Source: Sphaerolaimus hirsutus (Eukaryota; Nematoda; Chromadorea; Monhysterida; Sphaerolaimidae). Taken from it: a stretch of DNA of 64,000 bases. The translations under genes were made by a program, and so were the position numbers. Positions within the stretch are counted from its first letter, which is position 1. Each line of letters begins with the position of its first letter. Below are positions 1 through 64,000 of this stretch, piece by piece. The stretch lies in assembly GCA_964036195.1 (NCBI GenBank), contig OZ038450.1, positions 13,828,701-13,892,700 of the forward strand, given 5' to 3'. The notes beneath the pieces are model-generated. The model saw nothing but the letters and a program-made list of their open reading frames with translations. It did no database searches and had not been told where the DNA came from.

Positions 1-371
1 AAAAAGTGACTGGAAAATGCGACTTTTAGAACGTCAGCGTAAAAAATTTTGCGCGCAAGCGCGCATTCTTCACCAGACATAAGGTATTATCATCGGATTT
101 GCTCCATGTGGCCACAAATCGTTATAAATACACTCGATGTTGTGTTTTTTGCTGTTTTGTATGTATATTTACATACATATACAGCATTCCATGGCGCTGA
201 CGCCAACGCCAATTGCGCCATGGCGTGGCGCCTACTAATGGCGCCAGCGCCATGGCGCCATTCTGCATCTATGTAGCTGAAATTTTAGAGGGGGGGGGGC
301 TGAGCCCCCCCCCTTGCCGGCCTCCGTAAACAAGCAGCCCCCCCCGCTCAAAAATCCTGGATACGTCCCTG
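1..371. mobile_element. hAT-like non-autonomous element, CAGGG family copy A (cut by window edge)
   Basis: The stretch matches the complete copy at 29338-29771 almost base for base: the GCGCGCAAGCGCGC motif, the TACATACATATAC segment, the GGCGCCATGGCGCC core, G and C runs, and the terminal CCTGGATACGTCCCTG. The left end lies outside the window, so its target duplication cannot be tested. No coding capacity is visible. The superfamily is inferred from the CAGGG ends and the 8-bp duplication of the complete copy. Confidence 0.8.
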
Positions 372-573
372 TACATTACACAAAACACAATTTTCAACGG
401 AAATATCAGTAACAAAATTGTTTAATAAATTGAATTGGTATTGATTGAACCTAATCTGGTTATGTCCTATTGTTTAAAATACGCACAGAAACTTTCAAAT
501 CTTTAACATCTTTTCAAATGTCTGTTTTGGTTTCACATTTACGTAGGTTTTCTGTTATTAAAAAATAATCTAC

Positions 574-781
574 CCACGACAAATTCAATTTCAGTTCGAC
601 GCGGGTGTCTCGCAAAATTTGGATCAAGTAGACAAAGAGGTCATTTGTGCGAAACGCCAGGGACAGGAGCGATATCTCGGGGCGCAGCGAGTTTCTCTGG
701 TCCGTCGATTCTACTGAGGTTTTGCGTTTCACATGTACTTTTTTGTGGATAAACTCAAATGCTGAGCTGGAGTGTGTTTGA
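574..781 (-). CDS. possible C2H2 zinc-finger exon
   Basis: On the minus strand an open frame reads through a perfect C-x2-C-x12-H-x3-H pattern (CAHC followed by HKKVH) and continues for about 55 codons to a GTAGAT donor at 573. The acceptor TGTAG at 782-783 lies in the end of the neighbouring inverted-repeat element, and the two cysteines fall inside that repeat, so the finger may be partly fortuitous. A plus-strand reading after a TTTCAG at about 600 is also open for 40 codons. I cannot decide between them. Confidence 0.3.
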
Positions 782-1198
782 CTACAGTGCGCGCAGAAAT
801 TCTGGTGCGTATTGGCACCGATCCATGTGCCACTGTTACTCCGCGCACTCGCGCCAGCCTACATCATTAAAATGCACGTGAATTTGGCTCGGCCACGCGC
901 GTCGTTTTCCCTATACAAACTTGTGATTTTTACGAACGTTTCAAGGCCCACCATGCGCTTGAAAGTAGGAATTGTGGGTCGAGCGTACGCACAGAGGGCT
1001 AAAATTTTGTGCGTTCTCTGTCAGATGTAAGAAAATGTAGAAATTTAATTTGTCTTATTTGAGCCCACACACAAAACAAGGCGAGCCTGACGGAACGCTC
1101 GTGATTTTTGGGATTAGTGCGCGCGGGCATTTACACCAAAGTGGGCGGAGCTTACGCGGACCGCCACATGCAAAGCTAAATATCTGTGCGCACTGTAG
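782..1198. mobile_element. inverted-repeat element, CTACAGTGCGCGCA family
   Basis: The element starts with CTACAGTGCGCGCAGA and ends with the inverse TCTGTGCGCACTGTAG. It shares its ends and its interior (GGCGAGCCTGACGGAA, GTGGGCGGAG) with the copy at 12809-13234. Non-coding. Confidence 0.7.
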
Positions 1199-1220
1199 GT
1201 AGAAGCGGTTAATGCCACCT

Positions 1221-1351
1221 GGTGCCAGTCCCATACCCTGTAAAGTGTCAAGTTGTGTCAAATGTCGGTAATAGTTCAGTAGTAATCTCTTTTGGTTTTG
1301 ATTGACAATTTTACGTGGCATTTGACACTTTACAGGGCTCGGGATCGCCCC
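1221..1351. mobile_element. MITE, GTGCCAGTCCC family
   Basis: Ends GGTGCCAGTCCCATACCCTG and CAGGGCTCGGGATCGCCCC frame short arrays of TGTCAAATG and GTAAAGTG motifs. It is the same family as 13866-14107, 26951-27110, 30140-30330, 40268-40497 and 63765-63945. Confidence 0.7.
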
Positions 1352-1551
1352 TAACCGCAATTTACAAATTTAGTGCTACTTAGTGGCTTGGCGAGGCAAA
1401 TGAATTTGACAGGTGAGGGGCAGCGGATCCCAATAGTGCTCAAAACTCGATTTTTGAAACTCTAGTTCGAGTTTCAACCCTAAGTCTAATTTTATGTGTA
1501 ATTGCCTGATAATATCGAGTTCATCGCATCTTCACTCACCTGTTTTCACAG

Positions 1552-1794
1552 AACCACGATGACACCACAAGAGCCAACGCCAGGCCGCCACCCGAATCGC
1601 AATTGTACAAAAATTCGTCCACTACCGGCAGCCAGATTGAAATGCCGCATTCGTCTGTCTCCGCGCCAAGTGTGGACCACCGCGGCCGCAAATCACGCTG
1701 CAAAGTGTCCTGTCCGAAATGTGGGCAACTGTTCAGTGTCAAGGATATAATTTCACATAAGAGAAACTGTCGTGGAGAGGGACCGCAACTGGAG
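1552..1794 (+). CDS. zinc-finger gene exon (C2HC finger)
   Basis: The exon lies between TTTTCACAG and a GTTAAT donor, 81 codons in phase 0. The first 50 residues are Ser/Thr/Pro-rich. They are followed by a basic linker and one finger, CPKC-x11-H-x3-C, with an ISHKRNC end. The open frame stops soon after the donor. Confidence 0.65.
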
Positions 1795-4700
1795 GTTAAT
1801 TTGCACTGGTTAGGATCCAAAGTGTCAGGGGTTTTGTGGGCGCGGTTTGGGGAACCCCTAAATCCGTCAGCTATTGATCTATCCCGGAGGCCGCTCAGCT
1901 ATCTATCTAGGTATCTATCCCGGAAGCAATTTTTTTGGCTGCCGTCCCCTGACCCTCCTTGTTAAATTGGAAAGCATGCAGTTTCACATAGAATATTGTT
2001 GTTTTGGCTTTGCAGCAAATAACGTAATGTATTGTTTCTTTCTGTATGTACCAAATTGATTTACTTTTAAAATTAAAAATAAACCACTTTCATGCTATGC
2101 TATTGCGATGTCCTACAGTGCCGCCCCCCCCCCCTGGGTACGTCCTTAGCAGAGGCCATTTTTGGGCCCGGAAAATCCTGACAGTTATTGCGATACAGAG
2201 CCCATTCGTAGGGTTCGAACGATATGACTTTTCGATATCGATATTCGATATTCGATATTTTTTTCTGAAACTCGATATTCGATATCGATACGATATGGAA
2301 CCTCGATATCGATATTCGATATTCGATATTGAAAAATGGTCGATATTCGATATTTTCGATATTCGATATTGCGATTTGCCTTTGGTATAGCAAGGCATAT
2401 TTCAAGTGGCATATTGTATTTTCATGTGGTTGCACACATGGTTAATCATCTCTTTACTGAAATGTGAATGGTACAAGTGATTTTAACAAGCTTTACATCA
2501 CTCAAAAGTAGAAAATGGCAGAGGATCATGATGAATCAAAGTGTATCAGACATAGGGATGGCCAGCGCTTTTTTTAAGCGCTTTTTTTAAAAAAAACGCC
2601 GCTTTTTTTTAAAAAAAAGCGCAAGGGTCCCAGCGCTTTTTTTAAAAAAAAGCGCTGGCAAAAAATTTTGTACCTATGCACCAGGTATTTTGCAATTTTT
2701 TCGCGCGCGAGCGCGCAATTCCGCATGCAAATTGCCATTGGTGGTTGTTTTCATTGGTATTGTGGCATTTTTAGTGCCATTGCTTCTAGGTATTCCTGCA
2801 TGGTATCATGTAATAATAAGTTGTGGTATGTCAGTCAAGTATATAATATCCAGCCAATGTGCTTCAACACACTTTTCTACAGTGTGAAACATCAGTGTCA
2901 TCGTCATGTATTAGCCTTCTCTTATAGCCATATTTAAGAACTATCCCATGCTCAACTTCACTAGAAGTCACGAAACATTCACAAACGGTGATATATATAA
3001 CAAGTCAACATAAAATTGGATTTTTTCAGCAGAAATCAGGACTTTTAATGCTATCGCATGATTACACAGCCATTCTATGACTATATATCATCACAAGTAC
3101 TACCACTTGTCTGATATACCTGTATATATTGGCTCAGAACCATATTTGGAAGCTTTTTAGGTAATGTCTTGACATTTTTTGAAAAAAAGCGAAAAAAGCG
3201 CGTTTTCTTTATAAAAAAAAGCACTTTTTTTAAAAAAAAGCGGGGTCGTTAAAAAAAGCGCTTTTTTTCCATCCCTAATCAGACATAACAATTGGTAGAT
3301 ATTACAGTTTATACTTATAACCTAATTGCTTAAGGGCATGTTGCAAAAAATAGCATATCAGCATTTTCTAGCTTCAATTTTAGCACTCCAACAAAAATGA
3401 CATTATAAATACTGTACTTTTACTCATCAAATACAATACTATGAGCAAATCAGAACAATCATAAATATCTCAAAATGAAAATGAAAACTTAATTGAAGGA
3501 CACAATACAGGTTCAATATATCGAAAAATGGTCGATATTCAATATCGATATTCGATATTTTTTCAAAATTTTCGATATCGATATTCGATATGAAAAATGG
3601 TCGATATCCGATATTCGATACAATATATCGTTTGAACCCTACCCATTCGGACCAATTACTATACTGAAACCATTTCCATCGAAAGACCGTTCCCGTTGAC
3701 GCGGCAGCCTCCAGTCTCGTCGGCGTGCCGGCGCATTTGGCCGGTTGCCAGAACAGCGCGCCGTGAACGCCTCAGGTGGCGCCCGCGGCTCTCGCTGAGC
3801 AACGCATCCGGTGCGAGCACTGCTTTTTGCTGGTAGAGCCGTCGCAAATGCCGCTGCACATGCAGATGCTGCACGTGGAGGATCAGGTTCGGGACATGGG
3901 TGGATTGCCCTGGAGGGATTGCCCAGCTATCATCTATCCCAGACGCTGCTCAGCTATTTGTCTATTCCGACGCAAAAATTTGGCTCTTGTCACCCCCAAA
4001 TCGGCCAAATATGGAGCGATTTTTAATTGGCATAAAATGCGTTATCAATTTACTGTGTAAATGGGGTTAGATTAGGGTTGGCCGATGTTTTTTTTAAACG
4101 TTTTTTATTAAAAAAACGTTTTTTTTATGTAAAAAACATGACATCCGAAATGTTTTTGTTTTTTTAAAACATCGACCGAAATTTTTAGTACTAAGCACTA
4201 GGTATTTTGCAAAATTTTTGCACGCAAGCACGCAATTTCACACACAAATTGACATTGGTGGTTGTTTTAATTGGTTTTGTGGCATTTTTAGTATCAAAGT
4301 ATCAATTTCTATGTGCTACCATGGGTTAATAAGCCGTCATATGTTGCTGTAGTATATAGTATTGATGTAATGTGCTTCCATGTACCTCCACAGTGTGTAA
4401 CTTCACTCCCAAAGTAACGACCTCATTTTATAACCTTGTTTGATCACCATTCCGTGCCAAACTTTACCTGAAGTCACGAACATTCAGCTATAAGGCGATA
4501 TACAAACGATATGTCGACGAAAAATGGATATTTTTGACACAAATCACCACTTATAATGCTATCCCATGGCTCCACAGACATTATATGATCATATATAACA
4601 TCACAGAGTATTGCCACTGTCTGATTTACCTATATATGTTGACACAAGGTCATATCTGGGAGCTTTAAAAAAAAACGTTTTTTATTAAAAAAAACAACGT

Positions 4701-7700
4701 TTTTTATAAAAAACATCGAGTTAAAAAAACGTTTTTTTTCCAACCCTAGGTTAGATTAGCTTTTATTTTGGCAATTTTTCCCAATATTTACTGATTCCCC
4801 TTCCCATTTTCGATTCCCATAGCCCTAAAAAGCTTATGAACCTAGCCCATAAAAACCCAAACCTTGTTTCGCGTGGATTCCACCTACATACGCTCCAGCT
4901 TTCGATCCCAGGCGCTACTCCAAGGGTTTGGTAGGAGCCTGTGCCTCTGTGCACTCTGTGCTACTGTGCCTCTGACACAAATCACCACTTATAATGCTAC
5001 CCCATGGCTCCACAGCCATTATATGATCATATATAACATCACAGAGTATTGCCACTGTCTGATATACCTATATATATTGACCCAGGGCCATATCTGGGAG
5101 CTTTTAAAAAAACATCGAGTTAAAAAAACGTTGTTTTTTTCAACCCTAGGTTTGGGAGGGGGGTTGTGGTGGTTCAATATATAAGCTTTTATAATACAAT
5201 CGGTCCAGACATCACATAGGGATTAGGGATAATCTCATGAAACGCAATGCAGTTACAAGTAGCACTGCAAACCAGAAAAAACTGGTTTTCAAACACAGCA
5301 GTGCAACTGAACGCCTTAAAAGACGCCGTTAGTGCGTACGTAAGATCATTCTATTTTTTCTGCATTTATTTCTTCGATGGCGCGACGCAGCGACAACAAG
5401 AATCGACGCCGCAGCCGCTCCCGTTCCAGTTCCAGTGGTTCATCTTCCGGGAGCAGTTCTACTTCTGGAAGTAGTTCGAGCAGCTCCAGTTCCAGCTCAG
5501 ACCAGCACAAAGACAACAAGCTGTCCAAGGTTCCAGTGCATGACGCACTCAACCTGTCAACTCAGAATGACAATTTGGTTACTTCTGTTGTCACAGAAGA
5601 CCAAAATGTGTTTGATAACAAGTTAGATTTTTCAATCTTTCTTGTTATCTTTGTCAGCTGTGCTGTTGCTGCTTGAACTTTTTGTCACTTTTCAGTGACG
5701 ACATCGTGCTCAACGACGACGACGGCGACAACGACCTCGCCGCCGACAAAGACGCCGCCGACGGCTCCGGCCTCGCCGACGCCAGCGCCGCCGCGGTGCC
5801 GGCGGTTCCGGCGACTCCGCAAGAGGCACGTGCGCTCGCCAAATTCCGAGGTGGTGGCATCATCACTGAGGTTGTTCAGGGCTGGGAGCGGGATTTTTCG
5901 GGCGGCGCTGTTATGTCAAAGCAACTGAAGGAAAATTTTCGCACAAAATTTCCTGCGTTGCACAGCACTTTGCTAGAGTTGGTCTTGTTTATGAAATGGT
6001 TGACTTTGTCTATCTTTTGACCCACTTTTCATTCGATCAAATTTTTCCCTCAGTTCGGTTCCGCAGAGGGATGAGGAATTTGCGGAAGGGGGCAAATTCC
6101 AGACGCCTAAATCCAAGGTTTCCATTGATGCTTCCTACCTCAAAACTTTGGAGGAAACATTATTTGAAGTCGATAAATCCTTGGTAGAACTGTCGCGCAT
6201 TCCGTACCTTCTCGGCGATGTGTACAGTGCGCAGCAGCAAGTCCCTGTGGACAAGTTGCCCCCTGGACACAAGCAAAGTTCTCTCAAGGATATGTTTGAG
6301 GGAATGGCTTGGGGCGTAGCCAAAATTTCCGAGGTGAAATTTTGACTTTTCGTTTTTGAATTTTTCATTTTTTGAAATTTTCAAAATTTTGCGTTTTTTC
6401 AGACACGTTTGGGCGTCACCTCGGCGAGGCGACAGCACTGTCTGCTTCCGCACGCGGGTCGCATTGCCAAGAGGAAGCACAAGGCTATTGTGCGCGATAT
6501 TTCCACTATTGGCATCCGCTTGAGGTCCAAACGCGAGACGGGTCAGTCCTTGGTTTTAACTTTTTAGTTTTTAACCATTTTTGGACTTTGTGTGATGAAT
6601 TCCTGATATTCCGCTCCACTTTTTAGACTCGAAATTCCCTGATCGACTTTCGGCGCCGCCGCTCCTCTTTGGCCACAAATTGCTGAAAGAGATGCGTCAG
6701 AAGCTGAAATACCGCAAGAAGAAGGGCAAAGTGTTGGGTGACATCTTTGAAGGTTGGTCACTCAACATTTTTTGCAACTTCTTTTCTTTTTCGGATTTTT
6801 TTTCCGGATTTTTCCAGACTTTTGCGGACTTTTGAAGGTGCCGTTTCACGTGGATAACTGTTCGATTTGTTTTCAAATCTTTTGAACAAATTTCATCTGT
6901 TTTCAGATGACGAACCGTCCGCCAGCACTCAGCGTCAGCGCCAGTCGACTTCGGCTAAGTCGACGCGCTCGTTGCTGACCAACGCGCTTTTGATCAACGG
7001 CCGCAGACAGTCGTTCAAGTCCGGCTACAACGATTTCAAAAGGTTCAAGTGAGTTCTTTTTGAATGCGTTGCTGTTTGAAGTTTTTGGTTATCTTTTGAG
7101 TTGCTCAAAGTCAACTTTTCGATTATCAGATTGCCGATTTCTAAACCTAGAGTTGTAGATCTTTCATCACAACTTGACAGTTGTGATGATTTTGATTTTT
7201 CTCAAATGACTCAGTCAGCATATGCTTTGGAAGGTTTCAATTCAGTCACTCCTCCAAATGATCAAGTTGCTGGTAGAACTAAATATTTCTACATTAACTG
7301 GACACTGGTCACTTCAGATCCTTGGGTCCTGAATATGGTGAAAGGAATTGATTTAGGTTTTTTCACAAAACCATTTCAAAAATCTCCAATTTTACCTTTG
7401 AAGTTTTCTGAGGATATCAATTCGGTCATTGATGAAAAGATTCAGGAACTTTTGGACAAAGGAGCAGTAGATTTGATGTCTTTTTCAGAATCAAATTTTG
7501 TGACTAGACTTTTTGTGGTGTTCCAAAAAAATGGAAAAATCAGGCCAATTATTGATTTATCTCCTTTGAATGTGTTTGTGAAAGCTCCTCACTTCAAAAT
7601 GGAAACTTTGGCCCACTTAAAGGATATTTTAAGGCCTGCAGATTTCATGGTGAAAATTGATTTGTCTGATGCCTACTTTACTCTACCAGTAAAAGACATC

Positions 7701-10700
7701 CGCAAAAAATTTCTGCTATTTATTTGGAGAGATAAGCTTTATCAGTTCAATTGCATGCCTTTTGGACTTTCCTCAGCTCCTTTCATTTTCACCAAAGTTT
7801 TGGCTCCAGTTGTGGCAATGTTTAGATCTATCAACATCAGGTGCTCGATCTATTTGGATGACATTGGCATTTTTGATGAAAATTCAGATGTTCTTTCTCA
7901 GAAGGCTGAATTTGTCATTTACACTTTGCTTAACTTGGGTTTTTTGGTCAATAGATCCAAATGCCAGTTGATTCCTTCCCATTGCATGGAATATTTGGGT
8001 GTAAATGTTGACTCAATTTTAATGAAATTCCTCATGCCAGATGCAAAAATTTCAGCTATCAGTGAAAGAGCTTTAGAATTGTCTCATGCTGATACTATTT
8101 CTTTACAGAAATTAGCTTCTTTTTTGGGACAAATCAACTTCATTACTAGCTGTATTCAGCCAGGGGCTGCTTTTTGTAGAGAGCTTCAATTTGCTCTTAT
8201 TGACGGTTTGCGTTCTGCTGGCACTTACTCCCATCAGATAGCTTTACCTGTTTTAGCTAGAGAAGAACTGAAAATTTGGATTAAAGATTTTTCTTCTTGG
8301 GATGGAAAAGATATTGTTCCTTCTCCACCTGAAGTTATTATTGAAACTGACGCTAGCCGTCGCGGCTGGGGTGCAGTTTGCAATGGAAAGATTATTTGTG
8401 GTTTTTGGAGCTCTTCAGAAATTTCTTTACATATAAATGTTTTGGAATTGAAAGCTGTCTTTTTTGCTCTGAAAATTTTTTGGAAAATTATTCGTGGCAA
8501 AACAATTCTCATAAAATGCGATAACAGTACCACTGTCTCTTATTTGAAACGGAAAGATGGTACTCGTTTGAGAGAAATGGCTAGGATGGTTTCTAAAATG
8601 GTTCAGTTTTGTTTGGAAATGGATATTGTGCTTTACGCACAGCATGTTCCAGGGAAGTTGAACATCACAGCTGATGGTGCTTCTCGACAAGCTTTTGAAC
8701 CATCTGATTGGAAATTAGATAGCCATATTTTCGATTTGTTGGCTTATATTTTTGGTTTGCCAGAAATTGATTTATTTGCAGCTGCTCACAACAAGCAGCT
8801 AGACAAATTTTGCTCATGGAACGCTCAACCGGATGCTTTTTCCGTTGACGCTTTTTCGCTCAATTGGAAGGTTTTTACATTGAGTTATGCTTTTCCACCC
8901 ATCTGTTTGATCGCCAGGGTGATTCAAAAAGTTCGATCGGAAAGGGCTACTATGCTTTTAATAGCCCCAATGTGGAACAGAAAATGCTGGTTCCCCGATT
9001 TGTTAGATCTGTCTGTGGCACCCCCTGTCATTTTGCCTTACTCATCTAGATGGCTCGAAGGCAGACATTTAATTTCTAGACCCGATGGTTACTCTCAAAT
9101 TTTTGATTTTATTTAAAAAATTCCAAATTTTTTAAAAATTTTCAGGGTTGCCACATCCCTTGACCCGCCACACCCTCAAATTGACGGCTTGGCTTATTTC
9201 CGGGGATCATGCATTGCGAAAGGTTTTTCTTCATCAGCTGCCTCATTGGCTTGCCAATCCCTGGCAGCCAATACGAGGCAGCAGTATAATTCTGTCTGGT
9301 CAAGCTGGGTGGACTGGAGCGAACAGAACAATGTGCATTCCTTTTGCCCGGTTCCATGTCAGGTTGCAAATTTTTTGACTTTTCTTTTTCATCAAGGAAA
9401 GTCATATTCAACCGTGACTTCAGCTCGATCTGCTCTTTCGACTTTATTGAGCCCTACTTTAGGATCTCAAATAGCTGATCATGTAATAATCAAAAGAGTT
9501 TTGGCTGGTATGTATAAACACACACCCCCTCAACCGAAATATTCAGAAATTTGGGATCCTTCTGATGTCATTTCTTTTATTGCTTCTAATTGGGGAGATA
9601 ATTCTAAGCTTTCGCTTATAGAACTCTCTCAGAAGTCCGTTGCGCTTTTAGCTCTCACCAGACCCTCTCGGGCTGCTGAATTAGCTTTCATTAACATCAA
9701 TTCAATTCGTTTGTCTGATAACAAGCTTATTTACAACTTGTTGAAATTAACTAAAACTCAAAAGCATGGCCCTCTCTCATCTTTTGAGGTTGATGTTTTT
9801 CACGACAATTTGGCTATTTGCCCAGTTTCTACTATTCGTAGTTATTTGGAAAGGACTAAAGATTTGAGAAATAATTCAGATAATCTTCTGTTTATTTCTT
9901 CTAAAAAACCTTTTGCTTCAGTTAAGTCAGATACAATTAGAAGATGGTTGTTATCTGTTCTGAAATTAGCGGGTATTCAACATTTTTCCGCTCATAGTTT
10001 TAGAGCTGCTTCAGCTTCTAAAGCTTTATCTAGAGGTGTCCCTTTACAACAAATTTTGAATGCGGGACAGTGGAGTTTGAAATCTTCAGCTTTTACGAGA
10101 CATTATAATCGTTCTGAGAATATCACCTCGCTTTCAAGTGCCATTTTGACTAAGTGAGCTTATAATTCTCCCTATGTGATGTCTGGACCGATTGTATTAT
10201 AAATGATATTTATATGAATAAATTTTTTATGAAATATAAATAAATTTATGGACAATCGTCCAGACATCACCGACCCACCCTTTAAATTCCCACCCTAATC
10301 TTTATTTCTTTCTCACTTTAGTCGCGGCGCTGGCACATCCGGTCGTGGCGGAGCGAGGAATAATTCTGGCCAGAACTTTGACACCAGGAATCAGGATCGC
10401 CAACCTTTCAAAGGCAATCCTAGGGGTGGTAAAAGGTTGCAATCCAAGAAATAGTCGATTTCGGATTGTTTTGGATATCTCGTTTTTCGTTTTATCCGTT
10501 TTATCGTTTGATTTTGAGATTTGATTTTTTGTGTGGACTTTTTCAAAAAATCAGGGGGGGGTATGCTTTCTAGACGGTGCTTCTAGACTGTTTTCGCCCT
10601 TATAGCCTCTGTATTCTTTGGAAGTGTCCCCACACATATACATTTGTCACATACAAGATACAAGTCACTTTTTTCTTGTTTTTCATTTTTGAATAAATGC

Positions 10701-13700
10701 CGGAGATCTCCTTTTTTCATTTCGTGAGCCTCCTTATTTGGCTCAATTTAATGTATGTTGGACACGTTTTTGTCCCCGATTTTGGACACGTTGTTTGTCC
10801 GTCCATCTGTTCGTTGGAAAATTTCAAATAAATTTTGAAATATTTGATTTGCCTTGAAGAAATAAATACAGAAAGTAAGGAATGATCTTACGTACGCACT
10901 AACGGCGTCTTTTAAGGCGTTCAGTTGCACTGCTGTGTTCGAAAACCAGTTTTTTCTGGTTTGCAGTGCTACTTGTAACTGCATTGCGTTTCATGAGATT
11001 ATCCCTAATCCCTATGTGATGTCTGGACGATTGTCCATAAATTTATTTATATTTCATAAAAATTTATTCATATAAATATCATTTTCGGGGCAATGAAGGA
11101 AGTAGAAAAGGGAGAAAAATCGCTAAAAGTAGGTGTAAAATGGGTATACAAGAGCATATAGTATACTAAATATAGGCAAATAAACCAGAAAACAGAAACA
11201 TGATTTTGGAAGTGAAAATCTATAAAAAGATATGAAAAATAGCGATTTTGAGCGAAAATTGGGGTATAGAGAAAAGGTACAAGATGTTTTCGCCCTCGCC
11301 GGGACTCGAACCCGGGACCTTTCACTGAGCGTGTGAATGCTCTAACCAACTGAGCTACGAGGAGGCCACATTTTGCACCGCTCTAACTATAGTTTCGCAA
11401 AAATCGCTCCAGATAAGTAGATAGCTGGGCGATTTGGGGGGGGGGGGTTAGGGGGTAGTAGCCCAAAATTTTGCCTCCAGGTTAGGTAGATTGCTGGGCG
11501 GTTTGGGGGGTAAACCCCGCCCCCATTCGAGACCCCTGATCGGGAGCAATATTTGGAAATTTTGCCCCAATTTTAGCTAAAAGTCGCTGATTTAAAATTT
11601 TTAGCTAAAAGTCGCTGACCTTTTTTTACTATTTTCACCTTCAAAATAACTATCGTGCTTCCTAGTATAGCTTATTTGCACTAATAAACCCGCTAGGGGC
11701 ATTTCGAAGAAACACGGTATTTTCCAGTTATTTTTAACGATTTTCCCAATTTTGTGTCAACTACACCTTCAAACGCCTATATATCGAACCCCCGATAACT
11801 GCCCCCCTTAAACCCCCCACGCTACCCACCGAGAACATTTTTCAGCTATGTATCCCACGGAGGAGCGATTTACTATCCATCTGAACTTCTGCAGGGGTTC
11901 AACTCTCAAAGACCCCTGCCACAGATATATTTGAGGCGTCTAATTCTAAAAGTCGACGGTCCACAAAATGCGGTTTTGAGTAAATCGCATTTTAAGTTTC
12001 AGACCCAATTCCAGGCCCGTGGTGCGTGTCCAATTTGACTCTCTCATGCTTTCCATTAAGTTCCATATGTTGACAATAAGGTGTCAAATTTTCAGCCCCT
12101 GCTCTCAACGTATAGGTATATGAAAAATGGGGTGTCCATAAAATTCCATACAGTCAGAGCAAAACTGTTTTGGGGAGGGAAATGGACTTGTCGCCTTCTT
12201 GCACGCGAGAACATTTTTGTTCTTGCCGATGATGACGCTGCCTTATCGCATCGGTTTCCACACTGGACTTATCACATTTCTTGCGTTTTTCCATAAAAAA
12301 GGATGCGTAGGCTGGACTTGTCGACTTTTAGCCCAAAACTAAGTGGACTTGTCGAATTCTTGCCCATTTTTTTGCATTTTTCCCAAAACATGTCAAAGTT
12401 GGCACTATCGTATATAGGTATGCGAGGTCAAAAAATTCATGGAAAATGATGAAAAATGTGCGGAAGTAGCCCCAGATGACGTTTCCAGGCCTAACTCGAA
12501 ATTTTCATATTTTGGACTTGTCGACTTTTAGAATTGGACGCCTCATTTAGATTGCTGGCGAGTTGCAGGGGAGCCTATTGACGGACCCCCGGCCTTCCAT
12601 TTCTTAATTCATCAATTGATATTGATCCTGCTCGCAGACGACGGTCGAGTGCCCAATGTGCAAAAGGTCGTTCAAAAATCAGACTGGATTGAAAATCCAC
12701 AGGGCTGTCAAATCTGCTTGCAAAGATCCTCATCGGGGCGGACCAGTTCAGGTGAGACATTTGGTGTCCGGGAAAATCTTGTGACTTGCTTTTTCCCAAA
12801 AACAACAACTACAGTGCGCGCAGAAATTCCTGTGCGTATTGGCACCGACCCAAGTGCCACTGTTACTCCGCGCACTCGCGCCAGCCTACATAAACTGACG
12901 CGAATTTTGGCCCGGCCGCGCACCCCGTTTTCCCCATACAAATTTGTGATTTCTACGAACTTTTAGAGGCCCAGAGGCTTGAAGAGGCTTTTTGAGGCTT
13001 GAAAATGGGATTTGTGGGTCGAGAGTACGCACAGGGGGCTAAAATTATGTGCGTTCTCTGTCAAATGTGAAAATGTAGAAATTTTACTGTCATTATTGAG
13101 CGCACACACAAAAAAGGCGAGCCTGACGGAAAATCCGCGATTTTCGAGAGACGTCCCGCGCGGGCATTTACGCGAAAGTGGGCGGAGTCTATTTAGAGTG
13201 GCGATGCGCATCAAAATATGTGCGCGCACTGTAGCTTGTTTCTTCAAGTACAAATTCAAGGTATTGTGATGTCATCAAATATTTTTGCATTTTAGTCAGT
13301 TTTATGTAATATCACCAGAATCAGGGGCGTAGCCAGAAGTTTTGAGCGGGGGGGGGGCGGATTGTATACGGAACCCGGCGAACGGGGGGGGGCGGCTCCC
13401 CCTCCCTGAAATTTGACTTTGTTGTAAAGGAATGACGCCAGCGCCATTCGTAGGCGCCACACCATGGAGCCATTGGCGTCGGAATATACTGCTGTAAATG
13501 TATGTATTTTACATACATATACAGCGACGTAGATTTTGGGTGATATTTGTCCCAAACTAAATATATCAATGAAATATAGTACACGGCGCTGTGCACGAAA
13601 TTTCTCCGAACTACCATCGAAATGGTTTTACGGATCTGCATATGTTTTTCATCCGGCCCGGGAAGGGGCTTCCCTGGCTACGTCCTTGGCCAGAACTATG

Positions 13701-16700
13701 TCCTGTATTTATTCCCCTTTACTACGTATTTGTTAACATAAACCGCAGAAAATCGCCCGCCAGCGGGTGCATAATGCAATCCGACCCAAAAATGCCCGTC
13801 TGCCGTGTCGCTTTTGCAAGCGCACTTTTGCTCGCAGTGAGCTGATGAAACACATCCGGCACCAGGTGCCAGTTCTAGACCCCTTAAAATGATCTGTAAA
13901 ATGTCAAATGTCACGCAAAGTGTCAAAATTTATGTAAAATTCCCTGCAAAATGGCAACTCGGTTGCCATTTTGCAGGGCATTTTACATGACCTTTGACAC
14001 TTTGCGTGGCATTTGACATTTTGCAGGGCATTTTACATGACCTTTGACACTTTGCGTGGCATTTGACATTTTTCAGGGCATTTTACAGGGTCTGGGTCTG
14101 CCCTCAGCACGTGACCAGGTGGGACCGCGCCGTCAACTGCTCCATGTGCCCGCACAAGTGTTACTTCAAAAGTTGGGTGAGTTTCTGGCTGCTATGCGAA
14201 ATTTTGCAAACTTTTTGGCGCTTATTGGCACAACCTGGATGCAATTTTTTTGTCCGCCACTTATGGGGCAAATTTTGAGTTTTACTATTTGAGGCGTCTA
14301 ATTCTAAAAGTTGACAAGTCCACAAAATGCGATTTTGAGTAAATTGCATTTTAAGTTTCAAACCCAATTCCAAGCCCGTGATGCGTGTCCAATTTGCCTC
14401 TCTCATTATATCCATTAAGTTCCATATGTTGACAATAAAGTGTCAAATTTCCAGCCCCTAATCTCAACGTATATGTGAAAAATGTGGTCTCCATAAAATT
14501 CCATTCGGTCAGAGCAAAACTGTTTTGGGGAGGGAAATGGACTTGTCGCCTTCTTGCACGCGAGAATATTGTTGTTTCCGCCCGCGTTGCGCCTCCCTTA
14601 TGGGAAATTTATGCACTTGTCGACTTTTAGAAATCGGTGCCCATAGTGGACTTACCACATTTCTTGCGTCTTTTTCCCATAAAAAAAGGATGCGGAGGAT
14701 GGACTTGTCGACTTTTAGCCCAAAAATAAGTGGACTTGTCGACTTCTTGCCCAAATTTTTTGCATTTTTCCCCAAACATGTCAAATTTGGCACTATGCCA
14801 TATGGGCATGTGGGGTCAAAAAATTTATGGAAAATGATGAAAAATCTGCGGAAGTAGCCCCAGATAGGGTGTCAAAAAAAATTTTTACGCAAAACGGAAA
14901 GGGACAATTTTTTCACTTTACAGAAAACGGAAAGGTAAAACAAATTCTGCCGGAAAACGGAAAAGAAAAAAATTTCACTCAGCGGAAAACGGAAAGGAAA
15001 AAAATTATCGGCCAGTAAACGGACAACGGAAAAATAAATTGCTGGAAAACGGAATGTGAAATTTTCATGAAAACGGAAAAAATAAAGCGAAATTTTCACG
15101 GAAACAGAAAAAAAGAGCGAAATTTGCACGGAAATGGAAAAATTTGCAGAATAAAAACCTGCATGCAGGATTGCCTGTTTGGCTTTGATTGTGGTAGCTG
15201 TACATTCTGCAACTATGGATCATGCCAGTAACTTCACTTGTAGTTCAAGCTTAACTGAACCAACAAAAATCATCAAAAGGTAGCAAAAGTACACTACTAC
15301 AACAATAAGAATTTAGCAAAAGTGAACTTTGATGTAACTGAACGGTAAAAAGTATACTCAGCAGACTGCAAAGTATGTCTAAAATTACTTATGTATTTGG
15401 CATGCAGTTTCACATAAAGAGAAAAATATTTAAAAATGAGAATACAGTACACACAATGTATGTTCATTTCCTGAAATGTTCTTTCTTTTTTTGGGACATC
15501 TTTGATTCTATTAACAATGACAATGGAGCATTTTTTCAGAAAAATAGCATGCAGTCTGCTGAGTAAAAAATAGAGACACAAGAACTGGTAGTTATATACA
15601 CTATAGTGGAAAAATATAAATACAGATTGGAAAAATAAAGGAAAAATGCCAGAATACTGAAAATCTAGCCAGAAAACGGAAAAATTGCCTGGAAAAATGG
15701 AAACGGAAAGGTAAAAATTTTTCAGCCGGAAAACGGAAAAATAGGCCGGAAAAATGGAAACAGAGAAGAAGAAAAAATTCAGCTGCCGGAAAACGGAAAG
15801 GTAAAAAAATTTGGCTGCCGGAAAACAGAAAACGGAAAGGTAAAAAATTTTCAGCTGCCGGAAAACGGAAATGTAAAAAATTTCCTGCAGAAACAGAAAA
15901 CGGAAATGGATATTTGACACCCTGGCCCCAGATGACCTTTCCGGGCCAAACTCGAAATTTTTATATTTCGGACTTGTCGACTTTTAGAATTGGATGCCTC
16001 ATTTACTATTTAAGTAAGTTTGGCAGTGTCAATCAAAGTGTCTGTGTCAGGGGTTTCGTAGATTTAGACCCCCACGGGGGTTCATATACCGTATTTCCTT
16101 GAATTACCCCCCCCCCTCGAATTGCCCCCCTAGAATTCCCCCCCCCCCTCGAAATAACCCCCCCCCCTGAAAATTCTCACTCTGAAAAATTAAACCCCCT
16201 GGGGGTATTTCGAGGGACCCAGCAGCTGTAGGCAACAAACACCGCATGGCAACAGCGCTCATAGCGCAACTGCGTGCGCTCAGTAGGCCACGATAACCGC
16301 ATGGCAACCGCGGCACACGCACAGTGATTGTAGGCGCCCGCCAAGCTGGCGCCATGGCGCCGCCAGCGCATGAGCGGCCAACGCGCTAGCGTCCGACTGG
16401 CGCCATGGCGCCGCGTTCACGCTTATCTTCGCAGCAGCCCCGCAGTCATGTCTTGTAATTATGCCTGGTATTGTCGTCGCAGAACAATGCATGCGCGGGC
16501 ATATTTGTACGCGTGTTGCGATAATCCGATATCCACTGCATACGTGCGGCGCAATTTATTTCGTGACATTTTTGCACCCGCAAAAGACACGCGGCGCGCT
16601 GATATACTGCCCCCCCCCCCCCCCGCTGGCGTCTATTTGTCTACCGCAACTTTGGGCGGCGGCCGCGCGGCTAAATGTAGACATGCGCTGGGCCATTGGC

Positions 16701-19700
16701 GCCAGCTGGGCGGGCGCCCCGCGGCAGCGGCATGCATGCGCGCGTGTCGCGGTTGCCATGCGGTGATTGTTGCCCAATGAGCACACCAGGGACGTATCCA
16801 GGATTTTTGAGCGGGGGGGGGCTGTTTGTTTACAGAGCCCGGCGAACGGGGGGGGGCTCAGCCCCCCCTAAAATTTTACCTATACAGTGGCGGAATGGCG
16901 CCATGGCGCTGGCGCCATTCGTAGGTGCCACGCCATGGAGTCATTGGCGTTGGCGCTGGCACCATGAACCGCCGATATGTATGTAAATATACATACATAT
17001 AGAGTGATAGGCACGAAATTCAACGTATTTTACAGATGTTTGAGGGTGCAGGTGTCGATTTTCCAATAATTCCCGTGGACGGTGGAAAAATGCGTGCTCG
17101 CGCGCAAAATTTTTACATAGTACCTTGGAATTTAGTACCAAAAATGGCATTTTCCTCGATTTTTTCCGGTCTCACCCGGGAACGGGGGGGGGGGCTGCAG
17201 CCCCCCCCCCCCCGCCCCCCCCCCTGGATACGTCCTTGGAGCATACGCAGTTGCGCTATGAGCGCTGTTGCCATGCGGTGTTTGTTGCCTGTCGGTTATT
17301 CGCCATTTCGAGGAAATACGGTAGATAGTAAATCGCTCCTCCTGACTCGTGAGGAATAGATAGCTAAAAAAAATTTTAGGGGGGTGTTCGCGGGGGTCAA
17401 TATATAGGCTTTTCCAAGGTATAGAAGGAAGAAAGCGATTTTGACCGAAAATTGGGGAAAAAATTCTCAAAAATCGCTCCAGATAGGTAGACAGCTGGCC
17501 GATTTGGGGGATAGATCGCCAAAAAATTTGCCTCCGGGATAGATGGATACCGTATTTCCTCGAAATACCCCCCGGGGGGTGATTGTTTCATAGTGGTCCC
17601 GAGAGGGAGGGGGTTAAACGAGGGGGGGGGTATTTCGAGGGGGGGGGGTTATTATTTCACAAGAAAATTTTTGAAAACCAAGTACGAAATTGTCGTCTGA
17701 AACGTACGCCGACGTCGAAAAATGCAATAAAAACTGCCATTTATAAGGTTCTGTAGACTAATATTAGTACGTAGATGGTATAAACACTGTTCTAACGTGA
17801 TTCCGACATTGTTTTAACGTGTGTTCTGCACTACGCAGAACATAAACTGCCGTATTTGTCATGTACGTTCTCTTTACACTCAATTTGGGGGGGTGGTATT
17901 TCGAGGGGGGGGTGATTGTTTCATAGTGGTCTCGAGAGGGGGGGGGGTCAAACGAGGGGGGGTATTTCGAGGAAATACGGTAGCTGTGCGGGCTCCGGTC
18001 CGGGTCTTTCATGCACGCTGCGAAGGTCTTTTGCGCTGTACAACTTTTGGCAATTCAATTGCGCTCCGTGAACAAAACCTGTTGGGCTTGTGAAAATGAA
18101 ATGTCGAACTTCACAGGCGGCCTTATGCGTTCACTTCCGCGCTTTTCACCGCATCAAGTTCAGCCAGCTCTCGCCAGAAGGTGTGTAATTATTTTGTAAT
18201 TTTTTCAAGGATCCCTTTCCCAAATTTCTGACGAAATAAACCCCCCCCCTGAATAACCCCCCCCCCATTTTGTTGGCGAAATAATAAACCCCCATGGGGG
18301 TATTTCGAGGTAATACGGTATTTTAGTCGCACAAATTGAAAACCACGACGACAGGTGATTCTGCAATAATTACGCAGCATTTTTTCATCTTTAGATGCGG
18401 GATTTATATGTACTCGGGGGACCGCAAAGTATGCGCCCAAAATTACTTATGTCATGGTCGACAGTGCGTAAGTCGGATACAGGGCCTGTGCCTCTGTGCA
18501 TGTTTACCCGCTGTGCATGTCATGGGTATTCTAGATTTTGACCCTCCGGGGGGGTCGGATAGATGGCTAATCGCTTCTCTGGAGGGATAGATAGCTGGGA
18601 ACAAACTCTTGGGAGGTTTGGAGGTTCGCGGGAGTTCAATATATAGGCTTTTTCAAGAAACATCAAAAATTTAGAAAAATCGCTAAAATTAGGTGAAAAT
18701 TACTCAAAATGGGTATATAAGCACATATACTACAAAAAAATTAATAAAAAAGAGAATAAAAGAGTTGAACTAGTGATTTTGAAGGTGAAAATCTAAAAAA
18801 GGGTATGAAAAGTAGCGTTTTGAGTGAAAATTATGGTCTGCATGTAGGGTTCAAACGGGATTGACTTTTCGGGATCGGGATCGGGATTGGTTTTTTGAGA
18901 TTTCGGGATCGGGATCGGGATTGGGGTCACGGGATCGGGATCGGGATTGGCATTTTTTCGGGATCGGGATTCGGGTCTTGGGATAGAGATTTTGGCCAAT
19001 GTTCTGGCATCCACAGTTGTTCATAAAGGTCTCAAAACACTGTTGGATGCCAGAAAAGTGGTATAAAATGGACGCTGGGGGGGGTTTCGTTCACATTTTT
19101 GCGTACAAAAATGTCATTTTTTCACTTTTGATAATTTCACTAATTTTTCCGGGATCGGGATCCCGGACTTGCGAGTTTCTCGGGATCGGGATCGGGATTT
19201 TAAAATTTTCGGGATCGGGATCGGGACTGCAAAATCCCGGAATTTCACGGGATCCGGGATCGGGATCCCGTTTGAACCCTATCTGCATGCACACCGGGTA
19301 AACATGCACAGAAGGCCTCAGTCGTCGGATACTTGTGTATACTCGGCGGACAGCACACCTAGTATGGAAACCTACCCTAATTTAATGAATAAAATCTGGT
19401 GATAAATTTCGAAGTTAATTATTCCATAGTAAAAATGAAATATTACGATGAAAAAAAGTATAATTTTTGGTCCATTATTCAGATAATTTATGGTCGGTTT
19501 TCATACTGAAATGTGTGATGTCCATAAGTATACGCACTTTCACAAAAACGAAAATTCTTTTAAAACGAAAAAGGCGGAGTCGCGTACAAACAACGAATGT
19601 TTTTCCCCGAAAAGTTGTTTCTTTTTGCTGAAACAATTTTCATTTTATTAACGATGGTGTCATGATGGAGTGTTTCCTTCAGAAAAATGCATAGCGTGCG

Positions 19701-22700
19701 GTCCGCCGAGTATACTACAATCGTTGAAATTGTCACCATGCATTTGGCAATTTTTTCTTGGGCTGAAGTCTTTTCTTGGGCTGAAAGGCTTGCGCTTTCG
19801 GGGAGTTTTTTGCTTGATAATAGTAATGCGCAGTGGGCAAATTCCAGTTACCATCCCAATCTCAGACCCAAGCGCACACGCCCACTTAGGAACCGGGACA
19901 TACACATGTTTCTGCTCCGCCTTAATGACATGTGGGTTTGCAGGGTCAGAGGCGGCATGCATCAAGGGCTTAATCGCATGGGATTATCTTACAGTCTTGA
20001 TATGAACATTACGTGCACAGGCGGAATCGTTGATGTAATTTTCGTGTTTTGCTAATTTTTGGTGATGTAAAAAAGTTCAATTTGTTGTAATTTTGCAGTG
20101 AGTAATGTGTACATATTTACAAATATGTGACTGTATTTAAAAAGTGCAATTTATGAAAAATTTGCAATTATTTTAAAAAAATCATGCAATGCAATTAGCG
20201 CCAACGTCATGGCACCATCCACTCAATCATGCCTTTGCACAAAATGCCATGTGACGACAATGTCAGATAATCCTATGAGAAGCGGCCTTGATGCACGCAC
20301 ACGCACATTCAACTTAGATCAATGGCGCAGTGGTAGATCTCACAAATTTTTTGTGACGTTGATTAAAATAATCGTGATTAAACCTTTTTTTATAAAACTC
20401 AATCAAATCGTTTTCCCTCATTTTTAGGTCGAGCGGCGATCAGAGCTCAAACGGAGGGGAAATCCGTCCAAGAAATTGATGAGAAAGATGGCCAGGAAAA
20501 GACGTTTATGAGATTGCCAGAGGGAGAGGGTATATCATCGCTGTGGAACCGGTTGGAAAATATCGTCCCCGCGAATTTGCTTCCCCCGCGGCCCGAAGTG
20601 CCGGTGCGTCTGGCAACTAGGGACGGAAAAAGTACATTTTTAACAGCCCCGCTTTTTTATTTAAAAATACGCGCTTTCTTCACCTTTTGTCAGCACATTT
20701 CCTAAAAAGCCCTCAAATATGGTTCTGAGTAGTGGTCTAAAGGGGATTGATTTTGAAATTTGACTTTGACTTTGGATTGAAAAAAGTTCCTGTACTCACT
20801 GTTACGTAGCCACTGTGCTCACTGTGCCATCCGGCCAAAAAAAGTTTTTTTTCAACGACAGGGTTTTTTATAATAAAAAAAACGTTTTTTTTTTCTTCAA
20901 AAACGGAAAATAAAACCTTTTTTCAAAAGTTCCCAGATATGGTTGTGAGTCAACATACCGTATTTCCTCGAAATACCCCCCCTCGTTTGACCCCCCCCCT
21001 CTCGAGACCACTATGAAACAATCACCCCCCCCTCGAAATACCCCCCCCCCAAATTGAGTGTAAAGAGAACGTACATGACAAATGCTGCAGTTGTGTTCTG
21101 CGTAGTGCAGAACACACGTTAAAACAATGTCGGAATCACGTTAGAACAGTGTTTATACCATCTACGTACTAATATTAGTCTACAGGAGTCTTTACATGTC
21201 AGTTATTGATGCATTTTTCTACCCCAGCGCACATCACAAACAACGATTTTGTACTAGGATTTCAAAAAAGTTATTGTGAAATAATAACCCCCCCCCCCCC
21301 CTCTCGGGAGCACTATGAAACAATCACCCCCCAGGGGCCAGATTTAATACTCCCTACAGATTTGTAGGGTAGGGCGTACGCCCGACAGATTTTTTAAAGT
21401 TTAGCCGCATCGACGCACATGCACCGAGAGCAAGGCGGGTCGTAAAATATACGAAACCATCCTTTAAGGTTGTCGATATTGTAATATGACGTATATCACT
21501 TCGATTTTGGCTCGGAAATCACGCTTTCGTCATTTCTTGACGTCTGCCAATTCGTTTTTTATTTTATTTTGTCGGGCGGGTTACTCGCATAGGTCACGCT
21601 TTTGTGTAGTCAGGTGGTCACTTTTTTAGTGTTCACTGTCTGCAACCGAAACCATGAGGGCAGCGACAAGAAAGAAATGCATGCACGAGCGTACAAAAGC
21701 GCGACTTATGCGAGTAACCCGCCCGACAAAATAAAATAAAAAACGAATTGGCAGACGGCCAAGAAATGACGAAATCGTGATTTCCGAGCCAAAATCGAAG
21801 CGATATACGTTATATTGCAATATCGGCGACCTTAAGGGATAGTTTCGTGTATTTTACAAACCGCATTGCTCTCGGTGCATGTGCGTCGATGCGGCTGAAC
21901 TTTAAAAAATCTATCGGGCGTACGCCCTACCCTACAAATCTGTAGGGAGTATTAAATCTGGCCCCTGGGGGTGTTTCGAGGAAATACGGTATACAGGTAT
22001 ATCAGACAGGTGACAGTACTTATAATTTGTGGTGTTATATTTAGCCATATAATGGCTGTGGAGCCATGGGATATCATTATAAGTGGTGATTTCTGTCAAA
22101 AATATCCGTTTTATGTTGACTTATTACATATATCGGCTTTTGTCGAACGTTTGTGACTTCATGTGAAGTTGGCCTTGGAATAGTGTTTAAATTAAGTTAC
22201 ACTAGAAAGGCAAATTCATTAGAAGTGATTTTTCTCACTGTACAAGTATATGGAGGCACATTGACCGGATATTATATACTACACTAACATATCATGGCTT
22301 ATTGTGGCACAATAGCATGAACAAATGGAAGCTTTTACACAAAAAATGCCGCAAAACCAATGAAAACAACCACAAAAAGTAATGTGCATGTGAAATTGCG
22401 CGCTTGCGCGCAAAAAATTGCAAAATACCTCGTCCTTAATACAAAAAAATTTGGTCATGTTTAAAAAAAACGGTTTCGATGGTCGGGTTTTTTTAAATAA
22501 AACGTTTTTTATTTTAAAAAAACCTTTGAAAAAAACCTTGGCCATCCCTACTGTTACGTATATATTTTTTAAGTACAGAAAAGCGTTTTTCTGATAAGCG
22601 TTTATAGGACCCTCTGCCGCTTGGCACGTAAACCCGGTTAGCACGTAGACCGGCTGGCACGTATTTCTACCCGCTTGGCACATAGATCCGGCAGGCATGT

Positions 22701-23132
22701 CGCCTGCCGTAGCGCTAGCGCCAAAGCAAAAAGCGCCATGGCGCTTGACGTTATATTGGGCCCACACACGCTAGTTGACATCGACACCAAATATCAACTG
22801 GTGCCGATCCCGATTCAAAGCTTGCTGAAGAGTGGACGAACGACGTTCAAACGCAATCTTTGAATTAGGAACGGGACCAGTTGACATTTGGTGTCGATGT
22901 CAACTATCGTGTGTAGGGCCAATGCTGTGGCGCCATTGGCGCTTGGCTCTAGCAATTTTACAAGCGCCAGAAAGCGCCACACAGATCAAGCAAAAAATGC
23001 CAAAATGACTGGCAGTTTTCGTCACAGGTGTTAGCTGATAGGGTTATTGAGGCTGGGGGACATGTTAACCTGGAACAAGAAATCGAGCGCATTGTCAAAT
23101 TAGAGCAGCGAGATTGTCCTAAGCAGAATTGA
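1552..23132 (+). CDS. multi-exon C2H2/C2HC zinc-finger gene (span of supported exons)
   Basis: Eight plus-strand exons can be supported: 1552-1794, 3776-3886, 12638-12751, 13749-13865, 14108-14176, 17984-18182, 20428-20603 and 23028-23132. The first five begin and end in phase 0. Four carry a zinc finger with a different spacing, and the fifth carries the first half of one. The last exon ends with a stop at 23130-23132. The protein would be a nuclear nucleic-acid-binding factor by analogy with its fingers; partners and targets are unknown. The start codon and any exons left of 1552 are not visible. The intron from 3887 to 12637 holds a complete DIRS retrotransposon. Joining of all eight exons into one gene is inference from strand, phase and finger content; it could be two genes. 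The exon at 17984 is the weakest link. Confidence 0.6.
1830..1975. repeat. CAGCTATCTATCCCGG-type repeat fragment
   Basis: Tandem versions of 'agctatctatcccgg' with a 'ctgacc' tail resemble pieces at 3925-4015 and the start of the dispersed repeat at 11410, 17480 and 18560, in inverse orientation. Non-coding. Confidence 0.45.
2209..3641. mobile_element. TAGGG-ended element with CGATATTCGATATCG arrays
   Basis: The element starts TAGGGTTCGAACGATATG and ends with the inverse, CGTTTGAACCCTA. It is flanked by a perfect 8-bp duplication, CCCATTCG, at 2201-2208 and 3642-3649. Subterminal DNA on both sides is a degenerate array of CGATATTCGATAT. A second, unrelated TAGGG element (2553-3277) is nested inside. 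An hAT-like transposase is inferred from the duplication length and ends; there is no coding sequence. Confidence 0.85.
2553..3277. mobile_element. TAGGGATGG element with AAAAAAAGCGC arrays (nested)
   Basis: Ends TAGGGATGGCCAGCGC and GCGCTTTTTTTCCATCCCTA lie between perfect 8-bp copies of ATCAGACA (2545-2552, 3278-3285). Subterminal arrays alternate poly-A/T with GCGC. The interior (a GCGCGCGAGCGCGC hairpin, then AT-rich text) also occurs in the related elements at 4073-4748 and 20618-22550. It is younger than the element that contains it. Confidence 0.85.
3776..3886 (+). CDS. zinc-finger gene exon (C2H2 finger)
   Basis: The exon runs from CCTCAG to a GTTCGG donor: 37 codons, phase 0 at both ends. 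One C2H2 finger, CEHC-x11-H-x4-H, sits in the middle. GC content is high compared with the flanking repeats, which supports coding. Confidence 0.6.
4073..4748. mobile_element. TAGGGTTGG element with AAAAAACGTTTTTT arrays
   Basis: Ends TAGGGTTGGCCGATG and CGTTTTTTTTCCAACCCTA are flanked by perfect 8-bp duplications, GGTTAGAT (4065-4072 and 4749-4756). The interior shares CACTGTCTGATATACC-like text and the GCACGCAAGCACGC hairpin with the element at 2553-3277. Confidence 0.85.
4968..5148. mobile_element. truncated copy of the TAGGGTTGG element
   Basis: Only the right half is present: the interior text 'atcaccacttataatgct' through to GTTTTTTTCAACCCTA. It is similar to 4541-4748. The left end is missing. 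Confidence 0.65.
5188..5374 (+). repeat. DIRS left inverted terminal repeat
   Basis: From about 5203 this matches the inverse of the right end almost perfectly, through GTCCAGACATCACATAGGG to TTTATTTCTTC just before the Gag start codon. The first 15 bases (TTTATAATACAATCG) are unique to the left end and recur in inverse form in the internal complementary region. Confidence 0.92.
5377..10454 (+). CDS. DIRS Gag-like protein, seven spliced exons
   Basis: The proposed exons are 5377-5621, 5696-5977, 6054-6333, 6403-6541, 6627-6752, 6907-7048 and 10322-10454. They join in one frame to a protein of about 448 residues. Introns 1-5 are 70-155 bp and T-rich with CAG or TAG acceptors. The N-terminus is an Arg/Ser block (RRSRSRSSSSG and a long Ser run). 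An acidic Asp/Ala stretch and a charged middle follow. The last exon is Arg/Gly/Asn-rich (GTSGRGGARN, NPRGGKR), suggesting RNA binding. The last exon lies 3' of the RT and recombinase ORFs and of the internal complementary region, so the enzymes sit inside the last intron. Exact ends of introns 1 and 2 have alternatives (5608 and 5999). Function as Gag is inferred from position and composition; I recognise no conserved domain. Confidence 0.75.
7049..7054 (+). promoter_or_regulatory. shared 5' splice donor of the DIRS element
   Basis: The site reads GTGAGT, a full consensus donor, and leaves exon 6 in phase 2 (two bases, AA). Acceptors at 7128-7129, 9144-9145 and 10320-10321 all supply the third base and continue in frame: AAA for RT, AAG for the recombinase, AAT for the last Gag exon. 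Confidence 0.75.
7130..9116 (+). CDS. DIRS reverse transcriptase-RNase H polyprotein with C-terminal Dam-like region
   Basis: The frame is open from 7101. I place the exon start at 7130, after GATTATCAG, because this joins in frame to Gag exon 6. Counting from 7101, the RT domain shows KIDLSDAYF (Asp 187) and the catalytic YLDD at 251-254, with MPFGLSSAP before it. RNase H shows Asp 417 (ETDASR), Glu 449, Asp 474 (KCDNS) and Asp 525 (TADGASR). Residues about 550-640 (PEIDLFA, DAFSLNW, YAFPP, PMWNRKCW) match the Dam-methylase-like segment that DIRS1 elements carry after RNase H. The product copies element RNA into DNA and degrades the RNA of the hybrid. The ORF ends at UAA (9114-9116). Catalytic residues are intact. 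Confidence 0.92.
9146..10157 (+). CDS. DIRS tyrosine recombinase
   Basis: This frame follows the RT frame after a single UAA with no shift. I start it at 9146, after the T-rich acceptor TTTTCAG, which joins in frame to Gag exon 6; no good AUG lies near the front. Counting from 9189, the catalytic set is visible: Arg 161 in TRPSRAAEL, His 269 and Arg 272 in AHSFR, Trp 295 in GQW, and Tyr 306 in RHYNR. The N-terminal half looks like the SAM-like core-binding domain. The enzyme inserts the circular DNA intermediate into the host genome without making a target duplication. It ends 13 bases before the internal complementary region. Confidence 0.92.
10171..10270. repeat. DIRS internal complementary region (joined-ends template)
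   Basis: Bases 10171-10203 are the inverse of the left end (5188-5220). Bases 10201-10270 are the inverse of the right end (11015-11084) with one base difference in a T run. The two parts meet at a shared TTT/AAA. In known DIRS elements this region templates completion of the ends and formation of a circle. Confidence 0.93.
10692..10697 (+). terminator. possible polyadenylation signal of the DIRS transcript
   Basis: AATAAA lies 240 bases after the Gag stop and before the right inverted repeat, in a T-rich context. It is a short motif with no further support. Confidence 0.4.
10855..11084 (-). repeat. DIRS right inverted terminal repeat
   Basis: This is the inverse of the left repeat from GAAGAAATAAA to GTGATGTCTGGAC. 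It is followed by an AT-rich right-specific extension ending ATATCATTT. Confidence 0.92.
11085..11570. repeat. dispersed repeat R1 (right part; DIRS integration target)
   Basis: Text such as 'gaaaaatcgctaaaa', 'aaatctataaaaaga' and 'agatagctgggcgatttgg' recurs at 17370-17545 and 18550-18842, and in inverse form near 28690-28860 and 51345-51500. The left part of the same copy is at 5149-5187, so the DIRS element splits it. Bases 11292-11364 hold a tRNA-like sequence. Non-coding. Confidence 0.65.
11292..11364 (-). tRNA. tRNA-like gene or pseudogene, anticodon unclear
   Basis: The minus strand reads TAGCTCAGTTGGTTAGAGC (A box and D arm) and GGTTCGAGTCC (B box) with a CCGGG/CCCGG T stem. The acceptor stem pairs at six of seven positions, one of them a U-G pair. 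The anticodon arm has a five-pair stem (TTCAC/GTGAA) and the loop ACGCTCA. This puts C instead of the invariant U at position 33 and would give GCU, a serine anticodon, but there is no long variable arm. So it is probably a degenerate tRNA or tRNA-derived repeat, although the internal promoter boxes are intact. Confidence 0.6.
11932..12548. mobile_element. repeat R2 copy 1, GAGGCGTCTAATTCT ends
   Basis: It starts GAGGCGTCTAATTCTAAAAG and ends with the inverse, CTTTTAGAATTGGACGCCTC. Internal text 'ggacttgtcgacttttag' is repeated several times in both orientations. The copy at 14291-16000 is the same element with a later insertion. No coding frame. Confidence 0.7.
12638..12751 (+). CDS. zinc-finger gene exon (C2HC-type finger)
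   Basis: The exon runs from GCTCGCAG to a GTGAGA donor: 38 codons in phase 0. It encodes ECPMCKRSF and LKIH, a C-x2-C-x12-H-x6-C finger with the usual Phe and Leu of the C2H2 fold, then a GGPVQ tail. Confidence 0.7.
12809..13234. mobile_element. inverted-repeat element, CTACAGTGCGCGCA family, copy 2
   Basis: CTACAGTGCGCGCAGAAATT at one end and TGTGCGCGCACTGTAG at the other frame the same interior as 782-1198. Non-coding. Confidence 0.75.
13322..13688. mobile_element. hAT-like CAGGG element, copy D (inverted, diverged)
   Basis: Ends CAGGGGCGTAGCCAG and CTGGCTACGTCCTTG are the same family as 29338-29771 in the opposite orientation. The flanking octamers ACCAGAAT and GCCAGAAC differ at the two outer positions. 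TACATACATATAC and C/G runs are preserved. Confidence 0.75.
13749..13865 (+). CDS. zinc-finger gene exon (classical C2H2 finger)
   Basis: 39 codons in phase 0 from AACCGCAG to a GTGCCA donor. The finger is textbook: CRFCKRTFARSELMKHIRH, C-x2-C-x12-H-x3-H. The donor is the first base of a MITE that makes up the whole following intron. Confidence 0.8.
13866..14107. mobile_element. GTGCCAG-family MITE occupying an entire intron
   Basis: The 242-base interval starts GTGCCAGTTCTAGACCCC and ends CAGGGTCTGGGTCTGCCCTCAG, matching the termini of the family copies elsewhere. It is filled with TGTCAAATGTCA and TTTTACATGACC repeats. The two flanking exons join in phase 0 exactly at its borders. CAC stands at both junctions, so a 3-bp target duplication is possible. 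Confidence 0.75.
14108..14176 (+). CDS. zinc-finger gene exon (first half of a finger)
   Basis: 23 codons in phase 0, from TGCCCTCAG to a perfect GTGAGT donor. It ends in CSMCPHKCYFKSW, so the cysteine half of a finger is here and the histidine half must be in the next exon. Confidence 0.7.
14865..15924. mobile_element. TAGGGTGTCAAA element with GGAAAACGGAAA arrays (nested in R2)
   Basis: It starts TAGGGTGTCAAA and ends ATTTGACACCCTG, with a perfect 8-bp duplication GCCCCAGA at 14857-14864 and 15925-15932. The uninterrupted target is seen at about 12468 in R2 copy 1. Both flanks are arrays of AAAACGGAAA. The middle (15165-15290) is the same text as 61920-62030, where it belongs to a captured BEL/Pao fragment. 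A mariner-like MITE is nested at 15355-15565. Confidence 0.85.
15355..15565. mobile_element. TA-flanked MITE, TACTCAGCAGACTGCA ends
   Basis: TACTCAGCAGACTGCA and the exact inverse TGCAGTCTGCTGAGTA frame 211 bases. Relatives with TACTCGGCGGAC ends are at 19340-19712 and 40728-40918. A Tc1/mariner-type origin is inferred from the TA ends. Confidence 0.7.
16087..17323. mobile_element. TACCGTATTTCC element containing a nested CAGGG element
   Basis: TACCGTATTTCCTTGAATTA and CATTTCGAGGAAATACGGTA are inverse ends, next to long C and G runs. Inner arms ('gcaacaaacaccgcatggcaa' and its inverse) also pair. A CAGGG element is inserted at 16787-17238. Confidence 0.8.
16787..17238. mobile_element. hAT-like CAGGG element, copy C (nested)
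   Basis: CAGGGACGTATCCAGGATTT to CTGGATACGTCCTTG, flanked by GAGCACAC and GAGCATAC (seven of eight identical). Same family as 29338-29771 in inverse orientation. Confidence 0.85.
17324..17545. repeat. dispersed repeat R1, second copy
   Basis: 'tcaatatataggcttttcca' and 'agataggtagacagctggcc' align with R1 at 5149/11085 and 18550-18842. Non-coding. Confidence 0.6.
17548..17982. mobile_element. TACCGTATTTCC element
   Basis: TACCGTATTTCCTCGAAATA and its inverse at the right end frame long inner arms; 'gtagatggtataaacactgt' also occurs in inverse form at 21150-21185. Its right border forms the AG before the next putative exon. Confidence 0.8.
17984..18182 (+). CDS. zinc-finger gene exon (second half of a finger, atypical)
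   Basis: The frame entering in phase 0 after ACGGTAG is open for 66 codons and contains FMHAAKVFC and CWACENEMSNF. Its acceptor is the end of a TACCGTA element and lacks a pyrimidine tract. The donor needed for phase agreement with the next exon is a weak GTGTAA. This is the least certain exon of the gene. Confidence 0.4.
18225..18320. mobile_element. truncated TACCGTATTTCC-family end
   Basis: The text 'aataaacccccatgggggtatttcgaggtaatacggta' is the right end of the family; no matching left end is nearby. Confidence 0.6.
18550..18842. repeat. dispersed repeat R1, third copy (intact DIRS target)
   Basis: 'gttcaatatataggctttttcaag' here is continuous, whereas in the first copy the DIRS element interrupts it after 'aagcttt'. 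The rest aligns with 11100-11290. Confidence 0.65.
18845..19281. mobile_element. TAGGG element with GGGATCGGGATC arrays
   Basis: Ends TAGGGTTCAAACGGGATTG and CCCGTTTGAACCCTA lie between perfect 8-bp duplications TCTGCATG (18837-18844, 19282-19289). Subterminal arrays are GGGATCGGGATC. The first 8 bases equal those of the 2209-3641 element, so transposase specificity may be shared. Confidence 0.88.
19340..19712. mobile_element. TA-flanked MITE, TACTCGGCGGAC ends
   Basis: TACTCGGCGGACAGCACACC and the inverse GCGTGCGGTCCGCCGAGTA frame an AT-rich interior. Same family as 40728-40918. Confidence 0.7.
19713..20427. other. intron or repeat DNA without recognised content
   Basis: There are several open frames on the plus strand but no domain, no compositional shift and no convincing splice-site pair. 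A short tRNA A-box-like string occurs at 20323-20340 without a B box. Confidence 0.4.
20428..20603 (+). CDS. zinc-finger gene exon (charged linker)
   Basis: After CATTTTTAG the frame is open in phase 1 for 58 codons to a GTGCGT donor in phase 0. It is charged, with QEIDEKDGQEK, SLWNRLENI and a Pro-rich LLPPRPEVP end. It joins in phase to the terminal exon. No domain recognised. Confidence 0.5.
20956..21991. mobile_element. TACCGTATTTCC element (nested)
   Basis: TACCGTATTTCCTCGAAATA and CGAGGAAATACGGTA ends. The interior arms carry the same 'gtttataccatctacgtact' text as 17548-17982. Confidence 0.8.
21334..21965. mobile_element. foldback element, GGGGCCAGATTTAAT ends (nested)
   Basis: Arms of about 300 bases pair: 'cagatttaatactccctaca' with its inverse, then the GGGCGTACGCCC hairpin, CGACGCACATGCACCGAGAG and GTCGGGCGGGTTACTCGCAT. 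A second copy is at 63121-63748. Non-coding. Confidence 0.75.
22767..22920. repeat. foldback repeat with CACACACGCTAGTTGACATC arms
   Basis: 'ctagttgacatcgacaccaa' is followed 100 bases later by 'ttggtgtcgatgtcaact'. The hairpin is flanked by GGCGCCATGGCGC-like palindromes. A related end appears at 41840-41885. Confidence 0.6.
23028..23132 (+). CDS. zinc-finger gene terminal exon
   Basis: After TTTTCGTCACAG, 34 codons in phase 0 lead to TGA. The peptide is acidic-basic and helix-like (NLEQEIERIVKLEQRD) and ends CPKQN. No donor is needed. The next several hundred bases are AT-rich and could be 3' untranslated sequence. Confidence 0.55.
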   Translation: MLADRVIEAGGHVNLEQEIERIVKLEQRDCPKQN

Positions 23133-23596
23133 GGTGTTGTCAAGCGAATTGACCAGAATTAATTCCGAATGCGAATTATTACAATTTTCTTGGAAATTGC
23201 CTACTTCGCACCCATTACTGGATGCGTCTCTTGTGCCTTGTCACTGGGACGTTACTTTTGAATGTTACTCGTGTTTCGTAAATTGTGTTGTGTTTTAGGG
23301 CGTTTCCGTTATTGGTTGAACTGTGTACCAAAAATGATTGTGTTTTGTTTGCAGTGTAGAAGAGGCATAGAAATTGGATGGTTGCTGCCGTTATGGAGAC
23401 AAAAATGACCGTGCTTCACTTGTATTTAAATACCTTTCAAATCTCTGCTTCAAGCAACGTAGCATTTTTGGTTTCAGGCGTTATTACTATTACTTTTTGC
23501 TGTATTTTTCTGATTCACATTTTTTTTATGCATTTCTATGAGATCTATGCATTTGGCGTCGTTTTTTACATCGTTTTCATTATATGTTTTTTAACT
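23133..23596. other. presumed 3' untranslated or intergenic DNA
   Basis: AT-rich DNA follows the stop codon. A hydrophobic open frame is present but has neither domain nor context. No clear AATAAA is placed well. Confidence 0.35.
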
Positions 23597-23990
23597 AGCG
23601 TATTTCCTCGAAATATTCACAGGGGGTTTAGTATTTCGACAGCAAATTTCGATGGGTTTATTCGAGGGGGGCTTTTATTTCGCCAGAAATTTTATGAAAT
23701 TGCACATACTCAGATGTAGAAAATCGAATAATAACAGAGATGTAAAGATAAGCGTCTATAGGCATATTTATATAGGTGTATAGACGATATAAGCCTTGTT
23801 CTAATATAATTCAGTCATTGTTTTTCACATGTGTTCTGCTTTACATGGATCAACATCATCTACCGCAGTTTTGTCATAAATATTCCCTTTACACTCGATT
23901 CGGGTGGGGGTATTTCAAGCGGGTATTTTTTCCCTAGCTCGCTCCGACCTTGAGGCATTTCGATGGGGTTAATTTGAGGAAATACGGTAT
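23597..23990. mobile_element. degenerate TACCGTATTTCC-family element
   Basis: CGTATTTCCTCGAAATATTC at one side and GAGGAAATACGGTA at the other, with diverged G-rich inner parts. Confidence 0.6.
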
Positions 23991-24056
23991 GATGTCGTTA
24001 TTTTGCTAGCTATTCTTTTTTCTTTGGGTTTCTTTTTGATTATTGAGATGTCTAGC

Positions 24057-24202
24057 TAGGGATGGAGCTTGATTTCTGAGACAAATTTTTTTTTATCGCA
24101 GGACACAATCAGATTTTATTTTTGATCAAAACAACACTTGGTTGGAATTCGCTTCTGATTTTTTCAAATAGAACAGCTGAATAAAAGATTTTTCCATCCC
24201 TA
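24057..24202. mobile_element. short TAGGGATGG element
   Basis: TAGGGATGGAGC and TTTTTCCATCCCTA ends 146 bases apart. The interior has inverse 'tttctgagacaaat'-like text. No exact duplication is seen. Confidence 0.5.
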
Positions 24203-24508
24203 TTCGCAACATTTATTATCCCTGCGACATAAGATGTGGCTTGTGGCTACAGTTCACTTTTTAGCCACTCATTTCTTGCCCGGGTTTATAGGTGCCTTTG
24301 TTACATTGATTCCAGTTCTGGCATTTAGAGAGCAGTACGTAGAACTTTTCCAACCCGTCGTAGAAAGTACCTTTCCAAATAAGGCTGTCTGTCACTTAGA
24401 TTTATATTTATGTGCAAAAGTGTACCTAGTGTTCATTTGTGGTTGTTTGCACCAGGTTGTAGGATGTTTGGTAATTTATTGTGTTTCTGGTCCGTTCAAC
24501 TGATTGTG
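24203..24508. other. no recognised feature
   Basis: One hydrophobic open frame of 89 codons on the plus strand shows no domain and no splice context. Confidence 0.3.
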
Positions 24509-24742
24509 GCCACACGAGCTAGTTTTCATGGTTCAAATTTGAAAACTCTTTCAAAAATTCAATGGCGACGCGAACGCTTCCACCATCCCGTAACTGAACA
24601 CTTGGACTCGGCAAACTAGAATTAGGATGCAATTATCAGTTTACACAGGTTGTCCATGTAATACATGTATTGTTGTCCGAGAACGACAAGATTTGGATCT
24701 AGTTTTCAAATTGGAACCATGAAAACTAGCTTGTGTGGCGCC
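24509..24742. repeat. foldback repeat, CACACGAGCTAGTTTTCATG arms
   Basis: 'agctagttttcatggttcaa' is matched by the inverse 'ttggaaccatgaaaactagc' 190 bases on, followed by GGCGCCATTATGGCGC. Confidence 0.6.
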
Positions 24743-25161
24743 ATTATGGCGCTTGCAAGCGTATAAATTCAGAGTCATCATTCATGTAAATACATGATAT
24801 TGAATACATCGTTTCTGTAGTCACCGCTGTGTCTGAATGATACATTTTAGGCAGACGTTTTGAGATTTCTACTACTCTATCCATACGGCTTAAAGGTATC
24901 GTTGTTTACCGTGATCTCCACGTTGCACTCCGCGAGATAGGATAATTTTATATAACCCTCATCGATCACCTACCAAAGTATCATTTTTTAATTACATTTT
25001 TTAATTTGCTTTAAGCGGTGTTTTGACTGAATTTTGTGCCGACAATTTTTTTTGTCGACAATCGACATTTTGTGACATTTTTTAGTTTTTGCGTGTGCCG
25101 ACAACGCCGCCTCGCTATCGGCGTTTGTCGATGGGGCCTTGTATGTTTTCTCATGTATTTT

Positions 25162-26002
25162 GTCATGACCAACGATGGGTAAGTTCTCCAAAAAAAAACA
25201 CTTTCTGTGTTTTGAGTTTTTCAAAAATGAATACCTGTGTTTTGAGTTTTTTTATCGAAAAAAACTTGAGTAACTCTGTTTTTATTTCTGTGTTTTTTGT
25301 AAAAACTCGAGTTTTTTTAGTTTTTTTTCTAAAAAACTCGAGTTTTTGTCCAAAAAACTCGAGTTTTCCCCAAAAAAATTCTGATTTACAGCATTTTTAT
25401 GTGGAAACAGCGGTTTTCTTATAAAATATTGGTTTTGCACATGTTTGAACCCCACATAACATATGTGTATTCATTCAAGTGTTGAAAATGTCCATAAAAA
25501 TGTCCTCAATGAGGACATCGACCCACATCACAACACCAGCATCAACAAAATGCTCACAAACAACAATTTACGCGGTACTCCAAAATTCTTCAATGGATGT
25601 GCACTGTATGGAAGACTACAGAATTGATTTGAACTACAACTATATTTAAACATGTCCACCAGGAGATGTGCATGCTATCTTTAATTTATTTTTTGTTCCA
25701 TCATAAAATATGAATACATTATGTACATATTTACATGCTATACATGCATATCTTATCTTGTTTAGTTTAACTGAATTCATGTGTGTTCTGAAAATGTGTT
25801 CAACTACTTCGCTGAAAAAAACTCAAAAACTCAAAAAACTTTTCTGTGTTTCCGTGTTTCTGTGTTCTCCAAAAAAAAACTCATTTGAGTTTTGAGTTTT
25901 TCAAAATTTGTGAGTTTCCGTGTTTCTGTGTAAAACAAAAACACAGAAACTCAATGAGTTTCTGTGTTCAATTTCTGTGTTTTTTCCATCGTTGGTCATG
26001 AC
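25162..26002. mobile_element. inverted element with ACTCAAAAACACAGAAA arrays
   Basis: GTCATGACCAACGATGG at the left is exactly inverted at the right (CCATCGTTGGTCATGAC). Both flanks hold arrays of TGTGTTTTGAGTTTTT and its inverse; the middle is AT-rich and unique. TCATGACC/GGTCATGA may be part of the ends rather than a duplication. Confidence 0.65.
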
Positions 26003-26297
26003 AGAAAAACCGTTCCCATGGTTGCGTTGTCCCAGTCGCCACCGACATTTTGCTTGATTTTGTCAAATGGCAAAGTGGCATTTGTACACAGTGTGTACAC
26101 TTCACTACTGAGTATACTTCACTGCCTTTTCTTGCAGATATGGAACTTAGTTTTGTAATTATTGAACTTTTACTTTTTTCATTGAAGGTCAGTGTAAACA
26201 CTGCTCTAGATGGATTGCACCTGTTTAATGCATTTATCACAGTTCATTTATGTTGAAAAATGTATACCTAATTATATCTAATGATCACAATACTGTG

Positions 26298-26730
26298 TAC
26301 CGTATATCCTTGAATAAGAACCCCCTTGAATAAATACCCCTCTTGAATAAATACCCCTCTTGAATAACTCTCTCCTCTGTGTATTTGATGTGTATCCGCA
26401 ATGTGTATTTTTATGTTTCAAATGCCAATGAACACGAATTTTAGTATGAATACCGTAATTGACTCGATTGTTCGTTTCTAGCACCGCATGAATTGACTAG
26501 TTCGAGTCAAACAAAATAAGTAAGAGTGTAAGTCAGTGCTGATTAGCGTAATACCTTGTTTTTGTTGTTGTTGAACCGTTAAGCAAGTACCTGGATTACA
26601 TGAGTTGATGGAATGCATTCATACAATGAATAAATTGCAAGGACTAACACCCCCCTTTGAATAACTCCCCCCTCAAAAACTATTCACAGAATAATAACTC
26701 CCATGGGGTCTTATTTGAGGATATACGGTA
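26298..26730. mobile_element. TACCGTATATCCTTGAATAAG element
   Basis: A subfamily of the TACCGTA elements: left TACCGTATATCCTTGAATAA, right TCTTATTTGAGGATATACGG, with several 'gaataactccccc' units inside. Confidence 0.75.
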
Positions 26731-26950
26731 ATTGCATTTGGTTATCACAATGATTATGATATCGAACACAAATCATTCCAAAAGCAAAATAAAAGCTCAA
26801 CAAAATCGTACGATTAAGAAAGTACACCCTCGTGACAGGCGCTGGTACATAATCGAATTCCTTTTGAAAAGTGTTACGTTTGACATTGTGGTCATGGAAT
26901 AGCGGCTTCTTTACTGAGTGATTTTTTTGGTGCTTGATGCCGGTTTTTCT

Positions 26951-27110
26951 GGCACCTGTGGTCCGTCCCTGACCCTGTAAAATGTCATGTAAATTGTAAA
27001 AACTCATGTAAAGTCATGAAGAATGTCAGCGGTTTTACATTTTACGCCAATTGTTATGCATTACATGGCTTTTTACATTTTACTTGGCATTTTACAGGAC
27101 CTCTGAGTGC
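26951..27110. mobile_element. MITE, GTGCCAGTCCC family (diverged)
   Basis: GGTCCGTCCCTGACCCTGTA at the left and CATTTTACAGGACCTCTGAG at the right frame TGTAAAATG arrays. Its left border, read on the minus strand, ends in GGACCACAG and precedes an open frame (26828-26955). Confidence 0.6.
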
Positions 27111-27259
27111 CACGTGAATACATATTATTATAATCCTAATGCATGCTCCTGGCACTTTGCCATGACATTAAAATAACTCTTGTTAATATTAGTTTAGGTT
27201 ACAATGGGTAAATGTCAAATCGATTTGGGCTGACGGAGAATTATGCATGATTAAAAAAG

Positions 27260-27433
27260 CCCAGGGGCCAGTTCCGCAAATCTACAAGTGAGTAGTAAAA
27301 TGGCAAATGCGAAGTAATATGGCAAACCAAAGAGAAATTACCTATTATTTTTTTACTTCGCTTTTGCCAATTTACTTGCCATTTCACTTTACTTTTGCCA
27401 TTATAATTATAAATTTGCGGAACTGGCATCAGG
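27260..27433. mobile_element. MITE, GGGGCCAGTTCCGCAA family
   Basis: CAGGGGCCAGTTCCGCAA and its inverse TTGCGGAACTGGCATCAG flank motifs of the type 'gccaaattacttgcc'. Sisters are at 34062-34133, 40490-40722 and 51675-51905. Confidence 0.7.
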
Positions 27434-27785
27434 TTGCGAAATACTCACGAAGTGGCAGGTTCACAGACTAGAAAAAAATGGTTAACAATACTTTGTAATA
27501 AATTGTTTGTAACTGCGAGTGGATTGAGAAAAATCCCTTATTTAATATTTTTATGTATATTGAAACTAAAAAATTTAGTTCATTATTCAGATGGGTTATG
27601 GTAGGCTTCCATACTAAGTGTGATATCCGCCGAGTATACCAAAAATGGAAATGCTGGAACTTGTATTTATACAATGGCACATGATAAAAATATTTTGATG
27701 CACGTATAACTTACATAAATACACACGCCTACCGTCTACTGAAACATTCTCCAGTAATGAGGTAAAATCACAAGAAAGACACTCC

Positions 27786-27836
27786 TCAGCAATGCCCATT
27801 GCCTTGTTCATAGAAATCCGGACATGAATCGTAGCT
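27786..27836 (-). CDS. NIDO gene exon 20 (terminal)
   Basis: After CACTTGCAG, sixteen codons (SYDSCPDFYEQGNGHC) and TGA. Short, and chosen only for its acceptor and phase. A longer frame over the same bases (to a GTAGGC donor at 27746) is an alternative. Confidence 0.45.
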   Translation of the reverse strand, partial: SYDSCPDFYEQGNGHC

Positions 27837-30800
27837 CTGCAAGTGTTCGGTCGACAGATAGAATTTATATTTTACACGATAAATTTTTCGGCAAATTATT
27901 AGTTTTGACAATCAAATAGCAACGGACTCTTGGAATCTTTGTTAATGTCGGTTTTTAAATGTCAACACGTGATTTCTGCACTCCTGTGCATTCATACTTC
28001 ATTTTTTAGATATATGTGTAGTATTCAATCAAATACTACATATGGGTTGATTATATTTACCCAGCGACAACTACGCACCGTAATCCAACAGCCGCCACCA
28101 TCAATCAGTATACATGTCGTAGAAATGGCGAAGCGCCGTGGTGCTTGGCGCCAATTTCCTGGCGCCTTTACATCACTTTAACCAGTTCAACTGATAAGCG
28201 GCGGATGGCGCTACTCAAAGAAAAAGGCGCCAAGCACCAATGACTTCAGTGCTTAACCATTACTATCAGACGGTGCAATAACGACACTCAACACACTCAC
28301 AGGATTCCAATATGCGTTGGGATGGACACCCCACTGCACCGGCATTCTTCTGTTTGCGGCCGGCCACATTGGCATAGTGCCAACAATTTGAGTCAGCGTG
28401 GGGTAATGCTAGAGTGAGTAAAATGTTAGTTGCGGATGATCGATTAATGGCCGCCTACACACTACTGATAACACGTGTGTCAGCTTGTGTGTGTTAACCA
28501 CAGTTGTTAAAAGTACCAAACTTTTTTCAAAGTATACGTAAAGTATTTATTTTTACTCACCTCCTGAGTACAGAAAACGTAAATTCGATTTTTTTACTTT
28601 TACTCATTGAGTAACCATGAGTAAAATACTTTTACCCCCAGAAAACGTAAACATGAGTATTTTTTTAGGAATTTTGCCTCAATTTTCACCAAATAACACT
28701 AATTTTCGAACCTTTTTGTTCATTTTAACCTTCAAATTCACTAGTTCATGTGTTATTTGCCTATTTCAATTATTTTTGACAATTTTTCTCTCCTATTTTT
28801 AGCTTTTTTCTCCATTTTTCCCCATCTGTGCCTTGAAAAAGCCTATCCGAAATGCGTTCTCTGTACTCGAGTACTTTCACAAAGTATACGTAAAAGCTAG
28901 TACAGGTACTTTTTTCAAAGTATATGTAAACGTATTTACTCAGTACTCGAGTATACATACTTTTTGAGTAAACGTAAATACGTTTTAACAACTATGGTGT
29001 AAACTCCGATTCGGCTTCACGTGTCGCAGAGTATTCTTCCAATGCACTTGTAATATTTATTTTTCAACATTGCCAAGTGCATTTGAAAATCCCTGTTTGA
29101 CACGTGAAGCCGAAAATACATGTGTCAACAGGTAAATATGTGGGCCGCCAGTGGGTGTGAAATAACATTCATTGGGCAGCATGGTAATCTATTCTAACTG
29201 GGTTATTTGACGGGTAAGTCATTTTAGATGGTTATCGTAAATAAACATCAGAATTAGTCATTGACTCATTAGCCAGGAAAGAACAATGTATGCTGGATTA
29301 TCGAAGTATGTTTTATCTGACAATACATTAGCAGGGACAGGGCCGTATCCAGGGGGGGGGCGGGGGGGGCTGCAGCCCCCCCCCCTCCCGGGGCGAGACG
29401 AAAAAGTGACCGGAAAATGCGACTTTTTCAACGTCAGCGTAAAAAATTTTGCGCGCAAGCGCGCATTCTTCACCAGACAGAAGGTATTATAATCGGATTT
29501 GTTCCATGTGGCCACGAATCATTATAAATACACTCAATGTTGTGTTTTTTTGCTGTTTTGTATGTATATTTACATACATATACAGCATTCCATGGCGCTG
29601 ACGCCAACGCCAATGGCGCCATGGCGTGGCGCCTACTAATGGCGCCAGCGCCATGGCGCCATTCCGCCACTATGTAGCTAAAATTTTAGGGGGGGGGGCT
29701 GAGCCCCCCCCCCTCGCCGGCCTCCGTAAACAAGCAGCCCCCCCCGCTCAAAAATCCTGGATACGTCCCTGAGCAGGGACATGCAATTCTAAATAAATAT
29801 TTCCAGACTCACCTGGCTGTATTGTGACATTTCGCTGCTCAGTCTGGCAGCCTTCTCTAGCTGGTCCTCGAAACTTCCGCTCAGCTCGGCACTCGTCTGA
29901 AAGGTTTTTAACGTAGAGAGATTTAAAGAAGTATGCTAGTTACGCATCGATTTTTACATATGCAAAATGAATTTTGCAAATTCCCAACTTTAAGTCGGAA
30001 TGATGATGGTGGCATTGGAAAGAGAGAAAGACATTGGCGCGGAAATATTTCTCGCCACATTTACTATGTAGCCTAGTTGATTTGCACATGCAAATATACG
30101 AGCTTCGAAATTTACTCACTTCTCTCAAAATCAAGCCACCTCCTTGTGCCAGTCCCATACCCTGTAAAATGCGCAGTAAATATCAAATATTATGCAAAAT
30201 GTCAAAAGTCATGTAAAATGCCGGGTAAAATGGCTGCCATTTTACCGGGCATTTTACATGACATTTGACACTTTGCATTACATTTGACATTTTACAGGGC
30301 GTTTTACAGGGTCTGGGACTGCCCCCAAGTCAGTCCTCCAGCAAAAACAAAACTATCCCTCAAAACCACCTGCATACTAGGCGTGACCACGGCCACCGGG
30401 GCCACAGCAACGGGCGCCGGCGGCACAGTTCTGAAATGGTACGCTGGCTCGAACGAGGCGGCTGCCAACTGAGCCCTCGTGGTGCGTCGCTTGCAGCAGA
30501 CTACCAGGCCGATCACCAACAGCAGCACCAGCCACAGGGCCACGATGCACGTGGGGATTATGATCGCCACTGGGGGGGGGGGTAGTTTGAGGGTGGAGGG
30601 TGAGTTGTGTGAGGTTATGGTAGGGCACTCTAGTGGATTGTGGTAGAATGATAACTACCCATGTGTGTTTTTTGCCCATACATCATGTACTCCTGAATAT
30701 TTTGACAGGGTTCGAATGGAAGTTTTCATTAAAATTCATTGTAGGAGTATTGTTACCTAATTGCACAGCTTTCATCTTAAAATGTACTGTAAAATACTAA

Positions 30801-33800
30801 GTGAGAGTTGTTCGACGAGTTAATTTCACAAGTATTTTCGCAACAGGCACAGACGCAACATGCAAAATGAAATTCTAGATTGTCAACGACGAGTTGCTAA
30901 AATTTGAGCATAAAAAGAGCGAAACTCACAGCTGCTAGTCTGTCTCTGCCTGCCCTCTTTCGAGCCTTCATAGTCTGCCAAATTTGCATCGAACCTATTA
31001 TCAGTGTCCAAATTATTGTCGTCCCCATTCGGTGACAAAATGCCAGAAATTTGGATATTTTCTTCATCAGGTATTGCGCTCGAAGGCTTCTTGGTTGGTA
31101 GTCCTTTTGTGGGCGGTGCTTTCGTGGGCAGATTTGCTGTGCTGGTCTGTTCAGAAATGGGGGTTATGTTGGTGTTCAACTTGAGTCATTTATAAGTTGT
31201 CGTTATGAATTTTTTTATAAATTTTTGTCGCAATTTTTTTAACCCAACAGGCGTATTTGCAAATGATGTTTGCATGTTGTAACTGTTTACCTGTTTTGTT
31301 CACTAATTAAATACATCAGAAGTTACAAAAACACAAAGACACACCGGCTCAGTTTCCGGTTTTGGTTCTGGGCTAGTTTCCAGTTCGGGACCAATCACCA
31401 CAAACTCTGTCTTTTTATCAGTATTCTTTGTATCAGTACCCACTACTGGTATTTGCGGCACTCCAAATGGGTCATATGGCTTCATTGTTGTGGTGCTGAA
31501 AAAAGATGTGAAGGCATGCATGCATAAAAAATAACCATGGTAAAATTCTCACCTGATTTCTGGCACAGCAATAGTTTCTGGCTCAGCTTCTGGTTCAGAT
31601 TCTGGCTCAGCATAACCAGACACACCCTCTCCCAACTTATCCTTGTCTTCATCTGTGTCTACATTTTCACCCACTGGTTCAGATTCAGGTGCCACAGCCA
31701 CAATTTCTGGCACTGGTATCCATTCTGTCACTGAACCAGTGTCAGTGTTTTGGTCATTTGTTTCTTGTAGACTTCCTGTTGGCTCTGACTCTGGCAGTGG
31801 GCTTGTTTTAGCTGTTTCTAAATCAACCCAATGTGTTGACTGCTCTACATGTGGTTCAGATACAGGTAAATGAGTGGTGCTGGCAGTGAGAGATTCTGTT
31901 TCTGGTTCAGGTGATGGTTGTATGTCGGACTGTGTTGATTTGACTTCAGTAGCTGTTGATTGAATGTCAATTTCATCTGGTTGTGCTGCTGTGTTTGCTG
32001 TTTCAATTCCTTGTGATTCCACAGTCCATACTGCACTTGTATTTTCAGTTGTTTCAGTCTGATGGAAAGAACTTGTTTCAGTTGCATTAGTTGGCAGTGT
32101 GCCAGCAGTGTGAGCAACATCCACAGCTGGCTGCAGCCAATCTGGTGGCAATGGCTGTTCTGGCTGCTCCACATCTGTATGTTCCTGATCAGTCATGGTG
32201 ACAGTTGTGCTGGTCTCAGTTATGGTAACAGTCGTGCTGGTTTCAGTCATGGTTGCAGTTGTGCTTGGCTCAGTGAGAATGACTGGTAAGCCCTGTGTGG
32301 CCTGGGTCAGTCTGATTGGTACAGCACTGGCAATGCCAATTTGTCCTCTGCCTGGTGGGCCAACTACAATGACACCTGGTCTGTTGCTTCCACCCAGTAC
32401 TGGCTGAATAATTCTAGGTTGTGATGGCACCCTGATACCTTCTATCGGTGGCTGAGTCTCTGTTGGTAATGGATTCTTTGTTTGTAGTGGTTTATCTGTT
32501 TGAACTGAATTACTTGTTGGTACTGAATTATCTGTTGGTGCTGTGGGTGTTGTGGCTGCTGTGTGGTGTGCTGCCGTAACTATATTTGGTCTATTCTGTC
32601 CAATGACAAGTCTGCGTCCTTGGCTGTTTGTGCCCAAACCTGATGGTGGGGTCCACAGTTCAGGGATAACTGTGATGAATGGTGGCAGGGTACCTGTGTG
32701 TGCAATAAAAGGATTAGATGGTTTAAAGAGCATTGACACTATACATTTTCCAGCACACCATTTATTTAATGTACTCACCAGTGTATTCAGTTGTTGTCAG
32801 TGGGTCTGACTCTGTAGAACTTGATGGCTGGGTTGTCTGTGTGGTTTGAATTGCTGGTGGTTGTGTCGCTTCTGTGGGCAGTGTTTGGGCCACTTCAGAA
32901 GGTAGTGTCTGTGTCACTTCACTAGGTATTATCTGTGTTGTAGTGCTCACATCTACTCTACCACTTTCACTTGCAGTAGAAGTGCTAATATCAACTGCTG
33001 GTTGTGGCAATTCTCTTTGAGTAGTTGGAGCATTTTCTATGCCAACTCTACTGCTAGTTTCATTTCTTGGTTGCACTAAATCGACTGGAGCAGCTGTCAC
33101 ATTCATTGTGTTCACCTCTACTGTTGTTCTGGTTGAATCAACATTTATTTCTGGTTCAGGTGTTTGTGGAGCTGCTGCATTTTCTGCTGGTTCTAGTGCT
33201 GGTGGAGGGGCTGCATTTCAGATAATCGTTTTAGCCATTTAGATGCATATCAGCATATTAGTCTCTTCTATATTACTATGCAGAAAAATGGCACTCACCT
33301 AAAGTAGTGGGAGGGAAAAGCCTGTCACAGTAAGGTGGCATAAGTTCCTCCTTGGGGCAATGTGGGATTTTTCCAGACTGATCCACCCTGTAGATCCATT
33401 CACCCCTAACACCCACATTTGACTCCTCAGTTAGCATAATGATTTTATTGCTGCCAGATCCAGGTAGATACAGTGATTCATTGTGTGCATCAGTCATTAT
33501 GGCTGCATTGGCTCCACCTGACCAACCAATTGATTTGTACAGGTAATTGATGAAGGTCGTGTCATCGTTTTGGCTGTCGCGTCCACTGATAAGATTCATT
33601 TGGAATGTATTGCCAGACTGAGTGTAAAAGGGTTGATAAATTTGTGGGCTTGCTTCATGAAAGGTAAAGTCAGAATAGTAAGGTTTGATGCACCCACCTC
33701 GCCTCTATCATTAGCCACATTCTTATATGTTACAGTGAGCACTGTATCAGCCAGAAAGCCCTGCATGCCATAGTCCTCCACTACAGCTTTTGTCGCCCTA

Positions 33801-36800
33801 GTCAAAACTTCAGAGTCTGTAGTCTCATCGACTAAGATGTCTCCCCCTTTGAGCACATTCATGCCACCGTAAAAAGTTGCAAATCCCGGTACGCCCATTT
33901 CGGTTAGAGTTGGATCACTGCCATCTTCGGTATCAATGTCCGGTATGCCGGTTAATGACACGATTCCATTGGATGTGATCTGAAATGTGAGATTGGTAGT
34001 GATTTTTAATTGAAGGTTCAAGAAATATGATAAGAGGTAAGAAAAGTGACAAAAATGTTCTGGGCCAGTTCTGCAAGTGGCGAAATAAAAAAGTAAAACT
34101 TTACTCGTTACTTTGCCACTTGCGAAACTGGCGCCAGAGCGCCAAGTGAAGTTGCGGCAAAAATTTCGGCAAAATGCATACCGCTTGACTTGTCACTTGT
34201 CATTTCACAAACTACGGAAAGGTGACTGTAATTGGCAGTACTCACGGTGAGTTTGCGCCTGATGGAGCCGAACACCTTCATGGGTCGCCGCAGCTGCCAG
34301 TTCACCTTGCTCGTTTTGCTCTTGGGCAGCTCCAAGTGTGTCTCCGTCGGGTACAGGAACGACCCTGCACAGTTGAAAAATGCACACTTGTTAAAAGTAT
34401 TGTACTTTTGAAGTAAACGTAAACGTAAGTATTTTATTTTTACTCACCCCTGAGTACAGAAAACGTAAAGTAAAATTTAAAACTAAGTAAAACTTTTAAA
34501 TACGCTGCGTAAAAGGTGAGTAAACGTAAAATACGTGGGAACTTGGGTTTTTTCTGGAGGAAACGTGAACGTATTTACTCACTACTCGAGTATACGTATT
34601 TTTCGATAAAACGTAAATACGTAACAACTATGGAAAAATGATGGTTTATATTTATTTAGGTCTTCCATTAAACGCCTGAATGAAAAAATGAATAGTCGCA
34701 AAAAAGCTGGTTGTGGCATAGGGAGAGCGCCAGACAGTACCAATGAGCAGTGACCAATGGGGTGGAGAATATACTCCACGGAACGCATGCTTTCATTTTC
34801 TGAAGGAAACACTTCATTATGACGTCATCGTTAATGAAATCAAAATTGTTCCAAAAAGAAAAAACCGTTTCAGGAAGAAACTTTTCTCGCTTTAACGTGA
34901 CTCCGCCATTTCTTTCTGAAATATTTTTTTTGTGAAAGTGCGTGCGAAAGTATCCTGCTCGCGCATTATCGACTAAGACGTAAATAATTTTTGACGCATA
35001 ACTTGCAGTCCACCGAGTATAGTTAGATAAACAATGACATAAAAATACCGTGCAGCTTTCCGGAACTTTCAGACCGGCATTTCCAGATTCATTGGTACCG
35101 CACTGTTTACCGCGAGGCGCTTTTCCCCAATCGTTAATACTCACCTTTGCACTCTCTCACCCCATCGCCAGCAAATCCGTCCTTGCACTGGCAAAAGTAG
35201 CTGCCAGGCATGTTGATGCACTTGGCGTCCTTGTGGCACTTGGTGGTGTTCAACTGGCACTCGTCGATGTCGGCGCAGCCCACCACGCCGTCGCCGCGGA
35301 AGCCGGACAGACATTGGCACCTGTTGTGGGAAGGAACTGGTTTTGGGCGGTGAATCGGTGAAGTGGAATGATTGAGATTTAGAATTGAGAAATATGACTT
35401 GAAATTAACTACGAGTGATCGAGTGTGAAAGAAGCTGCGGGCATTCTGATGCATTGTTTGTTTTTTAGATTGTAAATATTTATGAGGCGCACTCGGTGGA
35501 ATATGAATAGGTAATCTTCAGTTCAGACCACCGGGGATCACATCACCATCAACACAATTCGTGTAAATTGTCACGCGTGGACATTCCCCTAAAAAAATCA
35601 CAGAAAATCACCCAAAATCCAAAACCACGCTCACCTAGTAAACAGTTCGCCGCACCTATCGGGCTCGACGAAGCTGATGGCGTTGGTGGCGCACTCGGGG
35701 CCGAGCGGCTTGCAGCCGGGCTGCCTCTCCACGCAGTAGGGCTCGCCCAGCCAGCACGACTTGCACTGGGCGGGGCACAGGCCGGTGCGCGTGTCGCACG
35801 GCTCGTTGTTGGCGCAGTGGCAGCAGTGCCGGCAGTCGGGACCCCATTCTTGAGGGGCGCACGCTGGGCGGGTGGGGGGGCGGTCATTTGAAGGTGAGGG
35901 ACATTCTTTTTCTGGAAAAATTATGTTGGGCGTGAATACTTTCATCCAGTTTCTATTTTCAAACCTGCTTAGCCATAGCCAAACGACGTAACTTCTGGAA
36001 GGCAAAAATATTTTTTTGAAATCCGACGAGAGCTCTGCTTTGATAAAATCTTTTTACGAACAAACATTTTCCAGATATTCCACCCTTAATCTACCACATT
36101 TAGGTGACTACAACACATAGAAAATCCATCCAAAATGTCCTAACCCTGGGACCAGGCCTATTTCGCACATAAACCTGTTTCGCACATACGCCTGTTTCGC
36201 ACATGGATGAAACCCGTTTCGCACAAAGGCCCGTATCGCACATAACTGATGCTATGTGCGAAACGGGCCTATGTGCGAAATGGGCGGGCGAAAAGGGAGG
36301 TGTGCACAGCAGTGGTTCGTTTTGGATGTAGTGATGGAAAAGCGCCATGGCGCATTTCCGCATTCGCAATCGTGAATGTAACTAGTGTTGGAAAAATCGC
36401 CATGACTTTGGTGCCAGCGCCATGGCGCTTTTCCATCACTATTTCCAAAACGAACCACCGCACCAAAACAAAACACAAAAAGTAGTGATAGAAACATCAC
36501 TACTTCACTAGTCACAACAAAGCGTCTCAACACAAAGGCGTGTGAAACAACATAACTTTAGTGGTATTCTGTTTGCCGCACCCAGTGCTGTGCACACCCC
36601 CCCCCCCTGATCGCCCGCCCGTTTCGCACATAGACCTGTTTCGCACATAAGCCTGTTTCGCACATAGCATCAGTTATGTGCGAAATAGGCCCTTGTGCGA
36701 AACGAGTTTCATACCTGTGCGAAACGGGCATATGTGCGAAACAGGCTTATGTGCGAAACAGTGCACCCTCCTAACCCTGGTCGCAGGTGTCGCCTTTGAT

Positions 36801-39800
36801 ACCAATTTTGCAGCTTATCACTCCCTCTATCTGATCCATTCTAAACAGCCACTCTCCAGGTATGCCCGTGTTTCCGAATTCCTCCAAGTACATTATGTTC
36901 GCTGTGCCACTGGTGGGCAGTGCGAAAAAGCTGCCCGAATCGCCCTGAAATTCAAATATGTTTTTTTTCTGTTTTGTATGCTATTTTAACTTGAAGCTGC
37001 ACTTGTACAGCCACAGTTTTTGCATTATTGGCACTGTTCTAGAATTATTTCTGGGCATCGCTTTTCCGCTATTTTACATGGCCGTCAAAAAATTTTATAT
37101 TAAACTAAATTATTTTTTATTTTTTATTAAAGCGACAAAATTTTATATTTAACTTATGGCACTATGAGATATTAGAAAGAAATATTCTTGTGGATCTAAA
37201 AAACATTTACCTGGTTGAAGCCAGCTTCTCCCCCCTGCGTCCAGCCGATGTTGTCGTAGACAAAATTCGCGTACGTGCCGTTGTCCGTCGAGAACAGCGC
37301 CATTTGAAATGTGTTTGTGTTCTGTGATTTTTTTAGCAAATTTGATTAAAAACAATTTTTTATAACAGCAGTATTCAGCCGGTTTTACAGCACAACGATA
37401 GATACATAGGAGCTGAAGCGACAAATCCAGTGCGGACAAATTGCAAATACTCAAGAATGCTTAGAGATATCCATCCCCGGCAAATAGTTGCCGACAAATG
37501 GTGAAATTTTTATTTTAAATTTATATTTTGAGAACCACTGGAGCTATTTGAATAATCTTTGGTCAGTAATAATATCGGTCAGTGCTTTCAACAAGTCACT
37601 TTGTGGATGGATATCTCTAAGCGTTCTTGAGTATTTGCAATTTGTCGGCTCCGAATTTGTCGCTTCAACTCCTATTTATCGTTGTGCTGTAAAACCGGCT
37701 TTATCAATCAACCTCTAGAGGCAGTTCGGTGCCGCCGACCGGCTGCATGTTCTCCCAGGTGACAATCACGGCAGCTTTCACTTTCGGATCTGTGTCGTAT
37801 TGATAGCGCACTTCGTTCTCGCCGCGATCTAATTCGCGACCGCCTGTGAAATTGGGACGGTTGCGCAGGGGCGTTCCTGGAATTGACTACTATATCGGTG
37901 ATTTAAAGGCACCGCGGTAGGATTTCTGTGGGGAGACATATTTTATCACTTGGCACCGTTGTAAGGATGTTTGAGTTTCAATTTACCCCCAATAACTTCA
38001 ACTAATTTTAGTCTAGTGATAAGAAAAGTGATATATACGAACCATATTTACTTGGAATACCCATCTCGAACCCGCCCCCTTCAAAATTTTCACTTTGTAA
38101 TAATCACCTGTAATAAATTTGCAAATAAAATTGAGCTATTTTTGCTTGCCACTGAAATTACTACTTGCAGCTTTCCTTACCACTTTCTTTCTACGTATCC
38201 TGTCACTTAACCACTTCACTTCGCAGTTGACCAATTCTGTTACAGTTTGAAAAAGGCCACTGGGCTTGGCACCGAATTACAATACCTTAAGACCGCTACA
38301 AAATTAGCAAAATTTTACTTTTGTAAATTAATGCCTTTTTACATCACTCACTAGTGATCTGCCTGAACCAAACCGCGCCGCCTTTCCTGAGGTCGTTTCT
38401 ATTCCACAAAGGCGCAATAATTGGTTCGCCGTCGGGAAATGGATCCGGCCGATAATTTCTTGATTTTGCTGTCAATCCAACTGCTCCGTTGCTTACAATC
38501 TGGGGGAATTGACAAAAATTTAGATCGCAATGATAGAAATGCTAAATCAGGCGTCAAGCTGGAAATTTCCATTTTTGTTTGTTAGACGACAATGCTTTTC
38601 GTTTTCCACTGATTTTTCCTATCCCTTCAGGGGCGTTTTATACTTATTGTCAGTACTTTTCTATTGCATACGGCGCGTGGCTTGAGTCTACGGGTGTGTA
38701 ACAGACACCATTATGCGGCTTAAGCTGATTAACGTTGTAACGGGGCCAATGGCGTCCATGCAATAACACGTACCCTGCCTGTGTTATGCAAACATTCTGC
38801 ATAATGCGTGTCAAGTTTGAAGTGGCTAATAAGCGGGAATTAGAGCTCAGCGTCGATTCGACGTGAAATGATGACGTGAAATGATGTCGTGAAATTAATT
38901 ACACAAGTGTGGATCATGCTACGGGTCTACAATTTTCTAAGGATAATATATGAATCAATACCTCAATCGTGTCCAATACTGAGTGTTATCAGCCACAACT
39001 AGAGCGAATTGAAAAATTCAATTTTTATCATTCCACGTCATCATTTTACGTCAGGGAACAACTTGACATTTCACGTCAGACTATTGCAAGCAATAGTCTG
39101 ACGTGAAATGTCATGTTGTTCCCTGACACTGTGACGTGAAATGATGATGACGTGGAATGATAAAAATTGAATTTTTCAATTCGCTCTAGTTGTGGCTGAT
39201 AACACTCAGTATTGGACACGATTAAGGTATTGATTCATATATTATCCTTAGAAAATTGTAGACCCGTAGCATGATCCACACTCGTGTAATTAATTTCACG
39301 ACATCATTTCACGTCATCATTTCACGTCGAATCGACGCTGAGCTCTAATTCCCGCTATATGAAGTGTAATCTGTGCAGATTTAAATGTAAAAACACAGAG
39401 TCCATATCTAGAGTTGATAAATCCAACTACCACTACATAGGTACCTAAATATATTCTAAGATGAAAATATTGAGATTTTATGTCTCAATTTCTTATTATT
39501 GCACATGTCGATTTTTCATGTTTTTTTCTTAAAAATATATCATCTCGGTCATCAAGTTTTAACAGTTATCGAGGTTCAGCAAGTGAATATAACGGTTCGA
39601 TTTCACGCGCATACACATAATATTGCATAGCACGGGCAAAAGCCATATTATTATGAACACGCCATTGACCCCAAAAAAATGCAACATGGCGAAAAGCCTA
39701 TAACTGGCCGTCTGTTGCACACCCAGTGACTCACGCCACGCCGTATGCAATAGAAAAGTACTGACAATAACTATAGGGAACCCCTTCAGGTCCCTTTACT

Positions 39801-42484
39801 TTTCCCATCCCTATGCGTCGCGGTTTTTTTGTTTTCGTCGGGTCTAGAATCGTAAACACACAAAATGACTTATGAATGTTATTCGTTTCCTGGCACTTTT
39901 GCATTTAAATTTACCGTATTTTGACATCATTTCAGTCCACTCCACACACTGTTTTTATAGTAAAAAACAAAAGATAAAGATAGCCAAGTATGAAAAAATT
40001 GAACCAACATAAACTGCGTGATATTCCTGGCCATAGAATGTGATCGGCGTGATCAAATCGAATTGAACGCCCACGTCGACCTATAAATTGTGCATTTATC
40101 GGTAGTTTCTTGATTTATTATAAATCCTTGTTCGCCAGGTTCCAAATTTATTCCGCATGACACGTTTTTTGCGGGCCCAAAAATTAGTATCAGAAATTCT
40201 CAACACTACATGTTCCCGTTTTCAATGTGGTCCCACAGGCAAAACAACCACACTACACAAAACAATCTGGTGCCAGTCCCAAGCCCTGTAAAGTGTAAAG
40301 TAAAGTGTCAAATGTAAAGTCAAATGCAAAGTAATGTGTCAAATGTAAAGTCAAATGCAAAGTAAACTGTCAATTGTCATGCAAAGTTCAGTAATAATTT
40401 TTTTTCTTTTTTGTTTTGATTGACACTTTACTTTGCATTTGACTTTACATTTGACACTTTACTTTACACTTTACAGGGCTTGGGACTGCCCCCAGGTGCC
40501 GGTTCCGCAAGTGGAAAAGTTAAGAGTTAAAAGTTAAGAGTTGAGTGAAATGATAAATGATAAGTTAAGAGTAAAGTTAAAAGTTAAGAGTTGAGTAAAA
40601 TCATTTGTCGGTTTACTCAACTCTTAACTCTTCACTCTACTCATAACTTGTCATTTGTCATTTTACTCAACTCTTAAGTTTTAACTCTTAACTTTTCCAC
40701 TTGCGGAACTGGCCCCAGGTATTTTTTACTCGGCGGACCGCAAAGTATGTACGGAATCCTACCATTATTTAGTCAATAAAATCTTGTGAAAAATTTTATA
40801 ATCAATTATTCCATTGTAAAACAAAATATTGTGAAGATAAAAAAACTGTATTATTTTTGATTGAATATTCAGGTGGGTTATGGTAGGTTTCTATACCAAG
40901 TGTGATGTCCGCTGAGTACCTATACCAGTCGATGTGAAATGTTTAAATTGTGTCATAAGTCATGTAAAATGCCCTGGAAAATGACAAATTTCATACTTCT
41001 AACAAATTTGGTCATCACTTGTCAACTTGCGGAATTTAAATTAGATCACGTTTAGTATCCTTCCATATAAGCGTGTCAGTGCATCAAGCTTATAGAAAAC
41101 AATCCCCGCATTTTTTCCACATCACTCTAAATATCAGAGGGCAAACCTGTGCAGCGGGCAGGGTGCTATCTCCATACTCCGGTCCATAGGGGAAAAGTCT
41201 GGAGGAAAATAACGGCGCCGTCACTTGAATTTTGAACTCTGGCGGCACTTGGCGCCTGGCCCGGCTGAATACTGGCTGTCTATCTAATAGACGAGCTGCT
41301 GTTTCCTCTGTAATTGGGGGGGGGGGGGTATTTTGGAAGAAGTGATAAATGCAACCGAGTGCCATAGCGCCTTCCAAAATGATGGCGCCGGATAAAAATG
41401 CGCAATGATACGACTGATGTGACTGAAGATTTAGGTAACCGTCACAGTCACTGTCTGGTGAGAATATTCATCATATGATATTTTAACACTCTTAACTTTT
41501 TTATGTTTCATTCAAGCCCCGGCGGCTAAAATTTTGGCGCGTTTGGCACTTGGCGCCATTTTGCTCTGGCGGCATTGGCGCTCGGCGCTAGTTTGCTGTG
41601 GCGCCAGAAACAAAAGTGCCTGGCGCTAGCGCCAAAGGAAAAGGTGACTTGGCACTTTTGGCACTTGCGCCATCTTGCTCTGGCGTCATTGGCGCTTGAC
41701 GCTAAGGGTTAGGAAAGTGCCATGGCGCTTTCGGCGCTTGGCGCCAACGTGTTGGCGCTTTTCAGATCACTAAACATGATTCAACAGTTTTGCATTTGAA
41801 CGTCGTTTGTCAGCTCATCGACAGGCTTTGAATTTAGATCGAAACCAGTTGACATTCAATGTCATTATCAACTAGTGTATGTTAAGCCGGAATTACAGCT
41901 CAGCGGCGTTTGACGTGAAATGATGACGTCGTAAAATTGATTACATCAAAATAGACAAAGGTACAGCATTGAAATTTCAGAATTAGATAGTTCTAGTAAT
42001 TGTGTGTAATGTCCCAAAAAAATTTTACCAAATAATCATTATTTAAGTAGTTATTAATTTAACGTCAAAATTTTTTGGTGACGTAAAATGTTTGATGTGA
42101 AATGTTGATGTAGAATGTGTAAATTTTGACGTAAAATTAATAACTTATTAAATAATGATTATTTTCTTAATTTTTTTAGGACATTACACACAATTACTAG
42201 AACTATCAAATTCTGAAATTTCAACGCTGTACCTATGTCTATTTTGATGTTATCAATTTTACGACGTCATCATTTCACATCAAACGCCGCTGAGCTGTAA
42301 TTCCGGCTTTAAGCCAATATGGCGACACTTGAATATCACTGGGGTATTCATCTAGCATTTGATAAACCGCATTGTTTGCACTCTGGGTTGAAGAAAACCG
42401 TCTCGTCTCACCTGATGTCCATGCAGCTGACAACCTGATGATAATACATATTGAGCAAAAATGTGATAATAGCGAATTAACCAT
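27786..42484 (-). CDS. NIDO-EGF-NIDO mucin-like transmembrane protein (DEX-1/SNED1-like)
   Basis: Twenty minus-strand exons join from an ATG in a good context at 42484 to TGA at 27786: 4,407 bases, 1,468 residues, every splice phase consistent. Approximate domains: signal peptide 1-22; a basic RARRQ site near 50 that could be a proprotein-convertase cut; NIDO domain 1 about 60-290; Cys-rich region with 14 cysteines about 300-375; calcium-binding EGF module 376-434 (DIDECQLNT); NIDO domain 2 about 440-670; Thr/Pro/Glu-rich mucin-like stalk about 675-1320; one transmembrane helix about 1323-1346; tail of about 120 residues. NIDO and EGF modules are extracellular adhesion domains. The order recalls nematode DEX-1, a matrix protein that shapes neurons and epithelia, and vertebrate SNED1. 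Orthology is inference. The introns are full of inverted-end elements. The last two exons rest on splice sites and phase only. Confidence 0.85.
28301..28408 (-). CDS. NIDO gene exon 19
   Basis: 36 codons, phase 0, between ACTCTAG and GTGAGT. The peptide HYPTLTQIVGTMPMWPAANR and VHPNAYWNP is rich in Pro, Trp and Tyr. Confidence 0.65.
28503..28993. mobile_element. inverted element, AGTTGTTAAAAGTAC ends
   Basis: CAGTTGTTAAAAGTACC and ACGTTTTAACAACT frame arrays of GAGTAAAATACTTTT and AAAGTATACGTAAA, with an R1 fragment in the middle. Sisters at 34386-34630, 52113-52612 and 55050-55525. Confidence 0.65.
29338..29771. mobile_element. hAT-like CAGGG element, copy B (complete)
   Basis: Starts CAGGGCCGTATCCAGG and ends CCTGGATACGTCCCTG, with a perfect 8-bp duplication AGCAGGGA (29330-29337, 29772-29779). 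The centre is a self-complementary GGCGCCATGGCGTGGCGCC block. Non-coding, 434 bp. Confidence 0.9.
29813..29896 (-). CDS. NIDO gene exon 18
   Basis: 28 codons, phase 0, between CCTTTCAG and a perfect GTGAGT: GSFEDQLEKAARLSSEMSQY, helical and charged. Confidence 0.7.
30140..30330. mobile_element. MITE, GTGCCAGTCCC family
   Basis: GTGCCAGTCCCATACCCTGT and the inverse end CAGGGTCTGGGACTGCCCCC. The centre is an ATGGCTGCCAT palindrome. It lies in intron 17 of the NIDO gene and touches the read-through end of exon 17. Confidence 0.8.
30370..30569 (-). CDS. NIDO gene exon 17 (transmembrane)
   Basis: IIIPTCIVALWLVLLLVIGL is a clear membrane helix followed by CCKRR stop-transfer residues and a Pro/Ala/Val-rich tail. 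The donor at ATGCAG/GTGGTT is chosen over read-through to a stop in the neighbouring MITE, because exons 18-20 follow in phase. Confidence 0.82.
30930..31146 (-). CDS. NIDO gene exon 16 (juxtamembrane)
   Basis: 72 codons: TKAPPTKGLPTKKPS, then an acidic DDNNLDTDN stretch and a basic end. Acceptor CTGAACAG, donor GTGAGT, phase 0 to 1. Confidence 0.75.
31345..31495 (-). CDS. NIDO gene exon 15
   Basis: TTTTTTCAG acceptor. The peptide contains VPQIPVVGTDTKNTDKK and ends in PEPKPETEP before a GTGTGT donor. Confidence 0.75.
31553..32693 (-). CDS. NIDO gene exon 14 (mucin-like, long)
   Basis: A single open exon of 380 codons without internal stop. It is rich in Thr/Ser/Pro, with TETSTTVTITETSTTVTMT and acidic PESEPEAEPE repeats. 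Its length and bias make it the strongest coding signal in the region. Confidence 0.88.
32779..33210 (-). CDS. NIDO gene exon 13 (mucin-like)
   Basis: 144 residues rich in Thr, Ser, Pro and Glu with short approximate repeats (IPSEVTQTLPSEVAQTLPTE). Likely an O-glycosylated stalk. Phase 1 to 1. Confidence 0.8.
33299..33617 (-). CDS. NIDO gene exon 12
   Basis: Encodes SGNTFQMNLISG, YLYKSIGWSGGANAA and VRGEWIYRVDQ, the end of NIDO 2. Here the content split across exons 6 and 7 in domain 1 is one exon. Confidence 0.88.
33698..33979 (-). CDS. NIDO gene exon 11
   Basis: 94 codons in phase 0: ITSNGIVSLTG, PGFATFYGG and LTVTYKNVAN parallel exons 4-5 of the first NIDO domain. Confidence 0.85.
34062..34133. 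mobile_element. short MITE, GGCCAGTTCTGCAAGTGG ends
   Basis: GGGCCAGTTCTGCAAGTGGC and its inverse GCCACTTGCGAAACTGGCGCC. A deletion form of the 40490-40722 family. Confidence 0.65.
34246..34364 (-). CDS. NIDO gene exon 10
   Basis: Begins SFLYPTETHLELPK, the opening of NIDO 2, then a basic MKVFGSIRRKLT. Acceptor GTGCAG, donor GTGAGT, phase 1 to 0. Confidence 0.8.
34386..34630. mobile_element. inverted element, GTTAAAAGTATTG type
   Basis: 'ttgttaaaagtattgtactt' to 'cgtaaatacgtaacaact', with the same internal GAAAACGTAAA motifs as 28503-28993. Confidence 0.6.
34765..35024. mobile_element. TA-flanked MITE, diverged
   Basis: 'tatactccacggaacgcatg' and 'cttgcagtccaccgagtata' are imperfect inverse ends of the TACTCGGCGGAC family. 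Confidence 0.55.
35145..35320 (-). CDS. NIDO gene exon 9 (calcium-binding EGF)
   Basis: CQCLSGFRGDGVVGC completes one EGF-like unit. DIDECQLNTTKC to FCQCKDGFAGDGV is a calcium-binding EGF domain (D-x-D-E-C, Y/F-x-C-x-C). Confidence 0.9.
35635..35863 (-). CDS. NIDO gene exon 8 (Cys-rich region)
   Basis: 76 residues with 14 cysteines (CRHCCHCANNEPCD, CPAQCKSCW), resembling a laminin-type or EGF-like fold. Strongly GC-rich against its surroundings. Phase 1 to 2. Confidence 0.85.
36139..36770. mobile_element. element with GTTTCGCACATA arrays and a nested foldback
   Basis: Both ends are arrays of 'cctgtttcgcacataa' in mirror orientation. The middle (36296-36520) is a second hairpin with AAAAGCGCCATGGCGC. 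TCCTAACCCTGG stands on both sides (36128-36139 and 36769-36780). This repeat contains the splice donor of NIDO-gene exon 7. The duplication is longer than 8 bases and may include element ends. Confidence 0.7.
36776..36944 (-). CDS. NIDO gene exon 7
   Basis: Encodes the tail of NIDO 1: SGSFFALPTSG, NTGIPGEWLFRMDQ and two cysteines. The donor GTTAGG lies inside a 12-bp sequence that is repeated on the far side of an inserted element. Confidence 0.85.
37211..37321 (-). CDS. NIDO gene exon 6
   Basis: Exactly 37 codons, phase 0. NTFQMALFSTDNGTYANFVY and IGWTQGGEAGFNQ are the N-T-F-Q and G-W signatures that end NIDO domains. Confidence 0.88.
37713..37876 (-). CDS. NIDO gene exon 5
   Basis: Encodes VRYQYDTDPKVKAAVIVTW, the late-NIDO 'A-x-V-x-T-W' strand. 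Acceptor TTCCAG, donor GTTGAT, phase 1 to 0. Confidence 0.85.
38352..38499 (-). CDS. NIDO gene exon 4
   Basis: Encodes VSNGAVGL, DPFPDGEPIIAPLWNR and a GAVWFRQ strand, the conserved core of NIDO (SNG, P-F-P, IAP-W). Donor GTGAGT in phase 1. Confidence 0.85.
38648..39773. mobile_element. inverted-end element containing a foldback
   Basis: 'ttgtcagtacttttctattg' and GCATACGGCGCGTGGC at the left are mirrored at 39732-39770. A 525-base foldback (38833-39357) is nested inside. It lies in intron 3 of the NIDO gene. Confidence 0.7.
38833..39357. mobile_element. near-perfect foldback, AATTAGAGCTCAGCG ends
   Basis: Two arms of about 255 bases are almost exact inverses ('cacaactagagcgaattgaa' and so on) around a tiny loop at 39085-39100. 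TGACGTGAAATGATGACGT motifs repeat at the ends. A related foldback is at 41884-42310. Confidence 0.8.
40009..40080 (-). CDS. NIDO gene exon 3
   Basis: 24 codons, phase 0 to 0, between TTATAG and GTTGGT. It encodes FDLITPITFYGQEYHAVY, which continues the NIDO pattern (phi-P-F-x-phi-x-G, then VYV). Too short for a standard ORF scan. Confidence 0.8.
40268..40497. mobile_element. MITE, GTGCCAGTCCC family
   Basis: GGTGCCAGTCCCAAGCCCTG to CAGGGCTTGGGACTGCCCCC, with long arrays of GTCAAATGTAAA between. Confidence 0.8.
40498..40722. mobile_element. MITE, GGTTCCGCAAGTGG family
   Basis: GCCGGTTCCGCAAGTGGAAA and its inverse TTTCCACTTGCGGAACTGGC with internal GTTAAGAGTTAAAAG arrays in both orientations. 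It abuts the previous MITE. Confidence 0.75.
40728..40918. mobile_element. TA-flanked MITE, TACTCGGCGGACCGC ends
   Basis: TACTCGGCGGACCGCAAAGT and GTGATGTCCGCTGAGTA. AT-rich interior with 'gaatcctaccattatt'-like inverse text. Confidence 0.7.
41147..41307 (-). CDS. NIDO gene exon 2
   Basis: Between CAATTACAG and GTTTGC. It holds SRARRQVPPEF, a possible dibasic cleavage site, and LFPYGPEYGDSTLP, the standard opening of a NIDO domain. Phase 1 in, phase 0 out. Confidence 0.85.
41884..42310. mobile_element. foldback element, GCCGGAATTACAGCTCAGCG ends
   Basis: Arms of about 205 bases pair from GCCGGAATTACAGCTCAGCG to AATTTAACGTCAAAATTT. Ends resemble 38833-39357. It lies in intron 1 of the NIDO gene. 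Confidence 0.8.
42412..42484 (-). CDS. NIDO gene exon 1 (start and signal peptide)
   Basis: ATG lies in GCCAAGATGG, close to the animal initiation consensus. An upstream in-frame ATG exists at 42514. The peptide is MVNSLLSHFCSICIIIRLSA, a typical hydrophobic leader, ending in a GTGAGA donor in phase 1. Confidence 0.75.
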
Positions 42485-43265
42485 CTTGGCACGGTTCCAA
42501 GTTATAAAAATCATGAATGACGAAATAGGTAAGCCAAAAAACGATGACTTTATCTCATGGGAGTATGGAAAATATTGACGAATATTCCATTCAATGCGGA
42601 CGTCACAGCCATAAAAATTTCGTTAGCACCATTTGCATCGCATTGAATTCTCCTGTAATAATTCGTACAATACGTATTTTTCGCCATCGGAAACATGTAA
42701 AGGTGACTTATAAAAAGAGACAACATAAAAATCGTGAATTTGTAATAAAGCGTAACAACGCGTTTCAACCTTTGTGAAGTATCGGATTTACACGCACTAA
42801 TTGGTAAGGTTCATGTTTTATTCTGTACAATGGCGGAGCAAAGAACACGCCTCTAGAATAATAGGGGGCCTGTGGATCCTAAAAATTACTAAGCATAAAA
42901 ATTGCAATTACAGCTCACCCGAGTAAAATTAATCATAAAAACAAAAATACAATACACGTTTCAAAAGTAGGTGAAACGCGGCCAACCAGTATAAATAAAA
43001 TTCATGCAGGTAAATTATTCCAAATACAGATCGGTGTGCCTCGAAAACCTGAAGTGCATGAACATTCACAAATTTATATTAATTCAATCAACACTGTTCA
43101 TGGTAACCGATGTGTATGATAAGTTTCTTGTACACTGTGTTTACAGTACTTTATCATGGAATCTTGTGAGGTATTTACAAATGGAGTACACGATAGAATG
43201 TCGGGTGACAAACAATATTGCATGCGCTCTTTTTGCACTGGTGCCAAACTGCGATGGTGCAAATG
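42485..43265. other. upstream of the NIDO gene; no feature resolved
   Basis: This is where a promoter and 5' untranslated exon should lie. I see no TATA-type or other element worth calling. A 170-codon open frame begins at 43004 but runs into a repeat. Confidence 0.3.
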
Positions 43266-43946
43266 AAGGGTGTGCTTCTAAAAGTACCGATCTACAAAAA
43301 ATCGATTTTGAGATAATCGCGATTGAAAGTTTGGAGGATGCAATACCCATACATGGGTATTGGGTATGGGAATTTTGGGTATGGGTATTTCGGCCATATT
43401 GTTGGGTATCCACAAGCATGGGTATAATCATTGATTATACACATAACACTAGCTATATAAAATTTACGGAATTGTATTTTTGTAGTACAGTACATTTTAA
43501 AGGAACAAATTGGTAATAGCGTGTAGATCGGTATTTTTTAAAGCACAAAATCAGAAAGCTGTAGATCGGTACTTTTACCCATAATAAAAAAGCACAAAAT
43601 GAGTTTTTGCGCAACCGGACACCGATCTGACATCGGTACTTTTAGAAGCACAAAAAATAATGTGCAGATCTGTACATTTAAAAGAACAATTTTGAAAAAA
43701 GTGTGTAGATCGGTACTTTTAAAGCTACAAAAGCTGAAAAAGCTTGTAGATCGGTACTTTTAAAATTTCAAAAACTGTATTTTGCGATTTTTTTGCTTTT
43801 TTCGACCCCCCATATCTCAAAATTGAATTTCGCACCCCCCACATATTATATATATTTTTGAAGCGCATTTTTATGGGGACCCCAAAAATGGTCCTAACTC
43901 AAATTTGAAAAATTTGTAGATCGGTACTTTTAGAAGCACACCCTTC
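43266..43946. mobile_element. AGGGTGTGCTTC element with GTAGATCGGTACTTTT arrays
   Basis: AGGGTGTGCTTCTAAAAGTA and the inverse TACTTTTAGAAGCACACCCT at the ends. GTAGATCGGTACTTTTAAA recurs six times. The flanking octamers (GCAAATGA, TCAAATGG) are six of eight identical. Confidence 0.75.
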
Positions 43947-44484
43947 AAATGGTCAAGTCAAGTGACAAGGGGCATGAAAAAGCGCAAAAATATTTTGGGG
44001 GTTTTGCGATGGGATGTGGTAGATTTTTTTGCAATATGTGAAGTCAGTTCGCTTTATGAGAAGAGTCCTTTAAGTAAGTTTTTAAGTGATAAGAATTTCT
44101 TTCAAATTTACTTGTCACTTTCTTTCACTCATAAATTAACTTGTCACTTCCTGTCAGGCTGTCAACTGACACGTCAATCACATTTTACACTTAACACTTA
44201 CTAGGAAAATCGCTTGAACCTTCTTCTACAGCTCGGTGCCAATGCTTTAGCTGAACTGAAAGCCCCGCGCCAAAAATTATGGCTCATTTTCTACCACTAA
44301 GCTGGTAGAAAATGGTTTGGAAAGTGAGAAGAAATGTTGATAGTCCATTCTAGAATATGACTCGATGTCTAGTTGTGTCGTCTGGGTCAAGACAAAAAAT
44401 AATTACCTACATGAAGTACCGATCTCAGGAAATCATATTACCTGGTGTTATTGCCTATCATGATGACATAAATAGTGTATGGTA

Positions 44485-45090
44485 CGTAAACACTGTCCAA
44501 GCCACGTCCGGCACCTACTTTCTGAATCGGTGCTGGACGCCATATCCCCAGTTGTGAGGACCTCCATTTCCCCAGTTGTGAGGACCTCAATTTCCCCAGT
44601 TGTGAGGACCTCCATTTCCCCAGTTGTGAGGACCTCCATTTCCCCAGTTGTGAGGACCTATAAACTCCAAATTTTGGAGGGAATATACTCTAAACCACTA
44701 TAGTGACACGTGAATGTAGGTATACAAATGTGTATATTTTTTGGGAAAAATCAGTGTCCAAGCCAGGTATAGTACCCACTGGTTTTTCGACACAAAACGC
44801 TGTCGTGGGGAGGTATCGACTTGAAATTTTGGGATGGTACACAAAATACCCCCTACCTGGCTTGAACCTGGCTTGAACACAGATTTTTCTAAAAAAAAAT
44901 TCATGTATGCAACGACCTACGTTCGGGTGCGTCGCCGCCCCCCCCCCTGTCATGTATAGTTGTGGGGGGTTTATATCAGGTATATTCCCTTAAAATGTGA
45001 AGTTTATACGCCCCCCACAACTGGAGATACGGTGCTCGGCACCGATTCAGAAAGTAGGTGCCGGACCTGGCTTGGACGGTGTTTAAAATG
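44485..45090. mobile_element. inverted-end element with a 24-bp tandem repeat
   Basis: 'aaacactgtccaagccacgt' and TACTTTCTGAATCGGTGC are mirrored at 45035-45085. Both sides carry CCCCAGTTGTGAGG-type text; a tandem array lies at 44556-44660. Confidence 0.7.
44556..44660. repeat. 24-bp tandem repeat
   Basis: About four and a half copies of GAGGACCTCCATTTCCCCAG plus TTGT. One frame stays open (SPVVRTSI units), but only because the unit is a multiple of three. Confidence 0.85.
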
Positions 45091-45449
45091 ACCATGCATA
45101 GGTAATCTACCTAGGTATATATCATCAATATTGATTGTGATATTGTGTCTCAGAAAATAAACCGAACACGTGTGAAATAATACGATATTCGAGATGGTTG
45201 TAACAAGCAAATTCGAGGTGAGCGACATTAGAAATTGTTGTGAAAATGAAACATTGTCGGAATAAATACCATATTGGGATATCCACATAATAAAAATCTG
45301 AGACTGGCTGAAATTTCGGTTGTATGATTAGCAAAAACACGTATCTTGACACCTATACAAAGTGTGAAAAATACTTACTCTGCCAAATTAATATTGGGTA
45401 AACATATTGGTTGAATGAAGAAAGCAAACACGCCAAGCATAGTATTTAT

Positions 45450-45541
45450 ACCGTATATCCTTGAATAAGACCCCGCTGAACAACTCCCCCTCAAAAAATT
45501 TTGACGAAAAAACGCCACTGCGGTCTTATTCGAGGATAGGT
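45450..45541. mobile_element. short TACCGTATATCC element
   Basis: TACCGTATATCCTTGAATAA and GGTCTTATTCGAGGATA, 92 bases apart, with a 'ccccctcaaaaaattttgac' interior. Confidence 0.7.
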
Positions 45542-47738
45542 ATTTCCCTTGACCCAACGTTTCAAACGTTTCGTTCAACATTGTACGACGTTATGTCTCC
45601 TCAGTTTAGTGAATGAAATCTTTAGAAATATTGAGGTAGTTTTACTTTCAAAAGCCGACCTAAAACATTTGGCATCATATTATTTTGCTATTGCAAGCCC
45701 ATTTTCATGAAAACGGGAAGTTCGCCCACGAAGATCGCTCGAGATTGAAAGAATAAAATGGCGTAGAAAATTTATAACCTACGGTCACAAAAGGAGGTCA
45801 TTTCATCAATGTCAAAAACGGGGGGGGGGGAATTCGAAAATTTAACCTTGCCGCAATCACGTTGATTGACGATCGAGGGTATTGTATAATTCTGGGAATC
45901 AACTTTCCAAAAGTGATAAGAAAAACTGTCTCACACGCGTATGAATAAATACGACCGCCTGTTCTTTTGTCAATTTTATTTTGAAATTGCGTTCAGGGAT
46001 GGTAAAATTCGGACAATTGATAAAAATAACAACTATTGTATTTATAAAGAAAAATGAAATCATAAAATGAACATGTTTTGGTATCTCACATTTTTTTCAT
46101 GGCAAAACCGTGAGCAATTGCAATTATGCCATACGCCATTGTGTGAAACTTGATTAGCCCGACAGGTGATTTTTTTGGCAGCTCGGGTCATTGCATCTGA
46201 CGAGAAAATTTTTCCATGTTGACTGAAACAAAGCTGTCAATCTTAATTAATGTAATTCATTGTTATATTCATTTATTTCCTATTTATTGCTTCGTGCAGC
46301 GTCTAATTGGCAAACCTGCAGATGCATATTCTATGCGATTAGCCGTTTAAAAAAACACAATTCAGAATGATGATAAATAAAAAATGATCCGTAAAAAAAA
46401 TCACTGCGGCGCTTGCGAAATACTTTTGGCACGCAATTTTACGACATATCGGTCAAGCAAAATATGATTGTCACAGGTCAATTTCCTTGGAATAAATATC
46501 CAGATCGTGACATATGATGAATCCGAAAATTTAGACATGTAAATCGTGATGACTACTTTCAAGAAAAACGGAGACGACCTAACATCAAAATACATACCTA
46601 CCTATATTTTTATGTAAAAATATGCAAGCGGCAATTTTTTCAGCAAAGCATGTCCATCTTGTGAAAGATGAAAGGCCGTATTTCGAAATTACAACAAAAC
46701 GTAGATTTTCGGTGTGTAGATGCCGTGGAAACTTCTGAATAAGACTGGATTTGTCAAAAAAAATTCTCAGATAATAAATAATAACGAGCTTAACACACGA
46801 AATATTTTAAATTGAACGGAAATAACATTTAAATATCACGCCAAATTATGGAATTTGGAAACGACAGGGGAAATTTCGATTGAAAGCACTTTTGCCATCC
46901 AATTGTGAAAGTTGCGAATCCATTTGTTATGCAACACTTGCATTAACAAATCGAATTTTTACGGCCAAATTTGGATTAAGGATACCCGGGAGAATCTATA
47001 AAAATGTAGAAATGCACTCTGGAAATTAGTACGTCGCCTGAAGTGACATCTGACCCCAACAAAATCGAGAAAATCACCTCTGGCTATGAGTTCATCCATG
47101 ATCACATTTTCATTTGTGTGATGAAATTTTGCGAGACGGAAAAAATGACCATGAATACACAATGTGGGAAGTTCATTGGACTCCGACCGCTCACGTGCCT
47201 CTATTATTGAGTGGATCTTTTTGTAAAAATAGATTATCTTTTTTAGTTCAATAGATAAAAAATAAAGAATTTTCGTTTATAAAAATGAAATGAGTGAGTA
47301 GTATTTTTACGTATAACATCAAAGAAGCGCTCGCGCTTGCTGGAAGCTACTTAAACGACAACTTTTACTGACATTAGCTGTTGTCTATGATTCTGGTGGT
47401 TCAACAAATAGCTGTGAAGAATCCTTAAACGTACAGCCGAAGGGGCAAATGTTAATATCGATTGACATGTTTACATGTTTATGTATTTACCTATCTAAGG
47501 ATAAATCATGAGAATCCTGGCGCGAGCGGATACATAAATAAATACATTATTGTTTGATTCAGTGGGAAGATAATTTGCTAAGTTCGCCAGAGTATCGATT
47601 TTATAAACGAAGCTGGAAATCGAACAACAAAAGCTATGGTAGGATAAAAAATGCCAGAAAACAACGAAGTGAAACACTTAAGGCACATTCGGGACATTTG
47701 GGGCCAGTTAGCGGACCTGCCAGGGGAGATGTCGCCAC
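45542..47738. other. long stretch without a recognised gene
   Basis: AT-rich DNA with scattered short frames and no arrays. A 75-base exon-like segment at 47566-47640 has TGATTCAG before it and a GTAGGA donor after it, but no neighbours in phase were found. Confidence 0.4.
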
Positions 47739-49114
47739 TAGTGATGTTAAAGGCACCGGGAAAAATGGCACCGCACCGCACCGGCACCTTTGCCAACTCA
47801 TGAAAAGGGCACCTGGCACCCTGGGGCACCGGCCAGAAAATGGCACCGCACCGCACCGGCACCGGTGCCTTTTGGAAAAAATGGCACCGGCACCGAAGGG
47901 CACCGGCGGGTTGCCGGTGCTAGCACCGAAAGGCACCGCACCGGGCTGGAATTTCTAAAGTAATTATCGGGCAGTTTCTCAGTGGTCTCACATTTGGAAG
48001 TGCATATTTCCATGAATTTTCAACACATTTTGATGGTTGAGCACTTAAAATAATCAGAATGATGTGGCAATCACTTTTATGAAGCAATTACAATGATTAC
48101 AAATGAAAGAGAAATATTTTATTCACTGCAATGTCCATAGCCACTATTGTCTACTGATCGGAGTCGTTGCTGTACGGAGAATGGAACTATCTCTGTCATA
48201 AACTGACAACAAATTTGGAACAAAAAAGTAAGATAAATATAAAATATAAAAATGATTTAAAATTCAACAAAATTTTAGATTCACTCATCAGATCACGTGT
48301 CGGGTATAATGGATTTCACAGTAGGTATATTGGTCTGTCGGAAAAGTTTGTGCCGTTTCAGGATCGTCGCCCATTGGATTGTCCTGGACGAACAGTGGGC
48401 ATTCAGCCGGCGTATATAAGCTGGAATTTATCCAAGCATAAATTTTTACCACAAAATTGATTACGTAAAAGTCGATGCAGTGCTGATTTATCTCTCAATA
48501 ATGTTCAAAACTCAACGTGCACGATCCAGCGTTTCCGTGGTTTTCGATTTTTTTATGAAATTTCAATGTAAAATCGGCTGGAAACATAAAGTAGGATATA
48601 TGTATTATCATCCACCTTTATGTAATCAATTTCGCGGTAAACTTTTATTTTTGAATTTTACGTTGAGCGGTAATTCCAGCTTATATACACCGACTCAAAA
48701 CTCACAATCCCCGACCATCCAAGGGAAGACGGAACGAACTTTCCCGACAGCCCAATATTTATTTGATGGGAGGTTTACAAAATGGGCAAAAACGGTTGGG
48801 TTGCTGGGTTGGGGCAAATATTGCTGTTTTTTGAAATATGAACAAGCACATACTACGGACAAAATTGCACAGCACATGACGCCTTGGCCGGTGCATTTCC
48901 CGGTGCCTTTTACTTTGGCCCTGGTGCTAGCACCTTTGGCACCGGCAAAAAAATGGCACCGCACCGCACCAGCACCGGTGCTATTCTGAAAAAAATGGCA
49001 CCGGCACCGGCATGGCACCCCTGAATATTGCAATGGCACCGCGCCTGCACCGATGCTGGTGCCCTTCGGTGCCCAGCACCGGGGCACCGGTGCCCCGGTG
49101 CCTTTACATCACTA
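47739..49114. mobile_element. TAGTGATGTTAAAG element with GGCACCGCACC arrays
   Basis: Ends TAGTGATGTTAAAGGCACCG and CGGTGCCTTTACATCACTA, flanked by GTCGCCAC and GTCGTCAC (seven of eight). Each side holds about 220 bases of GGCACCGGCACCG array. The centre includes an inverted pair ('tataagctggaattt' at 48415, its inverse at 48675). Confidence 0.82.
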
Positions 49115-49329
49115 GTCGTCACAATAGCGCCGAAATCAATGCCGTCATATTTGAAAGACACCACGCTGGGATAAAAGCACAATGGTATAATGCACATGGG
49201 ACCACGCCATCGCTAAATAGATTCATCGCTTAAAACAAAAGTCTCCTATATAGGTAAATAAAATTAACGAACAGCTCAAATCCAGCGTGGTGAATCACGT
49301 CACTGAAATCTATCGACCACACATAGCAT

Positions 49330-49500
49330 TGAAAAAAACGACAGATTTTAAGAAAATATAATTAAATGTTATCTCAGAAAATCTCTCAAGAAAAAATATA
49401 ATTAAATCTCTTGGTTCATTTTCGAAAATACAATTAAATCTCTGAGAAAATCTCTTGCAGTTCACAAAATCTCTGAAAATCTCTCACCTTAAGTATGATT
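49330..49500. repeat. AAATCTCTGAGAAAATCTCTC repeat
   Basis: Degenerate units of 'atataattaaatctctgaga'. Similar arrays are at 51500-51660, 58310-58470 and 60160-60290. Confidence 0.6.
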
Positions 49501-49599
49501 CAATCGATATTTCTAGGGTTTGAACCATTGAAAGTAGATATTAAGTACATTATCTGTTGTTGAACCTTTTCATTCACAATTTCAAATGATAACAGCAAA

Positions 49600-51060
49600 A
49601 TAAACACCTTCCCGGTCAAGTAAGCCACCCATTTTTTTATTTCACTTCGCAAGCTATATCTCGGGCTATGCTGGGGTTATAGAGCTGAAACTTTGTGAAT
49701 ATATACTTGTAACATCCCTCTACTCTGCAACAATGGGGGGAGGCATGGCGACCAACTACAGGGTGGGTCGCCCTATATGCAAAAAAAATTTGCCAGGTTA
49801 TCAGTGTCCCAAACAAGTACACCACCCACTTGATTAGCTACACTAAAGGGGCTGTATCTCCAGTTGTGGGAGTGGTAGAAAGCTAAAATTTTAGGGGTAT
49901 CTTGGCAACAACCACCCCTACTATACGCCAGTGGAGCAGCTCCCGACGACCCACTACAGTTAGTGCCGCACTGTATAAAGTTGTTGATTTTTTTAAAAAC
50001 AACCCAAGTGTCCCAAGTAAGTTCACCACCTAAATGAAATTAAAAATTTTTTTGAGAACATACCTTATATAAAAACTGAATCAGGTTTTCACCCTAGTTC
50101 TGCTAATTAAAATTTTTTCCTTTGTTTAGCCACCCCCATCATAAATGCCAGACCAAAAATTTCACTTTAAACCAATTTTTTGTTCCACACTTTAAAAGTT
50201 GGTTTACAAAGTTCAGTAGAGGAGGGTCTAAGGTTCAAAGTTACGTAAAGAACATGACCTTCAAAATGGCAACATAAGGAAATTTATTTGGGGTGAATTC
50301 TATGATGTCATAATGATGTCATTGCAGGAACAAAACTTTGCAGAATTTTCACTTTTTCATTGCACCCAAATAAATTTACTTATGTCACCATTTTGGAGGT
50401 CATGTTGTTTACGTAACTTTGAACTTTAGACCCTCCTCTACTGAACTTTGTAAACCAACTTTTAAAGTGTGGAACAAAAAATTGGTTTAAAGTGAAATTT
50501 TTGGTCTGCCATTTATGATGGGGGTGGCTAAACAAAGGAAAAAATTTTAATTAGCAGAACTAGGGTGAAAACCTGATTCAGTTTTTATATAAGGTATGTT
50601 CTCAAAAAAATTTTTTAATTCCTTTAGGTGGTGAACTTTCTTGGGACACTTAGGTCGTTTTTTAAAAAAACAACAACTTTATACGGTGCGGCACTAACTG
50701 TAGTGGGTCGTCGGGAGCTGCCCCACTGGCGTATAGTAGGGGTGGGTGTTGCCAAAATACCCCTAAAATTTTAGCTTTCTACCACCCCCACAACTGGAGA
50801 TACAGCCCCTTTATTGTAGCTAATCAAGTGGGTGGTGTACTTGTTTGGGACACTGAAAACCTGGCAAAAAGTGTTGCATATAAGGCGACCCACCCTGTAG
50901 TTGGTCGCAATGCGCCCCCCATTGATGCAGAGTAGAGGGATGTTACAAGTATATATTCAGAAAGTTTCAGCTCTATAGCCCCACCACAGCCCGAGATATA
51001 TTTAGCTTCCGAAATGAAATAAAAAAATGGGTGGCTTACTTGACCGGGAAGGTGTTTATG
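49600..51060. mobile_element. giant foldback element (about 1.46 kb)
   Basis: The two halves are inverse copies over about 700 bases each. AAACACCTTCCCGGTCAAGT at the left end is answered by ACTTGACCGGGAAGGTGTTT at the right, and pairing continues through GCACTAACTGTAGTGGG and AGAGGAGGGTCTAAGG. The central unpaired part is about 60 bases near 50330. No open frame of note. A transcript would fold into one long hairpin. Confidence 0.85.
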
Positions 51061-51339
51061 ATCTAGGTACATTTTTCCTCATAATAGTATACATTAGTTT
51101 CACGTGTGATGATCCCCACAGTATTTATCAGATGACTTTTTTCACAAAAATTTGCAAACTATATTTTCAAAGCATGAAGTCAACTCTATAGTTTACATTT
51201 ACTCAAATCAAAAATACATACAGGTACTTAAGTAAATACTTAGGTAAATACATTTAAATTTCCTCTGAAAAGAGTACCATTACTCTCTTTTATGTATACT
51301 TTTTGAAAGTATTTGAGTACAGAAAATGTATTTCAGATA

Positions 51340-51660
51340 GACTTTTATTGGCTCTTTTGTACCATAGAACAGAAAAATGGAGAGAAAACTAAAAATCGGT
51401 GAAAATAACCAAAAATGAGTATATAGGCACATATATAGTTAAAAATAGATGAAAATTGGCAAAAAAACACATGAACTAGTGAATTTGAAGGTGAAAATGG
51501 GCGAATATAGATAGATTTTCTCGAGAGATTTTTAAAATCAGAATAAAATATAATTAAATCTCTCTGGAAAATCATGGAAAAAATATAAATCTCAGAAAAT
51601 CTTATATTTTCTGAGATTTACTGAGATTTGTTAAATATAAATCTCCCAGAGATTTTTACA
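51340..51660. repeat. inverse R1 fragment plus AAATCTC array
   Basis: 'gtgaatttgaaggtgaaaat' and 'gagtatataggcacatatat' match R1 in inverse orientation, followed by AAATCTCTCTGG units. Confidence 0.55.
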
Positions 51661-51674
51661 ATGCTAACACACAC

Positions 51675-51905
51675 AGGGGCTAGTTCCGCAAAATGAGAAG
51701 TGAGAAGTGACTTGGCAAAGGCGAAGTAAAAGCGCAAAGGCGAAGTGAAACGGCAAGTGAAACGGCAAGTGAATTGGCAAAAGCGAAGTAAAAAACAAAA
51801 ATTAATTTCTCGTCGCTTTTGCCATTTCACTTGCCAATTCACTAGCCATTTCACTTCGCCTTTGCCATTTCACTTCTCACTTCTCATTTTGCGGAACTGG
51901 CACCA
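51675..51905. mobile_element. MITE, GGGGCTAGTTCCGCAAAATG ends
   Basis: CAGGGGCTAGTTCCGCAAAA and TTTTGCGGAACTGGCACC frame mirror arrays of GGCAAAGGCGAAGT. Confidence 0.8.
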
Positions 51906-52112
51906 AGCTCTGCGGCAGTTGAAATCGCGCAGTTATGACCACCTATTTAAAACGGTAAATTTTCACCAGCCCTCAACGCGGAGACAATTGCAAACATTCC
52001 TTTCCTTTCCTGTCACACAGGTTTGTCTTCATCTGCATAAATATCACAAATCAACACAATTGAAGGTGGATGGGTAAATAATGTACCTGTGCATGTGCAC
52101 GAAATAAATACA

Positions 52113-52612
52113 GAGTTGTTAGAATTACTGAACTTTTTTCAAAAGTATATGTAAATGTAAGTATTTATTGTTTACTCACCAAAAAGTATAGAATATGTAA
52201 AATACTTTTTTACTCGTACTCATGCGTAAATGTGAGTAAAATACTTTTCTTCCCAGGAAAATGTAAAAGCGAGTACTTTCCCCTGGAAAACGTAAAAGCT
52301 ACTACTTTTTACAGTGAGTTTTACACTAGAAAGTGAGTTTTACACAGAAAGACATAATAGATGTCGTTTTTAGTGATTATTTAGTATTTTTTAGAAAAAC
52401 GATATCATTTCTTCAAAATTTTCTTATTTTCAAAAGCAACAGAAAATTTGAATTTTAGCAACAAAAATACATTTTCTCTGTACGCGTGTACTTTTAAAAT
52501 GTACGCGTAAAAGTGATTACATTACTTTTTCAAAAAGTATATGTAAATGTATTTACCGCGTACTCGTGTACGCCTATTTTTCGAGTAAATGTACGTACAT
52601 TTTAACAACTGT
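52113..52612. mobile_element. inverted element, GAGTTGTTAGAATTAC type
   Basis: 'gagttgttagaattactgaa' to 'gtacattttaacaactg', with GAAAACGTAAA and GTAAATGTGAGTAAAA motifs, as in 28503-28993. Confidence 0.65.
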
Positions 52613-53861
52613 GAATAAATATCGAAATGAGTTGACTGTTGTGTATGACTGTATTCTAGGTATTTAGATCATAACGGGGAAGAAATATGACAATTGGGGA
52701 TATACTTTTCTTTACACGGTGGCCGATACAAACATGGACAATGCATATTGAATTAATGACATCATTTTGACCGTGCAAATGGAAATTTTATTCAGGCGTT
52801 TTGGACAGATACCAGAAATTGAGGGACATGCAAGTAATTAGAAGTCAAAACCTGAAGCTCTGATGTGAGTATGCTCCCTCGAACCAACGATATACCCATT
52901 AGGTACCTAATACTTTGCTTATACTACACTGCATTCGGGGGGGGGGGGCTATTCAAGAATAATCATTTTCCTAACCGCACAGGGGAGGAGTGGGGCATTC
53001 GAAAGCGCGGATTTTTTAAATAGTTGACGTTACATCGGAATGGGATACTTCAGTTCCTTCATTGTAAAAGTTTATTCACACCTCGAGACTATGATAAACA
53101 TTATTAGAAAACATTTATACACCGCGAAACTTTCAACATTATTACGAATAAATCCACTCCGAGCCACCCGCTACGCAGTTATTTCACTTCTCGAACCGCC
53201 GGATTGTCTAATTATATCAGGCGCGGCCAATAGTGAAACATTTGCGTGAATTGTAACTGAATTCAGGTCATGAAATCTTGCACACGCGCAAATTTCACTG
53301 ACGTTGAAGACAAGTGGGGAGGGGTGGGTTGTAAAGCGCCAAGATGTTGGCGCTCGCCTTTCAGATGCATGGCGCCAAGCGCCAATTACCTTTGTTATAT
53401 TGGCTGCCGATTTAAATGGCCAGAAGCGCAAATAGCCCCCGGTTTTTCCCATCACGAATTGTCCAGCACCAGTGGCACAACAACAAAATAGGTCACGTTT
53501 TGGCACTGGCGCCAGCGCCATGACGCCGCCTATATTTACACCACTAGGTAGAATATACCGCATAAATAAGTGCATGACGGGGATATTGTTGGGCGTGCGT
53601 TTGAAAGAAGTTTACCGATCGCGCGCGTACGAATGATGAATGGATCCAACATTGTACAGTGGATTTCACTCATATTTTGCCGTAAATACATTTGATGGTC
53701 AAGTGAAGTGAAGACAATTCGAACAAATGTAGAGTGGACTAATCTGGTGAATCAACATTGTGGGGGACGGGGAGGGAAATTAGGTAGATCAAAATTAGAG
53801 ACATAAATAATTGAATTAGCCAGAAATGTTTCATCGCTCAGACAGGTTCCATAGGAAAATA
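52613..53861. other. no gene recognised; GGCGCC-rich palindromes at 53330-53530
   Basis: The segment has unique AT-rich DNA, a GTAAAGCGCCAAGATGTTGG to GGCGCCAGCGCCATGACGCC pair, and no open frame with splice support. Confidence 0.4.
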
Positions 53862-53946
53862 CCGTATTTCCTCGAAATATTCTCTTGTATTAACCCCTTC
53901 GACATAATGACATTTCGGGGGGTGGGGGATTTCGAGGAAATACGGT
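53862..53946. mobile_element. minimal TACCGTATTTCC element
   Basis: TACCGTATTTCCTCGAAATA and ATTTCGAGGAAATACGGT with only about 45 bases between. Confidence 0.75.
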
Positions 53947-54285
53947 GGTGCAATTCGTCGCACCATGAAAAGGCACACAACAGGCATTCAACAAATCAAA
54001 ATTTCCGCCAACAAAGGCGTTCGAATCAATGTTATATTCACATCAAGGTGTTAAAAAATCACACTTTTGATTAGTGTGCGCAATCGCGGCTGTTTTTGCT
54101 CTCGTGCAAATGTCACAACGTCACAATGACCGGGACGAATTGTTAACAATTGCTTGAAACCGATCACGTTATATTTACACGTTAAAAGCTACTGCGAATT
54201 TTCGTATGAATGAAAAAGGTGTCGCTCAATTCAGCAGTTTATCAGTCATAATCAGCAACGCATATACGCCTACCTATTTTGAACT

Positions 54286-54609
54286 ACCGTATTTCCTTGA
54301 AATAACCCCCAGGGGGTTATTATTCCGCCAGCAAACTTTGAAGGGGGTTTATTTGAGGGGCTTATTCGGGGGAAGTTTATTACTTCGCCAGAACTTTTTT
54401 TGAAATTCCACACATACAAGGTAGCAAAATTTCACGGTGTTTTGTGTTCTGTTTCACATTTCACAAAATTTCATAGGAATCAACGACTGCAGGGTGCACA
54501 TATATTCTCTTTACAGTGAATTCGGGTGGGGGTATTTGGGGGGGGGGTATTTCTCCAGGTTGCTCAGACCTGAGGGTATTTCGAGGGGGTAATTCGAGGA
54601 AATTCGGTA
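54286..54609. mobile_element. TACCGTATTTCC element
   Basis: TACCGTATTTCCTTGAAATA and AATTCGAGGAAATTCGGTA, with the usual G runs and GTTTATTT units. Confidence 0.75.
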
Positions 54610-54729
54610 CCTATTTTGTCATTTTAGGCGGCGAGCTTAGTATTTACTACGAACCCGTTGTTCTACTGATAGTTTATCGATGGGGATAACTGAGATTGTT
54701 TTCCGATGTGGCTTGCATATGGGGTATTT

Positions 54730-54890
54730 CATAATCCGTTACACGTATGAATCTATAATGGTACTTCATTAATTAACTATTTTGGTCAATGGCTACAGCT
54801 GTCATCAATCAGACAAAATTCGACTCAATACAGCCATCACAGGCAAAATTAGCGAAAGTATTAAAAGTAGCAAAATCACGCCAGGTTTCT
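54730..54890. mobile_element. part of the CACGTATGAATCTAT palindrome family
   Basis: 'ggcaaaattagcgaaa' and 'tggtacttcattaa' match one arm of the palindrome at 62480-62825. The segment overlaps the end of the terminal exon of the unknown gene. Confidence 0.6.
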
Positions 54891-55006
54891 CGGGCTTTTG
54901 CCGCACCGGAGATCGGGTCCCGCGTACTGATATCGGGCGCCGGTTCGGTGCTCGAACTGTTCGCCCGTCTGGCCGCGTTTTTCTTCTGCATTGCCTTGGG
55001 GTCGAG
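54809..55006 (-). CDS. unknown gene terminal exon
   Basis: From CTCCCACAG, 65 codons and TGA. It begins LDPKAMQKKNAARRANSSS and ends in residues encoded by a repeat (54809-54865), so the original C-terminus may have been replaced. Confidence 0.6.
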   Translation of the reverse strand, partial: LDPKAMQKKNAARRANSSSTEPAPDISTRDPISGAAKARETWRDFATFNTFANFACDGCIESNFV

Positions 55007-58000
55007 CTGTGGGAGTGGGCAACAGGTTTATTTGTGTTCGCGACATTTTCAGAGTTGTTAAAAGTGCTGAACTTTTTTCAAAGTATAAGTAAACGTGAAG
55101 TAGTTCTTTTTTACTCATCCCCGGTTACAGAAAACGCAAGGAGTTTTTTTACTTTAACTTATGTGTAAATGTGGGTAAAATAGTTTTTTCCCCAGGAAAA
55201 CGTAAAAATGAGTATTTTTGAAAGTTTTGTCTCAAGTTTTACTCATAATCACCAATTTTCAGATTCTTTGATCATTTTCACCTTCAAATTTGCTTATTTT
55301 CAGTTTTTGATAATGGTTGATCCTACTTTTCCTACCCATTAGGGCTTTCACTATTTCTCTATTTTAGACATTTTCACCCATTTCTCCGTTCCACGCCTTA
55401 AAAACCGTATAAAAATCAGAAATACGTTCTCTGTACTTGATTACCTTCAAAAATTATACAAGCAAAAGCGAGTACAGGAACTTTTTTAAAGGAAAACGTC
55501 AACGTATTTACTCTGTACTCGGGTACCGTATTTCCTGGAAATACCCCCAGGGTGTTTATTTTTTCAGATTGGAAATATTGAGTGCGGCTATTTCGAGGGG
55601 GGCTTAATCGAGGTGGGTTATTATTTCGTCAGAAATTTTCGTGAAATTCATAGTGAAGAATACTTTTTCATACCCAAAACCGGCTTTAAACGTGAGTAAA
55701 TAGGATACAGTGGGACATTCTTAGGGGGGGTATGTTTTTCTCAGCTCGAAAACACTTGGGGGTATTTTATTTCGAAAGCGGGGGGGGGGTAATTCGAGGG
55801 GGTGGTATTTCGAGGAAGTACGGTATACGTTTTTATCCAGTAAAAGTTTGGACTTTTATGAAATAATGGACTTTTCGGGCAGACAGTATTGAATTCACCT
55901 TGGCTAAAGCGCGGCCTTTCTCGATCACACTTTTGTATTTTTCCTCAAAATCATAGGAAAATAAAGTCTCAATCGGTTCCGATGTGCGCGGCGCATCGAT
56001 TAGCGCAGCACTGATTTTGGGCCCTTTTTGTACGAAGAACCGATGCGTTTCCGAGCCGAGCGTGGCGAAGAACGCCAAACTTTTACAGGACCCCTCCTGA
56101 GCGAGTTCGGCCCTGGTTTTGTCGCGCTGCAGTTGGATCTTGCCGTCGCGCACGTTGCGCAGGCGCGGCGCGTAGCCCAAAAAAGTCTCGGCCGCAGTGG
56201 ACGAGCGAAACTTTGTCTGTGGGGGGTGCGCGAGAGGTTTTTTTTGCATGGCACGTTTGAACATTTAGACATTTTGGCGTTTAAAATACGTTTTTGGTTT
56301 TGTAGAGATATTAGTGAAAGGTATGCAAGATGTTACCGTATTTCCTCGAAATCACCCCAGGTGAATTTTTTTCGCAGGCAAATTTTGAGAGGGGGGCTTA
56401 TTCAAGGGGGGGTTTCAATTTCGTCTGAAATTTTCATGAAGGATCATAGTAAATACCGTATTACCTCGAAGTATAACCATAGGGGTTTATTATTCCGCCA
56501 GCAAAATTTGAGGGGGGGGTTAATTTTAGGGAAACTTATTCGAGTGGGGGCTTATTCGAGTGGGGGCTTATTCGAGGGGGGCTTATTCGAGAGGGGCTTA
56601 TTCGAGATGGGCTTATTCGAGGGAATCTTATTCGAGGGGGCTTATTCGGGGGGGCGTATTCGAGGGGGCATATCCGAGGGGGGCTTATTCGAGGGGGGCT
56701 TATTCGAGGGGGGCTTATTCGAGGGGGCTTATTCGAGGGGGGCTTATTCTAGGGGGGCTTATTCTAGGGGGGCTTATTCGATGTGTATAATTCGAGGTAA
56801 TACCGTAATAGGCTGTACAAACCGAAAGTGGTAATAATTGTGACAAAACAGGATATGTTTGGCCATATATAAATACCGTATTTCCTCGAAATACCCTCCT
56901 CGAAATACCCCCCGCTAGAAATACCCCCCATCAAAATGGACACTATGAGTCTATAAAACCCCCCCAAATTCAGTGTAAATAGAACGTAGACAAAAGCTCC
57001 GGGAAGCGCAGAACACACATGAAAAACAATGTCTGTGTTATGTTAAAACACGGTTTATACCGTCTAAGTACTTTTATAAGTCTATAGAGTCTTTTTTGTG
57101 CATTTTTCGACGTCTGTGTAGTGTGTAGGTTACAAACGACGATTAAGTACTGAGATTTCAAAAGATTTCCGGCGAAATAATAAACCCTCCCCCCTCGAAT
57201 ACCCCCCTTGTTTAACCCCCCCTCAAAATTTCCAATCTGAAAAAATCAACCCCCCGGGGGGTAATTCGAGGAAATACGGTAGGTATTTTTCGACGTCTGT
57301 GTAGTGTGTACGTTACAAACGACGATTTATATGTATCTACACGAACTAGTATACCTATGTGTAGCTGCTATTCAAACTGGCAGCAATTAGATCATCATGT
57401 ACGTTGCATAAATGATGTACTTCATTCAAAACGGGGGGTATTTCGAGTGGGGTTATTATTTCCCCAGGTCGCTCAGACTTAGGGTTATTTCGAGGGGGGT
57501 CAATTAGAGGGGAATTAATTCGAGGAAATACGGTATATTGGCAAGAAATCGCAAAGTGAAATTTGAAATTGTAAAGTGAGGTTGAGTATTGTAGAACAGT
57601 ATAATCCTCATACATACCACTAGGGTTGGGAACCAGACCCGACCTGAACCCGACATGCACACATTTTTTGGAACTGAAACCCGATAACCGAACCCAACTC
57701 TACTACTCAAACCCAAACCCGATGCCCGACCTCGATACCCGAACCCGTTACCCAAAACCGATACCCGAAACCGATACCCGAAACCCAACCCGAAAATTTT
57801 GAAATTCGCAACCCTACATACCATCATCACACTGCCGCGAAAATCGATACTGTCCAGTTCCGCTACACAGGGGTCATTTTCGCCGAGCCCCATGCCATCG
57901 ATCATGATGTTGTTCACCTTGCGCCAGATCTCTGAGCGGTTGGTGCTATCTGGGTCGATACCGTGGCCTTTCCAGACCACGTTGAAGCGACAGAAGAAAT

Positions 58001-60608
58001 CCTGCAATTGTTCGGCCAATTGTTTGATCGCGACTGCGTTCGATTCGGGTGTGGGTGCGGCTGGCTGTATGTGAAAGGGAAAGGGGTTACATAAATAGGT
58101 ACAACATATTCTCGAATAAGACCCCCCTTGAATAACGTTCCCCTATTGGCCAGGTGACAAAAACTCCCCTCTTGAATACCCCCCCCCCCAAAAAAAGGTA
58201 CATATGTGTATCCACAATGTCTATTAGAAAGATGTGGATGCCGATGAACACAAATTTTACATGGATACCTTGTTGTTGAGCTGTTAAGAAAACCCTGGAT
58301 AGCATTGAAAAACGACCGATTTTGAGAAAGTATAATTAAATATTATCTCAGAAAATCTCTCAAGAAAAAAATATAATTAAATCTCTTGGGTCATTTTCAA
58401 AAATATAATTAAATCTCTGAGAAAATCTCTTGCAGTTCAAAAAAATCTCATAAAATCTCTCAACTTAAAGTATGATTTAATCAATACTTCAAGGTGTTTG
58501 AACCATTGAGAGTAGATAACAGCATATTGTCTACTGACAGCATTTTGTACTACCCCATGTAGTATCTGAATAATGAACAAAGATATGATTTACCATATAT
58601 CCTTGAATAAGTCCCCCAGGAAGTTATTTTTTCGTCAGAAGTTTCTGAGGGGGGGAGTTATTCGAGGGCGGGGGGAGTTATTTTTTCATCAGTATTTCCA
58701 GTGAAATGTATGATAAATTTGCTGCTAAAATGGGGTAAATTTGGTAACATAAATGATTAGTAGGAATACAAAATTAACAAGTCAAGCAATGAAAACAATG
58801 TTTGCAAACTCAAGCTGCAAGATATTGCATATATTTACATATTAAATACATAGAACATTTTTTGTAAATGTGAAATTTGATGAAATGTTTCTACCCTGGG
58901 GGGAGTTATTCGAGGGGGGAGTTGTTTTTTCCTCACACTCACAAGAGGGGGGACTTGATCGAGAGGGGGGAGTTATTCGAGAGGGGGGACTTATTCAAGG
59001 ATATACGGTAGGTACATTTTTCCTTGTAGAAGAATACATTGTTTAGACATGTGATAATCCCCACAGAATTTATCAGACAACCTTTTCACCAAAATTTGGT
59101 AACTATATTTCCAAAGCATGCTGTCAACTCTTTAGTTGTTAAAATACCGTATTGGCTTGTTTTGAGTGCCATGCTTGAATTGAGTGCCATGCTCGAATAC
59201 AGTGCCAGGGTAACTGCCTTATGAAACAATACAGTGCCATGCTTGAATTGAGTGCCCCCCACACCTAAGTAATAGAAGCAAACATGATGTGGGAAACGCA
59301 GTACGTTCAAAAACGTTACTGCATGCGAGTGGCTTCTGTTCTGTCGCTTCTGTTGTTAAAAAAATCCAGTCGTTGTTGCATCTAATTGACGCAGCTGTTG
59401 CAATTGCATCATAATTACGCAGCTGGAATCGATATACGTACCAAAATATGTATATCGATGGCTATAATGGAATTGAAATGCCTTACCAAATAATACAGTA
59501 CCATGCTCGAATTGAGTGCCATGCTCGAATTGAGTGCCACTGTAAGGACGTTGTGAAAAAATACAGTGCCCGGGGTTCAAAACAAGCCAATACGGTAGCT
59601 AGAACCCAGTGCACAAATTTACCCGGTGCACAAGTAAACAGCAACCTCCAGTGCCAATGTAGACCTGTGGTACAGCCCCCGTACTTTTGAGTACTGGGTC
59701 TTCATGGAGGGGTTAAAGGAGGTTCAGGAGGGGTTAAAACATATTTAAGTTTTCACAAAAATACATACTTGAGTACTAAGTAAATACATCTAAATTTCCT
59801 CTGAAAAAGTACCAGTACTCTCTTTTGTGTATAATAGTGTGTGTCTTTTGTTTGAAAGACTTTAACTCTAATGTGTCTTTTGTTTGAAAGTACTTGAGTA
59901 CAGAAATTGTATTTCAGATAGACTTTTTTATTGGCTCTTTGATGCCATAGAACAGAAAAAGAGGAGGAAAAACTACAAATAGGGGGGAAAACAGACAAAA
60001 ATGAGTATATAAGCAAATATATACTGTAGTATGTGGTAGTCATATCATATACCCCCATGGGGGTATTTTGAGATAATATGGTAGTTAAAAATAGATGAAA
60101 ATTGGCAAAAAAGCACATGACCAAGTGAATTTGAAGGTGAAAATGGACAAATATAGAGAGATTTTCTCAATCAGAAGAAAATATAATTAAATCGCTCTGG
60201 AAAATCATGGAAATAATATAAATCTCCAAAAATCTTATATTTTCTGAGATTTTTTAAATATAAATCTCCCAGAGATTTTTTCAATGCTAACCCTGGATTA
60301 CATGAGTTAATGGAATGCATTCACACAATGAATAAAATTCCACTTTTCCTGCAAGTTCTGAGGAAAAATTAACTCATTCTTTGAATAACTTCACCAACCA
60401 TTCTTCTGACGAAACAACACCCCCCTGGGTTCTGTTTCGAGGATATATGGTATATTTTTTGCACAAGAAATAATACAAATTGAAAAGTTGCACATTCTCT
60501 TGGGATTCCTACGAATTCACCTTTGCATGTCGCTTCAGCTTCTTTTTGGCCGGCGCGCCAGTGGATTCTGGTGTCGGCATTGGCGTTGGCGTTGGCGTCG
60601 CGTCGGCG
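54809..60608 (-). CDS. unknown-function gene, at least four exons
   Basis: Exons 60521-60608, 57822-58064, 55899-56216 and 54809-55006 join in phase 0 on the minus strand to a stop at 54809. They encode about 282 residues from the first supported exon. The order is a Thr-Pro repeat and KKKLKR (possible nuclear localisation signal), then a charged helical region with FFCRFNVVWKGHG. Next comes a segment with ETFLGYAPRLRNVRDGKI and GSETHRFFVQKGPKI, and finally a basic, Ser-rich tail. I do not recognise the family. GC content and clean splice sites argue that it is real. A further exon at 60749-60796 is possible; the start codon is not visible. The last 15 or so residues lie in repeat sequence. 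Confidence 0.65.
55050..55525. mobile_element. inverted element, AGTTGTTAAAAGTGC type
   Basis: 'cagagttgttaaaagtgctg' with GAAAACGTAAA motifs and a central R1 fragment (55255-55400). The right end runs into the next element. Confidence 0.6.
55526..55824. mobile_element. TACCGTATTTCC element
   Basis: TACCGTATTTCCTGGAAATA and ATTTCGAGGAAGTACGGTA. Confidence 0.75.
55899..56216 (-). CDS. unknown gene exon (106 codons)
   Basis: Phase 0, from CCCCACAG to GTGAAT. It contains YAPRLRNVRDGKIQLQRDKT and IETLFSYDFEEKYKSVIEKG. GC-rich without internal stop. Confidence 0.78.
56335..56808. mobile_element. TACCGTATTTCC/TACCTCGAAGTA tandem elements with expanded GGGGGGCTTATTCGAG
   Basis: Two left ends (56335 and 56456) and one right end (GAGGTAATACCGTA at about 56795). 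Between 56545 and 56780 the unit GGGGGGCTTATTCGAG is repeated about fourteen times with small variants. This long open array is not a gene. Confidence 0.75.
56874..57279. mobile_element. TACCGTATTTCC element
   Basis: TACCGTATTTCCTCGAAATA and TAATTCGAGGAAATACGGTA. The interior carries the same 'cagaacacacatgaaaaaca' text as 17548-17982. Confidence 0.8.
57280..57534. mobile_element. partial TACCGTATTTCC element
   Basis: Only a right end (TAATTCGAGGAAATACGGTA at 57515-57534) is clear. The left side repeats 'tttttcgacgtctgtgtagt' from the element before. Confidence 0.55.
57621..57816. mobile_element. TAGGGTTGGG element with ACCCGAAACCCGA arrays
   Basis: TAGGGTTGGGAACC and CGCAACCCTA ends are flanked by CATACCAC and CATACCAT. 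The whole interior is an array of ACCCGATACCCGA type. It ends five bases from an exon. Confidence 0.8.
57822..58064 (-). CDS. unknown gene exon (charged helical region)
   Basis: 81 codons, phase 0, from CATACAG to GTATGT. It contains QLAEQLQDFFCRFNVVWKG and SEIWRKVNNIMIDGMGLGEN. The donor lies in the target duplication of the TAGGGTTGGG element next to it. Confidence 0.75.
58090..59008. mobile_element. TACCGTATATCC-family pieces with AAATCTC array
   Basis: 'ctcgaataagaccccccttg' at 58112, an AAATCTCTGAGA array at 58310-58470, then a complete element from about 58593 ('taccatatatccttgaataa') to CAAGGATATACGGTA at about 59008 with GGGGGGAGTTATTCGAG units. Confidence 0.65.
59144..59604. mobile_element. 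TACCGTATTGGCTTGTTTTG element
   Basis: TACCGTATTGGCTTGTTTTG is exactly inverted at CAAAACAAGCCAATACGGTA. AATTGAGTGCCATGCTCG units recur near both ends. It shares the first nine bases with the TACCGTATTTCC family. Confidence 0.82.
59690..60455. repeat. composite repeat DNA
   Basis: Pieces similar to 51200-51660 (inverse R1 text, AAAGTACTTGAGTAC motifs, AAATCTC array) and a small 'taccccatgggggtattttgagataat' hairpin at 60050. No gene. Confidence 0.5.
60521..60608 (-). CDS. unknown gene exon (TP repeat, basic cluster)
   Basis: Acceptor AACTACAG, donor GTGAAT. The peptide includes TPTPTPMPTPESTGAPAKKK and ends LKRHAK. Phase 2 to 0. Confidence 0.6.
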
Positions 60609-60748
60609 CTGTAGTTGGCGTTGTGTTGAGCAGGCGAGTAGGAACGGAGCGCATGAAAGTTTAGCCGGCGTCAGGTCTCCTCGAAAAGTTCTCGACCAAT
60701 GTAGAATGTTGGTAATGTCCCGTTTTTATATCGCCGTGACTGTCGTAC

Positions 60749-60796
60749 CTGCGTAATGGCTTAGATAATCTCGCACCTGTTGCATCACGCCGTAGT
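60749..60796 (-). CDS. possible upstream exon of the unknown gene
   Basis: A 48-base segment between GACACTAG and a GTACGA donor; in the phase needed by the next exon it is open and basic. A TAGGG element is inserted about 15 bases upstream of the acceptor. Confidence 0.35.
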
Positions 60797-60811
60797 CTAG
60801 TGTCTTTGAAG

Positions 60812-62320
60812 TAGGGTGTCAAATTTCCGTTTCCGTTTTCCGTTTCCACCTTTCCGCAGGAAAATTTTTTACCTTTCCGTTTTCCGTTTTCCGGCAGCCG
60901 AAAATTTTTTACCTTTCCGTTTTCCGGCAGCCGAAAATTTTTTACCTTTCCGTTTTCCGTTTTCCGGCAGCTGAAAATTTTTTACCTTTCCGTTTCCGTT
61001 TTTCTGGCCCATTTTTCCGTTTTCCGGCTGAAAATTTTTTTACCTTTCCGTTTCTGTTTTACCACGCCATTTTTCCATTTTCTGGCTCGATTTTCAGTTT
61101 TCTGGCATTTTTCCATTGTTTTTCCAATCTGTATTTATCTTCAATTGGCTCATCCCATTGTGTTGTTTTTGTCTCTTGGAGCAGCATTGACAACTGGGAT
61201 TTTAGGGTCAGTGAAACAGGTGCTGTGAACCCAATTGGGTCATATGCTGACACCAATAATTTATTCAAGTTTCGTCTGGTTGGTGTTGTGATGCTGTCAA
61301 TTTGCAATTTTGGTGTTATTACCAGCATGTCTGTTCGATGATTTTATTTCATGCCCATTACTGTGACAATTTTATTCACCTTTGGACTCCTGTCATTTTC
61401 TGCTATTTCATTCATGACTGATCTGGAGTTTGACAGCCATTCCCTCATGTTCATAGAACATTGGTTAAATAAAGCTTTGACTTTGTAATATAGTTCTAAA
61501 GCTTCAACTTCATTCGTGACACTCATGATGAAGTTATCGACGTAAATGTTGTTTATTATCATCACCAACTGGTTTCGTTCCCCTTCATTTTCTTCATATT
61601 CATTCATGTTGTTTATTGTCACATTTAAATGGTATTTTATTACTGCTCCCAAAATTGCTGGGCTGCAGACAAGTCCAAACAGTACACGTTTAAAACGAAG
61701 TACTATTAAGTTATTTTCAGTTACTGGTTTTGAGGCACCTTTCAGCTAGAAAAATCGTTTGTTGTTGTCGTTGAATTTTATGCTATTTATTATCATCTCC
61801 TCTGCAATGTTGTCATTAATTGCATAGGGGTCATCAGTGATTCCCACTGCTTCTAGACTGTGAAATTGTGGTAGTGTTTCCTTTCCTATGGCCACTATGG
61901 CTACTTTTTGATGATTTTTTGTTGGTTCAGTTAAGCTTGAACTACAAGTGAAGTTACAGGCATGATCCATAGTTGCAGAATGTACAGCTACCACAATCAA
62001 AGCCAAACAGGCAAACCTGCATGCAGGTTTTCCTTCTGCAAATTTGTCTATTACCGTGCTAATTTCACTTTATTTTTTACCGTTTCCGTGAAAATTTTGC
62101 TTTCCGTTTTCCGTTTTCCGGCATTTCATTTTTCCGTTTTCCGTTTTCTGGCCGACAATTTTTTTTTACCTTTCCGTTTTCCGCTGAGTGAAATTTTTTT
62201 ACCTTTCCGTTTTCCGTTTTCCGGCAGAAATTTTTTTTTGACCTTTCCGTTTTCCGTAAAGTGAAAAAATTTTACCTTTCCGTTTTCCGTTTTCCGTAAA
62301 AAAAAATTTTTTACACCCTA
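60812..62320. mobile_element. TAGGGTGTCAAA element with TTTTCCGTTTTCCG arrays and captured BEL/Pao DNA
   Basis: Ends TAGGGTGTCAAATTTCCG and TTTTTTACACCCTA are flanked by perfect 8-bp duplications CTTTGAAG (60804-60811, 62321-62328). About 250-bp arrays of TTTTCCGTTTTCCGG lie at both sides in mirror orientation. A retrotransposon fragment fills the centre. Same family as 14865-15924. Confidence 0.88.
61059..62006 (-). pseudogene. BEL/Pao-type retrotransposon pol fragment (broken)
   Basis: One frame on the minus strand carries, in order, a segment resembling the protease-RT junction, an RT region with the FGLVCSP motif and YVDN in place of the catalytic YVDD, and a region with AYDPIGFTAPVSL and WDEP typical of Pao after RT. 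Two in-frame stops (61746-61748 and 61344-61346) and the changed active site show it is dead. It has no LTR here and is carried inside the TAGGG element. It is an old copy. Confidence 0.8.
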
Positions 62321-62479
62321 CTTTGAAGACGCCGCTCCGCGTGCTCAAGGGCGGATAATTATCCCGTGCTTTGTTCAGTGCTCCGCGCGCGGAAATCCGT
62401 TAATCCGGAAAAGGTGTTTGCTGTGGCTCTTTGTGATGCAACTGAAAGTCAGGTCGGGCGTTTTTCTCGTCATTGGTTA

Positions 62480-62825
62480 CACGTATGAATCTATCTCTAT
62501 CTCATGAAATGAATCTATCCCATTTCATCGTTACGCTAATTTTGCCTGTGATTCTGTCGAATTTCGTTTGATGGCAGCTGTAGCAAGTGACCAAAATATT
62601 TGTTGAATGAAGTACCAATAGTAGATAAAAAGATTATTATTATTATTATTATTATACACAGGGCCCTGAATCCCAGTGTATAATAATAATAATAATAATA
62701 ATCTTTTTATCTACTATTGGTACTTCATTCAACAAATATTTTGGTCACTTGCTACAGCTGCCATCAAACGAAATTCGACAGAATCACAGGCAAAATTAGC
62801 GTAACGATGAAATGACGCATCGTCT
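62480..62825. repeat. large palindrome with (TTA)n centre
   Basis: Arms of about 150 bases are nearly exact inverses ('ggtcacttgctacagctgcc'), meeting at TTATTATTATT and a CAGGGCCCTG core at 62655. A single-arm relative is at 54730-54890. Confidence 0.82.
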
Positions 62826-63120
62826 ACCAGCTGCAGGTTTGCACAAACCCACCATGACACTTGAAATAGGAACCAAAGAATCAATAGTAGTTTCGTCATA
62901 ATAGCGACGCCTACCTATGCGATAATTTAGCGGGCAACTTTTCACATGACTCTATTCATTAAATTATGGTAACAATCTGCGCAAAGCGTACAATCCGGTC
63001 AGTATACAGTACTCTGAAAAGAGAAAGTTCATTTTACGCTGATGGAGTAATACTGACTACTTATTTCCCGGATTCAAGGTCTATTTATTGTGGGAGTGTT
63101 CAGGGTTGGAATTTGGTATC

Positions 63121-63748
63121 CCTCAAAGGCGCCAGATTTAATTCTCCCTACAGATTTTGTAGTATAGGGCATCCGCCCGATAGATTTTCAACGTTTCCCC
63201 AGGTCGACGCACACGCACCGAGAGCAATGCAGTTCGTGAAATACAGGAAAGTTTACATCGACGTCGTCGATATTGCAATTTGACGCGTTATACTTAAGTT
63301 TTGGCCCGGAAATAACGATTTCGTCATTTTTTGGCCGTCGGCCAACTCGTTCTTTTTTGATTTTGTCGGGCGGGCTACACGCATAATTCACGATTTTGTA
63401 TAGTCCCGTTAGCACTTCTTAGTTTTCTCTGCCCTACAGCCGAAACATGAGGGCAGTGGAAATAAAGGAATGCATGCACAAGCATACAAAATCGCGAGTT
63501 ATGCGAGTAGCCCGCCCGACAAAATAAAAAAAAGAACGAGTTGGCCGACGGCCAAAAATGACGAAATTCCGGGCCAAAATCTAAATAAAATACATCATAT
63601 TGCAATATCGGCGACATTGAGACAAACTATTGTGTATTTCACGAAGCCTTGCTCTCAGTGCGTGTGCGCCGACCTGGCGGGAGGTCGAAAATCTATCGGG
63701 CAGATGCCCTATGCTACAAAATCTGTAGGGAGAATTAAATCTGGTCCC
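63121..63748. mobile_element. foldback element, GCCAGATTTAATTCTCCC ends
   Basis: Second copy of the family at 21334-21965: GCCAGATTTAATTCTCCC to GGGAGAATTAAATCTGGTCC, with TTTTGTCGGGCGGGCTAC in the middle and about 300-base arms. Confidence 0.8.
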
Positions 63749-63764
63749 AGGGGCACATCGAGAC

Positions 63765-63945
63765 ACTGTAAAAAGTCCTGTAAAATGTCAAATGCCATGC
63801 AATTTGTCAAAAGTCATGGAAAATGCCCAGCAAAATGGCAACCGAGTTGCCATTTTGCACGGCATTTTCCATGACTTTTGTCACTTTGCATGACAGTTGA
63901 AATTTTACAGGGCTTTTTACAGGGTCTGGGAGTGGCACCTGCCTG
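63765..63945. mobile_element. MITE, GTGCCAGTCCC family
   Basis: 'cactgtaaaaagtcctgtaaaatg' to CAGGGTCTGGGAGTGGCACC, centre AAAATGGCAACCGAGTTGCC, as in 13866-14107. Confidence 0.75.
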
Positions 63946-64000
63946 TGTGTGTGCAGGAGAAAACGGGAAATATGGTATAATACACAGTTACTATTGAATA

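Follow-up and report, generated by a model that had tools for sequence, protein, structure and literature searches.

Two questions that are, to our knowledge, open meet at this locus: by what means DIRS elements express their overlapping pol and tyrosine recombinase (YR) frames, and how retroelements retain spliceosomal introns. The 64-kb window (the whole stretch of DNA that was analysed) contains an intact-looking element of this type, in which gag, pol and YR appear to be linked by splice sites of matching phase. Its sequence makes it probable that this is a DIRS1-like element whose gag, pol and YR are expressed by alternative splicing.

Element boundaries, class and copies

The element spans 5188-11084 (+ strand; 5,897 bp) with TTT at both ends, its limits being read from the pairing of its inverted terminal repeats (ITRs) and internal complementary region (ICR). 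The left terminus (5188-5375, +) and the right terminus with its right extension (10856-11084, +) carry arms of 173 nt, 5203-5375 being 97% complementary to 10856-11028. The ICR (10169-10270, +) comprises two regions, 10169-10203 and 10201-10270, that pair with the two TTT ends and overlap by 3 bp at the circular junction AAA (10201-10203). These pairings cover 35 nt at 100% with 5188-5222, and 50 nt at 98% plus 27 nt at 100% within 11016-11084. A domain search returned reverse transcriptase (RVT_1, E 3.2e-21), RNase H (RT_RNaseH, E 2e-05) and tyrosine recombinase (Phage_integrase, E 1.1e-09), together with a weak Cre match in the N-terminal part of YR (E 0.014) and, in pol, a weak match to the methyltransferase (MT) Dam that is under the cut-off (E 0.073). 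Judged by its sequence, the element is a DIRS1-like retrotransposon. A PAT or Ngaro identity was rejected, as split direct repeats of the kind described for PAT elements (PMC4157794) are missing and the terminal repeats are inverted and accompanied by an ICR. The sole direct pair joining termini and ICR is a 20-nt exact match (10169-10188 and 11009-11028), as expected from the ITRs and ICR. Candidate polyadenylation signals, identified by match to AATAAA only, lie at 10692, 10827 and 10861 (span 10692-10866, +). No relatives of the element were found among the viral contigs and phage records searched.

The comparison set consisted of 23 copies from the same genome. At 80% RT identity there are 16 families, window element included, of which 13 are of its kind and 3 are distant. 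Sixteen of 21 copies have long ITR pairs as well as an ICR pair. Four phase-2 sites described below (the donor of gag, the acceptor and the donor of YR, and the acceptor of the terminal exon) recur in families whose RT identity falls as low as about 51%, although shared ancestry means that these families are not independent tests. The sites, their phases, the open frames and their conservation are direct observations within this one genome. Conservation of donor, acceptors and phase among copies was the check put forward by the sequence-only reading, and they are largely conserved, with exceptions given by the counts for each site.

The gag donor and the predicted RT exon and pol intron

Six predicted gag exons (5377-5621, 5696-5977, 6054-6333, 6403-6541, 6627-6752 and 6907-7048, all +) were placed by their joined reading and by matches to copies, in which pieces of exons 2-6 recur. 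Joined (5377-7048), they give 1,214 nt and 404 codons with zero stops, ending in phase 2 at the donor 7049-7054 (+; CAA/GTGAGT). The homologous donor is in phase 2 in 16 of 20 copies (scored by script, contexts picked by eye), and a ranking blind to phase placed a phase-2 site at the top in 12 of 15. The sequence-only reading had joined this donor to three acceptors, 7129, 9145 and 10321, and all are indeed in phase 2 and lead in frame into RT, YR and a Gly/Arg-rich tail, respectively.

The first of these, ...GATTATCAG/A at 7129, opens the predicted RT-RNase H (weakly MT-like) exon (7130-9087, +), which is read in frame with the two carried bases (K-LPISKP...) and ends at a phase-1 donor (9088). 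Of the 12 copies evaluated, 11 have this acceptor in phase 2 with an open frame into RT, contexts being picked by eye; L011, L024, L025 and L028 were read by eye, and L012 is without the region. The intron between exon 6 and RT is 55-82 nt in the 11 verified copies. Five copies need none, one copy falling in both sets: in L016, L017, L019, L021 and L027 gag runs into RT without any stop, so splicing is not required there. Choice among three acceptors is thus not a universal rule.

Nor need 7049 be the sole donor, as had been supposed, although the site itself was confirmed. Gag exon 1 likewise ends at a phase-2 donor in the window (5622), as it does in L013, L016, L017 and L019, the four of nine inspected copies in which it could be read. 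It is therefore conceivable that this short, Ser/Arg-rich exon is a leader spliced to RT, YR or the gag body through the same acceptors, in which case the enzymes would carry just a small leader in place of the entire Gag. However, the short intron between exon 6 and RT, or the need for none, makes a Gag-RT fusion the simplest arrangement, and the exon 6 donor of the window (GTGAGT) is a fuller match than that of exon 1 (GTTAGA). A leader role for exon 1 is consequently regarded as unlikely. The two arrangements could also hold together.

At the other end of the RT exon lies a predicted pol intron of 58 nt (9088-9145, +; GATG/GT ... TTTTCAG/G). The TAA at 9114-9116, previously taken as the end of RT-RNase H, falls within it, and pol is predicted to continue past this stop by splicing 9088/9145 into a frame overlapping YR. 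The resulting C-terminal tail (9148-9378, +) ends at the TGA at 9376-9378. The place and phase of the intron are kept in 20 of 21 copies (it was placed by hand in L022 and fails in L021), and the tail was matched in all 20 of the fetched copies L009-L028, partly so in L022 and L026. Moreover, the three distant copies L029-L031 have no pol intron and their RT reads uninterrupted into a homologous tail, which shows the tail to be part of pol.

The predicted YR exon and its two frames

The acceptor at 9145 (...AATTTTCAG/G) begins a predicted cassette exon of 1,008 nt (9146-10153, +) that is open in two frames. Entered in phase 2 from gag, with two carried bases, it reads in frame A as the tyrosine recombinase (K-VATSLDPP...); entered in phase 1 from RT, it reads in frame B as the pol C-terminus. 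The sequence-only reading had offered splicing in place of overlapping ORFs, but pol and YR do overlap, sharing this exon in different frames. Exon length is divisible by three in 16 of 19 copies with donors at the homologous place, and frame A is open in 14 of 19, with stops in L009, L022, L023, L025 and L026. The exon is bounded by a phase-2 donor (10154-10159, +; TAA/GTGAGC), which is overlapped by a TGA stop at 10155-10157. A blind ranking of YR donors put a phase-2 site first in 18 of 20 copies, and in 15 of these it is the homologous site. The homologous donor is not the top site in L019, L024, L025, L026 and L028, the top site in L019 lying past the YR stop, and the donors are weak in L019 (GTTCGA) and L016 (GTCAGG). 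This donor of YR's own did not figure in the sequence-only reading.

The earlier suggestion that YR needs no start codon of its own was borne out. In the window no in-frame Met precedes residue 123 of the spliced reading, and across 19 copies the first Met of frame A is scattered from codon 16 to 232, so there is no start codon common to them. YR might nevertheless be translated by internal or non-AUG initiation on pol or unspliced RNA, a route that overlapping ORFs in other DIRS elements may also take, with splicing serving gag and the pol tail only. DIRS elements in which pol and YR overlap are known (PMC3266345, as far as the available part of that paper goes). In L014, L017 and L027 a Met at codon 16-19 of frame A is a possible start, L029 has one near the start of YR, and L030 and L031 have a common Met within the overlap. 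Against this stand the lack of a Met shared by the 19 copies and the phase-2 acceptor and donor flanking YR, which would be left without function for YR. L030 and L031 also have a pyrimidine-rich acceptor at the equivalent place inside pol, in phase 2 for YR, but this is weak evidence. In L031 other candidate acceptors are present, most of them in phase 2 too. On balance, internal initiation is judged to be decidedly improbable. Trans-splicing of a leader to 9145 was set aside, as the YR of the window is without a start codon near the acceptor.

A further route to YR would be a fusion with RT, which could arise if the TAA at 9114-9116 were read through, if the pol intron were retained, or if a cryptic donor of phase 2 within the RT exon were used. 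In the window RT and YR share a frame that this TAA alone interrupts, and an open frame through RT, intron and YR extends for 1,070, 1,080 and 1,014 aa in L016, L017 and L028, respectively. Some phase-2 GT sites in RT also score well, at least matching the pol donor in 8 of 20 copies. However, the frame relation is found in only 7 of 20 copies, and it differs between the window (pol intron of 58 nt, as in L022) and L009, its 97% relative (66 nt), as well as between L024 and L028 (60 and 61 nt); the 20 copies have no common position for the cryptic sites. The length of the pol intron modulo 3 is 1 in seven, 0 in nine and 2 in four of 20 copies, and with such variation read-through and intron retention are rejected as conserved routes to YR. 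An RT-YR fusion is thus considered very improbable. As the phase-2 donor and acceptors are conserved and YR has no shared start, acceptor choice yielding Gag or Gag-YR is the best reading, and to this extent the earlier proposal of acceptor choice is upheld.

The predicted terminal exon and the proposed mechanism

Gag is predicted to end in a terminal exon (10322-10454, +), a 43-codon Gly/Arg/basic tail with its stop TAG at 10452-10454. Its acceptor at 10321 (...TCTCACTTTAG/T) and the two carried bases give a tail running N-RGAGTSGRGG...KRLQSKK to the stop. This exon lies beyond the ICR, and the ICR is therefore inside an intron, between donor 10154 and acceptor 10321. An acceptor 42-69 nt past the ICR, selected by pyrimidine count blind to frame, gives a phase-2 tail of 32-44 aa in 19 of the 20 copies whose ICR was placed, whereas in most copies a matrix built from pol acceptors did not rank the terminal acceptor first. 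Openness alone is not telling for this exon, since among 12 family representatives the phase-1 tail is longer on average (47.8 aa) than the phase-2 tail (39.5 aa); the latter is singled out by composition and mutual similarity. A terminal exon past the ICR is also visible by eye in L029-L031.

A stricter signal for the terminal exon was found in 17 of 20 copies and 0 of 3 distant ones, and in 6 of the 11,488 overlapping windows that were drawn from the locus ends as background, under criteria fixed after the copies had been inspected and with a range of 25-75 nt in copies and 40-70 nt in background. Such a contrast is hard to reconcile with a decayed element whose splice-like sites arose by chance. 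Broken copies do exist, namely the five with frame A stops and the degenerate L018, but all parts of the window copy are open, and we give decay next to no credence. A comparison of the window with L009 showed that the terminal exon is no better conserved than the adjoining intron, differing at 4 of 132 sites against 0 of the preceding 100 nt. Silent and replacement changes number 3 and 1 for this pair and 2 and 1 for L024 and L028, too few to weigh.

Taken together, these data suggest that gag is a seven-exon gene in whose last intron pol and YR would be alternatively used exons. From one pre-mRNA, exon 6 joined to the terminal exon would give Gag. Joined in phase 2 to the YR exon and then to the terminal exon, it would give Gag-YR with the same basic tail as Gag. 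Joined to the RT exon and, by the phase-1 junction, to the YR exon, it would give Gag-RT-RH-MT, whose final residues would come from the other frame of the YR exon up to the stop at 9376. The donor joined to acceptor 9145 would then decide which enzyme the shared exon encodes. In the pol mRNA one more junction would follow the stop codon, an arrangement that often triggers decay. Since the ICR sits in the intron that precedes the terminal exon, splicing at this point would remove it from the mRNA, and the replication template would be unspliced RNA alone, retaining the ICR and all introns. What we infer from this layout is that the junctions are used, that the isoforms are translated into fusion proteins and that mRNA and template are kept apart. 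On the whole we lean towards the view that a lineage of YR retrotransposons has merged its ORFs as a single gene of several exons, with one cassette exon giving two proteins in two frames according to the upstream donor, and with an intronic ICR that parts every messenger from the replicating genome and so preserves the introns.

A search of the genome for spliced retrocopies carrying a gag-YR or gag-terminal junction recognised none. The gag-YR probe (joint at residue 28/29) gave 49 matches, five of them to gag only. One spans residues 8-87, but at the unspliced L009 place and with two stops; the remaining YR matches begin at residue 20 or later, so their few residues before the joint are no evidence. 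None of the 61 matches of the gag probe crosses the joint of exon 6 and terminal exon beyond a few residues.

Comparison with known systems

Literature comparisons rest on the available portions of the papers cited. A paper on nematode DIRS and PAT elements reports Dirs1-like elements in Enoplus and Romanomermis, with Hypsibius as outgroup (PMC4157794); the main text of that paper has no 'intron' and two occurrences of 'splic', the one shown concerning transposable elements generally. In the portions available, nothing on spliced DIRS elements was found in PMC5890265, PMC12477816 or PMC6902594, and the arrangement was not found described in the literature searched, which lacked most subscription journals and Repbase. 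The gag splicing plan proposed here also bears on host genes: PMC4495291 infers that the DIRS1-like gag captured by TMPO and ZNF451 probably had a splice acceptor and a polyadenylation signal of its own.

The window element shares with the DIRS1-like elements of PMC3266345 RT-RNase H, a tyrosine recombinase, a weak MT-like match, inverted terminal repeats, the overlap of pol and YR, and a pair of ICRs whose overlap is a circular junction of 3 bp. However, that paper describes a plan of three ORFs in which the ICRs occupy the 3′ end, and 'intron' and 'splic-' are absent from its main text, whereas here seven gag exons are predicted, the last beyond the ICR, and pol and YR resemble exons of one gene. 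Splicing of retrotransposon RNA as such is shared with Drosophila copia, BARE1, Ogre and CRR (PMC3735527) and with EVD shGAG (PMC8892269). In copia, BARE1 and EVD the spliced RNA is the Gag mRNA, the unspliced RNA being used for pol or replication (PMC3735527, PMC8892269). All five are LTR elements, though, and neither a symmetric cassette exon nor a two-frame exon is described for them in these portions. Penelope-like elements are likewise able to carry and keep spliceosomal introns (PMC3846280), but they have another class of enzyme, and no choice of exons between proteins is described there. If the proposed mechanism is true, it would extend the known expression strategies of retroelements by cassette-exon choice and by an exon whose two frames are selected through splicing, and would provide, for one lineage and with exact junctions, a concrete answer as to how pol and YR are expressed and introns kept.

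A DIRS1-like element and its relatives

The window (bases 13828701-13892700 of contig C1, in a genome of 348 Mb) contains a retrotransposon at 5188-11084 which, on the tests run, is DIRS1-like. It has inverted terminal repeats (ITRs; 5203-5375 with 10856-11028, 97% complementary), an internal complementary region (ICR; 10169-10270) whose halves pair with the element's two ends, and RT, RNase H and tyrosine recombinase (YR) domains. The ICR halves share an AAA (10201-10203) complementary to TTT at the element ends. A methyltransferase-like match was weak (Dam, E 0.073). Within 5377-10453, GC content is high in the gag exons (49-62%), the dual-frame stretch 9146-9378 (50%) and the terminal exon (52%), whereas RT (37%) and the remainder of YR (36%) are AT-rich, with values near the upper end of the GC range of the introns measured (16-35%). 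A tRNA-Ser(GCT) gene (11290-11365, minus strand; Rfam tRNA match) lies ~205 bp downstream of the element. Just upstream of the element, at 4090-5130, AAAAAACGTTTTTT-like blocks flank a two-copy unit (~4525-4670 and ~4960-5105, by eye).

Searching the same genome with RT gave at least 68 matches. The best-scoring 20 places besides the window (L009-L028) form with it a set of 21 copies of the same kind (RT identity 51-97%), which were compared along with three distant copies (L029-L031, 42-45%) from a group at 42-46% identity. These make up 16 families at 80% RT identity, 13 of the window's kind. The loci L001-L008 duplicate the window or are shorter stretches from the places of L009-L015, and they were not counted a second time. 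Both the long ITR pairs and the ICR pair are kept in 16/21 copies. In L011, RT is broken by a ~3.9-kb insertion (locus ~590-4500) rich in ATGTATGTGCCC-like repeats.

A probable shared recombinase exon and the pol intron

The YR exon (9146-10153) is probably a shared cassette exon subject to alternative splicing; we infer the isoforms and their use from sites, phases, frames and their conservation within one genome, where common ancestry of the families weakens the conservation counts as support. A single transcript from the left terminus would be spliced three ways. Joining gag exon 6 to 10322 would give Gag; joining it to 9146, and then 10153 to 10322, would give Gag-YR-tail; and joining it to 7130, and then 9087 to 9146 with a stop at 9376, would give Gag-pol. 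That a pol mRNA may undergo decay counts against this model.

The sequence-only reading had placed a gag donor at 7049 and acceptors at 7129, 9145 and 10321, and the window sequence bears out both place and phase. The RT ORF as drawn there was incomplete. An intron of 54-73 nt is found in pol of 20/21 copies (positioned by hand in L022); its donor is GATG or GACG|GT, and its AG falls where predicted. In L021 the AG is off by one base. It joins RT to a frame overlapping YR with a common tail, which stops at codon 71-94 in 18/19 copies and at codon 39 in L022. The three distant copies have no such intron, and RT continues directly into the homologous tail. The TAA at 9114-9116 is therefore intronic. 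Against the model, RT of 8/20 copies contains a phase-2 GT whose score equals or exceeds that of the pol donor. Unspliced RT, pol intron and YR are open in one frame in L016, L017 and L028 (1,070, 1,080 and 1,014 aa). L030 and L031, whose families lack the pol intron, have a pyrimidine-rich acceptor in the pol frame at locus position 5154 (FPPFCLLG codons), phase 2 for YR; L031 holds other candidate acceptors.

The pol-intron acceptor is phase 2 for YR, and a phase-2 donor lies at the YR end (TAA|GTGAGC in the window; AA|GTCTGT, AA|GTCAGT, AA|GTTGGT, GA|GTAAGC and others in relatives). When candidate donors there were ranked with phase ignored, the top one was phase 2 in 18/20 copies (L018 omitted as degenerate) and was the homologous site in 15, the exceptions being L019, L024, L025, L026 and L028. 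Without L018 and L021, the exon from acceptor to homologous donor is a multiple of three in 16/19 copies, and frame A, the YR reading, is open end to end in 14/19. The copies share no start codon in frame A, since its first Met lies anywhere between codons 16 and 232; in L014, L017 and L027 it lies at codon 16-19. The YR donors of L016 and L019 are weak, which counts against the model.

The gag donor and the terminal exon

Gag exons 1-6 (5377-7048), when joined, form a stop-free reading of 404 codons, with phase 2 at its end. The gag donor homologous to that of the window is phase 2 in 16/20 copies (by script, with contexts chosen by eye). The step from gag to RT varies among copies: in L016, L017, L019, L021 and L027 gag runs stop-free into RT, so a splice is unneeded. 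In a blind ranking that left out six copies without the search motif, the top donor was phase 2 in 12/15; the homologous donor ranked second in L016, L020 and L022. A phase-2 acceptor opening into RT was present in 11/12 copies evaluated (sites picked by eye; L018 fails), including L021 alongside its stop-free run. A further phase-2 donor in gag exon 1 counts against the model. This exon (5377-5621) encodes a Ser/Arg-rich leader, also seen by eye in L010, L013, L016, L017, L019 and L027.

The terminal acceptor was taken, blind to frame, as the pyrimidine-richest one lying no more than 110 nt from where the ICR ends (a point estimated for L012, L015 and L023). It lies 42-69 nt past the ICR with a phase-2 tail of 32-44 aa in 19/20 copies (L012 fails, L023 seems frame-broken and L018 had no ICR to place). 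Openness alone proves nothing here, since phase-1 readings are longer on average. The phase-2 tails, mostly Gly-, Gln-, Arg- and Lys-rich, are more alike than shuffled ones among 12 family representatives (mean score 38.7 vs 30.3); the other phases are hardly above shuffled (22.1 vs 19.6; 11.7 vs 10.9). Stricter criteria, fixed after the copies had been seen, picked out 17/20 copies and 0/3 distant ones, against 6/11,488 overlapping background windows. Between the window copy and L009, conservation of the terminal exon (10322-10454) does not exceed that of the 100 intronic nt next to it, which counts against the model. L029, L030 and L031 have phase-2 tails of 72, 65 and 63 aa at 42, 35 and 34 nt past the ICR, and longer phase-1 readings (109, 94 and 94 codons). 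With a phase-1 donor (GG|GTCAGTT) also present in L030 close to where YR ends, this region is perhaps a second dual-frame exon. Among these three, a phase-2 gag donor was read, by eye, only in L030 and L031.

Replication and known systems

The intron that precedes the terminal exon contains the ICR, so RNAs from which this intron has been removed would be unfit for the circle model of replication described for DIRS-1 (PMC5633606). Only unspliced RNA would retain the ICR and the introns, which would explain the persistence of the latter. Against the splicing model, no retrocopy of the gag-YR or gag-terminal junction was recognisable in the genome.

The element is of a known kind; the proposed arrangement of its gag, pol and YR splicing is without a match in the literature searched, of which coverage was incomplete. 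The word "intron" is absent from the main text of a DIRS overview (PMC3266345) and of a nematode survey (PMC4157794). Splicing is known to produce Gag in copia, BARE1 and EVD (PMC3735527, PMC8892269), as proposed for the element here, and introns are known from Penelope-like elements (PMC3846280).
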